Source of the DNA: a virus
Length of the DNA: 51,248 bases
Strand: one strand, 5' to 3'
IMG/VR virus record: IMGVR_UViG_3300048999_000032
Coordinates: 1-51,248 of that record
Below are positions 1 through 51,248 of this stretch, piece after piece; positions within the stretch are counted from its first letter, which is position 1, and every line of letters begins with the position of its first letter. The notes below the pieces were generated by a model. That model did no database searches. It worked only from the letters and a program-made list of their open reading frames with translations, and was not told where the DNA came from. Made by a program: the position numbers and the translations under genes.

Positions 1-29
1 GTCATGACCATCGTGTTAGTTAAAAACTG

Positions 30-326
30 TCAGAGTTGCCAGCGTCGTAACTGAGTTACGCGACGCTTGTAGGTGGCGCGGTTGCCACCCTGTGGGCACT
101 CACGGCCACGATGCTCAGGGCCACGGGTGATGGTGCGGTCATGGTCGTCATGGCCTAGGTCCCACGGCATGGAGGGGTTGACCCACCCTCCGCAGCGCCA
201 GCACATGAACTGTTCGCCGGCTGCCATGCGTGCCACGTACTGAGCACGTAGTGCTTGATGCTTGGATCCCCATCCACCTGAAGTGGTGCTACCTGGTGGC
301 TTGGATCGTCGCCTTTGTGATGGCAT
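30..326 (-). CDS. HNH endonuclease, probable packaging partner
   Basis: A 98-residue basic protein with a compact HNH fold signature: a CWRC knuckle near residue 42, the DLGHDDHD segment with the first catalytic histidines, and GPEHRGREC followed by the NRATYKRR helix. It is the last gene of the leftward early operon. If the window ends join, the next gene in the same direction is the terminase small subunit. HNH proteins beside terminase genes in HK97-like phages are known to cooperate with terminase in end cleavage, and that role is inferred here from position. The family is clear; the packaging role is not proven. Confidence 0.82.
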   Translation of the reverse strand: MPSQRRRSKPPGSTTSGGWGSKHQALRAQYVARMAAGEQFMCWRCGGWVNPSMPWDLGHDDHDRTITRGPEHRGRECPQGGNRATYKRRVTQLRRWQL

Positions 327-354
327 GCGTCATCACCTACCTATGACGCAGTAG

Positions 355-483
355 CTACTGGGTTGGTGCCTCGTGGTCGTGGCATACGAGCTCTACCACT
401 GGGTCACCGTGGTCAGTGGGTACGGGACGCTCAGTGTCGGCAGGCTGGGGGCAACCGGGTTCGATGCACACTGGTTCGCTCAT
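355..483 (-). CDS. Small zinc-ribbon-like protein, 42 aa
   Basis: Begins MSEPVCIEPGCPQPADTERP and carries CX4C plus CHDH near the end, enough ligands for one zinc. The ATG at 483 is chosen because a GGGAGG ribosome site lies 6 bases upstream and the start overlaps the TGA of the upstream gene by 4 bases. Function unknown. Several similar cysteine-rich mini-proteins are scattered through this operon. Confidence 0.7.
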   Translation of the reverse strand: MSEPVCIEPGCPQPADTERPVPTDHGDPVVELVCHDHEAPTQ

Positions 484-692
484 GAGTCCCTCCCGTGCTG
501 CGGGCAGTAGTCGTCCACATCGGAGATGTGCGGACAGGTGCACGGCTCGCACATGTGGGTCTTGGCGGTCATCGTGTACCCATCAGCGATGGGCCCGATC
601 CGCACATGGACCGGTGGCGTCCACCCGTCCTGAAGCTGGGCCAGGAGTTCAGTGCTGACCTCGACGGTCACGAACTTCTCGCCTTCGCTCAT
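480..692 (-). CDS. Hypothetical protein with C-terminal Cys/His cluster, 70 aa
   Basis: The N-terminal half is an ordinary beta-rich segment beginning MSEGEKFVTVEVSTELL. The C-terminal part has CEPCTCPH then CPQH, a probable zinc site. The start at 692 has AGGGG about 8-11 bases upstream, and the stop overlaps the next start as ATGA. I do not recognise a family. The 118 bases before it hold a hairpin and no gene. Confidence 0.68.
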   Translation of the reverse strand: MSEGEKFVTVEVSTELLAQLQDGWTPPVHVRIGPIADGYTMTAKTHMCEPCTCPHISDVDDYCPQHGRDS

Positions 693-714
693 GGGTTCAT
701 CCCCTACTCGTGAC

Positions 715-748
715 GAAGCCCTGACCACACGAGGTAGGCCAGGGCTTC
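715..748. terminator. Hairpin after the MmpS-like gene
   Basis: A 9-bp perfect inverted repeat (GAAGCCCTG with CAGGGCTTC, 16-base loop) lies downstream of the MmpS-like gene on the minus strand. There is no T-run, so termination is inferred from position and stem strength only. The rest of 693-810 holds no convincing gene. Confidence 0.45.
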
Positions 749-810
749 TGGTGTCCGGGACCCGACCGCCGGATGTCCGCGATAACGCGGCGGGGCTTTC
801 ACAACGGATC

Positions 811-1254
811 TTACTGCACCCGGCCTTGGCAGGTGGCGATGGTGTACCCACCGGTCGAGGTGTTCTCACTGACCACCACGCCATCGACGGTGATGCGACA
901 GGTGACCGATCCTGCGGGCTGTTGGTTCTGCACCGACAGGTAGAGGAAGTCACCCGTGCGGAACGACGTCAGGGTGTCGCTGAATGGCAGTGCGCCGGTT
1001 CCCTGACTGGTTCCACTCTCGGTCTGTGCCGTGACCATGCCGGTCCTGCCGCCACCCGTGTAGGCGTCTGCAGTGGCCTCGTACACCACCGTGTGCGTGG
1101 CCGTGGTGGAAGGTCCTACTCCCACCCCTACCGCTACAGCGACGGCCGCGAGGATCAGGGCCAGTGCGATCCAGAGCGGCGTGTAGCTGCGCTTCGGAGC
1201 CGGCTGTCCCGGGTCTGGCAGGCGCGTCTGCGGCCTCTGCTGTTGCTGCGTCAT
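811..1254 (-). CDS. MmpS-like small membrane protein
   Basis: 147 residues: a polar proline/glutamine-rich N-terminus, one transmembrane segment (about residues 23-45), then an extracytoplasmic beta domain with the MmpS pattern ALPFSDTL, TCRITVDGVVV, ENTSTGGY and ATCQG. The two cysteines could form the family's disulfide. The ATG at 1254 is preceded by AGGGGGAAGTC. MmpS proteins normally partner MmpL lipid transporters in Corynebacteriales; here there is no MmpL gene, so the phage copy may modify host envelope traffic or exclude other phages (inference). It is divergent from a ribbon-helix-helix gene with operator-like repeats between them, and looks like a self-regulated lysogenic-conversion cassette. 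Confidence 0.75.
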   Translation of the reverse strand: MTQQQQRPQTRLPDPGQPAPKRSYTPLWIALALILAAVAVAVGVGVGPSTTATHTVVYEATADAYTGGGRTGMVTAQTESGTSQGTGALPFSDTLTSFRTGDFLYLSVQNQQPAGSVTCRITVDGVVVSENTSTGGYTIATCQGRVQ

Positions 1255-1325
1255 GACTTCCCCCTGTTGGTGATGGGGGCTTAGACGCGTGCCCTGACCG
1301 GCCGGTTCCCTGGCTCCCCCTTCGG

Positions 1326-1382
1326 AGTGTGACACTGGGAAGTGTCTAACACAATAGGTCGCGGGGAGGTAGTGTCTAACAC
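1326..1382. promoter_or_regulatory. Three operator-like palindromes in a divergent promoter region
   Basis: The 128-base gap between the MmpS-like gene and the ribbon-helix-helix gene holds AGTGTGACACT at 1326-1336 and two identical copies of AGTGTCTAACAC at 1341-1352 and 1371-1382. All share AGTGT and ACAC half-sites. The last two are exactly 30 bp apart, about three helical turns. The last copy ends at the base before the ATG at 1383, overlapping the start region of the plus-strand gene. This is the arrangement expected for autoregulation by the adjacent protein (inference). Confidence 0.65.
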
Positions 1383-1541
1383 ATGCCACGCACCGGACCG
1401 CGCCGCGTCATCGTTGGGGTACGCCTCAAGGCTGAGGCCATCGCCCTCATTGACCAGATGGCTGAGGCTGAGAAGGTCAACCGCAGCGAGATGGTGCGCA
1501 TCCTGCTTGCTGAGGCTGTAGCTGCCAGGCGTAAGGGTTAG
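1383..1541 (+). CDS. Ribbon-helix-helix regulator, 52 aa
   Basis: The only plus-strand gene in the left 21 kb. The protein begins MPRTGPRRVIVGVRLKAEAI, giving a beta strand (RVIVGVRL), helix (KAEAIALIDQMAEAEK), turn (VNRS) and helix (EMVRILLAEAVAARR), the CopG/Arc-type pattern. An in-frame TAA precedes the ATG; GGGGAGG lies 14 bases upstream, longer than usual. Its start abuts an operator-like palindrome, so it probably represses itself and the divergent MmpS-like gene. Its stop overlaps the convergent lipoprotein-like gene by 4 bases. Confidence 0.75.
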   Translation: MPRTGPRRVIVGVRLKAEAIALIDQMAEAEKVNRSEMVRILLAEAVAARRKG

Positions 1542-1714
1542 AGCTTCCGCTTGTCGCCAGGTCCGCACTTCTTATTGCCGTCCACGTGGCAGTCCCAGCA
1601 GGGATCGCCTTCGTGGCACTTGACGGTCGGCTTCGGGTCCGGCTGAGCGGGACAGCTGGTTGCGCCTGCCAACAGGGCGAGCGACAGGACCACGGAGGTC
1701 AGGAGCCTAGCCAC
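1538..1714 (-). CDS. Small secreted or lipoprotein-like protein, 58 aa
   Basis: A GTG start at 1714 with CGGAG eight bases upstream gives MARLLTSVVLSLALLAGATSC, a signal peptide ending in a lipobox-like ATSC. The mature part is short, with CHEGDPCWDCH and CGPGDKRK, so four cysteines could form disulfides. A GTG at 1735 is an alternative start. Function unknown. Confidence 0.6.
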   Translation of the reverse strand: MARLLTSVVLSLALLAGATSCPAQPDPKPTVKCHEGDPCWDCHVDGNKKCGPGDKRKL

Positions 1715-1838
1715 GCCACCATCTCCGCTGCTCACGAGCGCCAGTCCTGCTGGTTTCCCACGTCTCGACCAGTGGCCAGATGGCCGGCTCAGTCTTGGTG
1801 GGGCGGTGTCTGCCTCGGGTCAGCCTTGGCCAGCGCAT
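1707..1838 (-). CDS. Small basic tryptophan-rich protein, 43 aa
   Basis: The ATG at 1838 follows the stop of the upstream gene by one base, and the frame overlaps the lipoprotein-like start by 8 bases. The product begins MRWPRLTRGRHRPTKTEPAI and ends EQRRWWRG. No family is recognised. It is supported only by operon packing and direction. Confidence 0.45.
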   Translation of the reverse strand: MRWPRLTRGRHRPTKTEPAIWPLVETWETSRTGAREQRRWWRG

Positions 1839-1839
1839 G

Positions 1840-1977
1840 TCAGCTGAGGCCGTCGATGATGTGCAGGCCTTCGTCATCCTGGTTTGGATTCCACGGGTCA
1901 CGGCAGACGCCGTCGATCCCGATCAGTCCGAGTTGCGTGAGTGTGACCGGTTCGCCGCAGGTGATGCACTCAGCCAT
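1840..1977 (-). CDS. Zinc-knuckle mini-protein, 45 aa
   Basis: MAECITCGEPVTLTQLGLIG with a third cysteine in DGVCRDPW and a C-terminal HIIDG. This could be one treble-clef or ribbon zinc site. The ATG at 1977 is preceded by GGGTGGTGAT. The 100 bases upstream hold an in-frame cysteine-rich extension of the preceding gene (see findings). Function unknown. Confidence 0.65.
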   Translation of the reverse strand: MAECITCGEPVTLTQLGLIGIDGVCRDPWNPNQDDEGLHIIDGLS

Positions 1978-2077
1978 CGCGCGATCACCACCCGGATCCT
2001 TGTCGGCAGGTTGGGTCGTGGTCGCACATGGCGGCCTTGCACTTGCCACACCCCCAGTGTGGTTGCAGATGGTGACG

Positions 2078-2293
2078 TCAGGTGCCGAGTTGCGCAGAGA
2101 GCGCGCGTTGGTACGTCTCGGATGTCTCACCTTCGGCGCAGACGGCAGCAACGACAGAGGCCCACTCGTTGGCGGGGAGCGTGAGCGTCTCGGTGCTACG
2201 GCCGACAGCGGCGCTTAGCTTCACTGAGCCGTCTTCCTGGCGCTCGAAGTACCAGCCGTCGCGGGCGTGGAATCCGTCGTGGGTGATCGACAT
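2078..2293 (-). CDS. Hypothetical protein, 71 aa
   Basis: MSITHDGFHARDGWYFERQE suggests a short beta sheet followed by a helical C-terminus (ANEWASVVAAVCAEGE). The start at 2293 has AGGAG nine bases upstream. After its TGA the same frame stays open for 30 codons encoding a cysteine-rich tail (1985-2077). Function unknown. Confidence 0.75.
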   Translation of the reverse strand: MSITHDGFHARDGWYFERQEDGSVKLSAAVGRSTETLTLPANEWASVVAAVCAEGETSETYQRALSAQLGT

Positions 2294-2296
2294 GAA

Positions 2297-2338
2297 TCAA
2301 ACTCCTGTCACAGCGGTCCGTACACGGCCTTGGTTCAT
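2297..2338 (-). CDS. Possible 13-residue leader peptide
   Basis: MNQGRVRTAVTGV has GGGGGTGG just before its ATG and contains the AGGAG ribosome site of the next gene inside its last codons, the layout of a translational-coupling leader. The rest of 2339-2420 shows no gene with a usable start. Confidence 0.35.
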   Translation of the reverse strand: MNQGRVRTAVTGV

Positions 2339-2420
2339 GCCACCCCCAGTGGCGGATGGTGCGACGTACTGGTCACGCTCAGCTGGTGGTGTTTCCGCAG
2401 GTCAGGACCGTCGTACCGCT

Positions 2421-2522
2421 TCAGTCGGTCAGGGTGTAGTCATCCTGAGTGTTACTGAGCGTGTCGATGATGAACTCGAACAGGTCGCGGCATGCGGCGT
2501 TGATCGCTGTGTCGGGATCCAC
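2421..2522 (-). CDS. Small acidic protein, 33 aa
   Basis: The GTG at 2522 has a strong GGAGG seven bases upstream. The product begins MDPDTAINAACRDLFEFIID and ends DDYTLTD, an acidic amphipathic helix. No family is recognised. The codons use G or C at third positions like neighbouring real genes. Confidence 0.6.
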   Translation of the reverse strand: MDPDTAINAACRDLFEFIIDTLSNTQDDYTLTD

Positions 2523-2543
2523 CTGCTCACCTCCAGTTGCATA

Positions 2544-2610
2544 CCGAAGGCCCGGCTACTCAGGTGGGGTAGCCGGGCCCTCGGGTGAGGTAGCCGGGCC
2601 TTCGGGTGAT
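2544..2610. repeat. Alternative hairpins from a 21-bp tandem repeat
   Basis: CCGAAGGCCCGGCTAC at 2544-2559 is the exact reverse complement of 2590-2605 and matches 2569-2584 with one mismatch. The two right-hand copies are a 21-bp tandem repeat. Either copy can pair with the left arm, giving mutually exclusive 16-bp stems. The TAG stop of the 38-residue gene lies inside the left arm. A related stem core (GAAGGCCCGGC) recurs at 40166. Confidence 0.8.
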
Positions 2611-2672
2611 GTTCCGGTGGGCGTGGGTTCCACACCAGCATCTCCATCAGTCTTTCGGACGGCTGCAGGCAC
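2556..2672 (-). CDS. Proline-rich repeat mini-protein, 38 aa
   Basis: The GTG at 2672 has GGAG six bases upstream. The product begins MPAAVRKTDGDAGVEPTPTG and ends in two copies of the heptapeptide SPEGPAT followed by PPE. The tandem DNA repeat that encodes these heptads also forms the hairpins at 2544-2610. Probably disordered; function unknown. Confidence 0.55.
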   Translation of the reverse strand: MPAAVRKTDGDAGVEPTPTGTSPEGPATSPEGPATPPE

Positions 2673-2720
2673 GTCCTACTCCAACTGAGGCGCACTCGTT
2701 GTGCTACCACCGGGTCTAAC

Positions 2721-2747
2721 GCTCACCAATCCCGGAGGATGGTGAGC
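2721..2747. terminator. Hairpin upstream of the repeat mini-protein
   Basis: GCTCACC at 2721-2727 pairs with GGTGAGC at 2741-2747, and the stem extends inward with one bulge to 11 bp. It sits in the gap between the 152-residue conserved gene and the small genes to its left. There is no T-run. The remainder of 2673-2829 shows no supported gene. Confidence 0.5.
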
Positions 2748-2829
2748 AGCTAAGCAACCGGCCCTACCAACAACTGCGGCCAGTTAAGCAGGAGAGTACA
2801 CGACGGAGTTGCGAGATGCGGTTCGCGCG

Positions 2830-3288
2830 TTACTCGGCGTGTCCAGCTGTCAGAGCGAGCGACTCCTCGCGCTCCCTGTACGCCGCGTACAGCGTCTTCC
2901 GTTCCGGCCCCGGCTCAACGATCAGGTACGGCAGCATCACCTCGTCAAGCGTGGCCATCTGCGCCTCGATGATCGCCAACTGAGCAGCAAGCCAGTCCTT
3001 CGCTACGCGCCATGCGGTGCGCTCTGCCTGACCGGGTTCGGCGTAACGCTTCTGGATCCGCCGGGCGCGGACCTGCTTCTCAAGCAGTCGTTGCACTGCG
3101 GTGACGTCGATCGGCAGCGAGAACTCCCGTGGCCCGTGCGGGGTTGCGAGAGTGAACTCAAGCCCGACATGCTGCCCCGCCTCGAACATCACCGTCACGC
3201 GGGCAGCTCCGTGCTTCGAGAGCATCAAACTCATCTCGCCAGCCGTCTTCGACGACGCGACGGTACTGGAGTAGTTCAGGGTGCCCAT
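2830..3288 (-). CDS. Conserved phage protein of unknown function, 152 aa
   Basis: MGTLNYSSTVASSKTAGEMS is followed by a beta-rich half with LEFTLATPHGPREFSLPIDV and then a long helical region containing QAERTAWRVAKDWLAAQLAI. This two-part pattern is one I recognise from many phages and prophages, always as an uncharacterised protein. The start overlaps the preceding stop as TGATG. Confidence 0.8.
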   Translation of the reverse strand: MGTLNYSSTVASSKTAGEMSLMLSKHGAARVTVMFEAGQHVGLEFTLATPHGPREFSLPIDVTAVQRLLEKQVRARRIQKRYAEPGQAERTAWRVAKDWLAAQLAIIEAQMATLDEVMLPYLIVEPGPERKTLYAAYREREESLALTAGHAE

Positions 3289-3581
3289 CAGGCCTTGCCC
3301 TCGGGTCCGAAGTAGTACTCAAGGGTGGCCGCGCGGGTCGCGTCACGCTTGGCTGCAAGCTCAGCGATCAGCTCGTCAGTCAGGTGAGGGTTGCTCTTGG
3401 CGGTGCAGTCGTTGCCCGCCAGATGACTCCATCGGTCCCACAGTTCGTGAGCAGCCTTCTCCCGATCGGTCACAGTCCGCGACGGGGACCACGCGTATAT
3501 CACGCAGACGTCCTCGGCAACGGCGAGCCGCGTCTCCAGTTCAGTGCGGGAGAGCGCTCCGTACTTGGTAGCGTTTGCCAT
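3288..3581 (-). CDS. Hypothetical protein, 97 aa
   Basis: MANATKYGALSRTELETRLA is mainly helical and ends in a charged segment (AELAAKRDATRAATLEYYFG). AAGGAG sits six bases before the ATG. A 7-bp hairpin (GCTCCGG with CCGGAGC, 3606-3636) fills the gap upstream. Function unknown. Confidence 0.75.
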   Translation of the reverse strand: MANATKYGALSRTELETRLAVAEDVCVIYAWSPSRTVTDREKAAHELWDRWSHLAGNDCTAKSNPHLTDELIAELAAKRDATRAATLEYYFGPEGKA

Positions 3582-3651
3582 ATCGACTCCTTGTTAGTCG
3601 GTCACGCTCCGGGGCCGTTCGCGCGGTCGCCGGAGCCTCCCTTTGATTGTC

Positions 3652-4422
3652 TCACGATGCACGCTCCGCAGGTGCGTTCGCAGCGGCCAGCGTCACGAGG
3701 TCATCGAACAGGTACAGCCGCTTCCCCACGGGGTCATGCCCATGCTCGCTCAGCCGCTTCCGCTCGAACCACTTGTCGATCGTCTTCTGCTGCACCGGTA
3801 ACCCGAAGCGGGACAGCAGCACTACGCCTTCCTTGGCCGTGACCAGCCGCCCGTACACCTGACCTCGCATCCAGGTCAGCATCTCCGCCACGTCGTAGTT
3901 CAGCCCACAGGGGCGGCAGTCCACAGAGGCCGCGTCAGGCTTGGCGTACATGTCACCGCCGCAGTCCTTGCAGGGACCCGCGTAGATCCGGTCCGCTGGC
4001 CTGTCCACGGCCTTGCGGATCGCGCGGACGGCTGACGTGATCTCCTCCACCGCCTCGTGACCGGCGCGATGGTGCCTTAGCCAGACGACATGCGCCAACA
4101 ACCAGCCAGCGACAGCAGGCGGGGTGTCGGTGTCGGGTAGTGCCTTGCCGCGTTCCTCCGAGATCAGACGGCACCACGTGCTCAGCGTGTTGCGCAGCAC
4201 GTAGCCGAGCTCAGACGCGACCGGGTTGAACGGGAGCGCCTGCTCACCACGGCGGAACTCAGCAGCGGCATAGCGGGCCTGCTTGGTGAGGACCGTGTCC
4301 AGCTCCTCCCAGAGCGCGGCAACGTCTCCTAGGGCTCGCTCCAGGTGGTCCTGGCAGTGCTGGCACACGTACCCGTCGCCTACCGGACGGTCGCACCAGT
4401 CGACCAAGCAAGGTTCGTTCAC
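3652..4422 (-). CDS. Zinc-ribbon and winged-helix DNA-binding protein
   Basis: 256 residues. The N-terminal zinc ribbon is CLVDWC with CQHC, and a second ribbon in the middle is CKDCGGD with CRPCG. The C-terminus is an HTH/winged-helix (VTAKEGVVLLSRFGLPVQQK, then KRLYLFDDLVTLAA) like MerR or excisionase domains. GTG at 4422 is chosen because GGAGG lies six bases upstream and it overlaps the stop of a mini membrane gene as GTGA. It probably binds DNA; target unknown. Confidence 0.75.
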   Translation of the reverse strand: MNEPCLVDWCDRPVGDGYVCQHCQDHLERALGDVAALWEELDTVLTKQARYAAAEFRRGEQALPFNPVASELGYVLRNTLSTWCRLISEERGKALPDTDTPPAVAGWLLAHVVWLRHHRAGHEAVEEITSAVRAIRKAVDRPADRIYAGPCKDCGGDMYAKPDAASVDCRPCGLNYDVAEMLTWMRGQVYGRLVTAKEGVVLLSRFGLPVQQKTIDKWFERKRLSEHGHDPVGKRLYLFDDLVTLAAANAPAERAS

Positions 4423-4517
4423 AGGTGCCTCCAAGCCAGCCATGCGACAGTGCCCCAGAATGCGAGTACGCCGAGGATCGCGACGATCCGGATCAGCCAC
4501 CTTGTGCGTTCGGTCAT
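4419..4517 (-). CDS. Single-pass membrane mini-protein, 32 aa
   Basis: MTERTRWLIRIVAILGVLAF continues to WGTVAWLAWRHL, a basic start and one hydrophobic helix spanning most of the protein. GGAGGAG lies five bases before the ATG, and it overlaps both neighbours by 4 bases (ATGA and GTGA). Function unknown. Confidence 0.72.
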   Translation of the reverse strand: MTERTRWLIRIVAILGVLAFWGTVAWLAWRHL

Positions 4518-4672
4518 CCGGTCTCCTCCAGTCCGCAGCGGGCACACACCAACTCGACACTCACGACTTCTTCGCCGTCGATCAGGTCACCCGCGGGGAA
4601 CATGCCCAGCGGTCGTTCGGTCTCGGCCAGCCGGCCACAGCCGTCAGCGCAGTACACGGGATCTAGGGTCAC
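4514..4672 (-). CDS. Zinc-ribbon mini-protein, 52 aa
   Basis: The GTG at 4672 overlaps the upstream stop as GTGA and has GGGAGG five bases before it. The product starts MTLDPVYCADGCGRLAETER and ends ELVCARCGLEETG, giving CX3C and CX2C zinc ligands. The final codons GAGGAGACCGGATGA double as the ribosome site and start of the next gene, a junction repeated elsewhere in this operon. Confidence 0.72.
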   Translation of the reverse strand: MTLDPVYCADGCGRLAETERPLGMFPAGDLIDGEEVVSVELVCARCGLEETG

Positions 4673-5118
4673 GACGCCTCCCAGAGAGTGCGGGGGATGC
4701 CGCCAGTGCCCTTGTCCTCGCGCGGCCGGGATGGTGTGGTCCAAGGGCCGCGTGCCGGACGCTCAGCGACGACGCGCCAGCCAGCGGCGCGGAGGCTTGC
4801 ACCGGTCTCGCCTTGCTGCGTGTAAGTGACGAGCCGGTAGTAGCCGAGCGCCTTGGATGCGCGCCACGCGGCTCCGTAGAGCATGCTGTTGGCGTTCGGT
4901 GTTCCGTCTGTGGCGGTCCGGTTGACCTCCAGTGTTAGACCGTCCTGGTAGGCGCGAGCGACCGGCCAGCCGACCATCGCTACTCCGCGCAGCACGCCGT
5001 CGTCGTCAGCGACACCGACGCTGAATTTGTGACCCACCTTCGGCTGGTGATGCCGGTGCCACATCTCCACGAAGCCGCAGGCGTCCGCGAAGGAGATCGG
5101 CACTAGGTGCAGGCTCAT
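4669..5118 (-). CDS. XF1762-like GNAT-fold protein
   Basis: 149 residues. MSLHLVPISFADACGFVEMW, FSVGVADDDGVLRGVAMVGW, the NRTATDGTPNANSMLYGAAW segment and LVTYTQQGETGASLRAAGW match the XF1762 family, a phage and prophage group related to GNAT acyltransferases. Its acceptor substrate is unknown; antirestriction or modification of a host or phage protein is possible. Confidence 0.78.
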   Translation of the reverse strand: MSLHLVPISFADACGFVEMWHRHHQPKVGHKFSVGVADDDGVLRGVAMVGWPVARAYQDGLTLEVNRTATDGTPNANSMLYGAAWRASKALGYYRLVTYTQQGETGASLRAAGWRVVAERPARGPWTTPSRPREDKGTGGIPRTLWEAS

Positions 5119-5456
5119 GCAGCACCGTCCCTGGGCTCCTGTGGGCTTCTGACGGCCTCGGACACCTCCGGGTGCCCCGGAACCCCTGAAGTCGCATCAG
5201 AGGTGGTACCAGAGGCTTCCCGGGGGATGCGGGCGCGGAGCATGGTGCCGCGTTTGGCGGTCCAGCGGTCCCAGAGCGCCTCGTCCTCCAACTCAGAGAC
5301 CCAGACGGTCACCTCGCGGATTACATCCCGCGTGGCCTCGGCTCTGCCAATCTTCAAAGCGGCCTCACCCGCTGTCTCGGTGAGTACCTTCACCTCAGCG
5401 GCGGTGTACGTGTGACCCCTGCCGCGACCTTCTCCGGTGCATCCGTCGTCGGTCAT
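5115..5456 (-). CDS. Hypothetical protein, 113 aa
   Basis: ATG 5456 is preferred over GTG 5462 because AGGAG is five bases upstream and ATGA overlaps the preceding stop. The protein has a helical middle (AEVKVLTETAGEAALKIGRA and on) and a low-complexity proline, serine and glutamate tail. No family is recognised. Confidence 0.7.
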   Translation of the reverse strand: MTDDGCTGEGRGRGHTYTAAEVKVLTETAGEAALKIGRAEATRDVIREVTVWVSELEDEALWDRWTAKRGTMLRARIPREASGTTSDATSGVPGHPEVSEAVRSPQEPRDGAA

Positions 5457-5602
5457 GCACACTCCTCACAAGCGCCGAACTTGCATTCGCGGCAGACGGT
5501 CACCACGGCCAGCTCGTGGTCACCTTTACGCCACAGCAGGCCGCGGATGCGGCCGCAGCAGAAGCACCCCAAGCCGGTCTTGCGTCCGAACCAGCGGATC
5601 AT
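5453..5602 (-). CDS. Double CXXC zinc-ribbon protein, 49 aa
   Basis: MIRWFGRKTGLGCFCCGRIR, a short basic strand, then CRECKFGACEECA. Eight cysteines in 49 residues imply one or two zinc ions. It is coupled by ATGA overlaps on both sides. Function unknown. Confidence 0.75.
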   Translation of the reverse strand: MIRWFGRKTGLGCFCCGRIRGLLWRKGDHELAVVTVCRECKFGACEECA

Positions 5603-5826
5603 GCGGGGTCCCTGCTTCCGATCTCACGGGACAACTTCGCGAACTGGTGGACCAGGAAACAGCGGGCGCACTTCACGTCCTCGTCGTGGACGTCCGGGAA
5701 GTGGTTCTCGATCGCCTGCGCGATCTCTTCACCGATCTCGCGGCGGACTGCTCGTGCCTCTCGGGTCTCATGCCGAGCCTTCAGGCCGTGCTCGCGCGCC
5801 TCGCGGAAGGCGTCTCGGTCACTCAT
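5599..5826 (-). CDS. Hypothetical helical protein, 75 aa
   Basis: Strongly charged helices (MSDRDAFREAREHGLKARHE) are followed by HDEDVKCARCFLVHQFAKLS with a CARC knuckle. It is coupled to both neighbours by 4-base overlaps. Function unknown. Confidence 0.72.
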   Translation of the reverse strand: MSDRDAFREAREHGLKARHETREARAVRREIGEEIAQAIENHFPDVHDEDVKCARCFLVHQFAKLSREIGSRDPA

Positions 5827-6092
5827 CGGTTCGGGATCCGCATCGTGCCGACAGGCTCGTACGTCTCGTGGTACGAGGCGAGCGCGATCGGATACGGGAA
5901 GCCGTTCTCGTTGACGGCGAGCATGCCTCGCCAGCCCTCAGGCAGGTCGTAGTCGCCCTCCTGGGTCTCCACGACGCACGGCCCGCTGATGGGACCGAAC
6001 ATCGGCGTCAGCGCGGTCTTGCGGTGCAGCGCCATCTCGCTGACGGGGATGGGGAGTTGGTCGGGGCTGTAGCGCTTCGTCTCGTCGCTCAC
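5823..6092 (-). CDS. Hypothetical protein, 89 aa
   Basis: MSDETKRYSPDQLPIPVSEM opens a mixed alpha/beta protein with a GWRGMLAVNENGFPYPIALA stretch. No zinc ligands or membrane segment. Operon position and overlaps support it; no family is recognised. Confidence 0.72.
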   Translation of the reverse strand: MSDETKRYSPDQLPIPVSEMALHRKTALTPMFGPISGPCVVETQEGDYDLPEGWRGMLAVNENGFPYPIALASYHETYEPVGTMRIPNR

Positions 6093-6382
6093 TTGGTTGT
6101 CTCCTGTTCGGTGTAGGGGGTGGCGGCGATCTCGCGTGCCTTGTCGATCGACACCCCGATCTCGCCTATCGCGTCGTCGATGGGTCGGCCGCCCATCACG
6201 TCAGTGACAGCGCCGTCGATGGTGGCGAGGTGCTGGCGGAGTTCACGCGCACGGTCGTCGGTCGTCTGGGCTTGCTCGGTGCCGTCTTCGGGACAGGCTG
6301 GGCAGGGAGCTTCGACAAGCTCGCCCTGCCTGTATTCGAACTGGCAGCAGCAGCGGGGTGGGTGGTTGTGCTCGGCGCTCAT
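6089..6382 (-). CDS. Hypothetical protein with N-terminal Cys cluster, 97 aa
   Basis: HNHPPRCCCQFEYRQGE and CPACPEDG give a probable zinc site, followed by a helical tail. The C-terminus AATPYTEQETTK resembles the ends of the next two genes, because all three share a CCCCTACACCGA-type DNA segment before the following start. Confidence 0.7.
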   Translation of the reverse strand: MSAEHNHPPRCCCQFEYRQGELVEAPCPACPEDGTEQAQTTDDRARELRQHLATIDGAVTDVMGGRPIDDAIGEIGVSIDKAREIAATPYTEQETTK

Positions 6383-7161
6383 TCGGTCTCCTCGGTGTAG
6401 GGGCCTGCGAAGGTGGGGGCGAAGTCGAGAACGCCCTGCGAGAGGCGGCGGACGATCGCCGCGCAGTACGCCTCGTCCTTCTCGATCCCGACCGCCCGAC
6501 GACCGTTAGCGACGGCGGCAACGAGCGATGAGCCGCTGCCCGCGAACGGGTCGAGCACCGTGCTGCCAATTGGCGACCCGTAGCGGATCAGAGGCTCGAG
6601 GATTCCGGTCGGCTTCTCGGTCGGATGGATCGCCTTGCCGTGCATCGAGCGCACGTCAATGACCGAGGTAGCGAGACGGGGACCACCGTCTTCGCTGACA
6701 TAAGTGTTGTCGCCACGCTCGCCCTGGTGATGAGGCGGGCGATTCTTGCGCCGAACGGTCTTCTTCACCGCGTCGCTGGTGTACTCAGGTGCCTTGTAGA
6801 TGTCGCTCCAGCGGCCCTGGTACCAGAACAGCGCGTTGTCGTGGACGCGGCGGAACCGGTCGTTGTGGAACCCGGAGCCGTTGTGCTTCTTCCAGACGAT
6901 GTCCTGGCTGTAGGTCCAGTCGGCGGTCAACTCAGGCCAGTGGTCGCCGAACATGCGGACCGACCCGAAGCACCACATCGACTGGACGTAGCGGGCGACG
7001 ACCGCGGGCCAACCATCAGGCCACACATCCCACTTCAGCGATGTGTCCCCGTATGGCGGGTCTGCGATGCACAGAGCGAACGACTGATCAAGCGCGGGGA
7101 GGATCTTTCGGCAATCTCCGAGGTACAGCGTCACGCTCTCGTCGGCGTAGTAAGGCTCCAT
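6379..7161 (-). CDS. DNA adenine-N6 or cytosine-N4 methyltransferase
   Basis: 260 residues. The catalytic motif DPPY is at residues 34-37 and the AdoMet motif VLDPFAGSGSS near residue 215, so the motif order is that of the beta class. The middle has SQDIVWKKHNG and a HPTEKPTGILEPLIRY segment, typical of phage amino-methyltransferases. It likely protects phage DNA from restriction; the sequence specificity cannot be read from the protein. ATG 7161 overlaps the preceding stop as TGATG; a TTG at 7164 is an alternative. No partner restriction gene is present. Confidence 0.9.
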   Translation of the reverse strand: MEPYYADESVTLYLGDCRKILPALDQSFALCIADPPYGDTSLKWDVWPDGWPAVVARYVQSMWCFGSVRMFGDHWPELTADWTYSQDIVWKKHNGSGFHNDRFRRVHDNALFWYQGRWSDIYKAPEYTSDAVKKTVRRKNRPPHHQGERGDNTYVSEDGGPRLATSVIDVRSMHGKAIHPTEKPTGILEPLIRYGSPIGSTVLDPFAGSGSSLVAAVANGRRAVGIEKDEAYCAAIVRRLSQGVLDFAPTFAGPYTEETE

Positions 7162-7604
7162 CAAGCGTCCTCGGGGTCGGTGTAGGGGCCTGCGTAGTCA
7201 GCGGCCAGATCGGGTTCCTTGCCGAGCGCTTCGTTCAGAGCCGCTCGAGCAGCAGCAGCACCGCGGCCATGGGAACGCTCAGCCGGCGGCGAGCACGGCG
7301 ACAGCGCGGTGTGCACCAGACCGCAGTCCGAGCAGTGCGACGCCTTGTCCGCGGTACCTGGCCGGCCGTTCGGCGCATGCACCGTCTCCTGCCAGTGCGG
7401 GCCGTCCAGCGGGATAACACCCGGCGTGCGGTTCGTCAGGACGCACGCTTTGATCGCGGCGATGCAGACCTCCATCGACGAACCCTTGTCGCGCGCCTTC
7501 CAGATCGCGTCTGCGATCCCGGGCCGCTGCCAGTCAGGACGCAGCGACTCGATCAGCGGAGTGAGGTGTTTGGCGTGTTCTGGGGTGAATCTCTGCTCAT
7601 TCAT
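7161..7604 (-). CDS. Hypothetical protein with Cys motif, 147 aa
   Basis: MNEQRFTPEHAKHLTPLIES leads into a helical N-terminal region; CSDCGLVHTALSPC follows mid-protein, then RGAAAARAALNEALG. The C-terminus DYAGPYTDPEDA mirrors that of the methyltransferase through an 18-bp DNA repeat. GAGG lies five bases before the ATG. It is the first gene after a 138-base non-coding gap. Function unknown. Confidence 0.7.
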   Translation of the reverse strand: MNEQRFTPEHAKHLTPLIESLRPDWQRPGIADAIWKARDKGSSMEVCIAAIKACVLTNRTPGVIPLDGPHWQETVHAPNGRPGTADKASHCSDCGLVHTALSPCSPPAERSHGRGAAAARAALNEALGKEPDLAADYAGPYTDPEDA

Positions 7605-7742
7605 CCGAGCCTCGCGCACGTACCTAGTGTCAGTTTTGATGAATGACTTGAGCCGCCCGATAACAGACCCGACCCACAGGGGTGTGGAGTAAGGGTGTGG
7701 TGTGGAGTAAGGAGCCGCGCCCGCGAGGGGCAATCCCTTCCG
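7605..7742. other. Non-coding gap with direct repeats, possible origin or promoter
   Basis: This is an unusually long gap inside an otherwise overlapping operon. GGTGTGGAGTAAGG occurs twice (7681-7694 and 7699-7712), exactly 18 bp apart. An AT-richer stretch lies at about 7632-7650. It directly follows the initiator-like winged-helix gene, so an iteron-like origin or an internal promoter with operator is plausible (inference). Confidence 0.45.
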
Positions 7743-8264
7743 TCAGTCATCGTCGCCACCCTTTCCGGAACCCTTTGCCGAGTAGTTCGCAGGACTCTTG
7801 CCGGTGACCTTCCGGAAGAGGTCTGGAAAGGATTCCGCCATGCCCTTCCAGCCGGGAGTTGCCGGTTCTTCCTTCCAGGCCCGGCGCAACTCTTGGTCGA
7901 TGGATTCGCGCAGGTGGTCGGAGATGACGCCAGCACGGTCCTTGCACATTGCGCGTGTGATGTTCGGCGACTTCAGGAGGCCGTCATGCCTCACGAACGT
8001 GCGGCACAGGATCTCGTGGGACTCCTCATCGATCACCACGAACCGGTACTTGTCGAGCCGCCAGATAGCGTTTAGGACGCTCTCCTCGGTGTCATCGGCC
8101 GACAGCTTCGCGAGCCTGCTGGGGAAGTAGTCGAGGGTCCCGCAGTACGTCAGGCGCGGTTGAGACAGTAGGACCAGGTACATCCGCTGGTCGGCGCTGT
8201 CGAGCGCGCGGAACTCGGGATCGTTCCAGATCCCCACTTGAATGCGTGCGTGGTCGCGGGCCAT
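7743..8264 (-). CDS. DnaD-like winged-helix replication protein
   Basis: 173 residues beginning MARDHARIQVGIWNDPEFRA. The segment SADQRMYLVLLSQPRLTYCG continuing to FPSRLAKLS and WRLDKYRFVVIDEESHEILC is the N-terminal winged helix seen in phage replisome organisers. The C-terminus is basic and low complexity (KGSGKGGDDD). Start at ATG 8264 overlapping the HNH stop. No polymerase or helicase is encoded in the window, so it likely recruits host replication proteins. Confidence 0.65.
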   Translation of the reverse strand: MARDHARIQVGIWNDPEFRALDSADQRMYLVLLSQPRLTYCGTLDYFPSRLAKLSADDTEESVLNAIWRLDKYRFVVIDEESHEILCRTFVRHDGLLKSPNITRAMCKDRAGVISDHLRESIDQELRRAWKEEPATPGWKGMAESFPDLFRKVTGKSPANYSAKGSGKGGDDD

Positions 8265-8995
8265 CAGGCAACCCACCTGAAGCTGTCGTCAAGGAACACC
8301 TTCCGGCCGTCTATGTGGCCGGCCAATAGTTCGTGAGCCAGGTCGCTGTAGCGCAGCTTCTTCCAGGCCCACCGTGCGCCCGCGTGGTACTCCGGAGAAT
8401 CCCAGCGGGGCTCGGTCTCCTTGGGTTGCTCCTCGACCTCCACCAACGCCTGTGCGGCCTCTTGGAGTTCGGTTAGCACCGACCATCCGATACCGCACAT
8501 GTACCTGAACTTCTCGTATCGATCGACCCGCGGGCGATCCATCGCGATCGCCAGTGCGCGCGTGAGTTCGTCCAGCGGCAGGCCCGCCTTATAGAACCTC
8601 TCGATGCTGTCTGCGCCACCCTCGGGCCACACTGGATCTCTGTAGCTGCCGAAGCAGTACTCATTCCACTTGGCTTCGAAGGCGACGCAGTAGTCGATCA
8701 TCGGCTGTCGTTCGGCGGCGCGGTTCGCGACAGCCTGCTCCATGGCTGCCGACCACCGCAACGCCTTCTCCTGCACGTCCGCGACCAGTGGCGCATCTGG
8801 TGAGCTAGACGTCTTTCCGGCGTTGCAGTCCTTGCAGGCGGCTACGAGGTTCGTCGGATCGTCTGTACCACCGAGGGCCACGGGGACCACATGATCGATG
8901 GTGAGGGCGACCTCTGGCGCGTGAGCTCCGCAGTAGCGGCAGGTGTTGTTGTCGCGGCGCAGGATCTCATAGCGCAGGCGCTTCGGTACCGCCAT
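8264..8995 (-). CDS. HNH endonuclease with C-terminal helical domain
   Basis: 243 residues. MAVPKRLRYEILRRDNNTCR then CGAH, LTIDHVVPVALGGTDDPTNL and CKDCNAGK form a canonical HNH domain (residues 1-70). The long C-terminal part (YCVAFEAKWNEYCFGSYRDP onward) is unrelated to simple HNH proteins and may be a replication-linked domain, since it is coupled to the initiator-like gene by a 1-base overlap. Catalytic residues appear intact. Confidence 0.85.
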   Translation of the reverse strand: MAVPKRLRYEILRRDNNTCRYCGAHAPEVALTIDHVVPVALGGTDDPTNLVAACKDCNAGKTSSSPDAPLVADVQEKALRWSAAMEQAVANRAAERQPMIDYCVAFEAKWNEYCFGSYRDPVWPEGGADSIERFYKAGLPLDELTRALAIAMDRPRVDRYEKFRYMCGIGWSVLTELQEAAQALVEVEEQPKETEPRWDSPEYHAGARWAWKKLRYSDLAHELLAGHIDGRKVFLDDSFRWVA

Positions 8996-9191
8996 CAGCG
9001 TCCTCCTCAATCTCGTCTTCGTCGTCTGCTGCTTCGTAGAGCTCTAGCTGTCTGAGTGCCTGCATCTGCGGGTCGAGGACTTCCGCGGGGACGCTCCGGA
9101 ACCAGATCGGGTCGCTGAAGCGTTCACTCGTGAGCGCTTCCAGCACCAGCCGCCGGCCGGGGTTGGCCATGGGTGAGGAAGGGTCGGTCAT
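8967..9191 (-). CDS. Small acidic protein, 74 aa
   Basis: MTDPSSPMANPGRRLVLEAL is followed by a helical stretch and a strongly acidic tail (YEAADDEDEIEEDADGG). It overlaps the HNH gene by 29 bases, and the GAGGAGGACG coding its tail is the ribosome site for that gene. Function unknown; the tail could mimic nucleic acid. Confidence 0.7.
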   Translation of the reverse strand: MTDPSSPMANPGRRLVLEALTSERFSDPIWFRSVPAEVLDPQMQALRQLELYEAADDEDEIEEDADGGTEAPAL

Positions 9192-10648
9192 GCGACCTCC
9201 AGGGATGCAGCGACAGCGGCCACGAGGTCACGTGCGGCGGGTGGCGTGACGGCGTTCCCGGCCATGCGGACCCGTTCGCGGCGGTTGCCTTCCCAGATGT
9301 AGTCAGCGGGGAACGCCATGCCCGCGGCTACTTCGCTGGGCTCAAGCATCCGGAACAGGCAGTCCTGGATGTCAGGGACGGTGCCGGTGGTGATGGACTG
9401 GTGGCCCTTCGTGGTGAGCGTCCGGAACGGTTCCCCTGCGGGCGTGGTCATCTCGGCGCCGTCTCCCTTGCTGGAGTTGTGGCGGGTGACGAGCGCGAAC
9501 CGGTCGACCGTGGTCAGAGTTCCGAGTGCCTCACTGTCAGGCTTGGCGTACTCGCTCGCTCCGTAGTAGGGAACGACGAGTCCGTGGTGATTGCCGGATG
9601 CGGTGACCGTCGAGAGTGGCTGGGATGTCGGCCGTGCCGTGGACCCGCCGCCGCGGAGCTCGGTGATGAACGGAGAGAACGCTATCCCGGTCTCGTTGCG
9701 GGTCGTCTGCGTACGCATGGGAAGAGTCGCTGGTAGCGGCTGCTTACCGTCGCGTCCCTCGACAGGGGTCATGATCGGCGGGTGACCCTGCTGCCAGTAC
9801 CGCGCGATCCCTGCCGCGATGCGCGCCATGGTCTTATCAGCGAGCGGCTTGACCCGGTCACCGATCCGCTGGCCACTCAAGGACCAGTCGATAGCGGCAG
9901 CGGCAGGCAGCCACGCGGGCTCGACGATGCTGTTCCTGCAGGCGATCTTCGGGCACCTGTACACGTACTGCGAGCGGTACCGTCCATGCTGCTTGTCGGG
10001 GTTCTTCCACGCCTGCATCGCCTCGACAACCTCGTCACAGGTTGGGCAGTACGCCTTGGGCCGCTGCATCGAATGCAGGTCGGGCGCCTTGTTCCCCTTG
10101 CGCCAGAACACCACGTACATGCGGTCCCGTGACTGGGGCGCGGGGAGCCCGCCGGCCTGTGCGTGCATGCTGTTCAGGAACACAAGCTTGTGGTCGTAGC
10201 CGTAGGAGTCCATCGACAGCAGCCATGCCTGGAACGGCGGCCAGTGGCGTGCGTCGACGACGTTCTCGACGATGACCGCCTGGTACCTGTGCGCCTCGGT
10301 GAACCGCGGCACGTCCCACATGGTTGCCCGGCTGCGCTCGGCGGCCTCGGATGGCAGGGTCTCTTCGAACAGGTCAGGCTGTGCGTCCTGACGCCGGATC
10401 CCCTTCGCGACCGAATGGTTGGTGCACTCAGGTGAAGCCCACAGGATGTCCGTGGCGGGGAAGTAGCGCGGGTCGGTCTGGGAGATGTCCGCACAGGTGT
10501 GGTCGGCGTCCGGGTGATTGGCGTTGTGGACGTCGACAGCCTTCTGCCAGTGGTTCATGGCGTGCCGGATCTCGATGCCAGGAACCTGGATAGCTCCAGC
10601 CGCGTCCCCGCCGGCGCCACAGAACAGGGTTCGAAGTGTCAGGCTCAT
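9188..10648 (-). CDS. DNA cytosine-5 methyltransferase
   Basis: 486 residues. Motif I is LFCGAGGDAAG (residues 8-18), the catalytic loop SPECTNHS has Cys75 with PEC in place of the usual PPC, motif VI is ENV (128-130), motif VIII QSRDR (172-176), and motif X GNAVTPP lies near the C-terminus. A zinc ribbon (CPTC at 201-204, CPKIAC at 232-237) is inserted in the target-recognition region. All catalytic residues are present. It probably protects phage DNA from restriction. Confidence 0.92.
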   Translation of the reverse strand: MSLTLRTLFCGAGGDAAGAIQVPGIEIRHAMNHWQKAVDVHNANHPDADHTCADISQTDPRYFPATDILWASPECTNHSVAKGIRRQDAQPDLFEETLPSEAAERSRATMWDVPRFTEAHRYQAVIVENVVDARHWPPFQAWLLSMDSYGYDHKLVFLNSMHAQAGGLPAPQSRDRMYVVFWRKGNKAPDLHSMQRPKAYCPTCDEVVEAMQAWKNPDKQHGRYRSQYVYRCPKIACRNSIVEPAWLPAAAAIDWSLSGQRIGDRVKPLADKTMARIAAGIARYWQQGHPPIMTPVEGRDGKQPLPATLPMRTQTTRNETGIAFSPFITELRGGGSTARPTSQPLSTVTASGNHHGLVVPYYGASEYAKPDSEALGTLTTVDRFALVTRHNSSKGDGAEMTTPAGEPFRTLTTKGHQSITTGTVPDIQDCLFRMLEPSEVAAGMAFPADYIWEGNRRERVRMAGNAVTPPAARDLVAAVAASLEVA

Positions 10649-11013
10649 CCGGTCTCCCCGAGGTAGGGGATCCGGGAGCCGTCGTCAGACAAGGTGTGCC
10701 AGCCGTCGAAGCACAGCAGCGGCGTGGTCTCGGGGTCGTCGAGGAACCCGAGCAGCCAGCCGCGGACCGTGGCCAGGGTGCGCTGCGACTCGACGAAGCC
10801 GTGGCATCCCGTGGTCCCGGTGCCGCAGAGCCTGACGAGGTTGGATGCGCGCTCGAGCAGGGCGCTGCCTCCCATGCCCCGCCTACGGCGATGGTGAACG
10901 CTGCTGGGCTGGTCCACGATCGACGCGCCGCACATCTGGCAGCGATGCCCGTCCCTCTCGCGGACGATGCGTCTGGCGGCATCCTGGACTGCTCTCGTGG
11001 CCTTGGGGCTCAT
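10645..11013 (-). CDS. HNH endonuclease, 122 aa
   Basis: MSPKATRAVQDAARRIVRER then CQMCG, SVHHRRRRGMGG, NLVRLCG and GCHGFVE make a complete HNH/treble-clef core. The C-terminus PYLGETG is encoded by the repeated junction CCCCTAC...GGAGACCGGATGA that supplies the methyltransferase's ribosome site. Start at 11013, ATGA overlap. Confidence 0.85.
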   Translation of the reverse strand: MSPKATRAVQDAARRIVRERDGHRCQMCGASIVDQPSSVHHRRRRGMGGSALLERASNLVRLCGTGTTGCHGFVESQRTLATVRGWLLGFLDDPETTPLLCFDGWHTLSDDGSRIPYLGETG

Positions 11014-11411
11014 GAGACCCCCGACATGTTGTACGCGGTCGTGACGGACCTCAGGAGCGCCATTGCGATCATGGCCTGGTCGCGGACCGTGCGGTGGTGG
11101 TCGAGCGCACCTTCGCGGGCAGCTACCTTCAGGTCGTAGATGCGCTGCTGGTTGGCGCACTGGTCGTCGATCCACTGCTTGCGCTCATCGACCGTGGCCG
11201 CACCGCGTGCTACCCGGGGGCATTCCTTGTCGAACCCTGCGCGTCTGCGTGCCGCTTCGTAGTCGTGTTTGGCGGACACCTCGTCGTCGCGTGCACGGCG
11301 TAATGCGAGTTCGGCTCTGGTCATCTCCGAGTCGAGCCAGACCAGCCGCCGTTCCGCCGACGCAGGGGTGAGCGGGTGGCTGGGGGTGCTCTCGTAGCCG
11401 GGGTCGGTCAT
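11010..11411 (-). CDS. Coiled-coil protein, 133 aa
   Basis: After a proline-rich start, residues 20-60 (RRLVWLDSEMTRAELALRRA and on) and 75-130 are long charged helices likely to form coiled coils. No enzymatic motif. Coupled to both neighbours. Function unknown. Confidence 0.72.
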   Translation of the reverse strand: MTDPGYESTPSHPLTPASAERRLVWLDSEMTRAELALRRARDDEVSAKHDYEAARRRAGFDKECPRVARGAATVDERKQWIDDQCANQQRIYDLKVAAREGALDHHRTVRDQAMIAMALLRSVTTAYNMSGVS

Positions 11412-11752
11412 AGGTCGCTCACCGCGTCTTCCATGTGCGTCGTGTACGGCTCCAGATCGGCGTACACGCGGGCTCGGAACGCGCGCGGGGTCAGCGCCTC
11501 ACGCCAATACTGCTTGGCCCGTGCAATGCTCTTCTGGCGCCAGCCACGGGCGAACGGACGTTCCATCCGCTCACCGTCACCCCACCCGTCACCGCAGTGG
11601 CAGCAGTACAGCGAGGACGCATACCAGGCGCCGCCGTAGACCTCGACGACTCGCCGCTTGGTCTGGCAGTTCCAGCAGCGCATGATGTGTCGGCGCACGA
11701 CGTTCCGGGGACCGCTGCAGATGACGCCGCCCGCGAACTCCTGGCACCCCAT
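11408..11752 (-). CDS. Zinc-ribbon protein, 114 aa
   Basis: CWNCQTKRRV with CCHCGDGWGDG gives a four-cysteine zinc ribbon; the basic C-terminus (SIARAKQYWREALTPRAFRA) is helical. The ATG at 11752 has GGAGGACTG directly upstream and a TGATG overlap. An internal Met (11683) lacks a ribosome site. Likely nucleic-acid binding. Confidence 0.74.
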   Translation of the reverse strand: MGCQEFAGGVICSGPRNVVRRHIMRCWNCQTKRRVVEVYGGAWYASSLYCCHCGDGWGDGERMERPFARGWRQKSIARAKQYWREALTPRAFRARVYADLEPYTTHMEDAVSDL

Positions 11753-11985
11753 CAGTCCTCCAACTCGTCGGGTCCGAGTACCTGGTGGATGCGGGCCTCT
11801 TGAAGGTCGGGGTCGTACGTCCCACCACTGGTTTCGGGTACGACAAAACGCCAGCTGGGGACGAAGCGACCGAACGAGGTCTGCGCCTTGGTCGGCTTCG
11901 GGGCGTCCGGTTCCTTACCGCACTCGTGGATTTCACCGAAGACAGTGGCGTCACCTTCTCGGTAGCAGCCGCAGCGCTTAGCCAT
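11752..11985 (-). CDS. Hypothetical protein, 77 aa
   Basis: MAKRCGCYREGDATVFGEIH with CGKE gives up to three cysteines plus a histidine; the rest is polar with SFGRFVPSWRFVVPETSGGT. No family is recognised. Confidence 0.7.
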   Translation of the reverse strand: MAKRCGCYREGDATVFGEIHECGKEPDAPKPTKAQTSFGRFVPSWRFVVPETSGGTYDPDLQEARIHQVLGPDELED

Positions 11986-12181
11986 GGGGATGCCCTCCGC
12001 AGTCGCGACCGTTGCACTCGACTACAGGTGCGGGGTCGTCGGCAGGCCGTTGCTCAACATCACTGTCGCGAGGTTCATGCTCGCCGCCATGGCCATCGGG
12101 AAAGCGGCATTCCGGGTCGAGACCGCACGGACCGTACAGCAGGACGCTGTAGTCGTTCATCGTCCGCGGGGCGTCAGCCAT
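11978..12181 (-). CDS. Hypothetical Cys/His-rich protein, 67 aa
   Basis: MADAPRTMNDYSVLLYGPCG, CRFPDGHGGEHEP and CNGRDCGGHPHG contain enough Cys and His for one zinc site. The CxxPxCRxPxGHxGxH pattern recurs in small actinophage proteins of unknown function. Confidence 0.68.
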   Translation of the reverse strand: MADAPRTMNDYSVLLYGPCGLDPECRFPDGHGGEHEPRDSDVEQRPADDPAPVVECNGRDCGGHPHG

Positions 12182-12488
12182 GGCGGTTCACCTCTGCCTG
12201 CTCTTCGCCGGCCAGCACGTTGCGCTGAATGCGCCGCAGCACCTGTACGGCTTCCCGCTGTGTCCAGCCCCGTGACCCGCCTGGTTCGGCGATGGACCGC
12301 ATGATCGCGAACAGCGCCCAGAAGCCTTCGGGGTAGCGGCCGTGGTCGTGCCATGCCTCGTTCTTCACGGCTTCGGCGATACGGTCGGCTTCGCCTTCCT
12401 CAAGAGGCTGGAGTGGTGGCTCTGGCCACAACTCGCCGCCGTCCATCCAGGCATCCGATGGCGGGTCCCATGGGTCACGGTCGCTCAT
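12174..12488 (-). CDS. Hypothetical protein, 104 aa
   Basis: MSDRDPWDPPSDAWMDGGEL is acidic and aromatic; the C-terminal half is helical with GWTQREAVQVLRRIQRNVLA. ATGA overlap with the upstream ribbon-helix-helix gene fixes the start. Function unknown. Confidence 0.68.
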   Translation of the reverse strand: MSDRDPWDPPSDAWMDGGELWPEPPLQPLEEGEADRIAEAVKNEAWHDHGRYPEGFWALFAIMRSIAEPGGSRGWTQREAVQVLRRIQRNVLAGEEQAEVNRHG

Positions 12489-12703
12489 TCGAACCACCCC
12501 TCGTACACGGAAGTGACCTTGTTGCGTTTGCCGACGAACGCGAGTTTGTGTCCGAGCTCGAACTGCACGTCGATCAGGTTGAGTAGGCTGACCGCTCGAC
12601 GCGTGGCCTCGGTGACGGTGCAGCCGTGCGCCCTGCTGTATGCCTTTAGCGCGTCGGCCACATCCTCGGAGACGTTCACACTGAGGCGCTGAATGCTGCT
12701 CAC
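12485..12703 (-). CDS. Ribbon-helix-helix DNA-binding protein, 72 aa
   Basis: MSSIQRLSVNVSEDVADALK gives strand then helix, followed by AYSRAHGCTVTEATRRAVSL, the Arc/CopG pattern. The C-terminus ELGHKLAFVGKRNKVTSVYE resembles RHH proteins of actinobacteria and their phages. GTG start at 12703 overlaps the upstream TGA. A probable transcription regulator. Confidence 0.75.
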   Translation of the reverse strand: MSSIQRLSVNVSEDVADALKAYSRAHGCTVTEATRRAVSLLNLIDVQFELGHKLAFVGKRNKVTSVYEGWFE

Positions 12704-12873
12704 GACTCATCCCCGCTCTTTCGCTTGAGCCACCTACGGCGGCCCTGGCGTCGCAGCATCGACGCGCGCACTGCCGCCTGAGCCTCCAGGCGCACGCTCT
12801 CGAAGTACGCCTCCGGGTCGCGTAGAAGCTCATCGGCACGCTCGCCGCAACTCTTGACCTTGATGGACTTCAT
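12700..12873 (-). CDS. Small basic helical protein, 57 aa
   Basis: MKSIKVKSCGERADELLRDP and AYFESVRLEAQAAVRASMLR lead to a basic tail RRQGRRRWLKRKSG. It fills the gap exactly with ATGA and GTGA overlaps. The basic tail suggests nucleic-acid contact. No family is recognised. Confidence 0.7.
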   Translation of the reverse strand: MKSIKVKSCGERADELLRDPEAYFESVRLEAQAAVRASMLRRQGRRRWLKRKSGDES

Positions 12874-13775
12874 TCGGCACCTGCCTTGTCTGCCAGCGCG
12901 TCACGGCGCTGCACGTCCTCGTACCGGGCTTTGATCAGGTCGATCAGCGCCAGCGGCTGGCCCGCGTTGTCGGGTACGGCGGCGTGGTCGATGCCGAGCT
13001 TGCGTGAAGTGGCGGCGAGCTCGATCAGTTCCGCTGCCTGGATCTCGTCGGACATGACCCGCTCCCGGATCTCTCGCGCGTCAGGAACGGACTCGCCGTC
13101 TTCCAGCCAGCTGCGGATCGTCTTGCCGAGGTCAGCATCAGGCTCCCGGATCACCGCGCGGGTGAGGTTCGGGATGCGGGACTTCGTCACCGTCAGGGTG
13201 TTCTCATGGTCCAGATCTCCGACCAGGTCGAACTCGTATTCCACGCCTTCGCGCTGCTCGGGCTTCAGGCCGATCTTGCGGGGAACCTTCTTGCCGCGGT
13301 CGTTCTCCTCGATCACGTACTCCGTCTTCACCCTGAGGGTGGCGATGACGTGGCCGGGGTAGGAGATCAGCGCGTCGATCATGCGCCGCTCGTCGGGCCG
13401 GACCTCTTTCCACCCGGAGAAGTTGTTGCCGTTGCGGGCGCGCTTGTCGACCTGCTCGAGCATGCCGTCGACACCCATCCAGTAGTGCGACCACGAGTCC
13501 AGGACTAGGACGTCGAACCCTTCCTGCCCGGCCTCCGACAACAGTCCGGTGAGGGCCTCGGGTGAGAACTTGCCAGGCGCAACGGTGCCGAACTTCCACC
13601 CGTTGACCCCGGCATACTTGGACGCGGAGCCACGCTCGGTGTCGATCACCGCGATGCGCTCTCCCAGGGCGTGAGCGAGCGTCAGGGCGGTCCAGGTCTT
13701 GCCGCTACCGGACGGGCCACACAAGGCGATACGCGCCTTCGTGGAGGTCCTAGTGGCGGGGGTGAAGCTGCTCAT
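12870..13775 (-). CDS. Sak4-like RecA-family recombination ATPase
   Basis: 301 residues. Walker A GPSGSGKT at residues 20-27, an acidic IDTERGSA strand, Walker B FDVLVLDSW near residue 90, then VIATLRVKTEYVI and GLKPEQREGVEYEFD as in phage-encoded AAA_24/Sak4 proteins. These act in single-strand annealing recombination and repair with host or phage helpers. No single-strand binding protein is recognised beside it. ATG 13775 overlaps the upstream gene by 4 bases. Confidence 0.82.
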   Translation of the reverse strand: MSSFTPATRTSTKARIALCGPSGSGKTWTALTLAHALGERIAVIDTERGSASKYAGVNGWKFGTVAPGKFSPEALTGLLSEAGQEGFDVLVLDSWSHYWMGVDGMLEQVDKRARNGNNFSGWKEVRPDERRMIDALISYPGHVIATLRVKTEYVIEENDRGKKVPRKIGLKPEQREGVEYEFDLVGDLDHENTLTVTKSRIPNLTRAVIREPDADLGKTIRSWLEDGESVPDAREIRERVMSDEIQAAELIELAATSRKLGIDHAAVPDNAGQPLALIDLIKARYEDVQRRDALADKAGAE

Positions 13776-14110
13776 ATCTCTCTCGTTCCTGCTGCTAGTA
13801 AGGTCTCGTCGGTGCACTCGGGTTCGTAGTAGTCCGCGTGGAACTCGGGCTTCGGCTGTGTCCGCTCGGCATGGGGGTCGTCTACCGACACGGCGCGCAG
13901 GACCCCGTACTTGTCTTTGCGCCACAGGATCTTTGGCGGGTTCGCTTCCAGCGCCTTCGCCATCTCACGTTCGTAGTTGTTGAACCCCGAAGGTGCGGCG
14001 TAGGAGCGTTCCCGGTTCGCTGCGGTGCAGGGATCACAAGGCTTCTCGTTGTTGCGCAGATGCCTCGCATAGGCGGCGTAGGTGCCGCACGGCTTCAGCT
14101 TCCTTGCCAT
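13772..14110 (-). CDS. Hypothetical protein with CGTxxAYxRH motif, 112 aa
   Basis: CGTYAAYARHLRNNEKPCDP then CTAANRERS is a short helical zinc-binding motif repeatedly seen in small actinobacterial and phage proteins. The remainder is polar, with PPKILWRKDKYGVLRAVSVD. Probably DNA binding; function unknown. Confidence 0.72.
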   Translation of the reverse strand: MARKLKPCGTYAAYARHLRNNEKPCDPCTAANRERSYAAPSGFNNYEREMAKALEANPPKILWRKDKYGVLRAVSVDDPHAERTQPKPEFHADYYEPECTDETLLAAGTREI

Positions 14111-14388
14111 CAGGCCGCCCCCTCGATCTGCTCAGCCAGCCACTGAGGCTCGTACCTCGTACGGGCGAGCGGACCCAATCCGCCGAAGATGCCAGCACGG
14201 AAGTGGTGGTCCTGACCCATCTCCATGCGCATCGCGTAGTCCAGGCACTGCAACCTGACCCGGCAGACGGTTGCGCACACAACCTTGGCCGCGTTCCAGT
14301 CCTCGCCCTTGGAGGGGAAGAACACGGACGTGCCGATGGACAGGCACTCCGCGGCGGCGACCCACGGCTCTTCGCGGTACAGGTTCAT
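14110..14388 (-). CDS. WhiB-family iron-sulfur regulator with CX3C variant
   Basis: 92 residues. Cys15, Cys38, Cys42 and Cys48 are the cluster ligands and GIFGGLGPLAR replaces the family's G-W-G-G turn. Cellular WhiB proteins have CX2C-X5-C in this place; here the middle pair is CATVC, one residue longer, confirmed codon by codon. The downstream spacing to Cys48 is normal. Phage WhiB proteins can act as dominant interferers with host WhiB regulation and promote exclusion; that is inferred here. Confidence 0.88.
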   Translation of the reverse strand: MNLYREEPWVAAAECLSIGTSVFFPSKGEDWNAAKVVCATVCRVRLQCLDYAMRMEMGQDHHFRAGIFGGLGPLARTRYEPQWLAEQIEGAA

Positions 14389-14774
14389 GCGGGCACCTCC
14401 GAGAATGTGAGCTTGATGAAGCAGGCGATGCCGGGCAGGGTGCAGGCTTCATCGGAAGCGGTGAAGGTGACGGCCTTCAGGTACTGGTCGTCGTCACCGG
14501 GCAGTAGGCCGTAGTCCCCGACCACGCCATCGATCGCAGCCTTCGCCGCAGGCTGTAAGTTGTGCGCGTCGCGGGTCCGCTTCAGCGGAGGCCACGAGAC
14601 CTCGACGCTTAGGGTCGCCGCTTGCATCTTCGCCGGGTGCAGATAGCGTGCCCACACGAGCGCCATGTCCCGGATCGTGCGGGTGCGGCGTGCTTTGTCG
14701 AAGTGGTTGAGGCGCTGGTTGCTCGTGAGCAGGTTGTCCCTGCTGAGCGCGATCCCGATGGCTACTTGCTCCAC
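14385..14774 (-). CDS. RusA-like Holliday junction resolvase
   Basis: 129 residues. The N-terminal SNQRLNHFDKARRTRTIRDM, central RDAHNLQPAAKAAIDGVVGD and GLLPGDDDQYL match RusA-type endodeoxyribonucleases, whose catalytic acidic residues lie in the D..NL...K..DG and DDD segments. GTG at 14774 overlaps the upstream gene by 13 bases. It would process recombination intermediates made with the Sak4-like protein. Confidence 0.75.
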   Translation of the reverse strand: MEQVAIGIALSRDNLLTSNQRLNHFDKARRTRTIRDMALVWARYLHPAKMQAATLSVEVSWPPLKRTRDAHNLQPAAKAAIDGVVGDYGLLPGDDDQYLKAVTFTASDEACTLPGIACFIKLTFSEVPA

Positions 14775-15013
14775 TTCGCCACCCGCTTTCCTGCGTCAGT
14801 GAGGGACCATGTCTGATCCCAGGTCACGAACCCATGGCGGTGCAGGGCGTGCATCGTGTTCGGGTGGGCCGTCAGTTCGCCACCGCTTGCCAGCTGCTCA
14901 ACAGCAGCACGGGCGGGCTTGGACAGGCGGCTCCAGATGCGCTGAGCGACCAGGACCTCAGCGAGAAGCGGCACACCTTCTCGCGGTTGCATCTCGATCT
15001 TCCAGTCGCTCAT
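14762..15013 (-). CDS. Winged-helix-like protein, 83 aa
   Basis: MSDWKIEMQPREGVPLLAEV then LSKPARAAVEQLASGGELTA and RHGFVTWDQTWSLTDAGKRV fit a small winged helix (helix, helix, wing, then LTDAG). GGGGAGGAACCCG precedes the ATG. Likely DNA binding. Confidence 0.68.
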   Translation of the reverse strand: MSDWKIEMQPREGVPLLAEVLVAQRIWSRLSKPARAAVEQLASGGELTAHPNTMHALHRHGFVTWDQTWSLTDAGKRVAKWSK

Positions 15014-15038
15014 CGGGTTCCTCCCCTGTCGGTTGATG

Positions 15039-15057
15039 GCCCTGCCCCCAGCAGGGC
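15039..15057. terminator. Short GC hairpin
   Basis: GCCCTGC at 15039-15045 pairs with GCAGGGC at 15051-15057 around a 5-base loop. A T-rich CTTTT follows on the plus-strand side, but no plus-strand gene ends here. On the minus strand it lies between a tiny open frame and the winged-helix gene, so attenuation is possible. The rest of 15014-15132 shows no larger gene. Confidence 0.45.
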
Positions 15058-15093
15058 GGGCGACTTTTAGTTACTGACTGACTCCGAAGAGCC

Positions 15094-15117
15094 TCACCAC
15101 TCCCATCCGCGACGCAT
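15094..15117 (-). CDS. Possible tryptophan-rich leader peptide (7 codons)
   Basis: An ATG with an excellent GGAGGTGAGG six bases upstream opens MRRGWEW, two tryptophans in seven residues, followed about 35 bases later by a hairpin. This may be a leader peptide, or only a strong ribosome site of chance origin. Confidence 0.3.
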   Translation of the reverse strand: MRRGWEW

Positions 15118-15132
15118 CGTCCTCACCTCCGA

Positions 15133-15270
15133 TCAGGTCGATTGGCCCGGATGTATGCGGTCCGGGCAGCTGTGGCGTCCGCTGTCGACTGCGGGGTCCA
15201 GGTCGTCGAACGGAGCCGGCCAGATCACCTCGCGGACAGCGTCGAGCAGGCAGTGCAGGAGCTCCCTCAT
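15133..15270 (-). CDS. Small protein, 45 aa
   Basis: MRELLHCLLDAVREVIWPAP then FDDLDPAVDSGRHS. AGGAGG stands five bases before the ATG and the start overlaps the YunG-like stop as ATGA. An amphipathic N-terminal helix may associate with membrane or protein. Function unknown. Confidence 0.68.
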   Translation of the reverse strand: MRELLHCLLDAVREVIWPAPFDDLDPAVDSGRHSCPDRIHPGQST

Positions 15271-15656
15271 AACGCCTCCTGGAGAAGCCGCAGACGACTA
15301 ACAGGCGGCTTGCCGGACCGCCCCAGGTAGACCGGGATGAGGTCACGCCAGTAGCCGCACACCACCTCATTGAGGCCGTACTGATCGCCGGTGAGGTCGA
15401 TGATGATGTCGTCCACCTGCAGCCAGCAGTGCTCGTCAGTGACGCGTTTCGAGTCCAGCCAGACCGTGCCTTCGAAGTAGTCCGTGTCGACGCCGTGGTC
15501 GGTCTTCAACTGTTGCTGCAGCCACGCCGAAGTGACTCCGCACTGACCTACCGGCGACCCGGCTTCACCGTCGCCGTGTGCCGTGTCCGGGGTCCATGCC
15601 TGCCGGACCGTGGCGCGGTAGGCGGCGAGTAGAGGCCGTAGTTCCTGCGGGGTCAT
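15267..15656 (-). CDS. YunG-like papain-fold protein
   Basis: 129 residues. GQCGVTSAWLQQQL with Cys39, DEHCWLQVDD with His76 and IIDLTGDQYG with Asp87 match the YunG family, whose fold resembles NlpC/transglutaminase-type cysteine hydrolases. All three presumed catalytic positions are present. The substrate is unknown. A peptide or amide bond in a host protein would be a sensible target for an early phage gene (inference). Confidence 0.72.
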   Translation of the reverse strand: MTPQELRPLLAAYRATVRQAWTPDTAHGDGEAGSPVGQCGVTSAWLQQQLKTDHGVDTDYFEGTVWLDSKRVTDEHCWLQVDDIIIDLTGDQYGLNEVVCGYWRDLIPVYLGRSGKPPVSRLRLLQEAL

Positions 15657-15829
15657 CAGGCTCCGTCCCAGATGTGGTCGTTGGTGGTGTCGGCCTTGCA
15701 GCGCTCTAGGGCCGCCTCGGTGGCATCCCGCTCTACGTGCTCGCGGTGGTACCAGTGCTTGAAGAGCACAGCGAGGACGAAGAGCCAGGCGATGCCGAAC
15801 CAGAACCAGATCGCTGCCTGCGGGATCAT
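15656..15829 (-). CDS. Single-pass membrane protein, 57 aa
   Basis: MIPQAAIWFWFGIAWLFVLA is one transmembrane helix, followed by a cytoplasmic charged helix (HREHVERDATEAALERCKAD). ATGA and TGATG overlaps on either side. Function unknown; one of several early-operon membrane mini-proteins. Confidence 0.75.
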   Translation of the reverse strand: MIPQAAIWFWFGIAWLFVLAVLFKHWYHREHVERDATEAALERCKADTTNDHIWDGA

Positions 15830-16059
15830 GTCCGCCTCGCTCGTACGGGATAGGCGCTGCACAGGCTGAGGAAGCGATCGGCGAACGAGTCCGTGACGTA
15901 CTTCCGGAAGGCCGCAGAGTCCGGCGCGGGGTCGCTGGCTGCTGCTGGTTGCAGGATCGCCAGCAGGCGGTCGGCGTGGACGTTGGGCGGGTCGTAGGGC
16001 TCACCCTTGCGTACCGCTTTGAAGCGGTCTCTGCTGAGTTTGATCGGCGCCGAAGTCAT
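15826..16059 (-). CDS. Hypothetical protein, 77 aa
   Basis: MTSAPIKLSRDRFKAVRKGE leads to an alanine-rich helix and KYVTDSFADRFLSLCSAYPV. No recognised family. Overlaps fix both ends. Confidence 0.7.
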   Translation of the reverse strand: MTSAPIKLSRDRFKAVRKGEPYDPPNVHADRLLAILQPAAASDPAPDSAAFRKYVTDSFADRFLSLCSAYPVRARRT

Positions 16060-16637
16060 CGCTGCACCGACTTCGGCTCGTCGTCTCCCTTGAGCGTCAC
16101 CTTGAACATCTGGTTCGCGGCGACGTGGTAAACGACGATGCCTTCGGGGTCCATGAATCCAGGCATCGCCGCCGAGCCGTTGGCGCGCAGGCCTTCGAGG
16201 CAGTAGTCGATGAACTTCTGGTTGTACGGTCCGGAGTACAGGACCGGTACGACGTCGAGTCCTTCGTTGATCAGGTCAACGACCGCCTCGTTGTCTTCGT
16301 CTTCGAAGACGTCCTGCCAGCGTTTGACGTTGAACAGGCTGAACCGCTTGGCGGTCTTCTCCAGTCCGTACTTGCGCTGGATGCCGCCACCCCACCACTC
16401 GCCGAAGTGATAGCCCTCACCAAGCACCTCGCGCAGCTGGTCGGCATTCTTCTGCACCCACGCCGCAAACCCGAAGTTGTCTTCCTCTGGGGTGATCACG
16501 CGAGAGCGGGACTGCGCGCCTACCTCGCCGGTCTCGGTGACGATGATCGCGGCGTTGGTGCCGTCGATCTTCTCGGTCACGTAGATCTCGCGGTTGAGGC
16601 GTGCGATCTTCGGCCACGCCTTGAACTCGATGGTCAT
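16056..16637 (-). CDS. RNA ligase family protein (Rnl2-like)
   Basis: 193 residues. Nucleotidyltransferase motif I is TEKIDGTN with Lys23 as the adenylation site; motif III region HFGEWWGGGIQRKYGLE; FSLFNVKRW; motif IV PEGIVVYH and motif V FKVTLKGD. The short length and lack of extra domains match phage Rnl2-type ligases that seal nicks in RNA, often to repair tRNAs cut by host defences. No polynucleotide kinase partner is seen. Confidence 0.82.
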   Translation of the reverse strand: MTIEFKAWPKIARLNREIYVTEKIDGTNAAIIVTETGEVGAQSRSRVITPEEDNFGFAAWVQKNADQLREVLGEGYHFGEWWGGGIQRKYGLEKTAKRFSLFNVKRWQDVFEDEDNEAVVDLINEGLDVVPVLYSGPYNQKFIDYCLEGLRANGSAAMPGFMDPEGIVVYHVAANQMFKVTLKGDDEPKSVQR

Positions 16638-17185
16638 CTGTCTTCCTCGTGGAATCTCGTGAGTGGGTCTTCGTCGTAGGTCTGGCCGGCGAGCAGGTCC
16701 TCGAACGTGCCGTCGACCGAATAGGTGAGCCAGAGGTTGCCTTCGGGGTTCACCCAGGTCGTCACGATCTGGCCGTGCACGGACTTGTGGGTGGCTGCGT
16801 ACGCACTGCCGTCGAGTAACGCGATCCAGAAAAGCCAAGCGCGTTCATCGGCGAGCTTCACGAGCAACCGATCCGGCCAGTCCGGGTGTGGACCTACCGA
16901 CAGCGGCAGACGCTCCGGGGTCATCTGGCGGGTCAGGTAGAACACGACCTGCGCGTACGCCTGCACCAACCTCGCCGGCTCCTGCACCTCGAGCACGGAT
17001 GCGCCTGAGTGGCCGTGTAGCGCTTCGATGTGGCGAATGTCGGTGTACACGGCAACTGATGGGGTGGGACTGTCCCAGTGCATAGCGACGAGACCTGACG
17101 AGAATTCGCAGATCGTCGCCACGGCGCCGGTTCCGCTGACTGTGCTGATGTCGCGGTGTCGGTGGAGTGTGTAGAGCGTCGTCAT
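16634..17185 (-). CDS. Hypothetical protein, 183 aa
   Basis: MTTLYTLHRHRDISTVSGTG is followed by a beta-rich domain (AVYTDIRHIEALHGHSGASV) and LLVKLADERAWLFWIALLDG. GGGGAG precedes the ATG. I recognise no family. Coupled to the RNA ligase gene by ATGA. Confidence 0.7.
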   Translation of the reverse strand: MTTLYTLHRHRDISTVSGTGAVATICEFSSGLVAMHWDSPTPSVAVYTDIRHIEALHGHSGASVLEVQEPARLVQAYAQVVFYLTRQMTPERLPLSVGPHPDWPDRLLVKLADERAWLFWIALLDGSAYAATHKSVHGQIVTTWVNPEGNLWLTYSVDGTFEDLLAGQTYDEDPLTRFHEEDR

Positions 17186-17265
17186 CGCCAGCTCCCCGTA
17201 CGCCATAGCATCCACAAACCCGCAACAGCGGCGACGGAGACGGCTGTCAGGAACACGCCGGTCAT
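17182..17265 (-). CDS. Membrane micro-protein, 27 aa
   Basis: MTGVFLTAVSVAAVAGLWML ends WRTGSWR, one hydrophobic helix with a basic end. It exactly bridges the neighbouring genes with ATGA on both sides. Function unknown. Confidence 0.65.
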   Translation of the reverse strand: MTGVFLTAVSVAAVAGLWMLWRTGSWR

Positions 17266-17723
17266 GACGGGCCACCGATCAGCGCAATGACGGCATCCGC
17301 TGCGGCCAGGGATTCGTGCCAGGTGATCTCGCCAGGGAGTGCCTTGTAGATCGCGTCCTGAATCTCATCCCGGTCGATTGTTGGTGTGGCTCCCTCGTGG
17401 GCTTTGAACAGTTCCTCAACGGCTCGGCGAGCCATCCCGAGCGCAAGGTTGTGGATGTGGGATCGCGGGAGCCGTTCGCCTTCGATGGCTGCCACGATCT
17501 CTTCCAGGTGGGGCGATGACGGGGCGGCAGCGAGACCGCCCTCGCCGTCCCTTCGTACGGGCAGAGCCGCCCCGTCATCGGTCAGGTGAGGCAGTGCGGC
17601 TTCCAGAGCGGTGCGGACGGTGGCGTCGAGGCCGGACCGGGGGTCGTAGCACTTGATCCCGTTGTGGCCGTGGTCGAACAGCACGTCCAGTGCTGCCTCT
17701 ACGGCTTCGTCGGTGAGCTTCAC
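17262..17723 (-). CDS. Hypothetical protein, 153 aa
   Basis: GTG 17723 has GGAGGGAAGCC upstream and a GTGA overlap. MKLTDEAVEAALDVLFDHGH and VRTALEAALPHL are helical segments recalling small phage proteins built of one repeated helical motif. The C-terminus has PGEITWHESLAAADAVIALI. Function unknown. Confidence 0.7.
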   Translation of the reverse strand: MKLTDEAVEAALDVLFDHGHNGIKCYDPRSGLDATVRTALEAALPHLTDDGAALPVRRDGEGGLAAAPSSPHLEEIVAAIEGERLPRSHIHNLALGMARRAVEELFKAHEGATPTIDRDEIQDAIYKALPGEITWHESLAAADAVIALIGGPS

Positions 17724-17908
17724 GGCTTCCCTCCATCCAGCACGTGGAACGCGGGCTTGCCGAACGTCACCCTCGAAACCCAGGCACGGGCCTCGGCGAC
17801 ACATGCAGGCAGGGCACACACCGGGGCTGAGGCGTAGTAGTCCTCTATGCCGACGAGGGGATGAGACGTGACGAGACCAGCGGACGTGGCGCCACAGATG
17901 CAGTTCAC
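17720..17908 (-). CDS. Cysteine-rich small protein, 62 aa
   Basis: MNCICGATSAGLVTSHPLVG with CALPACVAEARAWVSRVTFG gives CXC and CX4C pairs plus a histidine. GGAGG lies six bases before the GTG start. A probable zinc-binding domain of unknown role. Confidence 0.7.
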   Translation of the reverse strand: MNCICGATSAGLVTSHPLVGIEDYYASAPVCALPACVAEARAWVSRVTFGKPAFHVLDGGKP

Positions 17909-18216
17909 GGCTTGCCTCCGATGCGCAGTTGGCGCTCAAGCTCAGCGATCTCCTGCTCACGCTTGGCCAGCTCTTCCTGCAGGCGCTTCGGGTCCAGCTG
18001 GTCGGCGGCATTGAAGAGCCAGACGAACGGCCACCGGAACGGCCAGAACAGGAACGTCATCGCAGCACCCATCTGCACGGCGCTGCGCTGCGTGTTGTCG
18101 TACGACCACGACTTGCGCGCCCGGACCCACAGATTCGGCATGTCCTTGAGCGCCAGGACATAGCCGATCGCGAAGTACGCGGCAACCGACCCGAGAGTGA
18201 TCAACAGTGCGAGCAT
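17905..18216 (-). CDS. Membrane protein with coiled-coil tail, 103 aa
   Basis: MLALLITLGSVAAYFAIGYV is a transmembrane helix; FLFWPFRWPFVWLF forms a second hydrophobic patch; the C-terminus AKREQEIAELERQLR is a coiled coil. TGATG overlap sets the start. Function unknown. Confidence 0.74.
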   Translation of the reverse strand: MLALLITLGSVAAYFAIGYVLALKDMPNLWVRARKSWSYDNTQRSAVQMGAAMTFLFWPFRWPFVWLFNAADQLDPKRLQEELAKREQEIAELERQLRIGGKP

Positions 18217-18491
18217 CACGCACCCCGCTTCGGATCGTTGACGACCCTGACGTGAACGCGGATCCCCAGTACTTCCTTGGACCAGACGCCGTTGACGACC
18301 TGCGACCGCATGATCCGGCCACCCACAGCGGCACGCCACGCCAGCACCTCGAAGTCAGTGCCTTCGACCAGCACCCACAGGCGCCCGTTCTCAGTGGCGT
18401 ACTCCCACTTGCCCTGCCAGAGCTGTGGGTGGAGGGCAACCACGTCCTCGATCCACGCCATTGTCGCGGAGTGGCGCTCTTCGGTGGCCAT
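18216..18491 (-). CDS. Hypothetical protein, 91 aa
   Basis: MATEERHSATMAWIEDVVAL, WQGKWEYATENGRLWVLVEG and FEVLAWRAAVGGR suggest a small alpha/beta protein. ATG 18491 overlaps the upstream TGA; a GTG three bases earlier is an alternative. No family is recognised. Confidence 0.68.
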   Translation of the reverse strand: MATEERHSATMAWIEDVVALHPQLWQGKWEYATENGRLWVLVEGTDFEVLAWRAAVGGRIMRSQVVNGVWSKEVLGIRVHVRVVNDPKRGA

Positions 18492-18706
18492 CACCGGATC
18501 TCACCGCCAACCGGCACCAGCTGCGCGTACCACGACTTCAGGTGGAGCAGACCCTCATTGCCGGTCGCGCTGAACGCGTACCGCCAGTTCACCGCGCCGC
18601 CCGCAGGCTTCAGTTCCGCCACAACGAACGCGGCACCGTCCGGCTCGAGGATGATCGTCATGCCGACCTCGACATCGGCGCCGGCTACCGCGAACGGCGC
18701 GGTCAC
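18491..18706 (-). CDS. Beta-rich hypothetical protein, 71 aa
   Basis: MTAPFAVAGADVEVGMTIIL and FVVAELKPAGGAVNWRYAFS form a likely small beta barrel. GTG start at 18706 overlapping the upstream TGA. Function unknown. Confidence 0.68.
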   Translation of the reverse strand: MTAPFAVAGADVEVGMTIILEPDGAAFVVAELKPAGGAVNWRYAFSATGNEGLLHLKSWYAQLVPVGGEIR

Positions 18707-18849
18707 TTCTTGCCTTGCTTCTTCGCACGCTGCCGTGCGACCTCGTCCTTCTTGGCCTTCTGCTCACGCTCGATGTCGACCAGGAACCGGCCCGCCTTCG
18801 TCGCGTGGATCTTGCCCGCGTTCGGCTTCGACTTACCGAAGATCCCCAC
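18703..18849 (-). CDS. Lysine-rich small protein, 48 aa
   Basis: MGIFGKSKPNAGKIHATKAG is followed by a charged helix (REQKAKKDEVARQRAKKQGK). GTG 18849 is preferred because GGGAG lies nine bases upstream, whereas the ATG at 18858 touches that site. Basic, possibly nucleic-acid binding. Confidence 0.65.
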   Translation of the reverse strand: MGIFGKSKPNAGKIHATKAGRFLVDIEREQKAKKDEVARQRAKKQGKK

Positions 18850-18871
18850 TGCTAACATCTCCCTTGTTCGT

Positions 18872-18909
18872 CGCCCCAGGTCCTGACTCGACGGTTGTGG
18901 CCTGGGGCG
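18872..18909. terminator. Long-loop hairpin between genes
   Basis: CGCCCCAGG at 18872-18880 pairs with CCTGGGGCG at 18901-18909, a 9-bp stem with a 20-base loop and no T-run. It marks the only gap between the lysine-rich gene and the 138-residue conserved gene. Confidence 0.5.
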
Positions 18910-18923
18910 TCGGCATGTTCTGA

Positions 18924-19340
18924 CTAGGCGCCCTTCGCGAGCGCGTTGATTGCAGCTGCGAATTCCTTGAGGTGGCTGTACTTCCGTTTGAGCGCGGCAA
19001 TGTCGCGCTCCATGGCCTGCAGCACCAGCGCCCGCGTGAACTCGTCAGCGACGGCATCCACGGTGGGCATGTAGGTGGGCTGAGGGTCGGTGCCGCGGGA
19101 CACCGAGACGAACTCGCGAATGTGCCGCGGTCGCTTCGGGTTGCGGTTGTCCGTGATCTTCACGGACCGGATGAGCCGGCGGGCCTGTTCGCGGCGGTGG
19201 ACTTCGCCTGCGATGGCGTCGTTCCATTCGAACCGGTCATGCAGCGGGTGGTCTTCAGGGCGGGCCAGGTCTACGACCAGCGCAGGCGTTAGTTCCCCGC
19301 GCTGGTCGTAGATGGCCTGAAGGCTGTCACGCAGGCTCAT
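18924..19340 (-). CDS. Conserved phage protein of unknown function, 138 aa
   Basis: MSLRDSLQAIYDQRGELTPA, LVVDLARPEDHPLHDRFEWN and VLQAMERDIAALKRKYSHLK match a family I recognise only as conserved and unannotated in actinophages. AGGTG precedes ATG 19340, which overlaps the end of the pentanucleotide-array frame as ATGA. The role may be linked to the neighbouring array or to recombination. Confidence 0.75.
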   Translation of the reverse strand: MSLRDSLQAIYDQRGELTPALVVDLARPEDHPLHDRFEWNDAIAGEVHRREQARRLIRSVKITDNRNPKRPRHIREFVSVSRGTDPQPTYMPTVDAVADEFTRALVLQAMERDIAALKRKYSHLKEFAAAINALAKGA

Positions 19341-19954
19341 GCCACACCTGCCACGAGATGCCGCGCCCAACCGAGCGATGCCGGGCCCAACCCTGCAGTG
19401 CCCTGCCCAACCTGCCGTGCCGAGCCATACCTGGCCCCGACAAGCCCTAACCGGCCCCACCCAGCCACATCGAGCCGTACCATGCCTGCCAGACCGTGCC
19501 GGGACTTACCCCGACATGCCCCGCCTGCCCCGACATACCGCACCGAGCCCCGCCAAGCCTTGACCTGCCTGCCAAGCCGCGCCATACCTGGCGCTGCCAT
19601 GCTCTGCCGATCCCCGCCTGCCGTGCCCTGACTAGCCGGACCGCGCACTGACGAACCGAGCCACACCCCGCCTGCCACGCCGTAACGGACCATGACGAAC
19701 CGAGCCAAGCCAGGCCGCGCGAAGTCGAACCATGCCTGCCTCGCCATGCCATACCGGGGCTTGACATGCCCAGCCCAGCCAAACCAAGCCTGCCTTGCCG
19801 GAACATGCCGTGACCCGACACGCCTATCCCTGCCTGCCGCGCCGCACCTGACCCCACCGCACCCAACCAAGCCCTGCCGATCCGAGCCTGCCGAGCCCCA
19901 CCACGCCTTGCCGAGACAAGCCGTGCCACGACCTTCCACGCCTGCCGTGCTCAC
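19337..19954 (-). CDS. Possible 205-aa Gly/Ala/Arg/Trp-rich protein encoded by the pentanucleotide array
   Basis: A single frame without stops runs across the whole array. Its GTG start overlaps the upstream TGA (GTGA) and its TGA overlaps the downstream ATG (ATGA), the same junctions as real genes here. The product is low complexity with recurring RQAW, GMARLG and YGMARQAW-like pieces and no recognisable fold. Other frames over the array are also partly open because NNGGC pentamers rarely spell stops, so coding is uncertain. Confidence 0.4.
   Translation of the reverse strand: MSTAGVEGRGTACLGKAWWGSAGSDRQGLVGCGGVRCGAAGRDRRVGSRHVPARQAWFGWAGHVKPRYGMARQAWFDFARPGLARFVMVRYGVAGGVWLGSSVRGPASQGTAGGDRQSMAAPGMARLGRQVKAWRGSVRYVGAGGACRGKSRHGLAGMVRLDVAGWGRLGLVGARYGSARQVGQGTAGLGPASLGWARHLVAGVA
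19341..19950. repeat. Degenerate pentanucleotide (NNGGC/GCCNN) array, about 600 bp
   Basis: The minus strand reads as roughly 120 consecutive five-base units of the form NNGGC or close variants, e.g. TCGGCAAGGCGTGGT and CTCGGCACGGCAGGT. The plus strand is the complementary GCCNN series. Units are conserved only at GG (often GGC); the other positions vary. The transcribed strand product would be GG-rich with three-base spacers. It lies between two conserved genes in the early operon. No other part of the window resembles it. Confidence 0.93.
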
Positions 19955-20574
19955 GACATCACCGTCACGTCGCGGGACGGGTCGATCTTGAAGGTGCCGA
20001 AGTCACCCTTCTTCTCCGGTCGCCACTCCCCGATGCCGCAGCCGAGACCGCCGGCGTCGATCAGGGACAGCACCGACTCACGGGTCAGCGACGACTTCAC
20101 GAACGTGACCTCGAGCTCGGTCGACCACTCCGGGAACTCCGGGCGGTAGCGCAGGTCCGAGCTCCCCATGCCGATGCGGACCACGTCCTCCCGCATGCGC
20201 GGCTCTCCGGTCAGTACGGCGAGCGGCTGCGGGTCAGCGTCGGACAGGACGCCCTTGAAGAACAGGAACTGCCGCAGGTCGGTCATGCGGACGTCCTTGC
20301 CGTAGAACCGGGCCGCCCCGACCGTCGCCGACTTGAAAGCGATCATCGGGAAGCCGTAGCCGTCCTTCGTCCGGTAGAACGCGGCGAGGTACTCGGCTTC
20401 CGGATCACGCGCCACCTTCGGAGACTTCCGGCCCTGCTGCGCGTCGAGCATCTGCTTCTTCGCCTTCTCGCTGAAGCGGTGAACGATGAGCGGCGCAGTG
20501 CCGACGATCGGGACGATGAGCGTCTCGGCGTCGATGCGGGAGATGTTGACCTGTGCGGATGCCGCGGTGACCAT
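19951..20574 (-). CDS. Conserved phage protein of the PLIVHRFSEKAKKQM type
   Basis: 207 residues. IVPIVGTAPLIVHRFSEKAK, GFPMIAFKSATVGAARFYG, VRIGMGSSDLRYRPEFPEW and AGGLGCGIGEWRPEKKGDFG are hallmarks of a family I recognise from many phages without an assigned function. The glycine-rich end and paired beta segments hint at a nucleic-acid-binding alpha/beta fold (inference). AGGAG precedes ATG 20574. It is the first large gene of the early operon, directly upstream of the array. Confidence 0.78.
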   Translation of the reverse strand: MVTAASAQVNISRIDAETLIVPIVGTAPLIVHRFSEKAKKQMLDAQQGRKSPKVARDPEAEYLAAFYRTKDGYGFPMIAFKSATVGAARFYGKDVRMTDLRQFLFFKGVLSDADPQPLAVLTGEPRMREDVVRIGMGSSDLRYRPEFPEWSTELEVTFVKSSLTRESVLSLIDAGGLGCGIGEWRPEKKGDFGTFKIDPSRDVTVMS

Positions 20575-20595
20575 GCGATACTCCTTGTGTGTTGT

Positions 20596-20630
20596 AAGGG
20601 CTGGTGTCTCTTTCCGGGGATCCAGCCCTT
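20596..20630. terminator. Hairpin in the leader of the conserved gene
   Basis: AAGGGCTGG (20596-20604) pairs with CCAGCCCTT (20622-20630). It sits upstream of the gene at 19951-20574 on the minus strand. On the plus strand it is followed by CGGCTTTTCTC, so it could terminate rightward read-through. Confidence 0.5.
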
Positions 20631-20654
20631 CGGCTTTTCTCTTGTGAAGTGGAG

Positions 20655-20715
20655 CTCCTGATGGCCGCCGCCAGACCGGACCGGGGGGCAGTCCGCGGCC
20701 GATGGCCATCAGGAG
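20655..20715. terminator. 12-bp perfect inverted repeat after the Xis-like gene
   Basis: CTCCTGATGGCC (20655-20666) is the exact reverse complement of GGCCATCAGGAG (20704-20715), with further GC pairing inside the loop. It begins 3 bp past the stop of the HTH gene on the minus strand, where it may limit read-through from the early promoter. There is no T-run. Confidence 0.55.
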
Positions 20716-20717
20716 GA

Positions 20718-20912
20718 CTAGGCGACCGTCCGTGTGTTCCGGTCGATGTACTGCTGCAGGTCTGCTTCCGCGACGCGGGACTTCCCGCGGACCTCGACAA
20801 CCGGCAGGTCGCCGTCAGAGATCAGGCGGTACACGGTGTTGCGGCTGACCTTCAGCCGGTCGGCCACCTGCGGGATGGTGAGCACCTCGGCGGGAATTCG
20901 CTCGTCGCTCAC
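20718..20912 (-). CDS. Excisionase-like HTH protein, 64 aa
   Basis: MSDERIPAEVLTIPQVADRL, KVSRNTVYRLISDGDLPVVE and RGKSRVAEADLQQYI form a winged HTH_17/MerR-like domain used by excisionases and Cox-type regulators. The GTG at 20912 overlaps the membrane micro-gene by GTGA. It is the second gene of the leftward operon, opposite the integrase module; likely excisionase or early regulator. Confidence 0.75.
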   Translation of the reverse strand: MSDERIPAEVLTIPQVADRLKVSRNTVYRLISDGDLPVVEVRGKSRVAEADLQQYIDRNTRTVA

Positions 20913-21010
20913 GCGATCACCAACCAAATCAGTAGGAGCGCGACGACGGCCACGCGGACCATAAGGAGCGGGCAGCCTTTCGGCTTCGGAGACTCCTTCA
21001 TTAACCACAT
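20909..21010 (-). CDS. Single-pass membrane mini-protein, 33 aa
   Basis: MWLMKESPKPKGCPLLMVRV is followed by AVVALLLIWLVIA, a hydrophobic C-terminal helix. GGAGG lies five bases before the ATG. It is the first gene of the leftward early operon. Function unknown. Confidence 0.72.
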   Translation of the reverse strand: MWLMKESPKPKGCPLLMVRVAVVALLLIWLVIA

Positions 21011-21049
21011 CTGAGCCTCCGTGCATCACGCTGAATCTGAGTGTGTCTT

Positions 21050-21118
21050 GCTGTGTCAGCGACGGTAGCACCGGGGATTAAGAGTCCGCAAGGGTTTGGG
21101 TGGGTCAAGCTGTGTCAG
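21050..21118. promoter_or_regulatory. Leftward early promoter region with two 10-bp operator-like sites
   Basis: GCTGTGTCAG occurs at 21050-21059 and 21109-21118 in the gap before the leftward operon; the second copy extends to a 16-bp match with 23962-23977 in attP. On the minus strand TTGACC overlaps the 21109 site's right edge and TCTTAAT follows about 19 bases later, a possible weak promoter. Repressor or Xis binding is inferred. Confidence 0.5.
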
Positions 21119-21160
21119 AGTGTTCCGAGATGAATCTGGACGTGTCGGCCTGCGCCATGT

Positions 21161-21196
21161 ACCGTGAAGCAGGATGGGACACGGTGCAACACGGTG
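21161..21196. promoter_or_regulatory. CACGGT-type repeats upstream of the repressor
   Basis: ACACGGTG occurs at 21179-21186 and 21189-21196, exactly 10 bp apart, with an inverted CACGGT half-site at 21161-21166. They lie 25-60 bases before the repressor start. A candidate autoregulatory operator distinct from the GCTGTGTCAG sites. Confidence 0.45.
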
Positions 21197-21220
21197 AGAC
21201 AAGGGGAGGTGAAACAGAGC

Positions 21221-21562
21221 ATGCTTCTCTTCATGATCGATGCGCGCGGGCGGACCCTGATCGGAGAAACCGTCAAGGCGGTCATGGCGTGGGAGGGCTA
21301 CACCGGTGTCGGGATCGACAGCACCGGCAGAGTCAGTCGCGCCACCATCAACCGGGCCAAACGCGGCGACGTCATCTCGGACACCATGCTCCGCGCCCTG
21401 GGGGACGCGCTAGGTCTACCGCGGGACTACCTGCTGTATGTGGGAGCCGGCGACGTCCGCAAGATCCAGGCATCTGGCGCAGACCCCGACCTCATCCGCT
21501 GGACTACGGACCTCATCCAGACCAGTCACCCGCAGGATGACAAAGCTACGCATATCCAATGA
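21221..21562 (+). CDS. Immunity repressor candidate (HTH)
   Basis: 113 residues. LIGETVKAVMAWEGYTGVGI then VSRATINRAKRGDVISDTML, ALGDALGLPRDYLLYVGAGD is a Cro/C1-type helix-turn-helix. GGGGAGG lies 11 bases before ATG 21221. It is divergent from the early operon and flanked by two kinds of repeated sites, the expected place for the lysogeny repressor. A possible 17-codon frame (21559-21612) overlaps its stop as ATGA but has no other support. Confidence 0.75.
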   Translation: MLLFMIDARGRTLIGETVKAVMAWEGYTGVGIDSTGRVSRATINRAKRGDVISDTMLRALGDALGLPRDYLLYVGAGDVRKIQASGADPDLIRWTTDLIQTSHPQDDKATHIQ

Positions 21563-21704
21563 CCGACACGCAGTGTTACCGAATCGAGATTGAACTGTGC
21601 GTAACCTTTTGATCGATCGAACGGATGGAGCTTTAGGGGCACGCCTGCGACGGGGGCGGACGAGTCGCTATCAGCTACAGCGACGATTCGGAAGAGGGGT
21701 AAGT

Positions 21705-22052
21705 GTGAAACGGAGAATGACGACCAAGGGATGGCTGGCAAGGACTGGGGGACTGGCGCTCATCGTGGTCGGGTGTGGAGCATTCGTGCTCGGGTTCCTC
21801 ACCAACATCCAGCTCGCGGGGGGGCAACCGGTGGCGCTGATGCTGGCCGGCGGCCAGGCGATGATCCTGGGGACCGGGCTGTACTGCTACCAGCAGCTGC
21901 TGATCCGGTCCATGCAGAATGAGGAGTCTCTCAAGTTCCAGTACGACATCGGCTACGAGGCCGGGTACAGGGACAGCGACAACCAGACTAGGCCGGTTGT
22001 GGTGGACTTCCCGGCTCGTAGGTCTGCCGGAAAGGTGGTCGATCGTGTCTGA
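21705..22052 (+). CDS. Two-pass membrane protein in the immunity region, 115 aa
   Basis: A GTG start with GAGGGG five bases upstream. Two transmembrane helices (LARTGGLALIVVGCGAFVLG and PVALMLAGGQAMILGTGLYC) are followed by a soluble tail with GYEAGYRDSDNQTRPVVV. Expressed with the repressor, it may be a prophage-expressed exclusion protein (inference). Confidence 0.7.
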   Translation: MKRRMTTKGWLARTGGLALIVVGCGAFVLGFLTNIQLAGGQPVALMLAGGQAMILGTGLYCYQQLLIRSMQNEESLKFQYDIGYEAGYRDSDNQTRPVVVDFPARRSAGKVVDRV

Positions 22053-22126
22053 AATAGTGTCCGCGTTGCATCAAGTTTGGATGAAGACCCGGACGGTTGC
22101 CGCGAGCAACACACAGACTCACCGGT

Positions 22127-22471
22127 GTGAGCTCGGACTGGAAGCGGCTGGGGGCCGTGGTAACCGCCGAGCGCATCCGGCGAGGGCATCACACGCTGGC
22201 AGCGTTCGCGCGGGCCATTGGGCTCAGCCGGTCTACGCTGGACAGCATCGAGAATGCGCGCAAGTACGGGTACAGCCCGACCACGATCGCGACTCTCGAG
22301 CATGCTCTTGGCTGGCAGGTGGGGTCCGTGGATCGCGTCCTGCGTGGGCTGGGGCCACTTCTGGACGAGGACGCGGACCTCACCGCGTTGATCGATGCCT
22401 GGCCGCGGCTGTCACCAGGGTCACGCAGGATGCTGCGCATGCTGGCCGTTGAGGCCGCGCGCGCCGAGTAA
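22127..22471 (+). CDS. Second HTH protein of the immunity region, 114 aa
   Basis: MSSDWKRLGAVVTAERIRRG, FARAIGLSRSTLDSIENARK and TIATLEHALGWQVGSVDRVL are an XRE-type helix-turn-helix. The GTG at 22127 lacks a ribosome site; translation may be leaderless or begin at TTG 22097. It may be Cro-like or a second repressor. A strong terminator follows directly. Confidence 0.7.
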   Translation: MSSDWKRLGAVVTAERIRRGHHTLAAFARAIGLSRSTLDSIENARKYGYSPTTIATLEHALGWQVGSVDRVLRGLGPLLDEDADLTALIDAWPRLSPGSRRMLRMLAVEAARAE

Positions 22472-22479
22472 CACCACTC

Positions 22480-22513
22480 ATCCTCGCCCCGGACCCCGGC
22501 GAGGATTTTCTAT
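22480..22513 (+). terminator. Intrinsic terminator before the integrase
   Basis: ATCCTCGCC (22480-22488) pairs with GGCGAGGAT (22498-22506) around a 9-base loop and is followed by TTTCTATTT. This is the clearest Rho-independent terminator in the window; it separates the immunity genes from the integrase. Confidence 0.85.
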
Positions 22514-22527
22514 TTCAGGGGGCAGTT

Positions 22528-23613
22528 GTGGCACACATCCGTAAGTTGGCGTCCGGGAAGTGGCAGGCGACGGTCCGTCACCCGTCGGGTCAGCGCTGGT
22601 CGAAGTCGGACCCGCTGAAACGAGTGGTGAAGGACTGGGCCGACGAAGCAGAAGCGAGGATGCGGCGCGGCGACTTCCTCGATCCGGCCGGCGGGAAGAT
22701 GGTCCTGTCGGACTGGTGGATGAAGTGGTCCACCACGCGCCGGGTCGAGGTGGCGACGAGACGGAAGAACACCTCCCACTGGGGCGTCCATGTGGGACCC
22801 GCCTTCGGTACGTGGCCGCTGGCAACCATCAAGTCCTGGGATGTCGAGCGCTGGGTGTCCGACATGGTGGCCGCGGAAGTTGGGCCCACCACGGTCGCCG
22901 CGTCGCTGAGTCTGTTGACCCACCTTCTGAACGCGGCAGTGAAGCATCAGCTGATCGGGGTCAACCCCGCCGCACTCGTGAAGGCTCCCTCAGTGCCTAA
23001 GCACAAGGACCGCTTCCTCACCCACGAGGAGGCCGACCGGGTGCTCGCGCAACTGGACGGCGTACACCGGCTGTTCGCTCAGGTGCTGCTGGGGACCGGA
23101 CTGCGGTGGGGTGAGGCCGCGGCGCTCGACGGGCGGCATGTGAACTTCCTGCGCAAGACCATCACCGTCGAGCAGGCGTTGGGGCGGGACGGGAAGATCA
23201 AGCCACCGAAGACGGGCGCCGGCTACAGGGATGTTCCGCTGACCGATGAGCTCACCGAGGATCTGTCGCGGCATGTGGTGAACCTTGATAAGCCGGTGTT
23301 CCAGCAGGCGAACGGGGAACGGTTCGACTACTCCAACTGGCGTGCCCGCATCTGGGTCCCGGCAGTGAAGCGGGCAGGCCTCGATGACCCGCAGCCGACG
23401 CCGCATGATTGCCGCCACTCGTACGGCAGTTGGCTGGGCGACGACAGTGTTCCGCCGCAGGACATGGCGGCGCTGCTGGGGCACTCGGACTGGCGGATGG
23501 TGCAGCGGTACGTCCACGCCTCGGCGGCACGGTTCGCGAGAGCAAGGGCTGCGCTAGAAGGCGTACGCTCACACGAAAGCGCCCGACGCAGTGATGAGAC
23601 TGCGCCGGGCTGA
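22528..23613 (+). CDS. int: Tyrosine integrase
   Basis: 361 residues. The N-terminal arm-binding AP2-like segment is MAHIRKLASGKWQATVRHPS; a core-binding SAM-like helical domain spans about 55-150; the catalytic domain has Arg in LLGTGLRWGEAAAL, HDCRHSYGSWL (H-x-x-R), LLGHSDWRMVQRYVH with the His/Trp position and the nucleophilic Tyr. GTG start with AGGGGG five bases upstream. It should act on attP about 400 bp downstream, which contains arm-type repeats and a tRNA-Ala core. Confidence 0.95.
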   Translation: MAHIRKLASGKWQATVRHPSGQRWSKSDPLKRVVKDWADEAEARMRRGDFLDPAGGKMVLSDWWMKWSTTRRVEVATRRKNTSHWGVHVGPAFGTWPLATIKSWDVERWVSDMVAAEVGPTTVAASLSLLTHLLNAAVKHQLIGVNPAALVKAPSVPKHKDRFLTHEEADRVLAQLDGVHRLFAQVLLGTGLRWGEAAALDGRHVNFLRKTITVEQALGRDGKIKPPKTGAGYRDVPLTDELTEDLSRHVVNLDKPVFQQANGERFDYSNWRARIWVPAVKRAGLDDPQPTPHDCRHSYGSWLGDDSVPPQDMAALLGHSDWRMVQRYVHASAARFARARAALEGVRSHESARRSDETAPG

Positions 23614-23634
23614 GCCGACTGATAAGGAGTCGAC
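23578..23634 (+). promoter_or_regulatory. Hairpin plus start-associated element (copy 1)
   Basis: A hairpin (CGCAGT with ACTGCG flanked by GCCCG and CGGGC) is followed by GACTGATAAGGAGTCGAC and the ATG at 23635. The same layout recurs before 26316 with GACTGATTGGAGTCCGACGA. GACT and AGTC can pair across the ribosome site. Confidence 0.6.
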
Positions 23635-23883
23635 ATGGCAGAGACTAACCCGCCACCAATCCTGTACGCCGCAACGCTGACCGTTGACCAGGTGAAAGAG
23701 TACGTCGCATACATTGGCACGCTGGTCGACAAGCCAGATGATGCACACGGCGCCGAGGACGGCCTTTACCAAGATGTGCTGACCGCAATCGCGATCGGTC
23801 GCCTCAAGGGCGTGGATGCCCAACTGGCCGCGTTGGTGGCGCTGCGCACCGAGGCGTTCGAGTTCGATCGGTGGACGGGATGA
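23635..23883 (+). CDS. Hypothetical protein between int and attP, 82 aa
   Basis: MAETNPPPILYAATLTVDQV and EDGLYQDVLTAIAIGRLKGV suggest a small helical protein. AAGGAG precedes the ATG inside a structured leader. Its position next to attP could point to an accessory recombination role, but no HTH is evident. Confidence 0.72.
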   Translation: MAETNPPPILYAATLTVDQVKEYVAYIGTLVDKPDDAHGAEDGLYQDVLTAIAIGRLKGVDAQLAALVALRTEAFEFDRWTG

Positions 23884-23957
23884 GGATCCTCCACGCCAGA
23901 CCGGAGCGGCAGGAGCGGCAGGAGAGCGGCAGGACCGGTGATCTCGGTGGGACCCCT

Positions 23958-23982
23958 TGACACACTCTGACACAGCTGTAAG
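23958..23982 (+). promoter_or_regulatory. Promoter-like and operator-like sequence in attP
   Basis: TTGACA is followed after 16 bases by TAAGAC. Between them lies CTGACACAGC, the same motif (inverted) as the two sites near the leftward early promoter, within a 16-bp identity (23962-23977 and 21108-21123). It may bind repressor or Xis. Confidence 0.45.
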
Positions 23983-24087
23983 ACTCGGGGCACATCGAGA
24001 GTTGGTCTGACCAGCGGAAACAGCATCCATGGCATGGAAGAGGTCAGGGGTTCGAATCCCCTAAGCTCCACCGCCGGTTTCACGCTC

Positions 24088-24127
24088 AGATCCCTCTCGA
24101 ACCACAAGTTCGGGAGGGATCTTTCTC
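24088..24127 (+). terminator. Terminator behind the tRNA remnant
   Basis: AGATCCCTCTCGAAC (24088-24102) pairs with GTTCGGGAGGGATCT (24108-24122) with one mismatch, followed by TTCTC. After integration it would stop transcription of the rebuilt host tRNA-Ala gene before the exclusion gene. Confidence 0.75.
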
Positions 24128-24184
24128 ATGTCGGAGCGGCAGGAGAGCGGCAGGACCTCCCACCAGACAGGGGGAGACCCAACC

Positions 24185-24772
24185 ATGAGTGACTACGGCC
24201 AGCCAGACCCGCAGCAGTTCCAACCGCAGCACGCGAGCTCGCAGCACCAGGCACCCAAGCCGCCGAAGAAGCACACGGTCCGCAACGCGATCCTGATCGG
24301 CGTCGGCTGCCTCGTCGTCGCGACGGTCGCGCTCACTGCGCTGTCGCCTGCGCCGGCCGAGGCTCCGTCCGCGGTCACGAGCCAGGCGGGTACGCCGACG
24401 ACCAAGCCGTCTGCCGTGAAGTCCACCGTGCAGCTTTCCCCGAAGGCAACGCACAAACCGGCGCCGAAGCTGACCGTGTCCCAGGTGCAGGCGATCGGCT
24501 CAGCCGAGTCGTACCTGTCGTTCACGGCGTTCAGCCGCAAGGGCCTGATCCGGCAGTTGTCGTCGGATGCGGGTGAGGGGTTCTCGGTGGCGGATGCAAC
24601 GTTCGCCGTGGACCACGTGAAGGTGGACTGGGACGAGCAGGCGGCGAAGAAGGCGCGGGAGTACCTGTCGCTGCAGCATTTCTCGAGGAAGGGTCTGATC
24701 CACCAGTTGGAGTCTGGTGAGCAGTTTACCCACGCTCAGGCTGTGTACGGCGTGACGAAGGCGGGTCTGTGA
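24185..24772 (+). CDS. Ltp-like membrane-anchored superinfection exclusion protein
   Basis: 195 residues. A Gln/Pro-rich cytoplasmic N-terminus, transmembrane helix at about 34-54, a Thr/Pro/Lys linker, then two Ltp/HTH repeats (SAESYLSFTAFSRKGLIRQL and REYLSLQHFSRKGLIHQLES, each ending in a VxxVK or YGVTK turn). Ltp of a streptococcal phage blocks DNA injection by competing phages; the same fold in a lysogeny-side gene next to attP suggests the same role. ATG 24185 has GGGGAG eight bases upstream. Confidence 0.85.
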   Translation: MSDYGQPDPQQFQPQHASSQHQAPKPPKKHTVRNAILIGVGCLVVATVALTALSPAPAEAPSAVTSQAGTPTTKPSAVKSTVQLSPKATHKPAPKLTVSQVQAIGSAESYLSFTAFSRKGLIRQLSSDAGEGFSVADATFAVDHVKVDWDEQAAKKAREYLSLQHFSRKGLIHQLESGEQFTHAQAVYGVTKAGL

Positions 24773-25170
24773 TGAGCGACCATTCTCCTTGGCCAGACGA
24801 GCATGTCGTCTACGACTTCTGCGAGGCGATCGATGGAGCCAATCCGGTGACCGCCGCGATGGTGGGCGCGCCTACGGTCGACCGGATCACCTCGGACCAG
24901 GTCGCCGAGGTCGCCGAGTGGTACATCACTTACCACGACGGAGCCCCGTATGTTGCTGGCAGCGGCGACACGGGCAGTGAGCTTGACCTCGTGGCGATCC
25001 TGCGGCTGAAGGACGGCCGCTGGGCTTCGGTGCAGGGATGGAACGACTACACGGGCTGGGGATGCCAGGACGGCTCGCAGATGTCCATCGGTGCCACGAA
25101 GGAGCAGGTCGTCAGGTTCGGTCTGGATGACGAAGGCCGCAGCAAGCTCGGACTGGTGAACCCGTCGTGA
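24772..25170 (+). CDS. Hypothetical protein, 132 aa
   Basis: MSDHSPWPDEHVVYDFCEAI, EWYITYHDGAPYVAGSGDTG and VAILRLKDGRWASVQGWNDY suggest a compact alpha/beta domain similar in feel to SMI1/immunity-type folds, but I cannot assign it. Start overlaps the Ltp-like stop by one base. Confidence 0.7.
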   Translation: MSDHSPWPDEHVVYDFCEAIDGANPVTAAMVGAPTVDRITSDQVAEVAEWYITYHDGAPYVAGSGDTGSELDLVAILRLKDGRWASVQGWNDYTGWGCQDGSQMSIGATKEQVVRFGLDDEGRSKLGLVNPS

Positions 25171-25484
25171 CCCGGTCTGTGGAGATCCCGGACGCCGTGG
25201 TTTCGCGCGCTGCTGACGCCTTCCGAGACAACCTGGAGTACGACGCTTTCGGGGAGGTCGGGGATGATCAGCGTTTCGATGCCATGCGCTTCGCTCTCTT
25301 GGCGGCTAGGCCGTACCTGATGCCGACGCGGGATGCGCTGGTGGACCTCATGAACGCGCACCCGATCGAGGCGTTCAATGGTTCGCAGAGCGTCTGCGGA
25401 TGCAACCTGACTTGGCGGACGAACGTCGAGTACCGCGCTCACCTCGCTGACATGGTCCTGGCTCTGCTGAACGGCGAGTCGTGA
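25167..25484 (+). CDS. Hypothetical protein, 105 aa
   Basis: MTRSVEIPDAVVSRAADAFR then MRFALLAARPYLMPTRDALV and VCGCNLTWRTNVEYRAHLAD. The end resembles small actinophage proteins with a CGC and spaced His. GTG start overlaps the upstream stop. Function unknown. Confidence 0.7.
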   Translation: MTRSVEIPDAVVSRAADAFRDNLEYDAFGEVGDDQRFDAMRFALLAARPYLMPTRDALVDLMNAHPIEAFNGSQSVCGCNLTWRTNVEYRAHLADMVLALLNGES

Positions 25485-25903
25485 CCTACCGGCTGACCCT
25501 CTGCCTACTCGCCGTCCTCACACTGGCGGGCTGCGGACCAACCCCGGCGTTGATCGGCCGGCTGAACCCGGATGTCGCACAGGCCACGATCGGTGCCACG
25601 ATCTGCAAGGCGGGGTGGGCCAAGTCTGTGCGTCCGCCTGCGTCGTACACGTCGAAGCTGAAGCGTCAGCAGTTGCCTGCGGGCGCGAAGGCGAAGGACT
25701 TCCAGGAGGACCACCTAATGCCGATCGAGCTCGGAGGCGCACCGCGTGACCCGGAGAACCTGCGGCCTGTCCCGATGCACCAGGCGGAGGGGGACGACGT
25801 TTGGGAGAACAAGCTGCACCGCGAGGTGTGTGCCGGGTCTATGACGTTGGAGGCTGCGAGGGTGAAGATGAGCGAGATCAAGAAGGGTGAGGATGGATCG
25901 TGA
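25481..25903 (+). CDS. Lipoprotein with HNH-nuclease-like domain
   Basis: 140 residues. MTYRLTLCLLAVLTLAGCGP is a lipoprotein signal with lipobox LAGC. The mature domain has SYTSKLKRQQL, FQEDHLMPIELGGAPRDPEN and LRPVP, the DH..P..LGG..N signature of HNH nucleases, then ENKLHREVCAG. An outward-facing anchored nuclease in the operon behind the exclusion gene could act on incoming DNA (inference). Confidence 0.78.
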   Translation: MTYRLTLCLLAVLTLAGCGPTPALIGRLNPDVAQATIGATICKAGWAKSVRPPASYTSKLKRQQLPAGAKAKDFQEDHLMPIELGGAPRDPENLRPVPMHQAEGDDVWENKLHREVCAGSMTLEAARVKMSEIKKGEDGS

Positions 25904-26232
25904 CCAGCCTGCGGCAGAGCAAGTGTGGGTGTTGGCAGTCATCGCCTCCGGTGTGGTGGCCGTGGTACTACAAGCCGGGTGACTGGCAGTCCTGGAAGCC
26001 GTTCTCCCGAGGCGGGGACCAATGGTGCCGCTGGACCCTGGTCGTCGGCTTCGGCTACGTCACAGGCGTGCTGGTGATCCCCCTGTGGGAGTGTCGCGGA
26101 TGCGAGGACTGCGGCCCGATGACGCTGGATGGCGTCGGCTACCCTCATCCGCTAACTCCAACGGAAGCCGCCGTTGCGTTGGAGCGTGAGCGGCAATCCC
26201 AACTCGCGTGGGACCTCGCACACCCCGAGTAG
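25900..26232 (+). CDS. Tryptophan/cysteine-rich protein, 110 aa
   Basis: MTSLRQSKCGCWQSSPPVWW, a hydrophobic stretch WTLVVGFGYVTGVLVIPLWE, CRGCEDCG and a helical C-terminus EAAVALERERQSQLAWDLAH. It may be weakly membrane associated. Function unknown. Confidence 0.68.
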   Translation: MTSLRQSKCGCWQSSPPVWWPWYYKPGDWQSWKPFSRGGDQWCRWTLVVGFGYVTGVLVIPLWECRGCEDCGPMTLDGVGYPHPLTPTEAAVALERERQSQLAWDLAHPE

Positions 26233-26249
26233 CGGTACCCTGAGAACGC

Positions 26250-26315
26250 AAAAGTGCGCTGCACCCCGCCAGAACGGGATGCAGCGCGAGAGTCAGACTG
26301 ATTGGAGTCCGACGA
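26250..26315 (+). promoter_or_regulatory. Hairpin plus start-associated element (copy 2)
   Basis: GCGCTGCA pairs with TGCAGCGC (with inner CCCG and CGGG) at about 26257-26287, followed by GACTGATTGGAGTCCGACGA and the ATG at 26316. Compare 23578-23634. The rest of this 83-base gap holds no gene. Confidence 0.6.
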
Positions 26316-26603
26316 ATGAACGATAGCAAGCAGGCGATGAGCAGCCCGCACTACCTGAAGTCCCAGCTGCACACCTACGTGATCCCGGTCTCGCCGAAGT
26401 CTCTGAAGGAGACGATGTGCGTCACGGAGCACGCCCTCAATGAACTGGAGCGGCTGCACCCTGGCTACAACGCTGGGGGGACGATCGCTACCCATCTCGC
26501 CGTGGTCCGCGAGCTGATCGCCGAGTGCGACCGGAAGCGGCCTACCGGATCAGACGGCAAGCACGGCGATCTACACACACCTGAGTGTGGGTGCCAGCCG
26601 TGA
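26316..26603 (+). CDS. Hypothetical protein, 95 aa
   Basis: MNDSKQAMSSPHYLKSQLHT, LKETMCVTEHALNELERLHP and HLAVVRELIAECDRKRPTGS are mostly helical; the tail has TPECGCQP. It has its own structured leader. Function unknown. Confidence 0.7.
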   Translation: MNDSKQAMSSPHYLKSQLHTYVIPVSPKSLKETMCVTEHALNELERLHPGYNAGGTIATHLAVVRELIAECDRKRPTGSDGKHGDLHTPECGCQP

Positions 26604-26851
26604 CCGATAGCAAGACAGTGGTGGAGGATCTGGCAGCGGAGGTCGGGACGTGCGATCTGTGCGACCAGGAGATGATCCGTACTGCCGATGATTGCTGGCA
26701 CCCGTGGACCGTGACGAGGGCTTGCCCGCCTGAGCCTGGCTCGTACGACGGGCCGCAGGCGTGGGCTGAGTGGCGTGCCGCTGGCAACGACAACCACCGC
26801 CCTGGCAGGCAGCACTTCCGCCCGGTTGAGCGACAGGGGGTAGAGGCGTGA
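26600..26851 (+). CDS. Zinc-ribbon protein, 83 aa
   Basis: MTDSKTVVEDLAAEVGTCDL, CDQEMIRTADDCWHPWTVT and a Trp-rich end. GTG 26600 overlaps the upstream stop as GTGA. CxxC, C and H could bind zinc. Function unknown. Confidence 0.68.
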   Translation: MTDSKTVVEDLAAEVGTCDLCDQEMIRTADDCWHPWTVTRACPPEPGSYDGPQAWAEWRAAGNDNHRPGRQHFRPVERQGVEA

Positions 26852-27132
26852 GGACCAAGGAACTCCAGACGTGCATCTACGACCACCGTCCGCACGAGTG
26901 TCGCCACCGGCGCGAGGATGCGGAGTATCACGCTCGGAAGAAGGAAGGCCCCTGCATGACTGAGACCCCCCCGAGTGTGACAGCCGACGACGGCAGCCAT
27001 TGGCGTCTGATCAACAACGAATGGGTTGGCTGGTCCGATGGCGAGTCGTGGACCGAGTCCGAGGCTGCGATGGAGCAGTACTTCCCTGAGGTTGTGCAAC
27101 GGTGGAACGACCTGACGAAGGAGCAGCCGTGA
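26848..27132 (+). CDS. Hypothetical protein, 94 aa
   Basis: A Cys/His-rich start (CIYDHRPHECRHRREDAEYH) is joined to an acidic C-terminal half with SHWRLINNEWVGWSDGESWT. The internal ATG at MTETPPSV could be a second start. Function unknown. Confidence 0.65.
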   Translation: MRTKELQTCIYDHRPHECRHRREDAEYHARKKEGPCMTETPPSVTADDGSHWRLINNEWVGWSDGESWTESEAAMEQYFPEVVQRWNDLTKEQP

Positions 27133-27299
27133 GCGACCTCAACGACCTGGAGTTCATGCTTCTGCTCGACGCCAAGCCGGACCGATGCGAGGACTGCGCC
27201 GATGGCACCGCTCACCAGCACGCGAATGGCGATCTGGTCGCCTGCCGCACCCGCTGCCCCGGGTGTATCTACTGTCCGCGAGCGGACGAGGAGTGGTGA
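27129..27299 (+). CDS. Cysteine-rich protein, 56 aa
   Basis: MSDLNDLEFMLLLDAKPDRC, CADGTAHQHANG and CRTRCPGCIYCPRADEEW give seven cysteines and two histidines, probably two zinc sites. GTGA overlap with the upstream gene. Function unknown. Confidence 0.7.
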   Translation: MSDLNDLEFMLLLDAKPDRCEDCADGTAHQHANGDLVACRTRCPGCIYCPRADEEW

Positions 27300-27493
27300 T
27301 GACCGAGCGCCGTGAGGTTGTCGTAGGCAGCGTCCTCCAAGCCCACCAGCTGCAGCAGTACCTGAACAGCGCCGGGGTCGACTGGCGCAGCTGGCCTCTC
27401 ACCATGACCCAGACCCGCGTCGAGATCACTGCCGAGTCCGAGCAGTGGACGGGTATCAACCAGTGGCTTCAACGGATCGGAGTGCAGTCATGA
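27299..27493 (+). CDS. Hypothetical protein, 64 aa
   Basis: MTERREVVVGSVLQAHQLQQ, VDWRSWPLTMTQTRVEITAE and QWTGINQWLQRIGVQS give a beta-alpha-beta pattern. TGATG overlap sets the start. No family is recognised. Confidence 0.68.
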   Translation: MTERREVVVGSVLQAHQLQQYLNSAGVDWRSWPLTMTQTRVEITAESEQWTGINQWLQRIGVQS

Positions 27494-27669
27494 GCGAACC
27501 GAACGAAGAGCTCTGCACCCACGATTGGGAGCCGTTCTGGGACGGCTCGCTCGGCTACGCCGCCACTGACTGCTGCCGAGTCTGCGGGGACTACCGCGAC
27601 ACTCCGCCGGCTGCGACGTTGGTGGATACCGGGTCGTTCTTCGTGCCGGTACCGAAGGAGGAATCGTGA
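27490..27669 (+). CDS. Zinc-ribbon protein, 59 aa
   Basis: MSEPNEELCTHDWEPFWDGS and CCRVCGDYRDTPPAATLVDT follow the C-x-H...C-x-x-C ribbon common in small actinophage proteins. ATGA overlap. Function unknown. Confidence 0.7.
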   Translation: MSEPNEELCTHDWEPFWDGSLGYAATDCCRVCGDYRDTPPAATLVDTGSFFVPVPKEES

Positions 27670-27776
27670 GCCAGGAGTTCTGGGTGGGCTTCCTCGCTGG
27701 GGGCGTGTTCGCCTCGGTCATCACCATGGCGACAGGGGTCACCCGTGCATGGTGGGCCAACCGGAGACGGCCGTGA
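27666..27776 (+). CDS. Single-pass membrane mini-protein, 36 aa
   Basis: MSQEFWVGFLAGGVFASVIT continues to MATGVTRAWWANRRRP, one hydrophobic helix with a basic end. GTGA junctions on both sides. Function unknown. Confidence 0.7.
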   Translation: MSQEFWVGFLAGGVFASVITMATGVTRAWWANRRRP

Positions 27777-28000
27777 GGTTCCAGCCTCGTATGGACGAGT
27801 ACGGCAGGTGGGCTGTCCTGGACACCGGGCAGCCGTTCTACCACCTCATGACCAGCCGGTACGTGGACGAGGACTCGGCGCAGGCGATGGCTGACATCCT
27901 CAACGCTTCGGGTTGTTCCAGTGCCGAGAAGGACAAGCTGTGGGCGATACATGACCGGGTTGTCCGGTACGCGCCGATGCTAGAGCGGAGCAAGGGATGA
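27773..28000 (+). CDS. Hypothetical protein, 75 aa
   Basis: MRFQPRMDEYGRWAVLDTGQ, SRYVDEDSAQAMADILNASG and LWAIHDRVVRYAPMLERSKG form a small alpha/beta domain. GGAGA precedes the GTG start. Function unknown. Confidence 0.68.
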   Translation: MRFQPRMDEYGRWAVLDTGQPFYHLMTSRYVDEDSAQAMADILNASGCSSAEKDKLWAIHDRVVRYAPMLERSKG

Positions 28001-28416
28001 GCAGCATCGTGCAATTAGCGCTCTTCGTTCTCAGCATCGTCGCGTTTTGGTGGTGCATCGGCTACATCACAGGCCAGCGCCCGTTGTTGAAGTGGTCAAG
28101 GCGGGAGCGAATCAAGAAGGAGAACCCGTTCGCGGTAGAGATCCTGCGGGTCCGTGATGAGGTCAACCGTGAGATCAACCGTCAAGCGCCGCGCGTCGGA
28201 GCCTCCCGATCCAGCATCGTCCTCAGTCCCGGCGAGCGGGTCATTCCCCTCCCTCAGGTGGGTGGAGTCCGCAAGCCTCAGGTGCCTGCTCGCGGGACGT
28301 GCAGCCACTGGCCACGGGATGAGGTCAGGCTCAGTGATGGGTCCCTCGTCGCCTACATCTGCCGCCGCTGCGGTCGCGACTGGGCGAACGAAGAGTGGGT
28401 CACCTCCACCACCTAG
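27997..28416 (+). CDS. Membrane-anchored zinc-ribbon protein, 139 aa
   Basis: MSSIVQLALFVLSIVAFWWC is a transmembrane anchor, followed by a basic helix (KWSRRERIKKENPFAVEILR), a disordered stretch and a C-terminal CSHW...CRRCGRDW zinc ribbon. Last gene of the rightward operon; a convergent hairpin follows. Confidence 0.72.
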   Translation: MSSIVQLALFVLSIVAFWWCIGYITGQRPLLKWSRRERIKKENPFAVEILRVRDEVNREINRQAPRVGASRSSIVLSPGERVIPLPQVGGVRKPQVPARGTCSHWPRDEVRLSDGSLVAYICRRCGRDWANEEWVTSTT

Positions 28417-28476
28417 GTTTCGCCTCCCCGGATACCCACTCATACGGCATATGAGCTGGCCCGGGGAACGCGGAAA

Positions 28477-28513
28477 GATGGCCCGTCTCCCCTGCGAAGG
28501 GAGACGGGCCATC
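28477..28513. terminator. Bidirectional hairpin between convergent operons
   Basis: GATGGCCCGTCTCCC (28477-28491) pairs perfectly with GGGAGACGGGCCATC (28499-28513) around a 7-base loop. It separates the rightward small-gene operon from the leftward lysis operon and is followed on the plus side by GTGTGTTTG. Confidence 0.8.
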
Positions 28514-28523
28514 GTGTGTTTGA

Positions 28524-28596
28524 GGGCAGCGACCGAGGACTTGAACCTCGGAACCTCCCCAACCATGAGTGCTCTGCCTTTGAGCTACCGCTACCC
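28524..28596 (-). tRNA. Degenerate tRNA or tRNA-like element
   Basis: The acceptor stem GGTAGCG pairs with CGCTGCC, then TA, D-stem GCTC/GAGC, T-arm CGAGG-TTCAAGT-CCTCG. An extra G at the 5' end can pair with a C at the discriminator position. The anticodon arm CTCATGGTTGGGGAG pairs poorly, two extra bases lie between T-stem and acceptor, and no CCA is encoded. It may be a decaying tRNA or a tRNA mimic; its amino acid cannot be assigned. Confidence 0.55.
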
Positions 28597-28606
28597 AGTG
28601 AGCAGG

Positions 28607-28759
28607 CTACAGGCCGTGGAGCACCAGTACGAACAGGTACCCCGCTACACAGGTGACAGCCGCAGCAAGCCACCGTACGTCCCGTGCGATGGCCGCTACC
28701 ACGCCGAGGATGACCGCTGCCAGAGTCAGGACCAGCAGCAGCAACTGGAACCCGGTCAC
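28607..28759 (-). CDS. Second holin-like membrane protein, 50 aa
   Basis: MTGFQLLLLVLTLAAVILGV, a short VAAIARDVRW loop, and LAAAVTCVAGYLFVLVLHGL make two transmembrane helices in a hairpin. The GTG start overlaps the holin stop as GTGA. Tandem small membrane proteins after the endolysin are typical of actinophage lysis cassettes. Confidence 0.72.
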   Translation of the reverse strand: MTGFQLLLLVLTLAAVILGVVAAIARDVRWLAAAVTCVAGYLFVLVLHGL

Positions 28760-28926
28760 GGCTGAGCCGGCGGCTGGTTCGGGATCTGGAACGTCGCGAT
28801 TGCTGTGACGATCACCAGAGCGAACGCCACGTACGTCTTCGCGCCATCCGGGACGATACCGGTGGTCGCCGACAGCGCGGTCAGGATGGAGCCGATCAGG
28901 GCCGCGTAGGCCTTCGCGTACCTCAT
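28756..28926 (-). CDS. Holin, 56 aa
   Basis: MRYAKAYAALIGSILTALSA, GIVPDGAKTYVAFALVIVTA and IATFQIPNQPPAQP match the common actinophage holin pattern: an N-terminal helix, a short proline-containing turn, a second helix and a polar FQIPN tail. It overlaps the endolysin stop as ATGA. It should time lysis by making membrane holes. Confidence 0.8.
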   Translation of the reverse strand: MRYAKAYAALIGSILTALSATTGIVPDGAKTYVAFALVIVTAIATFQIPNQPPAQP

Positions 28927-29702
28927 GGCTTCGGGTGCAGCGCGTCAGCGAGCGCCTGCAGCGCCGCGGTCTGTGCCTGGAGCGCGGCGAGGTGGGCCGC
29001 ACGGTAGGCGACCTCCTGCGCGTGCCAGATGCCGAGGGTTCCCGTGGGGCCGTACAGGCGCCCGTTGTAGGTCTCGTACTCGTCGACAGTCATCTCATCC
29101 TCCGGGGTTACTGGTGGCTTGACGGGCGGCTTCACTGGTGGCTTGGGCGGCGGGTCGACACTGCCGGGCGTGAACTTTCCAGCGCTGATCAGCGACTCGG
29201 CGATATCACCGGGGCAGTCCGTGGTCTGCTGACCCTGGCTGTTACGGGGCCGGACGTCACGGTGCCCGTACGGCTTCAGGCGCGCGCCTGGGAACCGTTT
29301 GCGGAAGTCTGCGATGACACCCTTGGTCGTGGCGATCATCGCCGCAGAAGGCTGCTCACCGGGCGCGAGGATCAGCAGGAACGCGCCGAACCTGCGGTTC
29401 ACGTCGGCGTCGCCGTTCGCGCCCGACCGGATGTTCAGGCCCCGCAGGGTCCACGCACGCCCGGCCTGGTCGATCGCGATCTGGTAGGCGATGTCGGACC
29501 ATCCACGGCTGTCCATGTGGTAGTTCTGCCAGCCGCGCAGAGCCGACGCCACGCGCGCCTGACCAGCTGCTCCGGTGGCGTTGATGGGCTTGGCCATGCC
29601 GGGCCAGTGCAGCGCCTCGCCGTCGATGTTCGAGGCTACGAGAGCCGTCGCGCCGCGAGAGGTGCGGGCATTCCACGCGGTCCGAGGAAGATAGATGACC
29701 AT
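28923..29702 (-). CDS. Endolysin, N-acetylmuramoyl-L-alanine amidase
   Basis: 259 residues. Amidase_2 domain (about 1-175) with zinc ligands His32 (ALHWPGM), His147 (YGHRDV) and Cys163 (TTDCPGD). A KPPV-repeat linker joins it to a C-terminal segment whose last 40 residues are a coiled coil (LAALQAQTAALQALADAL) with no known wall-binding repeat. It cleaves the amide bond between MurNAc and the stem peptide. Confidence 0.92.
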   Translation of the reverse strand: MVIYLPRTAWNARTSRGATALVASNIDGEALHWPGMAKPINATGAAGQARVASALRGWQNYHMDSRGWSDIAYQIAIDQAGRAWTLRGLNIRSGANGDADVNRRFGAFLLILAPGEQPSAAMIATTKGVIADFRKRFPGARLKPYGHRDVRPRNSQGQQTTDCPGDIAESLISAGKFTPGSVDPPPKPPVKPPVKPPVTPEDEMTVDEYETYNGRLYGPTGTLGIWHAQEVAYRAAHLAALQAQTAALQALADALHPKP

Positions 29703-29845
29703 CAGTCGTCCACCTCGATCTCGAGCATCCGGACGAGCCCCTCATGGAAGCTCGTATGACGATCGAAGTCGGTCGTCAGGCAACCGCAGATGGAGCATTG
29801 CGCGGCGTCACCCAGATTGGCATCGGTGTACTTCGGAGCCTTCAT
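29702..29845 (-). CDS. C2H2-like zinc protein, 47 aa
   Basis: MKAPKYTDANLGDAAQCSIC, then GCLTTDFDRHTSFHEGLVRM, gives CX2C-X9-HX3H, shorter than the classical zinc finger. The stop overlaps the endolysin start as TGATG. Such mini-proteins recur in tail-lysis regions of actinophages; function unknown. Confidence 0.7.
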   Translation of the reverse strand: MKAPKYTDANLGDAAQCSICGCLTTDFDRHTSFHEGLVRMLEIEVDD

Positions 29846-29994
29846 GAAGGGTCACCGTCCTCGAAGACGCTGTCAGGGAGTTCAGCCAGGCCAACCCCGG
29901 CGTCGCCCTCCTCGGCGGGCATATCGGTCTCGGTTGGCAACTGGGTGCCATCCGGTGTCTCGTCATCGGTGGGCTCAAGGTTCGGTTCGGTCAC
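29842..29994 (-). CDS. Acidic small protein, 50 aa
   Basis: MTEPNLEPTDDETPDGTQLP and AEEGDAGVGLAELPDSVFED are almost wholly acidic and probably disordered. GGGGAG lies five bases before the GTG. ATGA overlap with the next gene. Function unknown. Confidence 0.66.
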   Translation of the reverse strand: MTEPNLEPTDDETPDGTQLPTETDMPAEEGDAGVGLAELPDSVFEDGDPS

Positions 29995-30028
29995 GACAGC
30001 TCCCCTTCTTCACTCGGTGGGTTTCAGG

Positions 30029-30160
30029 TCAATGCCTCAATGAGGCGATCAGCAGCAGCACACAGAAGACCACCCACACAGTGACCCGCAGCCAATACAG
30101 GACCTCAGTCGCAGACCTGCTTCGGGGGGTCCGGGATCGGGTGGTCTCGGCGTGCGTCAT
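30029..30160 (-). CDS. Out-of-frame overlapping membrane protein, 43 aa
   Basis: MTHAETTRSRTPRSRSATEV is basic, followed by LYWLRVTVWVVFCVLLLIAS, a transmembrane helix. The first 56 bases lie inside the 3' end of the larger gene 30105-30524 in another frame, with GAGGG nine bases before the ATG. The layout recalls nested spanin pairs, though no lipobox is present. Confidence 0.62.
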   Translation of the reverse strand: MTHAETTRSRTPRSRSATEVLYWLRVTVWVVFCVLLLIASLRH

Positions 30161-30524
30161 CGGCTGTCGCCCTCTCCTTGGTCTGATTCGTCAGAGCCGT
30201 CTGGTAGGCACGGAACAGCCGCAGCAGCTCGGTCTGCTCAGCCGCCGTCCGTTGCCCAGCAGGCTTGTTCAGGATCGGCGACAGGAACAGGGCAGCCTGC
30301 GCGTCGTCGGCGCTACGTTCCGCGTCGCGTTCCTCGTTCGCCGCCGCGGTCAGCGCCACACTGCGGTCGTTGTTGGCGTTGTTGTACGCAGCGACACACT
30401 TGGTCAGCTCGTGGTTCTGGTAGAACGCGACCCCACCCACCACCAGCGACAGCACCACGACGACGCGGATGATCGCATCCACCAGCGCCGACGCCATGAA
30501 GCGCCGGATGCTATGCCGGACCAT
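30105..30524 (-). CDS. Membrane-anchored coiled-coil protein, spanin-like topology
   Basis: 139 residues from ATG 30524 (GGGGTGG five bases upstream; GTG 30533 is an alternative). An N-terminal transmembrane helix (ALVDAIIRVVVVLSLVVGGV), then a long charged helical region (ANEERDAERSADDAQAALFL and on). This is the topology of inner-membrane spanins or lysis accessory proteins. Position in the lysis region supports a lysis role; sequence alone does not prove it. Confidence 0.7.
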   Translation of the reverse strand: MVRHSIRRFMASALVDAIIRVVVVLSLVVGGVAFYQNHELTKCVAAYNNANNDRSVALTAAANEERDAERSADDAQAALFLSPILNKPAGQRTAAEQTELLRLFRAYQTALTNQTKERATADDARRDHPIPDPPKQVCD

Positions 30525-30732
30525 CTTTGCCACCCCGCTTCAGCGAAGGGTTGAGCGAGAAGTAGATCGCAGCAGGGAAGCCCCACACGATCGCGTCGAT
30601 GTCGCCGCCGCGGATCAGCGTGACCGCGACGTACACGACCCACACGGCCAGCGCGGTCAGCATCACGGTGTTGCGGACCCAGTCATCCACTGCGCCCCCA
30701 GGTACTAGATTCAGACACTCAGCCGTTTCCAT
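30511..30732 (-). CDS. Two-pass membrane protein, 73 aa
   Basis: VRNTVMLTALAVWVVYVAVT and DAIVWGFPAAIYFSLNPSLK are hydrophobic helices separated by a GGD turn. AGGGG lies five bases before ATG 30732. It could be an additional holin or antiholin. The 70 bases upstream hold nothing clear. Confidence 0.7.
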   Translation of the reverse strand: METAECLNLVPGGAVDDWVRNTVMLTALAVWVVYVAVTLIRGGDIDAIVWGFPAAIYFSLNPSLKRGGKDGPA

Positions 30733-30802
30733 TGGTTCCCCTTACCAGGATGGTCTGCTGGTATCGGCGGGGTCTGGGCCGATGGGTTTTCAGGTAGAGC
30801 TC

Positions 30803-31690
30803 TCACGGCTGCACGGGATAGATGCGACCCGCGACAGGCGGATGCCAGAGGTCCGAGACGCTGGCCGCTGGGCCGAAGTTGGCCGCAAACTGGCTCGCCA
30901 CACTGTGCTGCCCAACGGCCCACGCGCCAGGCGGCGACCATTGAGCGTAGCTCGGAGCAACGACCGTGCGGAGATGGTCGACGATCGTGTTGTAGATCGA
31001 GTTGTTCGGGCCAAGACCCGTATCGGACGGGAACCAGGTACAGGTTTCCCCTCGCACATCAGCCGGCCGCGGACTGGAGGCGGTCCCCCAGTAGAGGCGG
31101 CTGACGAAGAACATCAGATCGCCCATGAGCGTGTGCCACGCCGGGTCCGACCACATTTCGTAGGCGGCGATCCCGGCAGCCGCATGGTCCGGGTGGTCGT
31201 CGGTGGGCGACATGGTGCGGATGTGCGTGTTCGGAGGCAGGCTGCTCACCCACGGTTCCAGTACGGCCCGTGCTGCATCCACTGCCTGCCGGGTCACCGG
31301 GGCAGTGGAGGACCCGCAGCCGTTGCAGCCGTAGTTGGTGCCGAGTCCACCCTCGTAGAAGAAGGTGCTCCCGGTCACCCCTGCTGTGGCCGGGGTGATG
31401 CGGGTCATCGCGTAGATGGCCGCCTTGAACTCAGCCCAGCGCGCTGCCCCGATCTCATCCTCAGTGGGTAGTTCGTAGCCCTCTTGCTGCGGCTCGTGGG
31501 TGTAGGGGTGGAACCTGCAGGGCTGGCTTCCGTCAAACCTGAGGCTCGCTGCGGTGACCGGTCCTCGGGACATGAGGAGAGCGTGGACGTTGAATCCCGC
31601 GCGGGCGTACCAGGCGAGGCCGTAGCCCGCCGAGAGCGTTTCGTCATCGGCGTGCGGCGATGCGAACGCGACGTTCCCTGCCGCTGTCAT
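30803..31690 (-). CDS. PIG-L/LmbE-family deacetylase
   Basis: 295 residues. The zinc-binding motif is ASPHADDETLS (His13, Asp15, Asp16) and the second motif TDDHPDHAAAG near residue 165, as in enzymes that remove N-acetyl groups from GlcNAc-containing glycolipids and thiol precursors. Here it lies between the minor tail genes and the lysis cassette, so it may be a virion enzyme acting on a cell-surface glycan receptor, or an intracellular enzyme (inference). HADDE replaces the usual HPDDE. Confidence 0.85.
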   Translation of the reverse strand: MTAAGNVAFASPHADDETLSAGYGLAWYARAGFNVHALLMSRGPVTAASLRFDGSQPCRFHPYTHEPQQEGYELPTEDEIGAARWAEFKAAIYAMTRITPATAGVTGSTFFYEGGLGTNYGCNGCGSSTAPVTRQAVDAARAVLEPWVSSLPPNTHIRTMSPTDDHPDHAAAGIAAYEMWSDPAWHTLMGDLMFFVSRLYWGTASSPRPADVRGETCTWFPSDTGLGPNNSIYNTIVDHLRTVVAPSYAQWSPPGAWAVGQHSVASQFAANFGPAASVSDLWHPPVAGRIYPVQP

Positions 31691-31848
31691 GTCGCGTCGC
31701 GGAGTAAGGCGTCTTGGGCCCGCTCGTAGTCGTTGATCACGGCAACGTCAGCGAGCACCTCATCGGTCGGTTCACGGGACGAGAACCCTGCCGGGTCCGC
31801 CAGTTGCCGGGATTTCGCCGCGTCGTACTCATCCTTCGTGGGTTCCAT
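31687..31848 (-). CDS. Small acidic protein, 53 aa
   Basis: MEPTKDEYDAAKSRQLADPA, FSSREPTDEVLADVAVINDY and ERAQDALLRDAT are helical and acidic. Overlaps on both sides (ATGA, TGATG). Function unknown. Confidence 0.65.
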   Translation of the reverse strand: MEPTKDEYDAAKSRQLADPAGFSSREPTDEVLADVAVINDYERAQDALLRDAT

Positions 31849-32090
31849 CAGGTTGGGGTGATCGCTTGCGAGCTCGGCGTCACCTTGACCGCAGAGGTGA
31901 CAACGAAGTTCTCCGCGGCGGAGACGACATCAACGAAGGCTTGCATGCAAGCATCGGTGTCCTCCTCCTCCGCGATATTGCCGAAGCTCAGAGTCGCGAC
32001 CACATCGCCAGAGCCGGTGATCGTCGCGTGATTCATGGTGACCGCGTAAGTCCGGTTGGATGGGTCAAGGGCGGGTGATCCGTATGACAT
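31848..32090 (-). CDS. Hypothetical tail-region protein, 80 aa
   Basis: MSYGSPALDPSNRTYAVTMN, TITGSGDVVATLSFGNIAEE and ENFVVTSAVKVTPSSQAITP are beta-rich. AGGGAG precedes the ATG. Probably a minor virion protein. Confidence 0.68.
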   Translation of the reverse strand: MSYGSPALDPSNRTYAVTMNHATITGSGDVVATLSFGNIAEEEDTDACMQAFVDVVSAAENFVVTSAVKVTPSSQAITPT

Positions 32091-32106
32091 TGCATGCACT
32101 CCCTGA

Positions 32107-32607
32107 TTAGGCGGCTTCGTAGGTTCCAGCAATGTTGATCTCATCGCCGGTTGCCGGGGTGACGATGGGGTAGTTGTGCGACATGAACGAGTTGGCCGAC
32201 GACTCCAGCATCCGGATCGTCGTCGACGAGTTCCCGATCCCGATCAAGCAGTACGGCTTGGTGATGTTCAGGTCGTACATGAACCCTGTCGTGCCCGGGT
32301 TGCCCGGGTTGCCGGTGTCCTTCGGTGTGAACGGCGGGTAGGTGAAGCTGTACGCACCCGACCCCCAAGTGGTGGTGGTGCCCCCGACAATGGCGATCCT
32401 GTAGAAGATCAGCTTCCCCGCCGCGGCATAGGCGCCGTCGATGGTGCCGTTGCCGATCACCGGGTTCGTCGTGGCCGCAGTCCACACCGGCGTGTACGCG
32501 GTCCACGATCCACCGATCGCGTTGAAGTTGTCCCGGATGTGTGTGTTGAGTGTGGCTGCGGCCGGTTTCTCCCCTGACAACCATGTTCGCGGTGACGTCC
32601 AAGCCAT
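32107..32607 (-). CDS. Minor tail or fiber protein, 166 aa
   Basis: MAWTSPRTWLSGEKPAAATL followed by NTHIRDNFNAIGGSWTAYTP is a common start of actinophage tail-tip proteins; the rest is beta-rich with YCLIGIGNSSTTIRMLESSA. Likely located at the tail tip. Confidence 0.75.
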   Translation of the reverse strand: MAWTSPRTWLSGEKPAAATLNTHIRDNFNAIGGSWTAYTPVWTAATTNPVIGNGTIDGAYAAAGKLIFYRIAIVGGTTTTWGSGAYSFTYPPFTPKDTGNPGNPGTTGFMYDLNITKPYCLIGIGNSSTTIRMLESSANSFMSHNYPIVTPATGDEINIAGTYEAA

Positions 32608-32616
32608 TGTTTCCTC

Positions 32617-34740
32617 CTACAGAGCCCACACGGCTTGTCGTTTGAGCCGGACCACTTCTCCGGACGAATGGGTCTTCACGACACCGTTGACCGACCGCGT
32701 AACCGTGAAGGTCTGCGCACTGCCGGGCGTCGTCCCCGAGATCGCGGTCACGGTCATCTCTTCACCAGCGACCATGATCGAGATCGGCATGTCCCCACCC
32801 GCAGTCGTCCACAGGGTCGTGGCGTCAGCAGACAGGACCGACATGCTTGTGGCCGTGGTGGTCATGGTCGCGTTCACCAGCGCCGTCTCGCCTGCGCCGA
32901 GGCGTGAACCGGTCGACTCGACCACGAACACTTCGTACGGTTCAGCGGGCATGCAGTTGGCCGTCCAGAGATGAACGAACGGGTCGATCGTCTCCGAGTA
33001 GCCGACGATGATCAGCGAGACCGTGTCGTAGATGAACGCCTTCTGCATCCCGGTGATCGTGAACATACTCCCGACGTCGGCGGCCTTGATCGCCGCCCTT
33101 AGGGTCGAGTTCATGCCCGGTGCCTGCAGATTGACGGTCACCGAAGGCCACCGCGCCTGATTCAGGGTTCCGATACCCGCGACCCACGAGGCCACCGACA
33201 GCAGCTGATTGTCGGCCTGCACGTTGACCGTCACCTCGGTCGCATACCGCCCCACACCGACCGGAGGATCCACCGTCGACATGGCACCCGTATCAACCGT
33301 GTACCGGTCCGAGCCGCCCTCACGGCGGGTCGCGGTCACGTCGTTGCGGGTGTACTGGTCGTCGTCGATCGGCTCCAGCGGAGCCACGACCTGCTGACCG
33401 TCGTAAGCCAGATTGAACGCAGCCGTCTGGTTGTACAGCGACGCGTTCGACAGGTACAGCAGTCCAGGGGCATTGCGTTGCTCGAGCAGGATCCCCATGT
33501 CGGTCGTTTCGCAGTCACGGATCTGCTCGAGCCTCGCCTCGGTGAACTGCGGCCCCATCACCGCCGACTCCGACGCTGTACCCACGGTCGCGACTGGGAT
33601 ACCCCCGTTGGCAGCGATCCGGGCGATCCGGGCGATCGCCGTCTCGCCCGTGTAGGCGAACGCGGCGTTGTAGTAGTCGCCGACGAGTGGAAGGTTCGCC
33701 TCGGTGTTGTCGGCCCACAACGCCATGTGCGCGATGTTCGTCACGGTCTGACCCGTGAACCGCGAATAGAACAGCCGGAACAGCGGGACACCGGCAAGGG
33801 TCTGATTGATTCCGTTGGTGCCGAAGTCGACGATATTGCCGTCGATGTACACCCGGTACTGGATCGGGACAGCCCCGCCGCCATCCCGAAGGATGAATCG
33901 GCAGGTATGCAGTTGGCCGTCCTGCAGTTCAGGGATGACCCCGGTTGCCGGGTTGGTGACGAGCGTGGCGTTGCCGTCGTAGTAGGACACCTGCGTCGTG
34001 CCCGCATTGCCGGAGGTGTTGAACCGCAGTTGGTACCAGCTGTCCCAGGTCGGCCACAGTTGCACGTCCAGAACCCCGAGGGCCGGCGACTGGAACACGA
34101 AGTCAAGCGCTGCGAACGCACCCGATGGTGCGCCGGCTCCCTGCATCCAGGCCGTCGCCCCGGTCGAGTTCAACTCCATTCCGGTACCAAGCCACGCCGC
34201 ACCCATGTCCTTGCCGAACGTGTACAGCGGACGGTGGACACCGCCGAACGTGCCGGACATCGACGGAGCGATGTTTTGACTGACCGTGGTGTCCGAGCCG
34301 TCTGACAGCGGGTAGTACGCCGCCAGGGTCGACTGCGCCAGTACCCAGTCCCGTAGCCCGTTCGACACCACCGGCTGACCCTGACCGAGACGCCGCATGA
34401 TCCCGTACGCCTCGACCGGGATCCAGTTGTCCGAATGGCTCTCGTCCCACTTCGGTTCGAGGCTGGACAGTTCACCGTAGAACCGGGTCGACACCCCGCT
34501 GTCGATGGTGCACCGGATCGGGGTGTTGCGCCCGATCTTCCCGTACAGCGGCGACAGCGGATTGCGCGGTGAGTACATGCCGTCGCGGTTGTCGAGCGTG
34601 AACGTCAACCGCTGCGGCGAAGCCTGGGACTGCTCGTTGTCCCTGCCGCGGGAGATGGTCAACGGGTCCCGCTGATAGCCCTTGACCGCGGTCCAGACGC
34701 CAGGCGCGGTCTGGATCTCGATCGTGTACTGGTTCGTCAT
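32617..34740 (-). CDS. Minor tail protein with laminin-G-like lectin segment
   Basis: 707 residues. The N-terminal tail-hub segment has PLTISRGRDNEQSQASPQRL and LTFTLDNRDGMYSPRNPLSP, typical of actinophage minor tail proteins. The middle (about 160-360) is a LamG/concanavalin-like jelly roll (MALWADNTEANLPLVGDYYN). The C-terminal part is hub-like, ending in GEVVRLKRQAVWAL. Likely forms the tail tip and binds host surface sugar. Confidence 0.82.
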   Translation of the reverse strand: MTNQYTIEIQTAPGVWTAVKGYQRDPLTISRGRDNEQSQASPQRLTFTLDNRDGMYSPRNPLSPLYGKIGRNTPIRCTIDSGVSTRFYGELSSLEPKWDESHSDNWIPVEAYGIMRRLGQGQPVVSNGLRDWVLAQSTLAAYYPLSDGSDTTVSQNIAPSMSGTFGGVHRPLYTFGKDMGAAWLGTGMELNSTGATAWMQGAGAPSGAFAALDFVFQSPALGVLDVQLWPTWDSWYQLRFNTSGNAGTTQVSYYDGNATLVTNPATGVIPELQDGQLHTCRFILRDGGGAVPIQYRVYIDGNIVDFGTNGINQTLAGVPLFRLFYSRFTGQTVTNIAHMALWADNTEANLPLVGDYYNAAFAYTGETAIARIARIAANGGIPVATVGTASESAVMGPQFTEARLEQIRDCETTDMGILLEQRNAPGLLYLSNASLYNQTAAFNLAYDGQQVVAPLEPIDDDQYTRNDVTATRREGGSDRYTVDTGAMSTVDPPVGVGRYATEVTVNVQADNQLLSVASWVAGIGTLNQARWPSVTVNLQAPGMNSTLRAAIKAADVGSMFTITGMQKAFIYDTVSLIIVGYSETIDPFVHLWTANCMPAEPYEVFVVESTGSRLGAGETALVNATMTTTATSMSVLSADATTLWTTAGGDMPISIMVAGEEMTVTAISGTTPGSAQTFTVTRSVNGVVKTHSSGEVVRLKRQAVWAL

Positions 34741-37700
34741 CCGAACGCCTGCTGCACGTTGCCGCCCTTGATCTTCACGTACTTGCGGAGTTCGCGCACC
34801 AGGAAGTCCGTGTAGGGACTGGAGTCACCCGCGGCGATCTCAATGCGCATGACACCTCCACCCTGAGCAGGGACCGCGGAACGGCGTGACCCCGAACCAG
34901 GAATGGCCGCAGCACCCAGACCGACCCCGGCCTTCTTTACCCGGCCATACTCGCCTTCGATGCCGCGTGAGAACCCGATGGCCGCCATGGAGCCGTGCCA
35001 CTCGAGAACCTTCGACGGAGACCGGATACCCAGCGTCTTCTTGATCTGGGCAACGATCGCGGCAGCCAGCTTCTTCGACGCCGCATCCAATGCCTTCGTC
35101 TTCGCCAGCAGCCCGTTCACCAGACCCTGCGCAGCATCAACACCGGCCTGGTACATGTTCTTCGCTGCGGTGTTTCCCAGCCCAGCTGATGCGGTGGCGA
35201 TCTGCGCCTGGAGACTGTTCGCCTGAGCAACAGCACCCTTACCACCCATCAACAAAGCGGCAGCCGTAGCGCCGCCCGCCTCGACACCGGCGTCAGCGAT
35301 CTGCTTGTACAGGTCACTTCGCAGCCCCTGAGCCTTTAGGGAGGCGAGGTTCGCTGCGAAGTTCTTGGTCGCACCCAGGGTCTGCTGCATGCGGGCGATG
35401 ATGTCGCCGGCCACCAGCTGGCCGCCCTGGTCCGGCTGCAGATTGGTGATCGCGTTGAACGACAGCGCCGCGTCAACGACCGCCTTCTTGAAGTCGTCCC
35501 GGACCTGAATCGCGGAAGCGAGCTTCGCCTGCGCCGCCTTCAACCTCCCGGCGATGACAGCGCGCTGGTTGGCGAGCTTCTGCATAGCGACGTTCTCACG
35601 CTGGATCATCGCCAGGACAGCGTTGCGCTTCGGTGAAGTACCCAACCGGGAAGCGATCGCCTGCACGTTCGACAGGTCAACCTTCGCCTGGTTGAGCCTG
35701 GCCTGAGCAGCCCTCTTCCCCGCACGTGACGTCGCCGCAGCCACTTGCGCCGTGTAGGTGGCGACCTGCTTCTGCGCTGCCTTCTTCGTGTCAGCGGCGT
35801 TGTAGGCGATGTTCAGGACCTTGGACATGAGCGAAGCCATGACCGACTGGACCTGCTTCGCCGACCCCAGGAGCCCGATCTTGAAGCCCTGGTTGATGTA
35901 CAGGCCCAGCTGCGCGAACGCCTTCGACGGACTCGCGATACCCAGTACGTCCTTGGCTTTCGCGATCATCTGCGCAGCGACCTGGCCGGCCGCAGCAACC
36001 GCCGACCCGCCGCCGCCGAGCATGCCCTGCGCCATCCCGGACGCGACACTCTGACCCACCGCCATCGACGGCACCTTCGGGAGGATCGTGCCGCTCTCCT
36101 TCGGCACGAACAACTCCGGTCGATGCTCACCCACGACGTACGGGACACCCTTGGCGACCGGGCCGCCAGAGGCTCTGCGGCCGACGCTCGACGGGGCCTG
36201 TAGGTTCACCCCCGTCGACGAGTACTTCGTGATCACGCTGTTCGTGACCGTCTTGCCGTGCAGGGAGTTGATCTTCGCCTGCGCCGCAGCGACAGCAGCA
36301 GTCAACTGCGCGTAGGTGGCCTCAAGCTTGGCCCTCTTCGTCGCGGACAGCTTCGGGTCTGCGAGTTGCTTCTTCGCCGCCGCGAGCTTCGCATCGAGGT
36401 TGGCCTTGTCCGCCAGCAGTCTCGCGGTCTTGCTCAGCGGCAAAGAAGCGAGCAGGCCCTTGGATGACGCGATCCCGGCCTTCAGGTTCGAGATCTCGGC
36501 CTTGAGCGTGGCCTTCTTCGTGGCCGTCAGATGCGGACTCTTCAACGCCGCCTGAGCTGTAGCGAGTTTGCCCTGCAGGTCCTTGATGTTCGCCGTCACA
36601 TCCACGCGCTTGACAGGCGGCAGCGCGATCAGCTGCGCCGCCATCGCCTTCGCGACCGGGATGGAGAACCCCATCTGCTGAGCGAGCTTCTCGTAAGCTG
36701 CGCGGGAAGACAGTGCCGACTTCGCCGCCGACGTGTTCCCGTCGTTGGCCTTCAGCATCGCGTCGCGCTGAGCAATCGCAGACGCCGCCACCTGGTCCAG
36801 TGCGGTCTTGTTGTCGCGACCCTTCTGGGTGTTGATGTCGTGCGTCTTGCCGTTGTCCTTGATCGCCTGGGTCGCGTCGTCCACGGCCTGCTGGTAGCCG
36901 ATCTGCGCACCAGACAAGGTCAGCAGCAGCGAAGACAACTTGTTGAGGCTGCCGATCAGCTTGTCCGTCGCCGCGACCTGCCGGTCATACGTCCCGGCGA
37001 GCAGAGCAGCAGCAGCATTCGCCTCATGGGTCGCGTGAGCACTGTGGGCCACTGCGTTCGCATGCGCCAGATGGGCGGCAGCGGCCTTGGCCAACGACGA
37101 CGCCTCGGCAGTCGCGGCATCCGCCGCGGCCTTGGCCTGACCGGGGAACTGCCTGTCAATGGCCCACTTGGTGGCGTCAGCGACAGCGGTGAACCCTTTC
37201 GCCAGCAGATCGATCGGGCCGGTTACCGTCGCGACCGCGCCACGCAACGTGTACATCAGCGCCGTCACAGCACTGATGCCGGTGAGCCGCTTGAACGCCG
37301 CGTCAGCGTCATTCAGGCGAGCGACAAACCCGATCAGGTCACTGGCCAAACCCCCGACGCCGCGGGTGAAGTCCGCGAGCGCGGTCGGGTTCTTCGAGAT
37401 CGACTCGCTGAGCTTGGTCAGGCTCGCCGACAGTTTCGCGAACAGGTCGTTCATCGCCGGACCCAACGCCCCCAGCACCTTCGAGAAGGCACCGGCCAGC
37501 GGCTGCAAAGCGGGACCCAGCTTCTGAAGGGACCGGCCAAGCTGGTCACCGAATCCCGACACCGCCGGGGCCAAGGTCTTGAACGCTGCGGCGAGTTGCG
37601 GCTTCAGTCCGGCGAAGGTGCGCCGTGCCACGACACTCATCGCCACGAGCGTGGACTCGAACGGCTTCGAAATGGTGCGCATCTGAGCGCCCAGATCGGC

Positions 37701-38378
37701 CGCCGTCTTGGACCAGATCGACTTGACCGCCTCGGACTCAGCCGCGAACTTGAGTCCGATCGCGGAGAGTCCCGCACCGGCACCGGTGACGATCGCCCCG
37801 GCGACCACAGCACCCAACGGGACCGCTGCGGCTGCCACGGCGACGACCAGACCGCCGATGATCGCCGGCCCGACGACAGGGGTCTTCAAAGCGCCCATGA
37901 TGCCGGAGTTGAACCCGTCGCCGGCGGTCTTGCCCGCCTTCTCGAAGTCCTTGCCTGCACCGGTGAACCAGTGCAGCACGGACTTGGCTGCGCCCTTACC
38001 GGCACTCTTGCCCTCATTGTCGAGGATCTTGCCCAGATCCTTCGCCGCCTTCTGCGCTGTGTCACCGGCGACAGCGGCGTCACGCCGCGCCTTCGCCAAC
38101 ATCTTCTCCGCAGCAACAACCTGACCGGTCTTCGCCTTCGAGTTGTTGCGTACGTCAGACAGACGCGCCTCAGCGACCTGAACCTTGTCCAGGGCATCGG
38201 ACTCGGCGTTGTGGGCCTTCGTCAGGTTCGCTGAGGCCTTCGCCGCGTCCGCACTGATCGCAGTGTTCTTCTTGGCCGCGTTCCCGGTCTTGTCGAGAGC
38301 ACGCTCCACCTTGGCCAGAACGGCAGTGGCACCGTCATCCCTTGCCATGATGTCGAAAGCGAGCCGGGAGTCGACCAT
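34737..38378 (-). CDS. Tape measure protein
   Basis: 1213 residues from ATG 38378 with GGAGG six bases upstream. Long Ala/Lys helices and coiled coils throughout, a hydrophobic segment (VGPAIIGGLVVAVAAAAVPL), and repeated ASPSKAF/IRSPSKVLEWHG-type motifs in the last third. Its length sets tail length. Leucine-zipper-like repeats dominate residues 560-700. The antisense strand shows long open frames, an expected shadow. Confidence 0.95.
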   Translation of the reverse strand: MVDSRLAFDIMARDDGATAVLAKVERALDKTGNAAKKNTAISADAAKASANLTKAHNAESDALDKVQVAEARLSDVRNNSKAKTGQVVAAEKMLAKARRDAAVAGDTAQKAAKDLGKILDNEGKSAGKGAAKSVLHWFTGAGKDFEKAGKTAGDGFNSGIMGALKTPVVGPAIIGGLVVAVAAAAVPLGAVVAGAIVTGAGAGLSAIGLKFAAESEAVKSIWSKTAADLGAQMRTISKPFESTLVAMSVVARRTFAGLKPQLAAAFKTLAPAVSGFGDQLGRSLQKLGPALQPLAGAFSKVLGALGPAMNDLFAKLSASLTKLSESISKNPTALADFTRGVGGLASDLIGFVARLNDADAAFKRLTGISAVTALMYTLRGAVATVTGPIDLLAKGFTAVADATKWAIDRQFPGQAKAAADAATAEASSLAKAAAAHLAHANAVAHSAHATHEANAAAALLAGTYDRQVAATDKLIGSLNKLSSLLLTLSGAQIGYQQAVDDATQAIKDNGKTHDINTQKGRDNKTALDQVAASAIAQRDAMLKANDGNTSAAKSALSSRAAYEKLAQQMGFSIPVAKAMAAQLIALPPVKRVDVTANIKDLQGKLATAQAALKSPHLTATKKATLKAEISNLKAGIASSKGLLASLPLSKTARLLADKANLDAKLAAAKKQLADPKLSATKRAKLEATYAQLTAAVAAAQAKINSLHGKTVTNSVITKYSSTGVNLQAPSSVGRRASGGPVAKGVPYVVGEHRPELFVPKESGTILPKVPSMAVGQSVASGMAQGMLGGGGSAVAAAGQVAAQMIAKAKDVLGIASPSKAFAQLGLYINQGFKIGLLGSAKQVQSVMASLMSKVLNIAYNAADTKKAAQKQVATYTAQVAAATSRAGKRAAQARLNQAKVDLSNVQAIASRLGTSPKRNAVLAMIQRENVAMQKLANQRAVIAGRLKAAQAKLASAIQVRDDFKKAVVDAALSFNAITNLQPDQGGQLVAGDIIARMQQTLGATKNFAANLASLKAQGLRSDLYKQIADAGVEAGGATAAALLMGGKGAVAQANSLQAQIATASAGLGNTAAKNMYQAGVDAAQGLVNGLLAKTKALDAASKKLAAAIVAQIKKTLGIRSPSKVLEWHGSMAAIGFSRGIEGEYGRVKKAGVGLGAAAIPGSGSRRSAVPAQGGGVMRIEIAAGDSSPYTDFLVRELRKYVKIKGGNVQQAFG

Positions 38379-38380
38379 TG

Positions 38381-38626
38381 TCAGCCTCCGTGCTTCTGTG
38401 CCTGCTGGATGAGCCACTGCGCGCCGTCGACAACCGGCTCTTTGTTCGGGTCGAGCTCGTCGAGGAGGTCCTCGTACGTGTAGAGCGTTTCCCAGCTCTC
38501 GTCAGCCAGGACCTGCCACGGGATGCTTACGTGGGCGATCAGTCCGATGCGGAGGCTGAGTCGGATGAGGTATCGCCGGACGGATCCGGCTGGGTAGGGT
38601 GCGGCTCGTTCGCGGCCTTCTCGGCG
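38381..38626 (-). CDS. Tail assembly chaperone, -1 frame extension
   Basis: Open in the -1 frame from 38626 to 38381 without a good start of its own; it encodes HVSIPWQVLADESWETLYTY and EDLLDELDPNKEPV, the pattern of the second chaperone made by programmed frameshifting (G and GT in lambda). The stop lies two bases before the tape measure ATG. The exact slip site is not clear: I see no standard X XXY YYZ heptamer. Confidence 0.72.
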   Translation of the reverse strand, partial: RREGRERAAPYPAGSVRRYLIRLSLRIGLIAHVSIPWQVLADESWETLYTYEDLLDELDPNKEPVVDGAQWLIQQAQKHGG

Positions 38627-38865
38627 TCATCGATCCACGTGACGTCCTCGACGTCCTCGATCTTGTTGAGCCACGTCTCGTAGTCCAACGTCTCCTTGCC
38701 GGAGATGTTGAGCGCCGCCCACCCGAAGTAGTAGGTGACCGAGATCGCGTTCTCGTTCTTCACCCCGCCGAAGTGCTCTTCCGCCATGACCTGCGCGCGC
38801 GGGTAGACCTTCACGGTCTCTTCGCGGCCGTCCTGGTAGAGGACCTTGACTGTCCTGGCTGCCAT
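38539..38865 (-). CDS. Tail assembly chaperone (G-like), 108 aa
   Basis: MAARTVKVLYQDGREETVKV, AQVMAEEHFGGVKNENAISV and YYFGWAALNISGKETLDYET are hallmarks of siphophage tail assembly chaperones. The C-terminus is a serine/aspartate tail beside the frameshift region. It coats the tape measure protein during tail assembly. Confidence 0.85.
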   Translation of the reverse strand: MAARTVKVLYQDGREETVKVYPRAQVMAEEHFGGVKNENAISVTYYFGWAALNISGKETLDYETWLNKIEDVEDVTWIDDAEKAANEPHPTQPDPSGDTSSDSASASD

Positions 38866-38866
38866 C

Positions 38867-39172
38867 TCAGATCTCCTGACCTGAAGCTTGCTCGGTGGGG
38901 AAGCCCGGGTTCAGAGGAGGGGTCCAGCCGAACCGCTTCAGCAGGTCGACCGTCTCCTCGGCGACGTGGACCTTGGTCATCGCCACATCGAGATCGACCT
39001 CGATCGGCTCGATGGAGAACTCGTAGACAGCGGGCTGGATAACGAGTTCGGGTGCTTCGCCAGCGAACGCCTTGAGACTCAGCGAACGAACAGCTGACGA
39101 GATGTCGTCACCATCGAGCGTGACTACCTGGTCACCACGGCTGACGCCTTGATGGAAGGTGAGCTTCGGCAT
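38867..39172 (-). CDS. Hypothetical tail-region protein, 101 aa
   Basis: MPKLTFHQGVSRGDQVVTLD, VIQPAVYEFSIEPIEVDLDV and RFGWTPPLNPGFPTEQ; beta-rich. It sits between the tail completion gene and the chaperone. GGAGAAGAA precedes the ATG. Likely a tail morphogenesis factor; no family certain. Confidence 0.68.
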   Translation of the reverse strand: MPKLTFHQGVSRGDQVVTLDGDDISSAVRSLSLKAFAGEAPELVIQPAVYEFSIEPIEVDLDVAMTKVHVAEETVDLLKRFGWTPPLNPGFPTEQASGQEI

Positions 39173-39253
39173 TTCTTCTCCTGACCTTCCTGACCGTGGA
39201 TATGGCAGCGGCCCCCGCCCGGTCAGGGGAAACGAGAGCCGCTGGACTAGCTA

Positions 39254-39691
39254 CTACGCGATTTCGCGGGCGATCTTGTCGAGCGCCTTCTTCAACTCCG
39301 CACGCACCTTCGGCGCACCGTTGTGGATCGGACGGTCGAACCAGTCCAGCGCCTTCGGGATCGCCTGGCCCACCCAAGTGCCCGGCTTGCCGTAGACGGG
39401 GTGGCGGACCTTACCCTCGTTCGTCAGCTTCAGCTGAGTGATGCCGCGGGCAATGATCCGGATTCCGCCGGCCCGCCGCTGATGCGACATGCCAGAGGAC
39501 GCCACGATCGCCGCGAGCCCACCACGATGCGGCAGGTTCGCCGCAGCCGACGCCGTCGCGGCACGCTCCAACGGGGGAGCCGCGCGTTCGAGGGCGTTGA
39601 TGATCTCGTGCGGCAGTTCGCCGTTCGCCCTGCGCATCCGGGCGGCGGCCTCCTTGAACTGGTCGCCGCCACGGATCTGGATGCTGGCCAC
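39254..39691 (-). CDS. HK97 gp10-like tail completion protein
   Basis: 145 residues. MASIQIRGGDQFKEAAARMR, PPLERAATASAAANLPHRGG and KPGTWVGQAIPKALDWFDRP match the gp10 family of neck and tail-completion proteins. TGATG-type overlap with the upstream gene. It joins head and tail. Confidence 0.78.
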   Translation of the reverse strand: MASIQIRGGDQFKEAAARMRRANGELPHEIINALERAAPPLERAATASAAANLPHRGGLAAIVASSGMSHQRRAGGIRIIARGITQLKLTNEGKVRHPVYGKPGTWVGQAIPKALDWFDRPIHNGAPKVRAELKKALDKIAREIA

Positions 39692-40113
39692 TAGGCGATG
39701 GGGTACGTCATGCCAGCATTCGAGTTGTTCTTGAAGGTCGCGGTGGTCGCGGGAACATCGCCGACCGAAGCGTCCAGCATCTTGTAGTTGAACATCAGCG
39801 CCGAGGCCAGCAGAGCGGCAGGGTTCGTCGCCGACCGGGCAGCGGACGAGAACCGCACCTCAACCGCGAACGGCGTGGTCGACCCGATCAGCGGCTGCAG
39901 GGTCTGGTGCGTCTTGCCGGTCGCGAAGTCCTGGAACAGGACGATGTCCATGCTCGCGTCGCCGAGGCCCTTGGCGTACGCCTTCGCGGTAGCGCCGAAG
40001 GCGGTGATCTCCTTCTCGTCGCGGTCGTCGGTGATGGTCACCTGGTTGCCGTGATCCGAGAGGGTGACGCCGTTGATGATGATCGTCGCATCGGTGAATG
40101 TCTGAATCGCCAT
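39691..40113 (-). CDS. Major tail tube protein candidate
   Basis: 140 residues. MAIQTFTDATIIINGVTLSD, ITAFGATAKAYAKGLGDASM and FSSAARSATNPAALLASALM; a beta-sandwich with a long insert, like short tail-tube proteins of actinophages. Position before the chaperones supports it. Two strong hairpins stand just upstream, which fits a highly expressed gene. Confidence 0.68.
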   Translation of the reverse strand: MAIQTFTDATIIINGVTLSDHGNQVTITDDRDEKEITAFGATAKAYAKGLGDASMDIVLFQDFATGKTHQTLQPLIGSTTPFAVEVRFSSAARSATNPAALLASALMFNYKMLDASVGDVPATTATFKNNSNAGMTYPIA

Positions 40114-40164
40114 GGGTGTAGCTCCTGGAGTCTCAGGGGTGGGAACGGAAACCCCAGGCAGTGC

Positions 40165-40223
40165 GGAAGGCCCGGCGCGCCTGGGTGTGCCGGGCCTTCC
40201 TTCCCTCGGGGATCAACCGAGGG
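40165..40223. terminator. Two tandem hairpins before the tail tube gene
   Basis: GGAAGGCCCGGC (40165-40176) pairs perfectly with GCCGGGCCTTCC (40189-40200), and CCCTCGG (40203-40209) with CCGAGGG (40217-40223). They fill the gap between the 109-residue gene and the tail tube candidate and may stabilise or partition mRNA. Confidence 0.7.
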
Positions 40224-40235
40224 TGTCTACGTGTG

Positions 40236-40565
40236 CTACTTCTTCTTGGCCGGTGCGTCCTCGACGGCTTCCTTCACGGACACGTCGGCAGGGCCGACCT
40301 TGACGGGCGGGGCTTCGATGCGCTCGATGTGGCCGCCCTGGATGAGGGCCGCCTCGAGCTCAACCCGCAGTGCGCCCAGCCACTCGCTGTCCTGTGGGCC
40401 GCCGGAGAAGTTGTCCGACAGGACCTTGTAGGGACGTGGAACGATCTCGAGGTGCCCGCCGTCGACGGCGTCCCTCTCGTCCATGACGGACAGGTCGAGA
40501 CTGACCACGGCATCGCCGTACTGCGACTTCGCCGCTTCCGAGAGCGGCCGGTACGTGTTCGTCAT
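40236..40565 (-). CDS. Hypothetical structural-region protein, 109 aa
   Basis: MTNTYRPLSEAAKSQYGDAV, DLSVMDERDAVDGGHLEIVP and EWLGALRVELEAALIQGGHI; lysine-rich end. ATG 40565 by TGATG overlap. Probably a small virion or assembly protein. Confidence 0.68.
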   Translation of the reverse strand: MTNTYRPLSEAAKSQYGDAVVSLDLSVMDERDAVDGGHLEIVPRPYKVLSDNFSGGPQDSEWLGALRVELEAALIQGGHIERIEAPPVKVGPADVSVKEAVEDAPAKKK

Positions 40566-40906
40566 CAGACCCCGTTCGGGTAGAGCTTGCACGTCACCGA
40601 CGCCGTGAACGAGTGAGTGATCGTGACCAGACCCGTCGCCGGATTCACCTGGGTCGGGCTGATGTAGAAGATCTGGGACGTACCGGCGGTCACGCTGTCG
40701 GTCGGCGTCGTAGCTGCACTTCCGGCAGGCGACGTTCCGGCGTCCGAGATGGTGATGGTGTCCGGCGATGCGCCACCATTGATGACGTCGAGGTAGGCAC
40801 CCTTGGGACCTAGCTGCGCCTGCGCGATTGTGTCGGTCGACGCCACGTTGACCGGGGCATTTACCGTCCCCAGGAGTGTGGGGACGATGGCTGTAAGTGC
40901 GGCCAT
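40565..40906 (-). CDS. Small structural protein, 113 aa
   Basis: MAALTAIVPTLLGTVNAPVN, GPKGAYLDVINGGASPDTIT and FYISPTQVNPATGLVTITHS form an Ig-like beta domain. Probably a decoration or connector protein. Confidence 0.7.
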   Translation of the reverse strand: MAALTAIVPTLLGTVNAPVNVASTDTIAQAQLGPKGAYLDVINGGASPDTITISDAGTSPAGSAATTPTDSVTAGTSQIFYISPTQVNPATGLVTITHSFTASVTCKLYPNGV

Positions 40907-40920
40907 GTGCGGTTCTCCTT

Positions 40921-41370
40921 CTAGATTTGGCCCTTGTAGGTGACCGTGAACACGATCCGGACTTTCGCGGCCTGCTTGGTTTGGACCGGCGAGTACCGGT
41001 GGTCCGAGACGAACGAATCCATCACCAGACCGCCTAGTTGCGGGTCTGCACGGAGTGCGTCCTCAGCGGCAGAGACGAACCCGTAGGCACGTGCGCGCAG
41101 CGTAGGAACATCGGTGTCACCGGCGCGTGATACGACCGCGCACGTGACCTGACCGTCCTCCTGCTTCACCCGCGCGAACGCCATCCAGGACTGCTGAGCG
41201 GTCGCGCCCTCGTTGAACTCGTCCGGGCTGCCACCGTTGAACCCGACGTACACCCAGTCATTCGACGGGTCGGCGTTCACCTGCGGTCCGTCGACCACGT
41301 TGATGGTCGGCAGCGCGGCCTTCCACATCGCGGTGAGATACACGATCACCGCATCCGTCCTGGCGCTCAC
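40921..41370 (-). CDS. Tail terminator-like protein, 149 aa
   Basis: MSARTDAVIVYLTAMWKAAL, DWVYVGFNGGSPDEFNEGAT and RARAYGFVSAAEDALRADPQ then VRIVFTVTYKGQI. The alpha/beta arrangement and place directly after the adaptor gene match tail terminator proteins. Confidence 0.68.
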   Translation of the reverse strand: MSARTDAVIVYLTAMWKAALPTINVVDGPQVNADPSNDWVYVGFNGGSPDEFNEGATAQQSWMAFARVKQEDGQVTCAVVSRAGDTDVPTLRARAYGFVSAAEDALRADPQLGGLVMDSFVSDHRYSPVQTKQAAKVRIVFTVTYKGQI

Positions 41371-42176
41371 GCAAAGCCTGCCGCTGCCTGGTCGGGCTGT
41401 AGCAAGGTGATTGCACGGAACGGCACCAGGTACCCCGTACCGAGCCGCGGATCCACCGGGTCGTCACCCTGGGCGCTGGGCAGGTTCCCCAGCCGCGACT
41501 CCCACAGGTGCTGGATGATGATCTGCGCCGCGAGAATCCAAGCCGCCTTCACCGACGTACGGCCCACCGTGTAGGTGACGTCCATGTCCCCGTACAGCAC
41601 CATGAACGACGACTTGAAACCGAAGATCCCAGACGGGGTGTCCAGGAGGATCTGAGTCAGGTCGACCGTGCCCGTTCCCGGCAGAACCACCACGATGTTG
41701 TCGATCGACAGCACCTGCGTGTGCGGCAACGGGATCTGCGGACGGTACCCGTGCACCCTGCGCGTGTACTGCCGCCGCACCACCGGACCCACGTAGGACT
41801 CGACGATCGAAGTCGTGGCCTCGAGGAAGCCGCGCAGTTGCTCGTCGGACTTCGTGGAGGTGATGTTCAGTTGGTCCTTCGCGTCGGCCAGCGAGATCAG
41901 CGACGGTGACGCGGCTTCGCGGACGTCGATCGTGTCGCCATAGGCCGCGTTGGGTCCCGTCATCAGCGCACGCCACGTGTACCGTCCCTCGACGGCGGGG
42001 ACGTATGTGACCTGGTAGTGCCCTGTCGAAGCGGGTGGGTTCGTCACCGCGGGAGTGACGGTTGTCCCATCGGGGAGCGTGATCGTCAGCGTCGCCGTGG
42101 CGGCGTTCGCCAGAGTTCCCGTGGAGTCCTTCACGTCCCAGGCGATCGGGACGGAGTCACCGATGTCGTAGGGCAT
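41367..42176 (-). CDS. Head-to-tail adaptor with N-terminal Ig-like domain
   Basis: 269 residues. Residues 1-90 are Ig-like (ATLTITLPDGTTVTPAVTNP, VEGRYTWRALMTG). The rest is the gp6-type adaptor (SLADAKDQLNITSTKSDEQL, SIVESYVGPVVRRQYTRRVH, KAAWILAAQIIIQHLWESRL). It docks below the portal. Confidence 0.82.
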   Translation of the reverse strand: MPYDIGDSVPIAWDVKDSTGTLANAATATLTITLPDGTTVTPAVTNPPASTGHYQVTYVPAVEGRYTWRALMTGPNAAYGDTIDVREAASPSLISLADAKDQLNITSTKSDEQLRGFLEATTSIVESYVGPVVRRQYTRRVHGYRPQIPLPHTQVLSIDNIVVVLPGTGTVDLTQILLDTPSGIFGFKSSFMVLYGDMDVTYTVGRTSVKAAWILAAQIIIQHLWESRLGNLPSAQGDDPVDPRLGTGYLVPFRAITLLQPDQAAAGFA

Positions 42177-43196
42177 CTATCCTCCAGTCGCAGTAGGGAC
42201 GGGCATGGAGCCGGCGGAAGCGGAAGTAGTCAGGCCAGTTGCTGCCGATGCTGTCGGCGCAGGCCCAGTGGCAGCACTTGCGGAGCCGGAGGTGGGCGGC
42301 GCAGGCGGGACGTATACCCACGTCGGCCCGAAGATGTGTCCACGGCGTACCGCAGGCACACCGCAGCGGCGCGAGGGCATCCGCACTGGGCAGGTTGCGC
42401 GCGGCAACGGCGTAGCAAGGAACTCGCCGCGGCGTACCGGGCCGACCTGCGGGCGTCGGGTCCGAGCGATCTGCGGTACCCAGGACGAGACAGTGATGGT
42501 CTGCTGCGGGACCGGGGTCCAGAATCGTCCACGGCGCGCGAACAGCACCTTGACCCGGCTGCGGATCGTCTGCGGCAGCGCCACAGACGGGGCCGGGGCC
42601 GCGCCGACAAGCGGGACCGTGAAGAACTCGATGCGCCTAGGAGCCACCAGACGACGTGTAGACGGACGCAGGAAACTTGGCGGCAACGGACCGGGGCCAG
42701 CCAGTACAGCAAGCGGCGGGACCATGTAGAACCGGCCCCTACGAGGTGCCGCTGCGCGGCGGGTGGTTGGGTGCTGGATGTTCGGTAGAAGCGGTCCCGG
42801 TCCGGCGAGCACAGCCGCGGGGATGACGGTCAGGAACTCGCCACGCCTAGCCGGGCGGACCGGGGCCCGGCGCGTGTTCAGGAACGGCGGGACCCAGACC
42901 GCTACAGCCGCGACGGACGCCGGTGGAACGGCGTAGAACCTGCCCCTGCGGCTGCCGCGGGGACGAGAGTTGCGCCCCGCCGGCTCGCTGAACATGGGGA
43001 CGTACTGCGACGTCTGCACAACCGCGGCGGGGACAACCCCGAAGAACTGTCCACGGCGTGTGGTACGCGGCCGGGAGTTGCGGGCTGACGGCTCCTGGAA
43101 GACCGGGGCATAGGGCGATGCGGCGACGACCTGGGCTGTGATGGTCTTGTAGAACGCGCCCCTGCGAGATCTGGGGTAACGCCAACGACGAGACAC
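42177..43196 (-). CDS. Arginine-rich RRG-repeat protein, 339 aa
   Basis: About nine imperfect repeats of 33-37 residues, each opening RRG-x-F (RRGAFYKT, RRGQFFGV, RRGRFYAV, RRGEFLTV, RRGRFYMV, RRIEFFTV, RRGRFWTP, RRGEFLAT, RRGHIFGP) and followed by a proline/valine-rich VPPAAV segment and an aromatic-proline turn. The C-terminal 50 residues are Ala/Thr/Ser/Gly-rich. The product is strongly basic. It stands between capsid-side and connector genes; it may bind DNA or decorate the capsid. No family with known function is recognised. Confidence 0.78.
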   Translation of the reverse strand: MSRRWRYPRSRRGAFYKTITAQVVAASPYAPVFQEPSARNSRPRTTRRGQFFGVVPAAVVQTSQYVPMFSEPAGRNSRPRGSRRGRFYAVPPASVAAVAVWVPPFLNTRRAPVRPARRGEFLTVIPAAVLAGPGPLLPNIQHPTTRRAAAPRRGRFYMVPPLAVLAGPGPLPPSFLRPSTRRLVAPRRIEFFTVPLVGAAPAPSVALPQTIRSRVKVLFARRGRFWTPVPQQTITVSSWVPQIARTRRPQVGPVRRGEFLATPLPRATCPVRMPSRRCGVPAVRRGHIFGPTWVYVPPAPPTSGSASAATGPAPTASAATGLTTSASAGSMPVPTATGG

Positions 43197-43233
43197 GCGC
43201 TACCCCTTCCTCGTCAGAGAAACAGGTGCGGGC

Positions 43234-43701
43234 TTATTCCTCCCACTCCATCGAAACCACGTACTTGTGCGAAGCCGGCAGCGCGTTGTCGCGGTTGATG
43301 AACGCGACACCATCGGTCGTACCGGCTGCGATCACGAACTCCTCAAGCAGCTCCCACGGCAGATCCACGCCCGACTGCGAGTTGAACGCGATCCGGTAGG
43401 CGTCCGCGGTCGCCACGGTCGGCGGGGTCGCGTACGACGGGATCAGGGAGCATGACGCGGTGGGTGAGTTCGGGTCGAGCTTGTTGGTGGCGATCGCCGC
43501 ACCAGGGGTGGTTCCGGCGCTCGTGGTGCGCACCAGACCGACAACGACCTGCTGTGAGGTCGGGGTGCTGGCACCGGCGACGACGCCGAGGGTGACACGG
43601 CGGAGCTTGGCTCCCGCACCGGCGACCGGCCGCAGCCAGGCGAAACCGGTGTCGAGAGCGAGTGCAGCAGACGACTCCAGCTGCGAGGTGTAGCGGGCCA
43701 T
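43234..43701 (-). CDS. Structural protein, 155 aa
   Basis: MARYTSQLESSAALALDTGF, LRRVTLGVVAGASTPTSQQV and VDLPWELLEEFVIAAGTTDG, then SMEWEE. A beta-sandwich likely; common in actinophage head regions as an unassigned virion protein. Confidence 0.7.
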   Translation of the reverse strand: MARYTSQLESSAALALDTGFAWLRPVAGAGAKLRRVTLGVVAGASTPTSQQVVVGLVRTTSAGTTPGAAIATNKLDPNSPTASCSLIPSYATPPTVATADAYRIAFNSQSGVDLPWELLEEFVIAAGTTDGVAFINRDNALPASHKYVVSMEWEE

Positions 43702-43715
43702 GAGGTGCTCACTTC

Positions 43716-44396
43716 CTAGTAGAAACCTGCGTACTGACTGATGGGTTGTGGAGCCTTGATGGCCGCTGCAGCGGCGGCCTTTACCTCGACGGCGACCAGG
43801 CCGATCCAGTCGCTCGCGCAGTTGAGGGTCAGACCAACCGACCCACCGGCGGCAGCGTCACCACCGGCGGCATTGTTCGCAGCATTGGTCGAACCGGCAT
43901 TGATCAACCAGCGTTGACCTGTGAACGAAGAGATAGCCGACCCTGCCGAACCAAGCCCCGCGACCTGGTTGCCGGTGGTGGTCCCGGTGACCGTCACCGT
44001 GTCGGAGGTCTGGTTACCCGCGCTTGCGTGAGTCACTGGGGTGCCGAACGCGGCAGCGAACGTTGCTGCGGCCCCCGTGAAGGAGGTCGACCCACCCTCC
44101 AGGTCGGTATTGCCGGATGCCGTCCAGACGATCGTCTTTGCGCCGCTGCCAACGGCGGCAATGCCGAAAGCCTCGGTAAAGCCGGCCGTGCCACCGCCGT
44201 TGTGGATCTTCCCCAGCGAGGTCGCCGAGACCCCTCCGACCGTCATGGTCGTGGTCACGGAGTCGAAGGTGCTGCCGCCTCCGGCGACGATCGCGAGCGA
44301 TGACCCGACTCCGGTGTGGGTCCACGTCAGGGACGTGACTCCGGTGCCCGATGCACCTGCCGATGATGGGCCTACCGCGTCGAAGGCTACGGCCAT
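43716..44396 (-). CDS. Beta-rich surface structural protein, 226 aa
   Basis: MAVAFDAVGPSSAGASGTGV, SLTWTHTGVGSSLAIVAGGG and STNAANNAAGGDAAAGGSVG; low-complexity Gly/Ala/Thr with regular beta strands, as in phage surface decoration proteins. Likely exposed on the virion. Confidence 0.72.
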   Translation of the reverse strand: MAVAFDAVGPSSAGASGTGVTSLTWTHTGVGSSLAIVAGGGSTFDSVTTTMTVGGVSATSLGKIHNGGGTAGFTEAFGIAAVGSGAKTIVWTASGNTDLEGGSTSFTGAAATFAAAFGTPVTHASAGNQTSDTVTVTGTTTGNQVAGLGSAGSAISSFTGQRWLINAGSTNAANNAAGGDAAAGGSVGLTLNCASDWIGLVAVEVKAAAAAAIKAPQPISQYAGFY

Positions 44397-44406
44397 GACA
44401 GCCCTC

Positions 44407-44796
44407 CTAAGCGGTCGTCAGCGTCCCGGCGACCGCCACGGAGGCTCCCGATACGGTGAGGGTGGCCTTGATTCGCCGCCCGGTACCGGGGAACTGGTCA
44501 AGGCCCACCCGCAGCACGTTCGTGGTGTAGAACCCGCCCGGCCCCCTCGGGGGCGGCGGCATGGCAAGTTGCCCGCCCTCGATACCCGCACCTGCGGCCA
44601 GCGTCCAGGTGGCCCCACCGTCGAGCGACACCATCGCCTCGATCGACAGATGCGTGGCAGGGGTCGCATCCAGCCCGTTCGCCACGGTCCGGTCGATCGT
44701 CAAGGTGATCGAGGTGTCCGTATCCGCGATGCTCACTGGCCCGAAGTCCCGCGCCCCGATCTGCAAGGTGGTCGTCGGGATCGTCACGGTGGGCAT
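44407..44796 (-). CDS. Structural protein, 129 aa
   Basis: MPTVTIPTTTLQIGARDFGP, HLSIEAMVSLDGGATWTLAA and GTGRRIKATLTVSGASVAVA; a single beta-sandwich domain. SLDGGATWTL is often seen in sandwich domains of phage particles. Confidence 0.7.
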   Translation of the reverse strand: MPTVTIPTTTLQIGARDFGPVSIADTDTSITLTIDRTVANGLDATPATHLSIEAMVSLDGGATWTLAAGAGIEGGQLAMPPPPRGPGGFYTTNVLRVGLDQFPGTGRRIKATLTVSGASVAVAGTLTTA

Positions 44797-44987
44797 CAGG
44801 TCCGCCTGCGCTTCTCACCCTCGGGGGCAATGGCCTTCTCGGTCTTGTCCTCGACCACCGGTTCCCCGATACCCGAGGCGCACATGTCAGCACCGACGTT
44901 GTCCTCGACCTCGAGCACCTCACCGACCTCAGGCCAGTCCCGGCCGTTCAGCAGGCCCGTGGGGCGGTTGACGATACGAACCTTCAT
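44796..44987 (-). CDS. Small conserved head-region protein, 63 aa
   Basis: MKVRIVNRPTGLLNGRDWPE, VGEVLEVEDNVGADMCASGI and a charged EKRRRT end. The pattern of a short beta barrel with GLLNGRDWPEVG is one I know from unassigned head-region proteins. GGAG precedes the ATG. Confidence 0.72.
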   Translation of the reverse strand: MKVRIVNRPTGLLNGRDWPEVGEVLEVEDNVGADMCASGIGEPVVEDKTEKAIAPEGEKRRRT

Positions 44988-44989
44988 GA

Positions 44990-45340
44990 TCAGCTCCAGA
45001 TAGCGATAGTGGCCGTGAATGAGGGCGTCGTCCCGCCCGGAAGCGGCCACGACACACGAACGAAAGTTCCCCGCGACTGCGCCACACGCCACACGGTGAC
45101 CCCGGTCGTCGTGATGACAGGGATCGTCTCGTCAGCGTTCGCCGTCAGCCATGTGGTGCCGTCGTTGGAGAACTGCACCACGGGCGCCCATGTCGGACTG
45201 GTGCCCGATACGACATCGACGCCGATGTGCACAGATACAGGGCCGCCGACGTTCCCAACCGGCTGAACCGTGGCGGTGGCCGTATTCCCGGCAGCCGTGA
45301 TGACAGCGGATGACGCGTGCTGCGTCGTGATCCTCGGCAT
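44990..45340 (-). CDS. Structural protein, 116 aa
   Basis: MPRITTQHASSAVITAAGNT, VSVHIGVDVVSGTSPTWAPV and FSNDGTTWLTANADETIPVI; one beta-sandwich. Likely a virion accessory protein. The 56 bases upstream hold nothing clear. Confidence 0.7.
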   Translation of the reverse strand: MPRITTQHASSAVITAAGNTATATVQPVGNVGGPVSVHIGVDVVSGTSPTWAPVVQFSNDGTTWLTANADETIPVITTTGVTVWRVAQSRGTFVRVSWPLPGGTTPSFTATIAIWS

Positions 45341-45396
45341 GATTGCTCCAAGCTCTCTGAGGCAAGGCAGGAGCCCCCAGCAATCGGCCTTGGTAT

Positions 45397-45846
45397 CTAA
45401 CTGCGGTCGAGGAGATCGACGACTTCAGTGCGGTAGTTGTCGACCACCCATGCCAGCAGGTCCGAAACGCGCTGACCCTGCGGCTGCGGCTTCGCCCACA
45501 ACTCCAGGTTCTCCGGGCGGTTGTCTCCCCGGATGCCGTTGATGTGGTGCACGTTCTCGAACGGCGCGAGGGGTCGACCGAGGATCTGCTCCATGACGAC
45601 GCGGTGCTCAAGTTTCTTAACCCGGTTTTCGTCAACCACGACCACGTAGCCAACCCCTGTGACATACCGGCCGCCCGTGCCGCGCTTCGTGAGCGTGCGG
45701 CCAGCCAGCGGATCGCCATACCGGAGGAACTTGTAGTTGTGCTTGTTGCAATACCCGGAGGCGAGCGTCGCCACATGGGTTTCACAGTCGTCTACCGAGC
45801 ACCTCGTGCGGCCTCGGTCGAAGTAAGCGGAACGCGTTTCGGTCAT
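45397..45846 (-). CDS. Free-standing HNH homing-type endonuclease
   Basis: 149 residues. An N-terminal zinc region (CSVDDCETHV, CNKHNYKFLRYGDP) is followed by the HNH core LEHRVVMEQILGRPLAPFEN, VHHINGIRGDNRPENLELW and a C-terminal helix. Inserted directly after the capsid gene, breaking the usual order. Its 5' flank is AT-richer than neighbours and holds an 18-bp inverted repeat, so it is probably a recent mobile insertion. Confidence 0.85.
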   Translation of the reverse strand: MTETRSAYFDRGRTRCSVDDCETHVATLASGYCNKHNYKFLRYGDPLAGRTLTKRGTGGRYVTGVGYVVVVDENRVKKLEHRVVMEQILGRPLAPFENVHHINGIRGDNRPENLELWAKPQPQGQRVSDLLAWVVDNYRTEVVDLLDRS

Positions 45847-45875
45847 TGAACACCTCTGCAATAGGTGGGTACTGC

Positions 45876-45924
45876 CTCTATTCTGGTCCATTTATGATTG
45901 CAGCACAAATGGACCAGAATAGAG
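45876..45924. repeat. 18-bp perfect inverted repeat behind the capsid gene
   Basis: CTCTATTCTGGTCCATTT (45876-45893) is exactly complementary to 45907-45924, with a 13-base loop. It is much AT-richer than its surroundings and lies between the capsid stop and the homing nuclease start. It may be the capsid gene terminator or a boundary of the inserted nuclease module. Confidence 0.85.
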
Positions 45925-45935
45925 AGACTGTTGTA

Positions 45936-47195
45936 TTAAGTTGCGCTGTTGGCGAGGTACTTGCAGGCGTTCGGGTCGACCGTGACGGCCCCGGTACGGA
46001 CCAAAGTGCGGAAAGCAACCTGGTCATTGCCAAAGGCATATTCGTTGCTTCGCTCGAACCGTAGCCCGCCCGCGATGCGGATCTTCAGCGCCGCCATTTC
46101 ACCGAAGTAGATCGACTTCGCGTTCGCCGCCATCACCGGCAGCTGCGGCACGACGTAGGCGGGCTTGCCGAGAATCGTGTCCGGGTCGCCCGCAGTGAGC
46201 GCCGGCTGCCAGATCGAGGACCCGTTCGGTGCGCCCTTCAGGTTCCGGATCGCCGCGAAGGACGAGTCGGCCATGACCCACGCAGCGTTCGTCCGGTACT
46301 CCGGGAGCACCGAGTGGAACAGGTTCACCAGCAGATCGGACCCCATGCCGGCGGTGGCCTGTGAGCCGAGGCTGACCGTGGTGCCCACCGGGCCGGTGAC
46401 ACCGACAGTGGTGAAGCCGGCGATCAGGGCGGTGGTGCCGATGAAGCTCAGGGTGCGGGCGAGTTCACGGCCGGCCGCCATTGAGATGTATCCCTCGAGG
46501 TCGAAGTTGGTGTCGGACACCAACTCAGACGGCACCAGGGTCAGGTAGCCGTACTTGGAGACCGACAGGTTGACCGTGGTGAGCGTCGCGTCGTTCGCGG
46601 TGATAGCACCGTTCGCCGAGATCGCCGCCGGGGTTGCGGCGTTCGCCGTACCGGTGGTGGCGTGCACCGTCGCGACCGGCAGCGGCAGGGTGTTGCCGTC
46701 AGTGGTGTTGAGGATGTCGACACCGGACTGCAGCAGCTGCGACCCCGCCACGGCGTACTGCCACAGCTGGCCGTACACGCCGTCCTGCGCCACACCGCCA
46801 GTGGCGGACATGGCACGCGTTTCCTGGCCACGGGTCGCCATCGCGCGCCGCTCCGCACCCGGAACAGCCGGGATGTCGAACACGTCACCGACACGGGCCT
46901 CACGGGCCCACTTGCCGAACGCGGCGTCGGCATCGGACTGGCGCTGCTGCTCGTTCGGCTGCTTACCTGTGACCTTGCGGAACGACTCCTCGAGCTCGCG
47001 CCCGCGGTCCTCGCCGTCCTTGATGGCCTTGGCCCGCCCCAGGAGCGTGCCCGCCTCGGCGAACATGCCATCGAAGGCCGACTGCTCCTCGACAGACAAC
47101 TCACGGCCCTCGGTCACGCCCCGCTGGGCGATCTCCTGGGCCTCGTTGATGAGCGCTGCGCGGCGCTCCATCAGGGTGTCAGCAATGCTGGACAT
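45936..47195 (-). CDS. Major capsid protein, HK97 fold
   Basis: 419 residues from ATG 47195. The N-terminal delta-like coiled coil (MSSIADTLMERRAALINEAQ, about 1-105) would be removed by the protease. The capsid domain has LPLPVATVHATTGTANAATP, SVSKYGYLTLVPSELVSDTN, FHSVLPEYRTNAAWVMADSS and LGKPAYVVPQLPVMAANAKS, typical of the family. AGGGG is eight bases upstream of the ATG. Confidence 0.95.
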   Translation of the reverse strand: MSSIADTLMERRAALINEAQEIAQRGVTEGRELSVEEQSAFDGMFAEAGTLLGRAKAIKDGEDRGRELEESFRKVTGKQPNEQQRQSDADAAFGKWAREARVGDVFDIPAVPGAERRAMATRGQETRAMSATGGVAQDGVYGQLWQYAVAGSQLLQSGVDILNTTDGNTLPLPVATVHATTGTANAATPAAISANGAITANDATLTTVNLSVSKYGYLTLVPSELVSDTNFDLEGYISMAAGRELARTLSFIGTTALIAGFTTVGVTGPVGTTVSLGSQATAGMGSDLLVNLFHSVLPEYRTNAAWVMADSSFAAIRNLKGAPNGSSIWQPALTAGDPDTILGKPAYVVPQLPVMAANAKSIYFGEMAALKIRIAGGLRFERSNEYAFGNDQVAFRTLVRTGAVTVDPNACKYLANSAT

Positions 47196-47212
47196 GTGTG
47201 GGTCCCCTTTCA

Positions 47213-47244
47213 CGGGACTCGGATGGGGTCATGCATGAGTCCCG
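47213..47244. promoter_or_regulatory. Leader hairpin of the capsid gene
   Basis: CGGGACTC (47213-47220) pairs with GAGTCCCG (47237-47244) 18 bases upstream of the capsid ATG. The 130-base gap to the protease gene otherwise holds no gene. It could protect or regulate capsid mRNA. Confidence 0.45.
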
Positions 47245-47325
47245 GTGGGGGCTGCCCTGCCGGATTACTGCGCTTGATGCGCCACGGTCAGCGGGTGGTT
47301 GTGCCTGCCCGCCGTGAGTGGTGGT

Positions 47326-48072
47326 CTAGAGGGTCGCGTCAGGGTCCAGTAACGCGATCGCCGCGAGAGCAGCCTGCGCCGAACGGTGCTGCTTCACTGG
47401 GGCGGCATTGTCAGTGCGCTTGAAGAACTTGATCAGCTCATCGCGCTCAGCCAGAGCGCGCACTTCAGCGACATCAACGCCGAACTTGCGCGCCAGCGAC
47501 TCGTACGCCGAGCCAGGGCCAATGAGCGCGCCACCGACCCGCTGCTCCACATGGGCCAGCGAGCGGACGTCGACCGTGCTACCGGACCGCAAACCCACCG
47601 AAGTATCCAGGTAGGCGGGGGTGTTCACTGGAGCCACATCGATCAGCCGGACCGACTGCAGGGTCCGCATGGGGTAGCCGGTCACATCATCGGTGGCCCA
47701 GTCGTCATCGAAGGCGATGAATGCGAAGCTCGACTGCCGCACATCTCCCCGCTGCACCAGCTCGTGCACATCCGCGCGGCTCGTCGGTAGATCCACCTGG
47801 TAGGTGAGACCCACCTCGTCGAGTCCGAGGCGCAGCGTGCGGGCACCGGTCGTGCCCAACAAGAGGTTGTCCTCGTGGTTGTAGCGGGCCAGCACGTCCG
47901 GCCAGCCGTCGCCGTGCGACTTGTTGAAGGCGCGCGAGTCGATCTGCTCGACGAAACCGCCGAGATTCTGGGACATCCGCCCGAACTTCGCGGCATACCC
48001 GCCGATGGTCATCTTGTCCCCGGCGCGGATCTCCACCGGGACCGACGTGAAGCGCCGCTCAGCGTCGCTCAT
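47326..48072 (-). CDS. Prohead protease, HK97 family
   Basis: 248 residues. EIRAGDKMTIGGYAAKFGRM, FVEQIDSRAFNKS, VLARYNHEDNLLLGTTG (catalytic His) and RGDVRQSSFAFIAFDDDW (catalytic Ser) fit the herpesvirus-like serine protease of HK97 phages. The C-terminal 70 residues are a charged extension. It trims the capsid N-terminal domain. Confidence 0.92.
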   Translation of the reverse strand: MSDAERRFTSVPVEIRAGDKMTIGGYAAKFGRMSQNLGGFVEQIDSRAFNKSHGDGWPDVLARYNHEDNLLLGTTGARTLRLGLDEVGLTYQVDLPTSRADVHELVQRGDVRQSSFAFIAFDDDWATDDVTGYPMRTLQSVRLIDVAPVNTPAYLDTSVGLRSGSTVDVRSLAHVEQRVGGALIGPGSAYESLARKFGVDVAEVRALAERDELIKFFKRTDNAAPVKQHRSAQAALAAIALLDPDATL

Positions 48073-49196
48073 GGTAGTTCTCCTCTTGTCAGCGGATCTA
48101 CAGATGGTGCGGGTGCGTTATGGAAGTCGCCGCCCGGAACAGGCGGCCGGTCCTCGAGCGCCCTGGCTTCGTTGAGCGACAGACGCCCATCCTTCAGCTG
48201 TTCGCCGATGATGTCGGTGCGGGTCTTCGCGTCCGTCCTGAACGTCGCATCCACGTTCAGCTTGACGCACTGCTGCGCGGGGAGCAGACGGTTGAACGCG
48301 TCCTCGAGCCGCACCATGTACGGACGCATGTCGTTCGCCCGGTTCAGCGGTCGGGACTCGTCCGTGATGTAGGTCAGCGACCCTGCCGCTTCACCGCCGA
48401 TCTCGCGAGGATCGATGCCGTAGATGGCAGCGATCTCGGTAGCGGTCAGCTTCAGGGTCTCGATGAACTGTGTGTGTGACGGCGGGATCACCGTCATGGA
48501 CAGGTCCCAGTCGTTGCCCGTGACAAACGGCTTCCCGGATGTGAACGCAGCAACAGCACGGTCCCGGATCACCGTGGCCGCGTCAGGCTGGATCGTCTGC
48601 TGCGTGTTCCGCAGCACCGCAGGCGGTAGACCGCCGCCACGTCGAACGTCCGCGTAGTCCTGAGCCGACAGGCCTGCACGGACAAGCGCCGCGTAATGCT
48701 CGATCGGCGACAGGCCCAGCGTGTGACCGGTAGGGACGATCCACGGGATGTGCACCAGTTGACTCGATGGGACCGGTTGGCCGGCGACATACCACTGCTT
48801 CTTCAGTTCGTCGAACGACCACCAGTCACGGCGCAGCCAGTTCACCACCGTGGGGTAGCCGAAACCGTCCGTCTCCGAGATCCACCCCACCGCGTTGCCT
48901 GTGGTCACCAGCCCGTACCCGGCCTGGCCGATCCACGACCCGATCCCTGGACGACCGGGCTCGTTCTGGTTGCGGAACAGCAGCGGAAGCGTGATCTCCT
49001 GCCGGGTATCGCCGTTCATCCGGTACGCGTCCAGCGGCAGCGTCGAGAGGAAGTCCACGATGCACCGGATCGCCGAAAACACCGGCGCCAGATGCGTAGC
49101 CCGCTCCGTCGAGAGAGTCCGCAGGTCATAGTCCGGGAACGTGTTGAACCACTGGTCAGCGGTGCGCTGCTCAGCCTTACGGAAGAACAGGCTCAC
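48069..49196 (-). CDS. Portal protein, HK97 family
   Basis: 375 residues. THLAPVFSAIRCIVDFLSTL, LLFRNQNEPGRPGIGSWIGQ, VHIPWIVPTGHTLGLSPIEH and IDPREIGGEAAGSLTYITDE are family hallmarks. It forms the dodecameric DNA entry ring. Confidence 0.94.
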   Translation of the reverse strand: MSLFFRKAEQRTADQWFNTFPDYDLRTLSTERATHLAPVFSAIRCIVDFLSTLPLDAYRMNGDTRQEITLPLLFRNQNEPGRPGIGSWIGQAGYGLVTTGNAVGWISETDGFGYPTVVNWLRRDWWSFDELKKQWYVAGQPVPSSQLVHIPWIVPTGHTLGLSPIEHYAALVRAGLSAQDYADVRRGGGLPPAVLRNTQQTIQPDAATVIRDRAVAAFTSGKPFVTGNDWDLSMTVIPPSHTQFIETLKLTATEIAAIYGIDPREIGGEAAGSLTYITDESRPLNRANDMRPYMVRLEDAFNRLLPAQQCVKLNVDATFRTDAKTRTDIIGEQLKDGRLSLNEARALEDRPPVPGGDFHNAPAPSVDPLTRGELP

Positions 49197-49363
49197 CGGA
49201 CCTCACCCTTCCTGGATGAAGCCAGCGCCGAACCCGCGAGGACGATCACGCCGGCAACCGCCAGGGACCACAGTCCGATCCACCTGTAAAGGCCGCCGCC
49301 GACACCGGCAGCGATCAGCAGCAGCCCCAGCGCGTCGAGAAGGGTCGTCAGTATTGCGCGCAT
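49193..49363 (-). CDS. Two-pass membrane protein between terminase and portal, 56 aa
   Basis: MRAILTTLLDALGLLLIAAG, VGGGLYRWIGLWSLAVAGVI and VLAGSALASSRKGEVR: two hydrophobic helices with a GG-rich turn. GGAGGGG precedes the ATG. A small membrane gene at this place is seen in several actinophages without known role. Confidence 0.75.
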   Translation of the reverse strand: MRAILTTLLDALGLLLIAAGVGGGLYRWIGLWSLAVAGVIVLAGSALASSRKGEVR

Positions 49364-49373
49364 CAGCCCCTCC

Positions 49374-50807
49374 TCAGAACACGGATAACAACGGGTCGTA
49401 CGAGAAGCCGAGCAGATAGTCCGCGATGACAGCACCCTCCAACGGCGACACGTCCGAGGTGGAGTTCCTGCGCCCCACCGCCCACCGGTCACTCACCGGT
49501 CGCCGCTGAGCGCCGCGCACCGCGTCCTCGAGCTCGGGGTGAGTCATGTGCGCGATGGTCTGGGTCTGCACCTTGTCGAAGAACGCGGCGCACGCATCCA
49601 GCACGTCGGTGGTCGTCAGTAGCCGTAGGTTCACACCGGCAGCCTTCAGGGGGTCGATCAGGTCAGCGGCAGGGCCACGGGAGTCGATCCCGATCCGGCA
49701 CTTCAGTGTTTCCTGCAGTCGCTTCGCCTCGTCGACAATCCAGTCAGTTCCACGGCGGCGATCCAGTAGTCCGACCAGTTCGCGGCCAGGCAGCGGAGTG
49801 GCACCGGAGATCGAGGACCAAGCGCGGTCGACCGACACCGCGATGCCCAGCGTGATTCCCTCGGTCGGCGGAGTGTCCTGAGATGGGACAGCGCAGCGCG
49901 CCCACTTCTCTGCGCCGAAGATGTGCTCGAGATGACCGGGGTCGTCCCACCAGCCCAGACGTTCACGTCCGAACTCTTCCGGGGGGAGCGCGAGCCGCTC
50001 ATTGCGGATCGTCTCCGTACGGATCCGGCGACCCATCTGCGGGTTCGCCTGCTGCCAGTACGACTCGTCATCCAAGATGCAGCCCATAGACCCGACTGCG
50101 TGACTGCAGTCCGAGGTGGCGCAGCCTTGCCGCGGCGCGCACCACTCGACGTACACCATTGACCCGGAGCCCAGCCGGCCGCGGTCCCGGATGCCACGAA
50201 GCACCTCGGAGTCCGCCAAGCCCGCAGAAGACCCGTACCAGACCTGCGGCTCATCCTGCGCCGACAGCATCGGCAGCAATGCGCCCATGTGCACCGGTTG
50301 CAGCGCGAACGCCTCATCCAGCACCACGCGCTTACCCGACAGCCCCCGGCCGCCGGACTTCGTGCGGGCCTTGAACTTGATCCGGCAACCGTTCAGAAGC
50401 TCGATCGCCTCATCGCCGTTACCGCGGTGGATGTGCTTGATCTCGCGGTCCAGGTCAGGCGAGGACTCGATCAGTTCCGACAAGTCCCGGAAAGCTTCCT
50501 GAGCTGTCGGGAACTCGTGAGCGCTCCACACCAGCAGCGGCACCTCAGCTATGAACGCCTCACCGAGCGCAGCGATCTTGAACAAGCCAGTTTTGATGTT
50601 CTGACGGGCCCCGATCACCGCAACCTCGAACGCGACCCGCCGACCTGCACGATCCAGGCCGAACATCGGCTCGAGCACCAGCAGCTGCTCCGGATCGGCG
50701 GGGAAGCCGACCATCTCCGCGAGATCAGCGACCTCAGGGGCCAGCGAGTCAGCGAAGTCAGGAGCCGTGAAATGCGCCGGCTTAACCAGCGTGACGTTTG
50801 AGTTCAC
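49374..50807 (-). CDS. terL: Terminase large subunit
   Basis: 477 residues. Variant Walker A GARQNIKT near residue 85, Walker B VVLDEAF near 160, and a nuclease domain with GIAVSVDRAW, IGIDSRGPAADLIDPLKAAG as acidic ligand regions. GTG 50807 overlaps the small subunit by 26 bases with AGGG upstream. It drives DNA packaging and cleaves the concatemer. Confidence 0.93.
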   Translation of the reverse strand: MNSNVTLVKPAHFTAPDFADSLAPEVADLAEMVGFPADPEQLLVLEPMFGLDRAGRRVAFEVAVIGARQNIKTGLFKIAALGEAFIAEVPLLVWSAHEFPTAQEAFRDLSELIESSPDLDREIKHIHRGNGDEAIELLNGCRIKFKARTKSGGRGLSGKRVVLDEAFALQPVHMGALLPMLSAQDEPQVWYGSSAGLADSEVLRGIRDRGRLGSGSMVYVEWCAPRQGCATSDCSHAVGSMGCILDDESYWQQANPQMGRRIRTETIRNERLALPPEEFGRERLGWWDDPGHLEHIFGAEKWARCAVPSQDTPPTEGITLGIAVSVDRAWSSISGATPLPGRELVGLLDRRRGTDWIVDEAKRLQETLKCRIGIDSRGPAADLIDPLKAAGVNLRLLTTTDVLDACAAFFDKVQTQTIAHMTHPELEDAVRGAQRRPVSDRWAVGRRNSTSDVSPLEGAVIADYLLGFSYDPLLSVF

Positions 50808-51180
50808 GCCTGGCCCTCAGTTCATCCAGCTTCGAAGCCCTCGGAGCGTCCTTCATGGCCTCAGCCATCACCGATCGCAGTTCCTTGCTGATCGGCGCGA
50901 CACTCAGGCCCATAGCACGCGGGTCCGACATTCTCCGTGCGAGCTCGATCGCCTGCTGGCCCAGCGCCGTATCCGCCACACCGGCCGCCTCGAGCTCACG
51001 CCGAGTCGTCGCGAGCAGCGGTGCGACCGCATCAGGGTCGGCAGGAGGCCGGATCGGCTCCACAGACGCCTTCACGCCCGCTCGGGAGCCACGTTTACGG
51101 CATGCGCCGCTGCAGTAGGCCGCACGGGGCGACTTCGCCTCGAAGGATGACCCGCAGGCCGTGCACTCGACTGTCCTCAC
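50782..51180 (-). CDS. terS: Terminase small subunit with N-terminal zinc knuckle
   Basis: 132 residues. MRTVECTACGSSFEAKSPRA and YCSGACRKRG form a zinc site, followed by helical segments (LATTRRELEAAGVADTALGQ, AELARR-type helix, then SKELRSVMAEAMKDAPRASK) as in small terminases of actinophages. GTG start with GGAGG nine bases upstream. It recognises packaging sites. Confidence 0.8.
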   Translation of the reverse strand: MRTVECTACGSSFEAKSPRAAYCSGACRKRGSRAGVKASVEPIRPPADPDAVAPLLATTRRELEAAGVADTALGQQAIELARRMSDPRAMGLSVAPISKELRSVMAEAMKDAPRASKLDELRARRELKRHAG

Positions 51181-51248
51181 CGGGGATCACCTCCGGATCT
51201 GGGCTGTCACTGCGACCATGTGTGACCAGGGAGGGATCGCAGATTGGG
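51181..51248. other. Right-end non-coding region
   Basis: The last 68 bases hold the ribosome site of the small terminase gene and otherwise no gene. With bases 1-29 they would form the junction between HNH nuclease and terminase, the usual place of the packaging site. No repeats between the two ends are visible. Confidence 0.4.

Follow-up and report, generated by a model that had tools for sequence, protein, structure and literature searches.

Does a divergent pair of small genes near one end of a phage sequence form a locally regulated unit, and what would its regulator act on? The window, by which we mean the whole stretch of 51,248 bp analyzed here, is a temperate actinophage virus record whose terminase finds its best matches (~41% identity) in Mycobacterium phages such as Charlie and Phrann. 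The minus strand carries the terminase, portal, major head protein, and tape measure genes. Codon-usage gene calling assigned minus-strand genes to 1-21 kb, followed by a plus-strand block at ~21.2-28 kb that includes the integrase (22528-23613, +), after which minus-strand genes resume. Just 3' of the integrase, within the same block, lies a gene for a phrog_4980 'superinfection exclusion' protein (24128-24772, +). The pair studied here sits near the record end, beside an HNH gene (30-326), and comprises a plus-strand gene for a ribbon-helix-helix (RHH) regulator and a minus-strand gene for an MmpS-like protein (mmpS). The earlier note had described the former as the sole plus-strand gene in 21 kb, and gene calling agreed, leaving it as the only convincing plus-strand gene in 1-21.2 kb; the plus-strand ORFs at 5242-5415 and 6230-6400 scored at the threshold and look spurious. 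The interval given earlier for the cassette (1255-1541) covers the RHH gene, and the MmpS-like ORF falls just outside it.

The regulator gene runs on the plus strand from an ATG at 1383 to a stop at 1541 and encodes 52 amino acids. Its product matches PF01402 with 31.5 bits (E=1.6e-7), above the curated gathering cut-off of 20.5, which places it in RHH_1, the CopG-type DNA-binding proteins; together with the ORFs, this match bears out the earlier description of a 52-codon RHH gene divergent from the MmpS-like gene. Protein searches in IMG/VR turned up RHH relatives with an MPR[T/P]GPRR start in common. Those in L029, L044 (Finch), and L045 (Stormageddon) lie near the terminase, that is, near the genome end, as in the window. 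Named phages were also searched for the RHH protein and the mmpS leader, and neither was found. A short basic ORF (MRWPR..RHRPTKTEPAIWPLVETWETSRTGAREQR) at 1707-1838 (-) of the window is conserved in L004, upstream of the RHH gene.

The opposite gene (811-1254, minus strand) encodes a 147-aa protein with one predicted transmembrane helix and a periplasmic beta domain. It scores 19.6 bits against PF05423 (E=1e-3), slightly below the cut-off of 21, and the MmpS5 PDB sequence matches it at E=2.6e-4. In the AF2 model, the outer domain is confident and residues 1-50 are poor; the best structural matches are MmpS5 8em5 (Z 13.1) and 9mvz (Z 12.9), with the next unrelated fold at Z 8.6. The model combines a transmembrane helix with an eight-strand outer domain, and MmpS5 itself is described as one helix and eight strands (PMC12346298). 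Sequence and predicted structure agree on an MmpS fold for this protein, and the MmpS-like identity proposed earlier is thereby supported.

Between the two genes, the 128-bp intergenic DNA contains AGTGTGACACT at 1326-1336 and two exact copies of AGTGTCTAACAC at 1341-1352 and 1371-1382, 30 bp apart from start to start, just as the earlier note had reported. AGTGTCTAACAC is an imperfect palindrome (GTGT-CTA-ACAC). An exact 12-mer repeat appeared in 0.035% of dinucleotide shuffles of this intergenic DNA, and two GTGT-N3-ACAC sites in 0 of 20,000 such shuffles; judged by dinucleotide shuffles, chance would not be expected to produce the exact repeat. Across the 51 kb, no further copies of the window palindromes were found at 0-1 mismatches. 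The three palindromes had been called phased, a description that does not generalize, as the spacing between site centers ranges from 28 to 34 bp across the family and is 19 in one case. Nor do the three form one set: two are predicted operators, and the other, with a 1-nt center instead of 3, is a different element.

Most of the RHH relatives have paired GTGT-N3-ACAC sites upstream; in all, the pair was found in 18 promoters on 16 other contigs, located either at the RHH gene itself or, where this gene belongs to a short operon, at the leading gene. The reverse search, which used DNA only, returned 20 loci with the site pair in viral contigs and, in a stricter form ending in ATG, 3 loci in genome contigs. 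GC-rich matches with enough downstream sequence have an RHH-family gene, although weakly so in L056; the sequence of L060 ends too early to show whether one follows, and L065 comes from another part of the L008 contig, on which the RHH gene was observed. Matches to the site pattern at 43-57% GC (L046, L047, L049, L054, L055, L058, L059, L062, L066) lack an RHH gene and seem to be unrelated repeats, with TAGTGT/ACACTA repeat arrays, unrelated to RHH genes, in the lower-GC viral contigs L046, L049, L055, L058, and L062. The single occurrence among 394 scanned actinomycete genomes is G001, itself picked for carrying the pattern, so that the informative part is the absence of the pair from the other 393. 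More distant RHH proteins have no such sites upstream, and the family members in L010 and L038 are without the pair. On the L013 contig, the proximal site of one promoter has GCGT/ACGC arms, both changed together. This contig (IMGVR_UViG_3300028794_000007, which also includes L048 and L050) carries three RHH-type site pairs together with two or more RHH paralogues, possibly with separate specificities. Inverted-repeat sites at the gene's own promoter are conserved together with the gene. Because paired sites recur before RHH genes, and GC-rich matches of the DNA-only searches led back to such genes, it is very probable that the RHH protein represses its own gene.

The comparison of 19 promoters from 17 contigs, window included, places the sites on the promoter elements. 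The distal site contains TTGACA in 12 of the 19 and close variants in the rest, and the -10 hexamer is TAGTGT in 17, TAGGGT in one, and TAGCGT in one. Spacers of 16-20 bp separate -35 from -10 in 17 promoters; the remaining two, L005 and L029, have 22 and 7 bp between the hexamers, distances unsuited to a -35/-10 pair. In every promoter, 7 nt separate the -10 from an A, which opens ATG in 12/19 (two of these, L067 and L068, came from a search pattern that included ATG), ATC in 6/19, and AAA in 1/19. In the window, the putative distal operator (1341-1352, +) contains a poor RHH -35, CTAACA (1346-1351), 18 bp from the TAGTGT -10 (1370-1375), which stands 7 nt before the ATG at 1383; the putative proximal operator (1371-1382, +) abuts this start codon. 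Both the TANNNT motif and its distance are in keeping with mycobacterial promoters (PMC3898074), so leaderless transcription is likely wherever ATG follows 7 nt after the -10.

The third palindrome (1326-1336, minus strand) is probably promoter sequence, namely an extended -10 of mmpS, and not an operator. The minus strand reads AGTGTCACACT from 1336 to 1326, with the predicted -10 CACACT at 1331-1326 and TGT before it. Its counterpart is GTGCCACACT in L004 and L002, and GCGCTACACT in L003, and we read it as a promoter core because it persists in L002, a locus without an RHH gene next to mmpS; an operator equal to the other two is the less simple reading, given the different center length and this same persistence. 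L002, one locus of the four that carry mmpS, shows that an adjacent RHH gene is not always required, and L004/L005 share the divergent arrangement of the window. A 17-bp spacer would place the mmpS -35 at 1349-1354, where it overlaps the distal operator; bound RHH protein should therefore hinder mmpS transcription, and co-repression of mmpS through this predicted operator is likely. As for the earlier proposal that a prophage could express the cassette independently of the early promoter, the minus strand of 1-4000 showed no terminator-like sites, so transcription from upstream on that strand could also enter mmpS. At ~4400-4800 of L003, a different RHH gene occupies the divergent position, with GTGTATC-N8-GATACAC on its own -10, and a second palindrome, GTAGCGCGT-N9-ACGCGCTAC, reaches the mmpS -10; a different RHH gene with palindromes of its own suggests that the divergent regulator was exchanged there rather than lost.

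Downstream of its promoter, mmpS has a 36-nt leader block (1284-1319, minus strand) that is identical in the window, L002, and L004 and near-identical in L003. It is far more conserved than the mmpS coding sequence, the MmpS proteins of the other mmpS loci having 63-65% identity to that of the window. In L003, the leader is separated from mmpS by extra sequence at 4800-5000 that may represent a tail-protein-like ORF in two frames. A search with the leader pattern matched 15 loci, of which the real ones come from only three contigs (L014, L026, L027) and the rest are chance. A hairpin (CCCCC...GGGGG, 1260-1279, minus strand) that would cover the mmpS Shine-Dalgarno is weakly suggested: the pairing is possible in 4/4 leaders, and in the consensus fold of the four sequences one pair is changed on both sides. 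The single-sequence fold is no better than that of shuffles, and an Rfam search of 1-6000 gave nothing above the gathering score.

We therefore favor, with a probability of about 0.65, a single explanation that combines RHH self-repression through two sites, a probable lowering of mmpS, and an envelope action of the MmpS-like protein. The RHH gene probably has a leaderless promoter, with its -35 and -10 apparently covered by the two GTGT-N3-ACAC sites; an RHH dimer would bind these sites and thereby repress its own gene. As the distal site also seems to overlap the upstream portion of the mmpS promoter, the same binding would probably lower mmpS transcription. The MmpS-like protein, predicted to cross the membrane once and to expose an outer beta domain, would most likely join or compete in host MmpL complexes. 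The regulator-operator part appears to belong to a known kind, RHH autorepression, an assignment that is well supported by the promoter comparison. This comparison also supports the core of the earlier cassette reading, a locally regulated divergent pair whose RHH protein is the cognate regulator for two repeated sites, and parts from it over three equivalent palindromes.

The RHH protein might instead regulate only itself, with no switch common to the two neighboring genes; mmpS would then be expressed independently, either by read-through or from its own promoter and conserved leader. L002, where the mmpS promoter and leader stand without an adjacent RHH gene, favors such independence, as do family sites that go with RHH promoters in settings lacking mmpS and the highly conserved leader that mmpS has to itself; against it, the distal site and the predicted mmpS -35/spacer overlap in both the window and L004, and in L003 a palindrome next to a different divergent RHH gene lies over the mmpS -10. 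We regard this alternative as unlikely, if still a serious one. That the palindromes are operators of another regulator, such as a phage immunity repressor or a host factor, with the RHH gene a bystander, is very improbable: the site pair tracks RHH genes across many contigs and occurs once in the window, whereas one would expect the sites of an immunity repressor at early and lysogeny promoters. It is hardly credible that the RHH protein serves as the antitoxin of a toxin-antitoxin module, even though RHH is a common antitoxin fold and weak NCBIfam antitoxin matches exist. These matches fall far below their cut-offs, the 52-aa protein has almost nothing beyond its DNA-binding domain, and the neighbor is divergent and shows the MmpS fold. 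Moreover, PADLOC models, a library of described systems only, matched neither the RHH nor the MmpS-like protein, and the RHH gene stands alone on its strand here, whereas a type II toxin-antitoxin system would have a co-directional toxin operon.

Self-repression with probable control of mmpS, the reading we prefer, leaves the role of the MmpS-like protein to be considered. No MmpL gene was seen in the cassette. The protein most probably targets the host envelope, entering host MmpL complexes or competing in them, which we put forward because this is the most direct inference from the MmpS family. The envelope or phage-exclusion role raised in the earlier note is speculative. Among seven lysogens, only that of UmaThurman is reported to leave the plating of all heterotypic phages unreduced (PMC6426606); this says little about exclusion, because UmaThurman gp34 is no more than a C-terminal piece of 86 aa. 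Lipids exported by MmpL are important in infection by at least one mycobacteriophage, namely trehalose polyphleates in the case of phage BPs (PMC11633156). A bolder proposal, which we consider quite improbable, is a portable module in which an orphan MmpS-like protein under an exchangeable divergent RHH autorepressor and a conserved leader RNA would let a prophage alter MmpL-dependent lipid export of its host, and hence surface phage receptors. In the papers searched, we found nothing on phage MmpS or on a GTGT-N3-ACAC operator. The locus provides a concrete candidate operator for an actinophage regulator family, AGTGTTTGACACT and then TAGTGTNNNACAC directly before ATG, a pattern with which small, easily missed repressor genes become easier to find. 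It also offers a compact regulated promoter for study in actinobacteria, and phage MmpS-like proteins become candidates for envelope alteration.

Among known systems, CopG/Arc-type autorepressors are small RHH proteins with inverted-repeat sites at their own promoters. The window protein (PF01402) resembles them in its small size and in the inverted repeats at its own promoter, and its family differs in the paired GTGT-N3-ACAC sites on -35 and -10, the probable leaderless start, and the occurrence in actinophages. The MmpS-like protein shares with mycobacterial MmpS5/MmpS4 (PF05423), its best structural match, one transmembrane helix and an eight-strand outer domain; unlike them, it is phage-encoded, without an MmpL gene in the cassette, and only ~24% identical. 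Phages Myrna and MA5 as well as Gordonia phages encode proteins with similar predicted folds, and Walrus gp39, together with fold matches in Myrna, MA5, VanLee, and Bowser, has the same predicted domain. Walrus gp39 adjoins the integrase and repressor, has 35% identity to the window protein, and has no RHH gene annotated beside it. The start-associated sequences of Cluster K, 13-bp GGGATAGGAGCCC elements present in 11-19 copies per genome with 17-bp repeats (PMC3203893), are likewise conserved actinophage sequences with inverted repeats just before start codons, whereas the window has one site pair, placed at its own regulator gene.

Follow-up and report, generated by a model that had tools for sequence, protein, structure and literature searches.

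What purpose is served by an array of degenerate five-base units that lies between two conserved genes of a virus genome and is spanned by an open reading frame? Such an array was found on the minus strand of the window, by which we mean the whole stretch of 51,248 nucleotides analysed here (IMG/VR record IMGVR_UViG_3300048999_000032). The locus is composed as follows:

18924–19340, minus strand: probable vipr-accessory gene (vap), 138 aa, phrog_15946; accompanies vipr in nearly all loci
19337–19954, minus strand: open frame of 205 codons with 4-bp overlaps at the stop of vipr and at the start of vap; proposed to conduct ribosomes to vap
19346–19945, minus strand: putative guide (vrRNA) array of 110 YNNGG units in 11 blocks, with the 4-nt CAGG (context GGCAGGC) between and flanking the blocks
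19951–20574, minus strand: vipr, encoding a RAMP-like RNA-binding protein of 207 aa (PDB 36pp_D, phrog_4652, AlphaFold2/Foldseek)
20718–21071, minus strand: excisionase-type HTH gene, immediately upstream of vipr

The periodicity of the array was evaluated against controls of matched composition. The base identity at lag 5 was 0.481, in clear excess of the 0.315 ± 0.021 of the Markov-1 controls, and the autocorrelation of G at the same lag was 0.435 versus 0.000 ± 0.041. A unit model with a free register gave the array a score of 263.5 versus 17.4 for the runner-up place in the window, and the scores of 20 randomised windows did not exceed 20.5. Thus, the pentamer array at 19945–19346 is real and is the sole strong array of the window; a tandem-repeat scan of the window found no CRISPR-type array. 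In the YNNGG unit, the fourth position is G in 93% of cases, the fifth is G in 83% and the first is C or T in 91%.

A sequence-only reading of this DNA had described about 120 consecutive minus-strand units with GG at a fixed phase. The array and its phase were confirmed, but not its continuity. The free-register model revealed punctuation that had escaped that reading: 12 four-base units, always CAGG, cut the array (ten internal and one at each end), each of them shifting the register by one base. The resulting blocks, from 1 to 11, contain 10, 10, 8, 10, 12, 10, 9, 8, 7, 14 and 12 units. The sharp framing by two conserved genes was also confirmed, the edges of the array adjoining the stop of vipr at 19951 and the start of vap at 19340. 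ARAGORN reported a tRNA-Asp inside the array (19709–19792), which had no Rfam support and was judged to be a chance fold of GG-rich repeats; the call is most probably false, and annotation pipelines may repeat it.

In order to determine the nature of the flanking genes, sequence and structure comparisons were used. The start codon of vipr is located at 20574, with AAGGAG six bases upstream of it. The encoded protein has one sequence relative in the PDB, namely 36pp_D ('SUSP1 Vipr protein', E 5.8e-9), and the BLASTP comparison with the Vipr of Escherichia phage SUSP1 (KT454805) gave an E value of 3e-14. Modeling using AlphaFold2 led to a model with a pLDDT of 89, for which the best PDB matches found by Foldseek were all CRISPR RAMPs of the Csm3/Cas7 type (probability 1.0). 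By its sequence relatives and its predicted fold, the gene at 19951–20574 is identified as Vipr, a RAMP-fold homologue. The earlier suggestion that the array serves for the binding of an adjacent conserved protein is plausible, since the neighbour is an RNA-binding RAMP homologue. The gene at 18924–19340 is probably the accessory gene vap; the model of its product (pLDDT 94.5) showed a weak likeness to winged-helix DNA-binding domains (Foldseek, FOXO/MarR, E about 0.1), and BLASTP found no sequence similarity to vap1 of SUSP1. The excisionase-type HTH gene lies upstream on the same strand, which places the locus in the early region.

The sequence-only reading knew of no described function for such an element, which is outdated. 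A 2026 preprint (PMC13142463) describes VIPR as an RNA-guided DNA-silencing system of phages that represses genes of competing phages. According to this preprint, Vipr is an ancestral RAMP, the guides (vrRNAs) consist of 9–16 YNNGG units, and in SUSP1 the NN bases are read against DNA with one base skipped per unit. The production of guide RNA, RNP formation, the 1-nt skip rule and repression are there reported for SUSP1, and the system was characterised mainly in SUSP1 and Pseudomonas. Our detector recovered the vrRNAs of SUSP1 itself as arrays of 11–16 units.

The window locus shares with the type II VIPR of SUSP1 (PDB 36pp) a RAMP-family Vipr, YNNGG units with hypervariable NN, guides of about 7–16 units, an accessory gene next to vipr and decoding with one skipped base per unit. 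The features of VIPR found in the window are a minimal single-RRM RAMP Vipr, a GGY/NN array next to vipr and a minimal phage-borne locus with one vap; the 1-nt skip rule was found by computation only. The blocks contain 7–14 units, with seven of the 11 having at least ten and the rest 7–9, so that the low end is slightly under the 9–16 units of VIPR. However, the vrRNAs of SUSP1 are separate tracts of 11–16 units, each preceded by a sequence of its own and followed by an invariant 3' tail (structured, according to PMC13142463), whereas in the window eleven guides lie head to tail with only the 7-nt GGCAGGC between them, an ORF runs through the array and the accessory protein is unrelated. No structured 3' tail of the SUSP1 type is present in the window array, the blocks of which end in GGCAGGC. 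Because the tracts of SUSP1 are separate and carry an invariant tail, the window does not hold a type II system.

For other VIPR types, 'staggered arrays with overlapping vrRNAs' are mentioned in the preprint (fig. S18), possibly the same contiguous-guide architecture as that of the window; the main text presents the other two array architectures, and not the staggered one, as confirmed by sRNA sequencing. The Class 1 CRISPR systems, with their Cas7/Csm3 filaments, also have the RAMP fold, a multi-guide array and short invariant repeats between variable parts. The window differs from them in its 5-nt units, non-contiguous code, 7-nt repeat and phage-borne position with no cas operon beside it. 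The locus is most likely a VIPR with an architecture that is unlike that of the characterised type II and may or may not be already described.

Relatives of vipr were collected from Gordonia and Mycobacterium phages, one cyanophage, 73 IMG/VR loci and six bacterial genomes. Of the 85 loci scanned, about 79 have an array with the grammar of the window next to vipr and on its strand. As the sequence-only reading had proposed to check, period and phase are conserved there while the sequence is not. The placement varies: the array may precede vipr, follow vap or occupy the gap between the two genes. Among the 844 breaks of 71 distinct arrays (counted over lengths of 1–4 nt, the range permitted by the detector), 774 were 4 nt long, including 516 CAGG and 50 CAGT, and GGCAGGC opens and closes most arrays. 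The arrays are laid out as repeats and spacers, the repeat being 7 nt long. Slippage can give rise to simple-sequence arrays, but a one-off slippage product without function is refuted by a grammar that is conserved on the vipr strand in about 79 loci of diverse phages, and we give this origin practically no credence. No YNNGG array was detected beside the vipr homologues of loci L059, L068, L069 and L072–L074, where either a contig end is nearby or the unit consensus is different. Giant arrays of 3.5–3.9 kb were found in L018 (4678–8592) and L061 (4660–8131); many guides are common to both and keep their order, while others were gained, lost or altered at single bases, which suggests a CRISPR-like turnover of guides.

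The guides were then decoded by a rule in which each unit yields its NN followed by one free (skipped) base. Three blocks of the window are referred to in particular:

19891–19940, minus strand: guide block 1, 10 units, antisense decode [DE]PT[FL][DE][KN]VTLT
19415–19484, minus strand: guide block 10, 14 units, target not found
19351–19410, minus strand: guide block 11, 12 units, antisense decode T[IM]A[HQ][DE][IM]G[HQ]LVL[HQ], the ImmA/IrrE metallopeptidase motif

Guide 1 has exact 20-base gapped matches in the major capsid genes of L092 and L093, antisense and wobble-aligned (D-P-T-F-D-N-V-T-L-T), and the major capsid gene is probably its target. Guides of L013 and L019 decode to AGKVYxFAP, apparently the next capsid segment. 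This pattern had no match in the exact target scan, and a tblastn search with composite capsid peptides gave weak matches or none, with no actinophage gene found.

In the case of guide 11, the decoded sequence, readable as T[IM]AHE[IM]GHLVLH, provided the sole Pfam match among the decoded guides (Peptidase_M78, E 0.24) and the sole PHROG match (transcriptional regulator, E 0.11). A ten-codon part of its pattern (20 bases) matches two phage HTH-ImmA genes exactly, and the tblastn search with the decoded motif found, in Gordonia, Clostridioides and other phages, proteins annotated as metalloproteases or as HTH-type. Guide 11 agrees with the HTH-ImmA gene of the Gordonia phage BBQValindra in 22 of 24 bases (24 of 26 with the neighbouring joint) and with the Mycobacterium prophage prophiGD44-1 in 23 of 26. 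On BBQValindra, the 3-nt step gives these 22 of 24 bases, whereas steps of 2, 4 and 5 give at most 14 of 24. Judging from these sequence matches, guide 11 is most likely directed at an ImmA/IrrE-type protease of the lysogeny switch.

For guide 10, no target was found by the exact scan with its core pattern, by a tblastn search with its peptide, or at three mismatches in 198 genomes from the genus of a Microbacterium locus. The exact target scan gave no match for guide 6 or for the full-length pattern of guide 11, and a local search of the window guides against all loci revealed no significant target. Against the reading of the blocks as guides, it counts that a target family was assigned for only two of the 11, that a perfect full-length target was found for guide 1 only, and that the phages matched by guide 1 are probably not actinophages.

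The guides were also analyzed collectively, using 652 distinct guides from about 80 loci. The HExGH motif of ImmA is decoded by six guides from six different arrays, all antisense, with 0.105 expected; the maximum in 200 randomisations was two. Two of the six lie in Microbacterium genomes. The NN positions of the six guides are 82% identical (26% at random), while their Y/GG positions agree at 73%, versus 71% at random, which argues for convergence on a target and not for copying. A guide of L019 (array at 4671) matches the vipr gene of L017 in 19 of 20 bases, wobble-aligned; it decodes to the conserved Vipr segment VLSLLDAGGM and also meets nine other vipr genes. Apparently, one VIPR system is here aimed at others, in line with the guides of VIPR against VIPR reported in PMC13142463. 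In addition, the guide dinucleotides fit codon positions 1–2 better than 2–3 or 3–1. Taken together, the decoding indicates computationally that the blocks behave as separate guides and that the one-base skip rule holds in the clade.

The same data bear on two other readings of the array. GG recurs every five bases, and the RNA folds somewhat better than its dinucleotide shuffles (z −2.9), as would suit a structural element, either G-quadruplexes, as the sequence-only reading had considered, or a folded RNA or DNA scaffold. Such an element could do without the conserved pyrimidine, the CAGG commas and the hypervariability of NN, and does not predict a shared protein motif decoded from NN; the G-quadruplex proposal in particular leaves the pyrimidine, the 4-nt punctuation and the decoded convergence unexplained. 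We consider a structural role very improbable.

The guides could instead pair with the target mRNA, as in antisense silencing, and not with DNA. Every assigned target in the clade is antisense to its gene, ten of the 11 window guides are antisense-leaning in composition, and the folds nearest to Vipr belong to Csm3 subunits of type III, which target RNA. However, the orientation is mixed over all high-GC guides, and the VIPR of SUSP1 binds dsDNA and represses from either strand, as stated in PMC13142463. Pairing with mRNA therefore appears rather unlikely, although worth keeping in mind.

The frame of 205 codons with 4-bp overlaps at both neighbours exists as the sequence-only reading had described it. 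At least one frame is open by chance in 13% of simulated arrays of the same unit composition; by itself, the ORF therefore gives little evidence for a protein. Arrays located before vipr or after vap were open in 7 of 15 cases (6.1 expected) and in 10 of 41 (10.5 expected), respectively. In the window and in L013, L014, L017 and L019, the layout is tight: a start codon coincides with the stop of vipr or is only a few bases away from it, and the frame ends with ATGA on the vap start. It is open in all five loci, with 205 (window), 197 (L013), 85 (L014), 138 (L017) and 143 (L019) codons, in arrays that are largely unrelated in sequence. Multiplying the single-frame chances of these loci gives a joint chance of about 9e-6, an optimistic figure because the five loci were picked after the layout had been seen and the phages are related.

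The simplest reading is that ribosomes may cross the array to start vap, i.e., translational coupling. In favour of a gene for a low-complexity protein of 205 residues with a five-residue repeat are the open frame in the five tight loci and two ORFs of this kind in Gordonia phages that carry the annotation 'hypothetical protein'. A functional protein is less likely, however, because the five products have nothing but their composition in common. The repeat frame changes at every block owing to the 4-nt commas, arrays outside the vipr–vap gap are no more open than composition predicts, and the variable bases decode as guides. The sequence-only reading was thus partly right that the frame matters, while a repeat protein as its main product is very improbable. 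In public annotations, parts of such arrays appear as 'hypothetical proteins', namely gp40 of UmaThurman and gp43 of Pipp (Gordonia phages) and gp48 of Donkeykong (Mycobacterium phage). A regular repeat with a 15-nt period, which resembles coding for a pentapeptide-repeat protein and contrasts with the 5-nt guide arrays, was found in L014 (4411–4795, minus strand).

All these characteristics allow us to regard the array, with high confidence, as the guide array of a phage VIPR system (a vipr–array–vap operon) of a temperate actinobacteriophage, the guides of which would silence genes of rival phages. In the proposed mechanism, subunits of Vipr (a single-RRM relative of the CRISPR RAMPs Cas7/Csm3) would cover the transcript, each of them occupying one 5-nt unit, holding its GGY and leaving its NN exposed. 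Each block between two GGCAGGC commas would be one guide that reads about 21–42 bp of dsDNA, two bases in three, with the skipped base at the codon wobble position, and the Vipr–guide complex would block transcription of genes in rival phages. The production of guide RNA, RNP formation, the skip rule and repression are assumed for the window by analogy with SUSP1. We propose that the 4-nt comma could end one guide and start the next by breaking the 5-nt register of the filament, and that the transit of ribosomes through the array could couple the translation of vap to that of vipr.

The evidence is evenly balanced on a more specific description, namely a tail-less, comma-separated VIPR with a many-guide transcript, 4-nt register breaks, an RNA that in the tight layout is both a guide precursor and a translatable ribosome path coupling vipr and vap, and guides that repeatedly and independently converge on the ImmA/IrrE HExxH codons of rival temperate actinophages. 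Should the readings of the comma and of the translated array be true, they would show how RAMP filaments are bounded on an RNA with many guides in the absence of CRISPR-like processing sites. The decoded targets fit phage–phage competition at the lysogeny switch. The CAGG punctuation offers a simple way to cut arrays into guides, and the set of 652 guides from about 80 loci includes actinophages with named laboratory hosts (Gordonia terrae and Mycobacterium smegmatis).

Reciprocal matches between guides and tape-measure genes (15 of 18 bases each, antisense, wobble-aligned) were found for the Gordonia phages ODay (L006) and Ecliptus (L007), and they were left uncounted, since chance alone would give each guide about 0.5 matches of this quality. 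The tail operon of both phages contains the VIPR locus, next to the tape-measure gene.

Follow-up and report, generated by a model that had tools for sequence, protein, structure and literature searches.

We report that a strongly basic RRG-repeat protein of an uncultured virus belongs, together with the predicted jelly-roll protein encoded just upstream of it, to an accessory cassette that is mobile between unrelated phages. The window analysed here is the whole 51,248-nucleotide stretch of IMG/VR record IMGVR_UViG_3300048999_000032, and the genes around the locus are listed in Table 1; related loci are denoted by L numbers. With a probability of roughly one half, the repeat protein is an accessory virion protein, most likely situated outside the particle, that is anchored at its N-terminus and forms a disordered, multivalent cationic strand. 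The anchor would be the conserved N-terminus, M-x-RRWR followed by the first RRG-x-F, which would probably attach to the jelly-roll protein or at the site which that protein occupies, and the nine Arg/Pro repeats would remain disordered and extend outward, where they could stick to polyanions, for instance the polymers of the cell wall or the extracellular matrix. We infer the presence in the virion, the outer location, the docking partner and the ligand from the evidence set out below.

Table 1. Coordinates of the repeat gene, its parts and its neighbours in the window
Feature	Position	Strand	Remarks
Head-tail adaptor	41367..42176	(-)	Ig-like-looking domain (residues 1-90) and gp6-like connector (94-230); PF05135, phrog_442
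RRG-repeat protein gene, 339 aa	42177..43196	(-)	M-S-RRWR N-terminus, nine repeats, neutral A/S/T/G/P tail
Neutral Ala/Ser/Thr/Gly/Pro tail, end PTATGG	42180..42308	(-)	Shine-Dalgarno of the next gene, GGAGGA (42180-42185), in last codons
Repeat array, residues 11 to ~296	42309..43166	(-)	Unit: RRG-x-F, V/P-rich core and R/P linker, in this order
Jelly-roll partner, 155 aa, directly upstream of repeat gene	43234..43701	(-)	Predicted cement or appendage-type beta protein
226-aa protein, C-terminal ISQYAGFY	43716..44396	(-)	Resembles a beta-sandwich surface domain by sequence; third cassette gene in near relatives
Major capsid protein, HK97 fold family	45936..47213	(-)	PF05065, phrog_10; upstream edge of variable slot

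The repeat gene is a real coding gene under purifying selection. It starts with GTG, 6 nt downstream of the Shine-Dalgarno sequence GAGGAAGGGG, and its dN/dS among the window, L222, L037 and L036 is 0.25-0.33 (pS 0.47-0.62, pN 0.19-0.27 and dN/dS 0.25-0.30 between the window and the three relatives), comparable to the 0.27-0.41 of the adaptor gene. Shifted frames of the locus were rejected as coding on account of stops and pN>pS. Since the repeat gene abuts the start of the adaptor gene and bears the adaptor's Shine-Dalgarno sequence in its last codons, the two genes are probably translationally coupled.

A preliminary description of this protein had proposed nine RRG-x-F repeats of 33-37 residues. 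Nine RRG-type motifs are indeed present, starting at residues 11, 47, 83, 117, 152, 187, 221, 255 and 284, and eight of them are of the form RRG-x-F/I, but the sixth reads RRIEF, the spacing is 29-36 residues (36, 36, 34, 35, 35, 34, 34 and 29), and the ninth unit is truncated and passes into a neutral tail of 43-44 residues. Composition-preserving shuffles (n=20,000) contained a mean of 0.06 such motifs and never more than 3. The strong basicity noted earlier was borne out: the net charge is +45, located entirely before residue 297, and the computed pI is 12, whereas the proteins of neighbouring genes are mostly near neutral or acidic. Arg makes up 14% of the residues and Pro 15%, with 0.6% Lys, 1.5% Glu and no Asp. 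GC-rich codons favour Arg, Pro, Ala and Gly, as would be expected if the protein were an ordinary low-complexity product of high-GC drift, its repeats having no selected function. Such an origin is highly improbable, as it is largely refuted by the dN/dS values, and the aromatic F/W/Y positions and RRWR are retained between proteins that are only 30-40% identical. Between close relatives, a repeat is for the most part more similar to the one of the same number than to its neighbours, so the units are old, with no recent amplification. AlphaFold2, working from a shallow and gappy repeat alignment, returned a pLDDT of 46 and no secondary structure; the protein is probably disordered, although a model based on so shallow an alignment could miss structure formed on binding.

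The protein had been described as unlike known head proteins, in agreement with its lack of matches in Pfam-A, PHROGs, NCBIfam and PDB sequences; the repeat proteins of L222, L056 and L224 likewise had no match in PHROGs. Neither the window's protein nor that of its near relative L222 had a tblastn match among 50,697 phage records, and viral contigs scanned with the window's protein as sole query gave none. Since tblastn filters low-complexity sequence, relatives could have gone unnoticed, and these searches do not prove that the family is absent from cultured phages. Despite this caveat for the repeat protein, its partner, which is not low in complexity, was equally without a tblastn match in the phage records. 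The family was reached only via triple-repeat and RRWR patterns and via the adaptor and partner genes: the first relatives (L036, L037) lie beside adaptors 65% identical to the window's, L055-L058 were recovered by the triple-repeat pattern, an RRWR-RRG pattern yielded eight further contigs with family members, and the partner-gene search added many more loci. Over genome contigs the triple-repeat pattern matched 55 stretches, among which only L165, a remnant bordering the end of a contig from Amycolatopsis kentuckyensis, passed the repeat profile; the partner profile found nothing in the 396 and 297 genomes searched around this host, a search that had no positive control. The family is distributed over uncultured-virus contigs and this one Amycolatopsis genome. 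Its members have 82 to >700 residues and, as had been anticipated, vary in repeat number, from 1 to ~20. Their start, M-x-RRWR, is near-constant, with M1, R3, R4, W5, R6 and R12 invariant across 18 aligned members. Several (L056, L086, L118, L218, L240) end in a second type of repeat, with regularly spaced Trp amid Gly, Pro and Glu. Literature searches for virion proteins of phages that are disordered or built of arginine-rich repeats yielded nothing relevant.

The preliminary description had missed the jelly-roll partner, the RRWR start that the family conserves, and the fact that the cassette is accessory and mobile. Every one of the 12 contigs that were recovered solely through a repeat or N-terminal motif has the partner next upstream of its repeat gene; at L055, ~1.1 kb of other sequence separates these genes. 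Searching in the opposite direction, we found a repeat-profile match downstream of the partner at 37 of 57 loci, a few of these matches being weak (~E 1e-4) and perhaps compositional, and several contigs ending soon after the partner. At ~33 of the 57 the downstream gene begins with M-x-RRWR, compared with 0.2% of start codons, and at some loci beyond the 37 it has the RRWR start only. AlphaFold2 predicted a jelly-roll-type beta protein (pLDDT 82). When this model was compared by VIA-align with ~1,000 candidate PDB chains, the best match was a tail-fibre domain of phage 7-7-1 (9rkv, Z 8.3), which ties with the cement proteins of GP4 (8.2) and KHP40 (8.0), those of KHP30 and Pam1 reaching 7.6 and 6.8; a Z near 8 can reflect merely a common arrangement, so that 'cement-like' is to be taken as a lead.

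Partner and repeat gene recombine relative to each other: the window's partner is 88% identical to that of L036 and 56% to that of L222, and its repeat protein 60% and 70%, respectively. The partner occurs in two length classes, one of 155 aa and one that an insertion following residue 14 brings to ~165 aa, and as both are found with a repeat gene, the alleles are exchanged independently. Two divergent partner copies (L238 and L243) lie on a single 160.7 kb contig, IMGVR_UViG_3300010396_000001, one of them followed by a beta-sandwich-like and RRG-like protein. The strict pairing of the genes in one direction, the predicted disorder and the presence of something else after the partner at some loci would all suit an assembly or expression factor absent from the finished particle, for example a chaperone keeping the jelly-roll protein soluble until its placement. 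We consider such a role improbable, as the joining of the family's sequences to tail-type proteins at L237 and L239 speaks for a protein that is part of the virion.

That the cassette is accessory is evident from close relatives of the window. At L006, where the slot between capsid and adaptor is complete and the capsid protein shares 95% identity with that of the window, partner and repeat gene are both absent, and the slot holds a 596-aa protein that combines a beta-sandwich-like part with Ala/Thr repeats. The pair is likewise absent from L039 (capsid protein 80% identical); no conclusion on absence was drawn from L002 (98%), whose contig breaks off within the slot. The pair also occurs beside capsid proteins for which BLAST, at the cut-off applied, showed no similarity to that of the window. 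At L063 a partner 90% identical to the window's, together with a repeat gene, closes the tail gene region, with capsid and tape measure preceding it; at L226, L237 and L239 the cassette follows the tape measure, and at L213 and L228 it precedes the terminase. Therefore, the location between decoration-type genes and the head-tail adaptor given in the preliminary description holds for the window, but its label of 'head protein' was too specific, since the head-cluster position is not conserved.

Genes similar to that of the 226-aa protein precede the partner/repeat pair at L036, L037 and L063, and a domain homologous to it forms the front of the slot proteins of L044, L045, L051 and L054. An adaptor with Ig and connector domains comes after the repeat gene at ~20 loci; at L224 and L226 the Ig-like part follows the repeat gene, with no connector domain detected. 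By the look of its sequence, an HNH homing-type endonuclease gene lies between the capsid and neck genes of the window (45397-45891, minus strand), and homologues are also found near the partner gene at L204 and L215. Elsewhere in the window, short tandem repeats of 19-20 bp lie at 19359-19433 and 19709-19792, near a tRNA-Asp gene.

At related loci that lack the pair, the slot contains a pectate-lyase-like domain (L043), an apiosidase domain (L041) or a beta-sandwich with Ala/Thr stalks (L006, L039), and these proteins too may be displayed on the surface. The apiosidase-like catalytic domain (PF13204; L041, 2558-5773) and the pectate-lyase-like domain (PF12708; L043, 4308-5975) are each encoded directly before the head-tail adaptor, an unusual place for such enzymes. 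The repeats are fused behind beta-sandwich-like domains at L218, L221, L195, L241 and L243. The RRWR start heads other proteins as well, namely an S/A/D-repeat protein (L209), a minor tail protein (L239, phrog_1885), an 82-aa protein with a single repeat (L228) and a protein combining repeats with phrog_5313 (L237); at L226 a phrog_5313 member is encoded immediately after the tape measure. Because the enzymes and stalks of the slot and the fusions to beta-sandwich and tail proteins point outward, we favour an external, N-terminally anchored strand.

Two roles had originally been suggested, external decoration and internal DNA binding. The former fits these observations and the latter does so poorly. 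A protein packaged with the genome and neutralising the charge of its DNA would account for the net charge of +45, the predicted disorder and the location in a late gene cluster; yet the cassette also lies in tail gene regions, behind tape-measure and minor tail genes, it exchanges places in the slot with lyase, glycosidase and stalk proteins, and its repeats or N-terminus are fused to beta-sandwich-like and minor-tail proteins. Nor is Arg without Lys, interleaved with Pro and Val, typical of DNA-binding proteins that are packaged. An internal DNA-binding role is therefore unlikely, and less likely than the strongest rival to our reading, in which the disordered chain would lace over the particle surface, each RRG-x-F unit folding into a pocket on a single subunit of capsid, cement or neck, the repeats thereby holding the subunits together. 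The regular 34-36 aa spacing, the retention of individual repeats by position in relatives and the pairing with a predicted cement-like jelly-roll protein are what such a staple would lead one to expect. It is hard to reconcile with a repeat gene that is missing beside a 95%-identical capsid protein and is found in the tail gene region, and with a repeat number ranging so widely; nor does protein length correlate with the length of the carrying contig, a rough stand-in for genome size (Spearman 0.11, n=17). The idea that repeat number serves as a ruler of capsid size was rejected for the same lack of correlation. We regard lacing as a rather unlikely explanation.

The external strand that we favour has its own difficulty, in that repeats best matched to the same-numbered repeat suggest position-specific roles and not just a sticky array. 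A docking prediction also failed: the partner's invariant acidic residues are just as conserved at loci whose downstream gene has no RRWR, and the idea of docking to an acidic patch, for which relaxation of these residues would be expected at such loci, is unsupported. More speculatively, RRWR might be a general anchoring peptide, with one jelly-roll platform accepting interchangeable RRWR-tagged repeats, stalks or tail modules in the same virion socket across unrelated head types; the RRG array would then be a disordered cationic glue and a previously undescribed kind of appendage. This wider proposal is tentative, but should RRWR prove to be a plug-in anchor, it would provide a testable rule for the swapping of surface modules by phages.

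Accessory surface proteins help determine how phages stick to hosts and surfaces, and those with a fixed anchor and a variable outer part are of a known kind. As far as the libraries and papers examined show, a disordered Arg/Pro version with RRG repeats and a dedicated jelly-roll partner is undescribed. Indeed, a cassette that is spread over unrelated uncultured phages and has no tblastn match in the phage records is one to which present annotation is blind.

Among known systems, the head cluster of phi-C31 shares with the window the order of terminase, portal, protease, capsid and tape measure, and its capsid protein is ~30% identical; phi-C31 runs from capsid to gp37 without an extra gene block, whereas seven genes separate capsid and adaptor in the window. 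We know of no counterpart of the repeat protein in Ralstonia phage GP4, Helicobacter phages KHP30/KHP40 or cyanophage Pam1, whose trimeric Ig-like/jelly-roll cement proteins resemble the partner in size and predicted fold. Unlike these, the partner has no match among PDB sequences, occurs in tail gene regions and is tied to no one capsid protein, which is not how a cement protein would behave, though optional decoration proteins would also fail to stay with their capsid protein. GP4 gp1 is a 157-aa trimer located on the outer capsid surface at the quasi-threefold axes (PMC9698820). The Ala/Thr/Ser-repeat stalks of close relatives (L006, L039, L038) hold the same position as the repeat gene before the Ig-plus-connector adaptor, and the L006 stalk has an A/S/T/P tail ending in TGG, of the same kind as the tail of the repeat protein; they differ from it in being neutral, in having a beta-sandwich-like head and in lacking the RRWR start and RRG repeats. 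Head-fibre and surface-display proteins of the T4 Hoc and phi29 gp8.5 type are folded, accessory and variable proteins encoded near capsid or neck genes, with a conserved anchor and a variable outer part. The repeat protein is like them in being accessory and bearing a putative anchor, and unlike them in its predicted disorder and Arg/Pro repetition.
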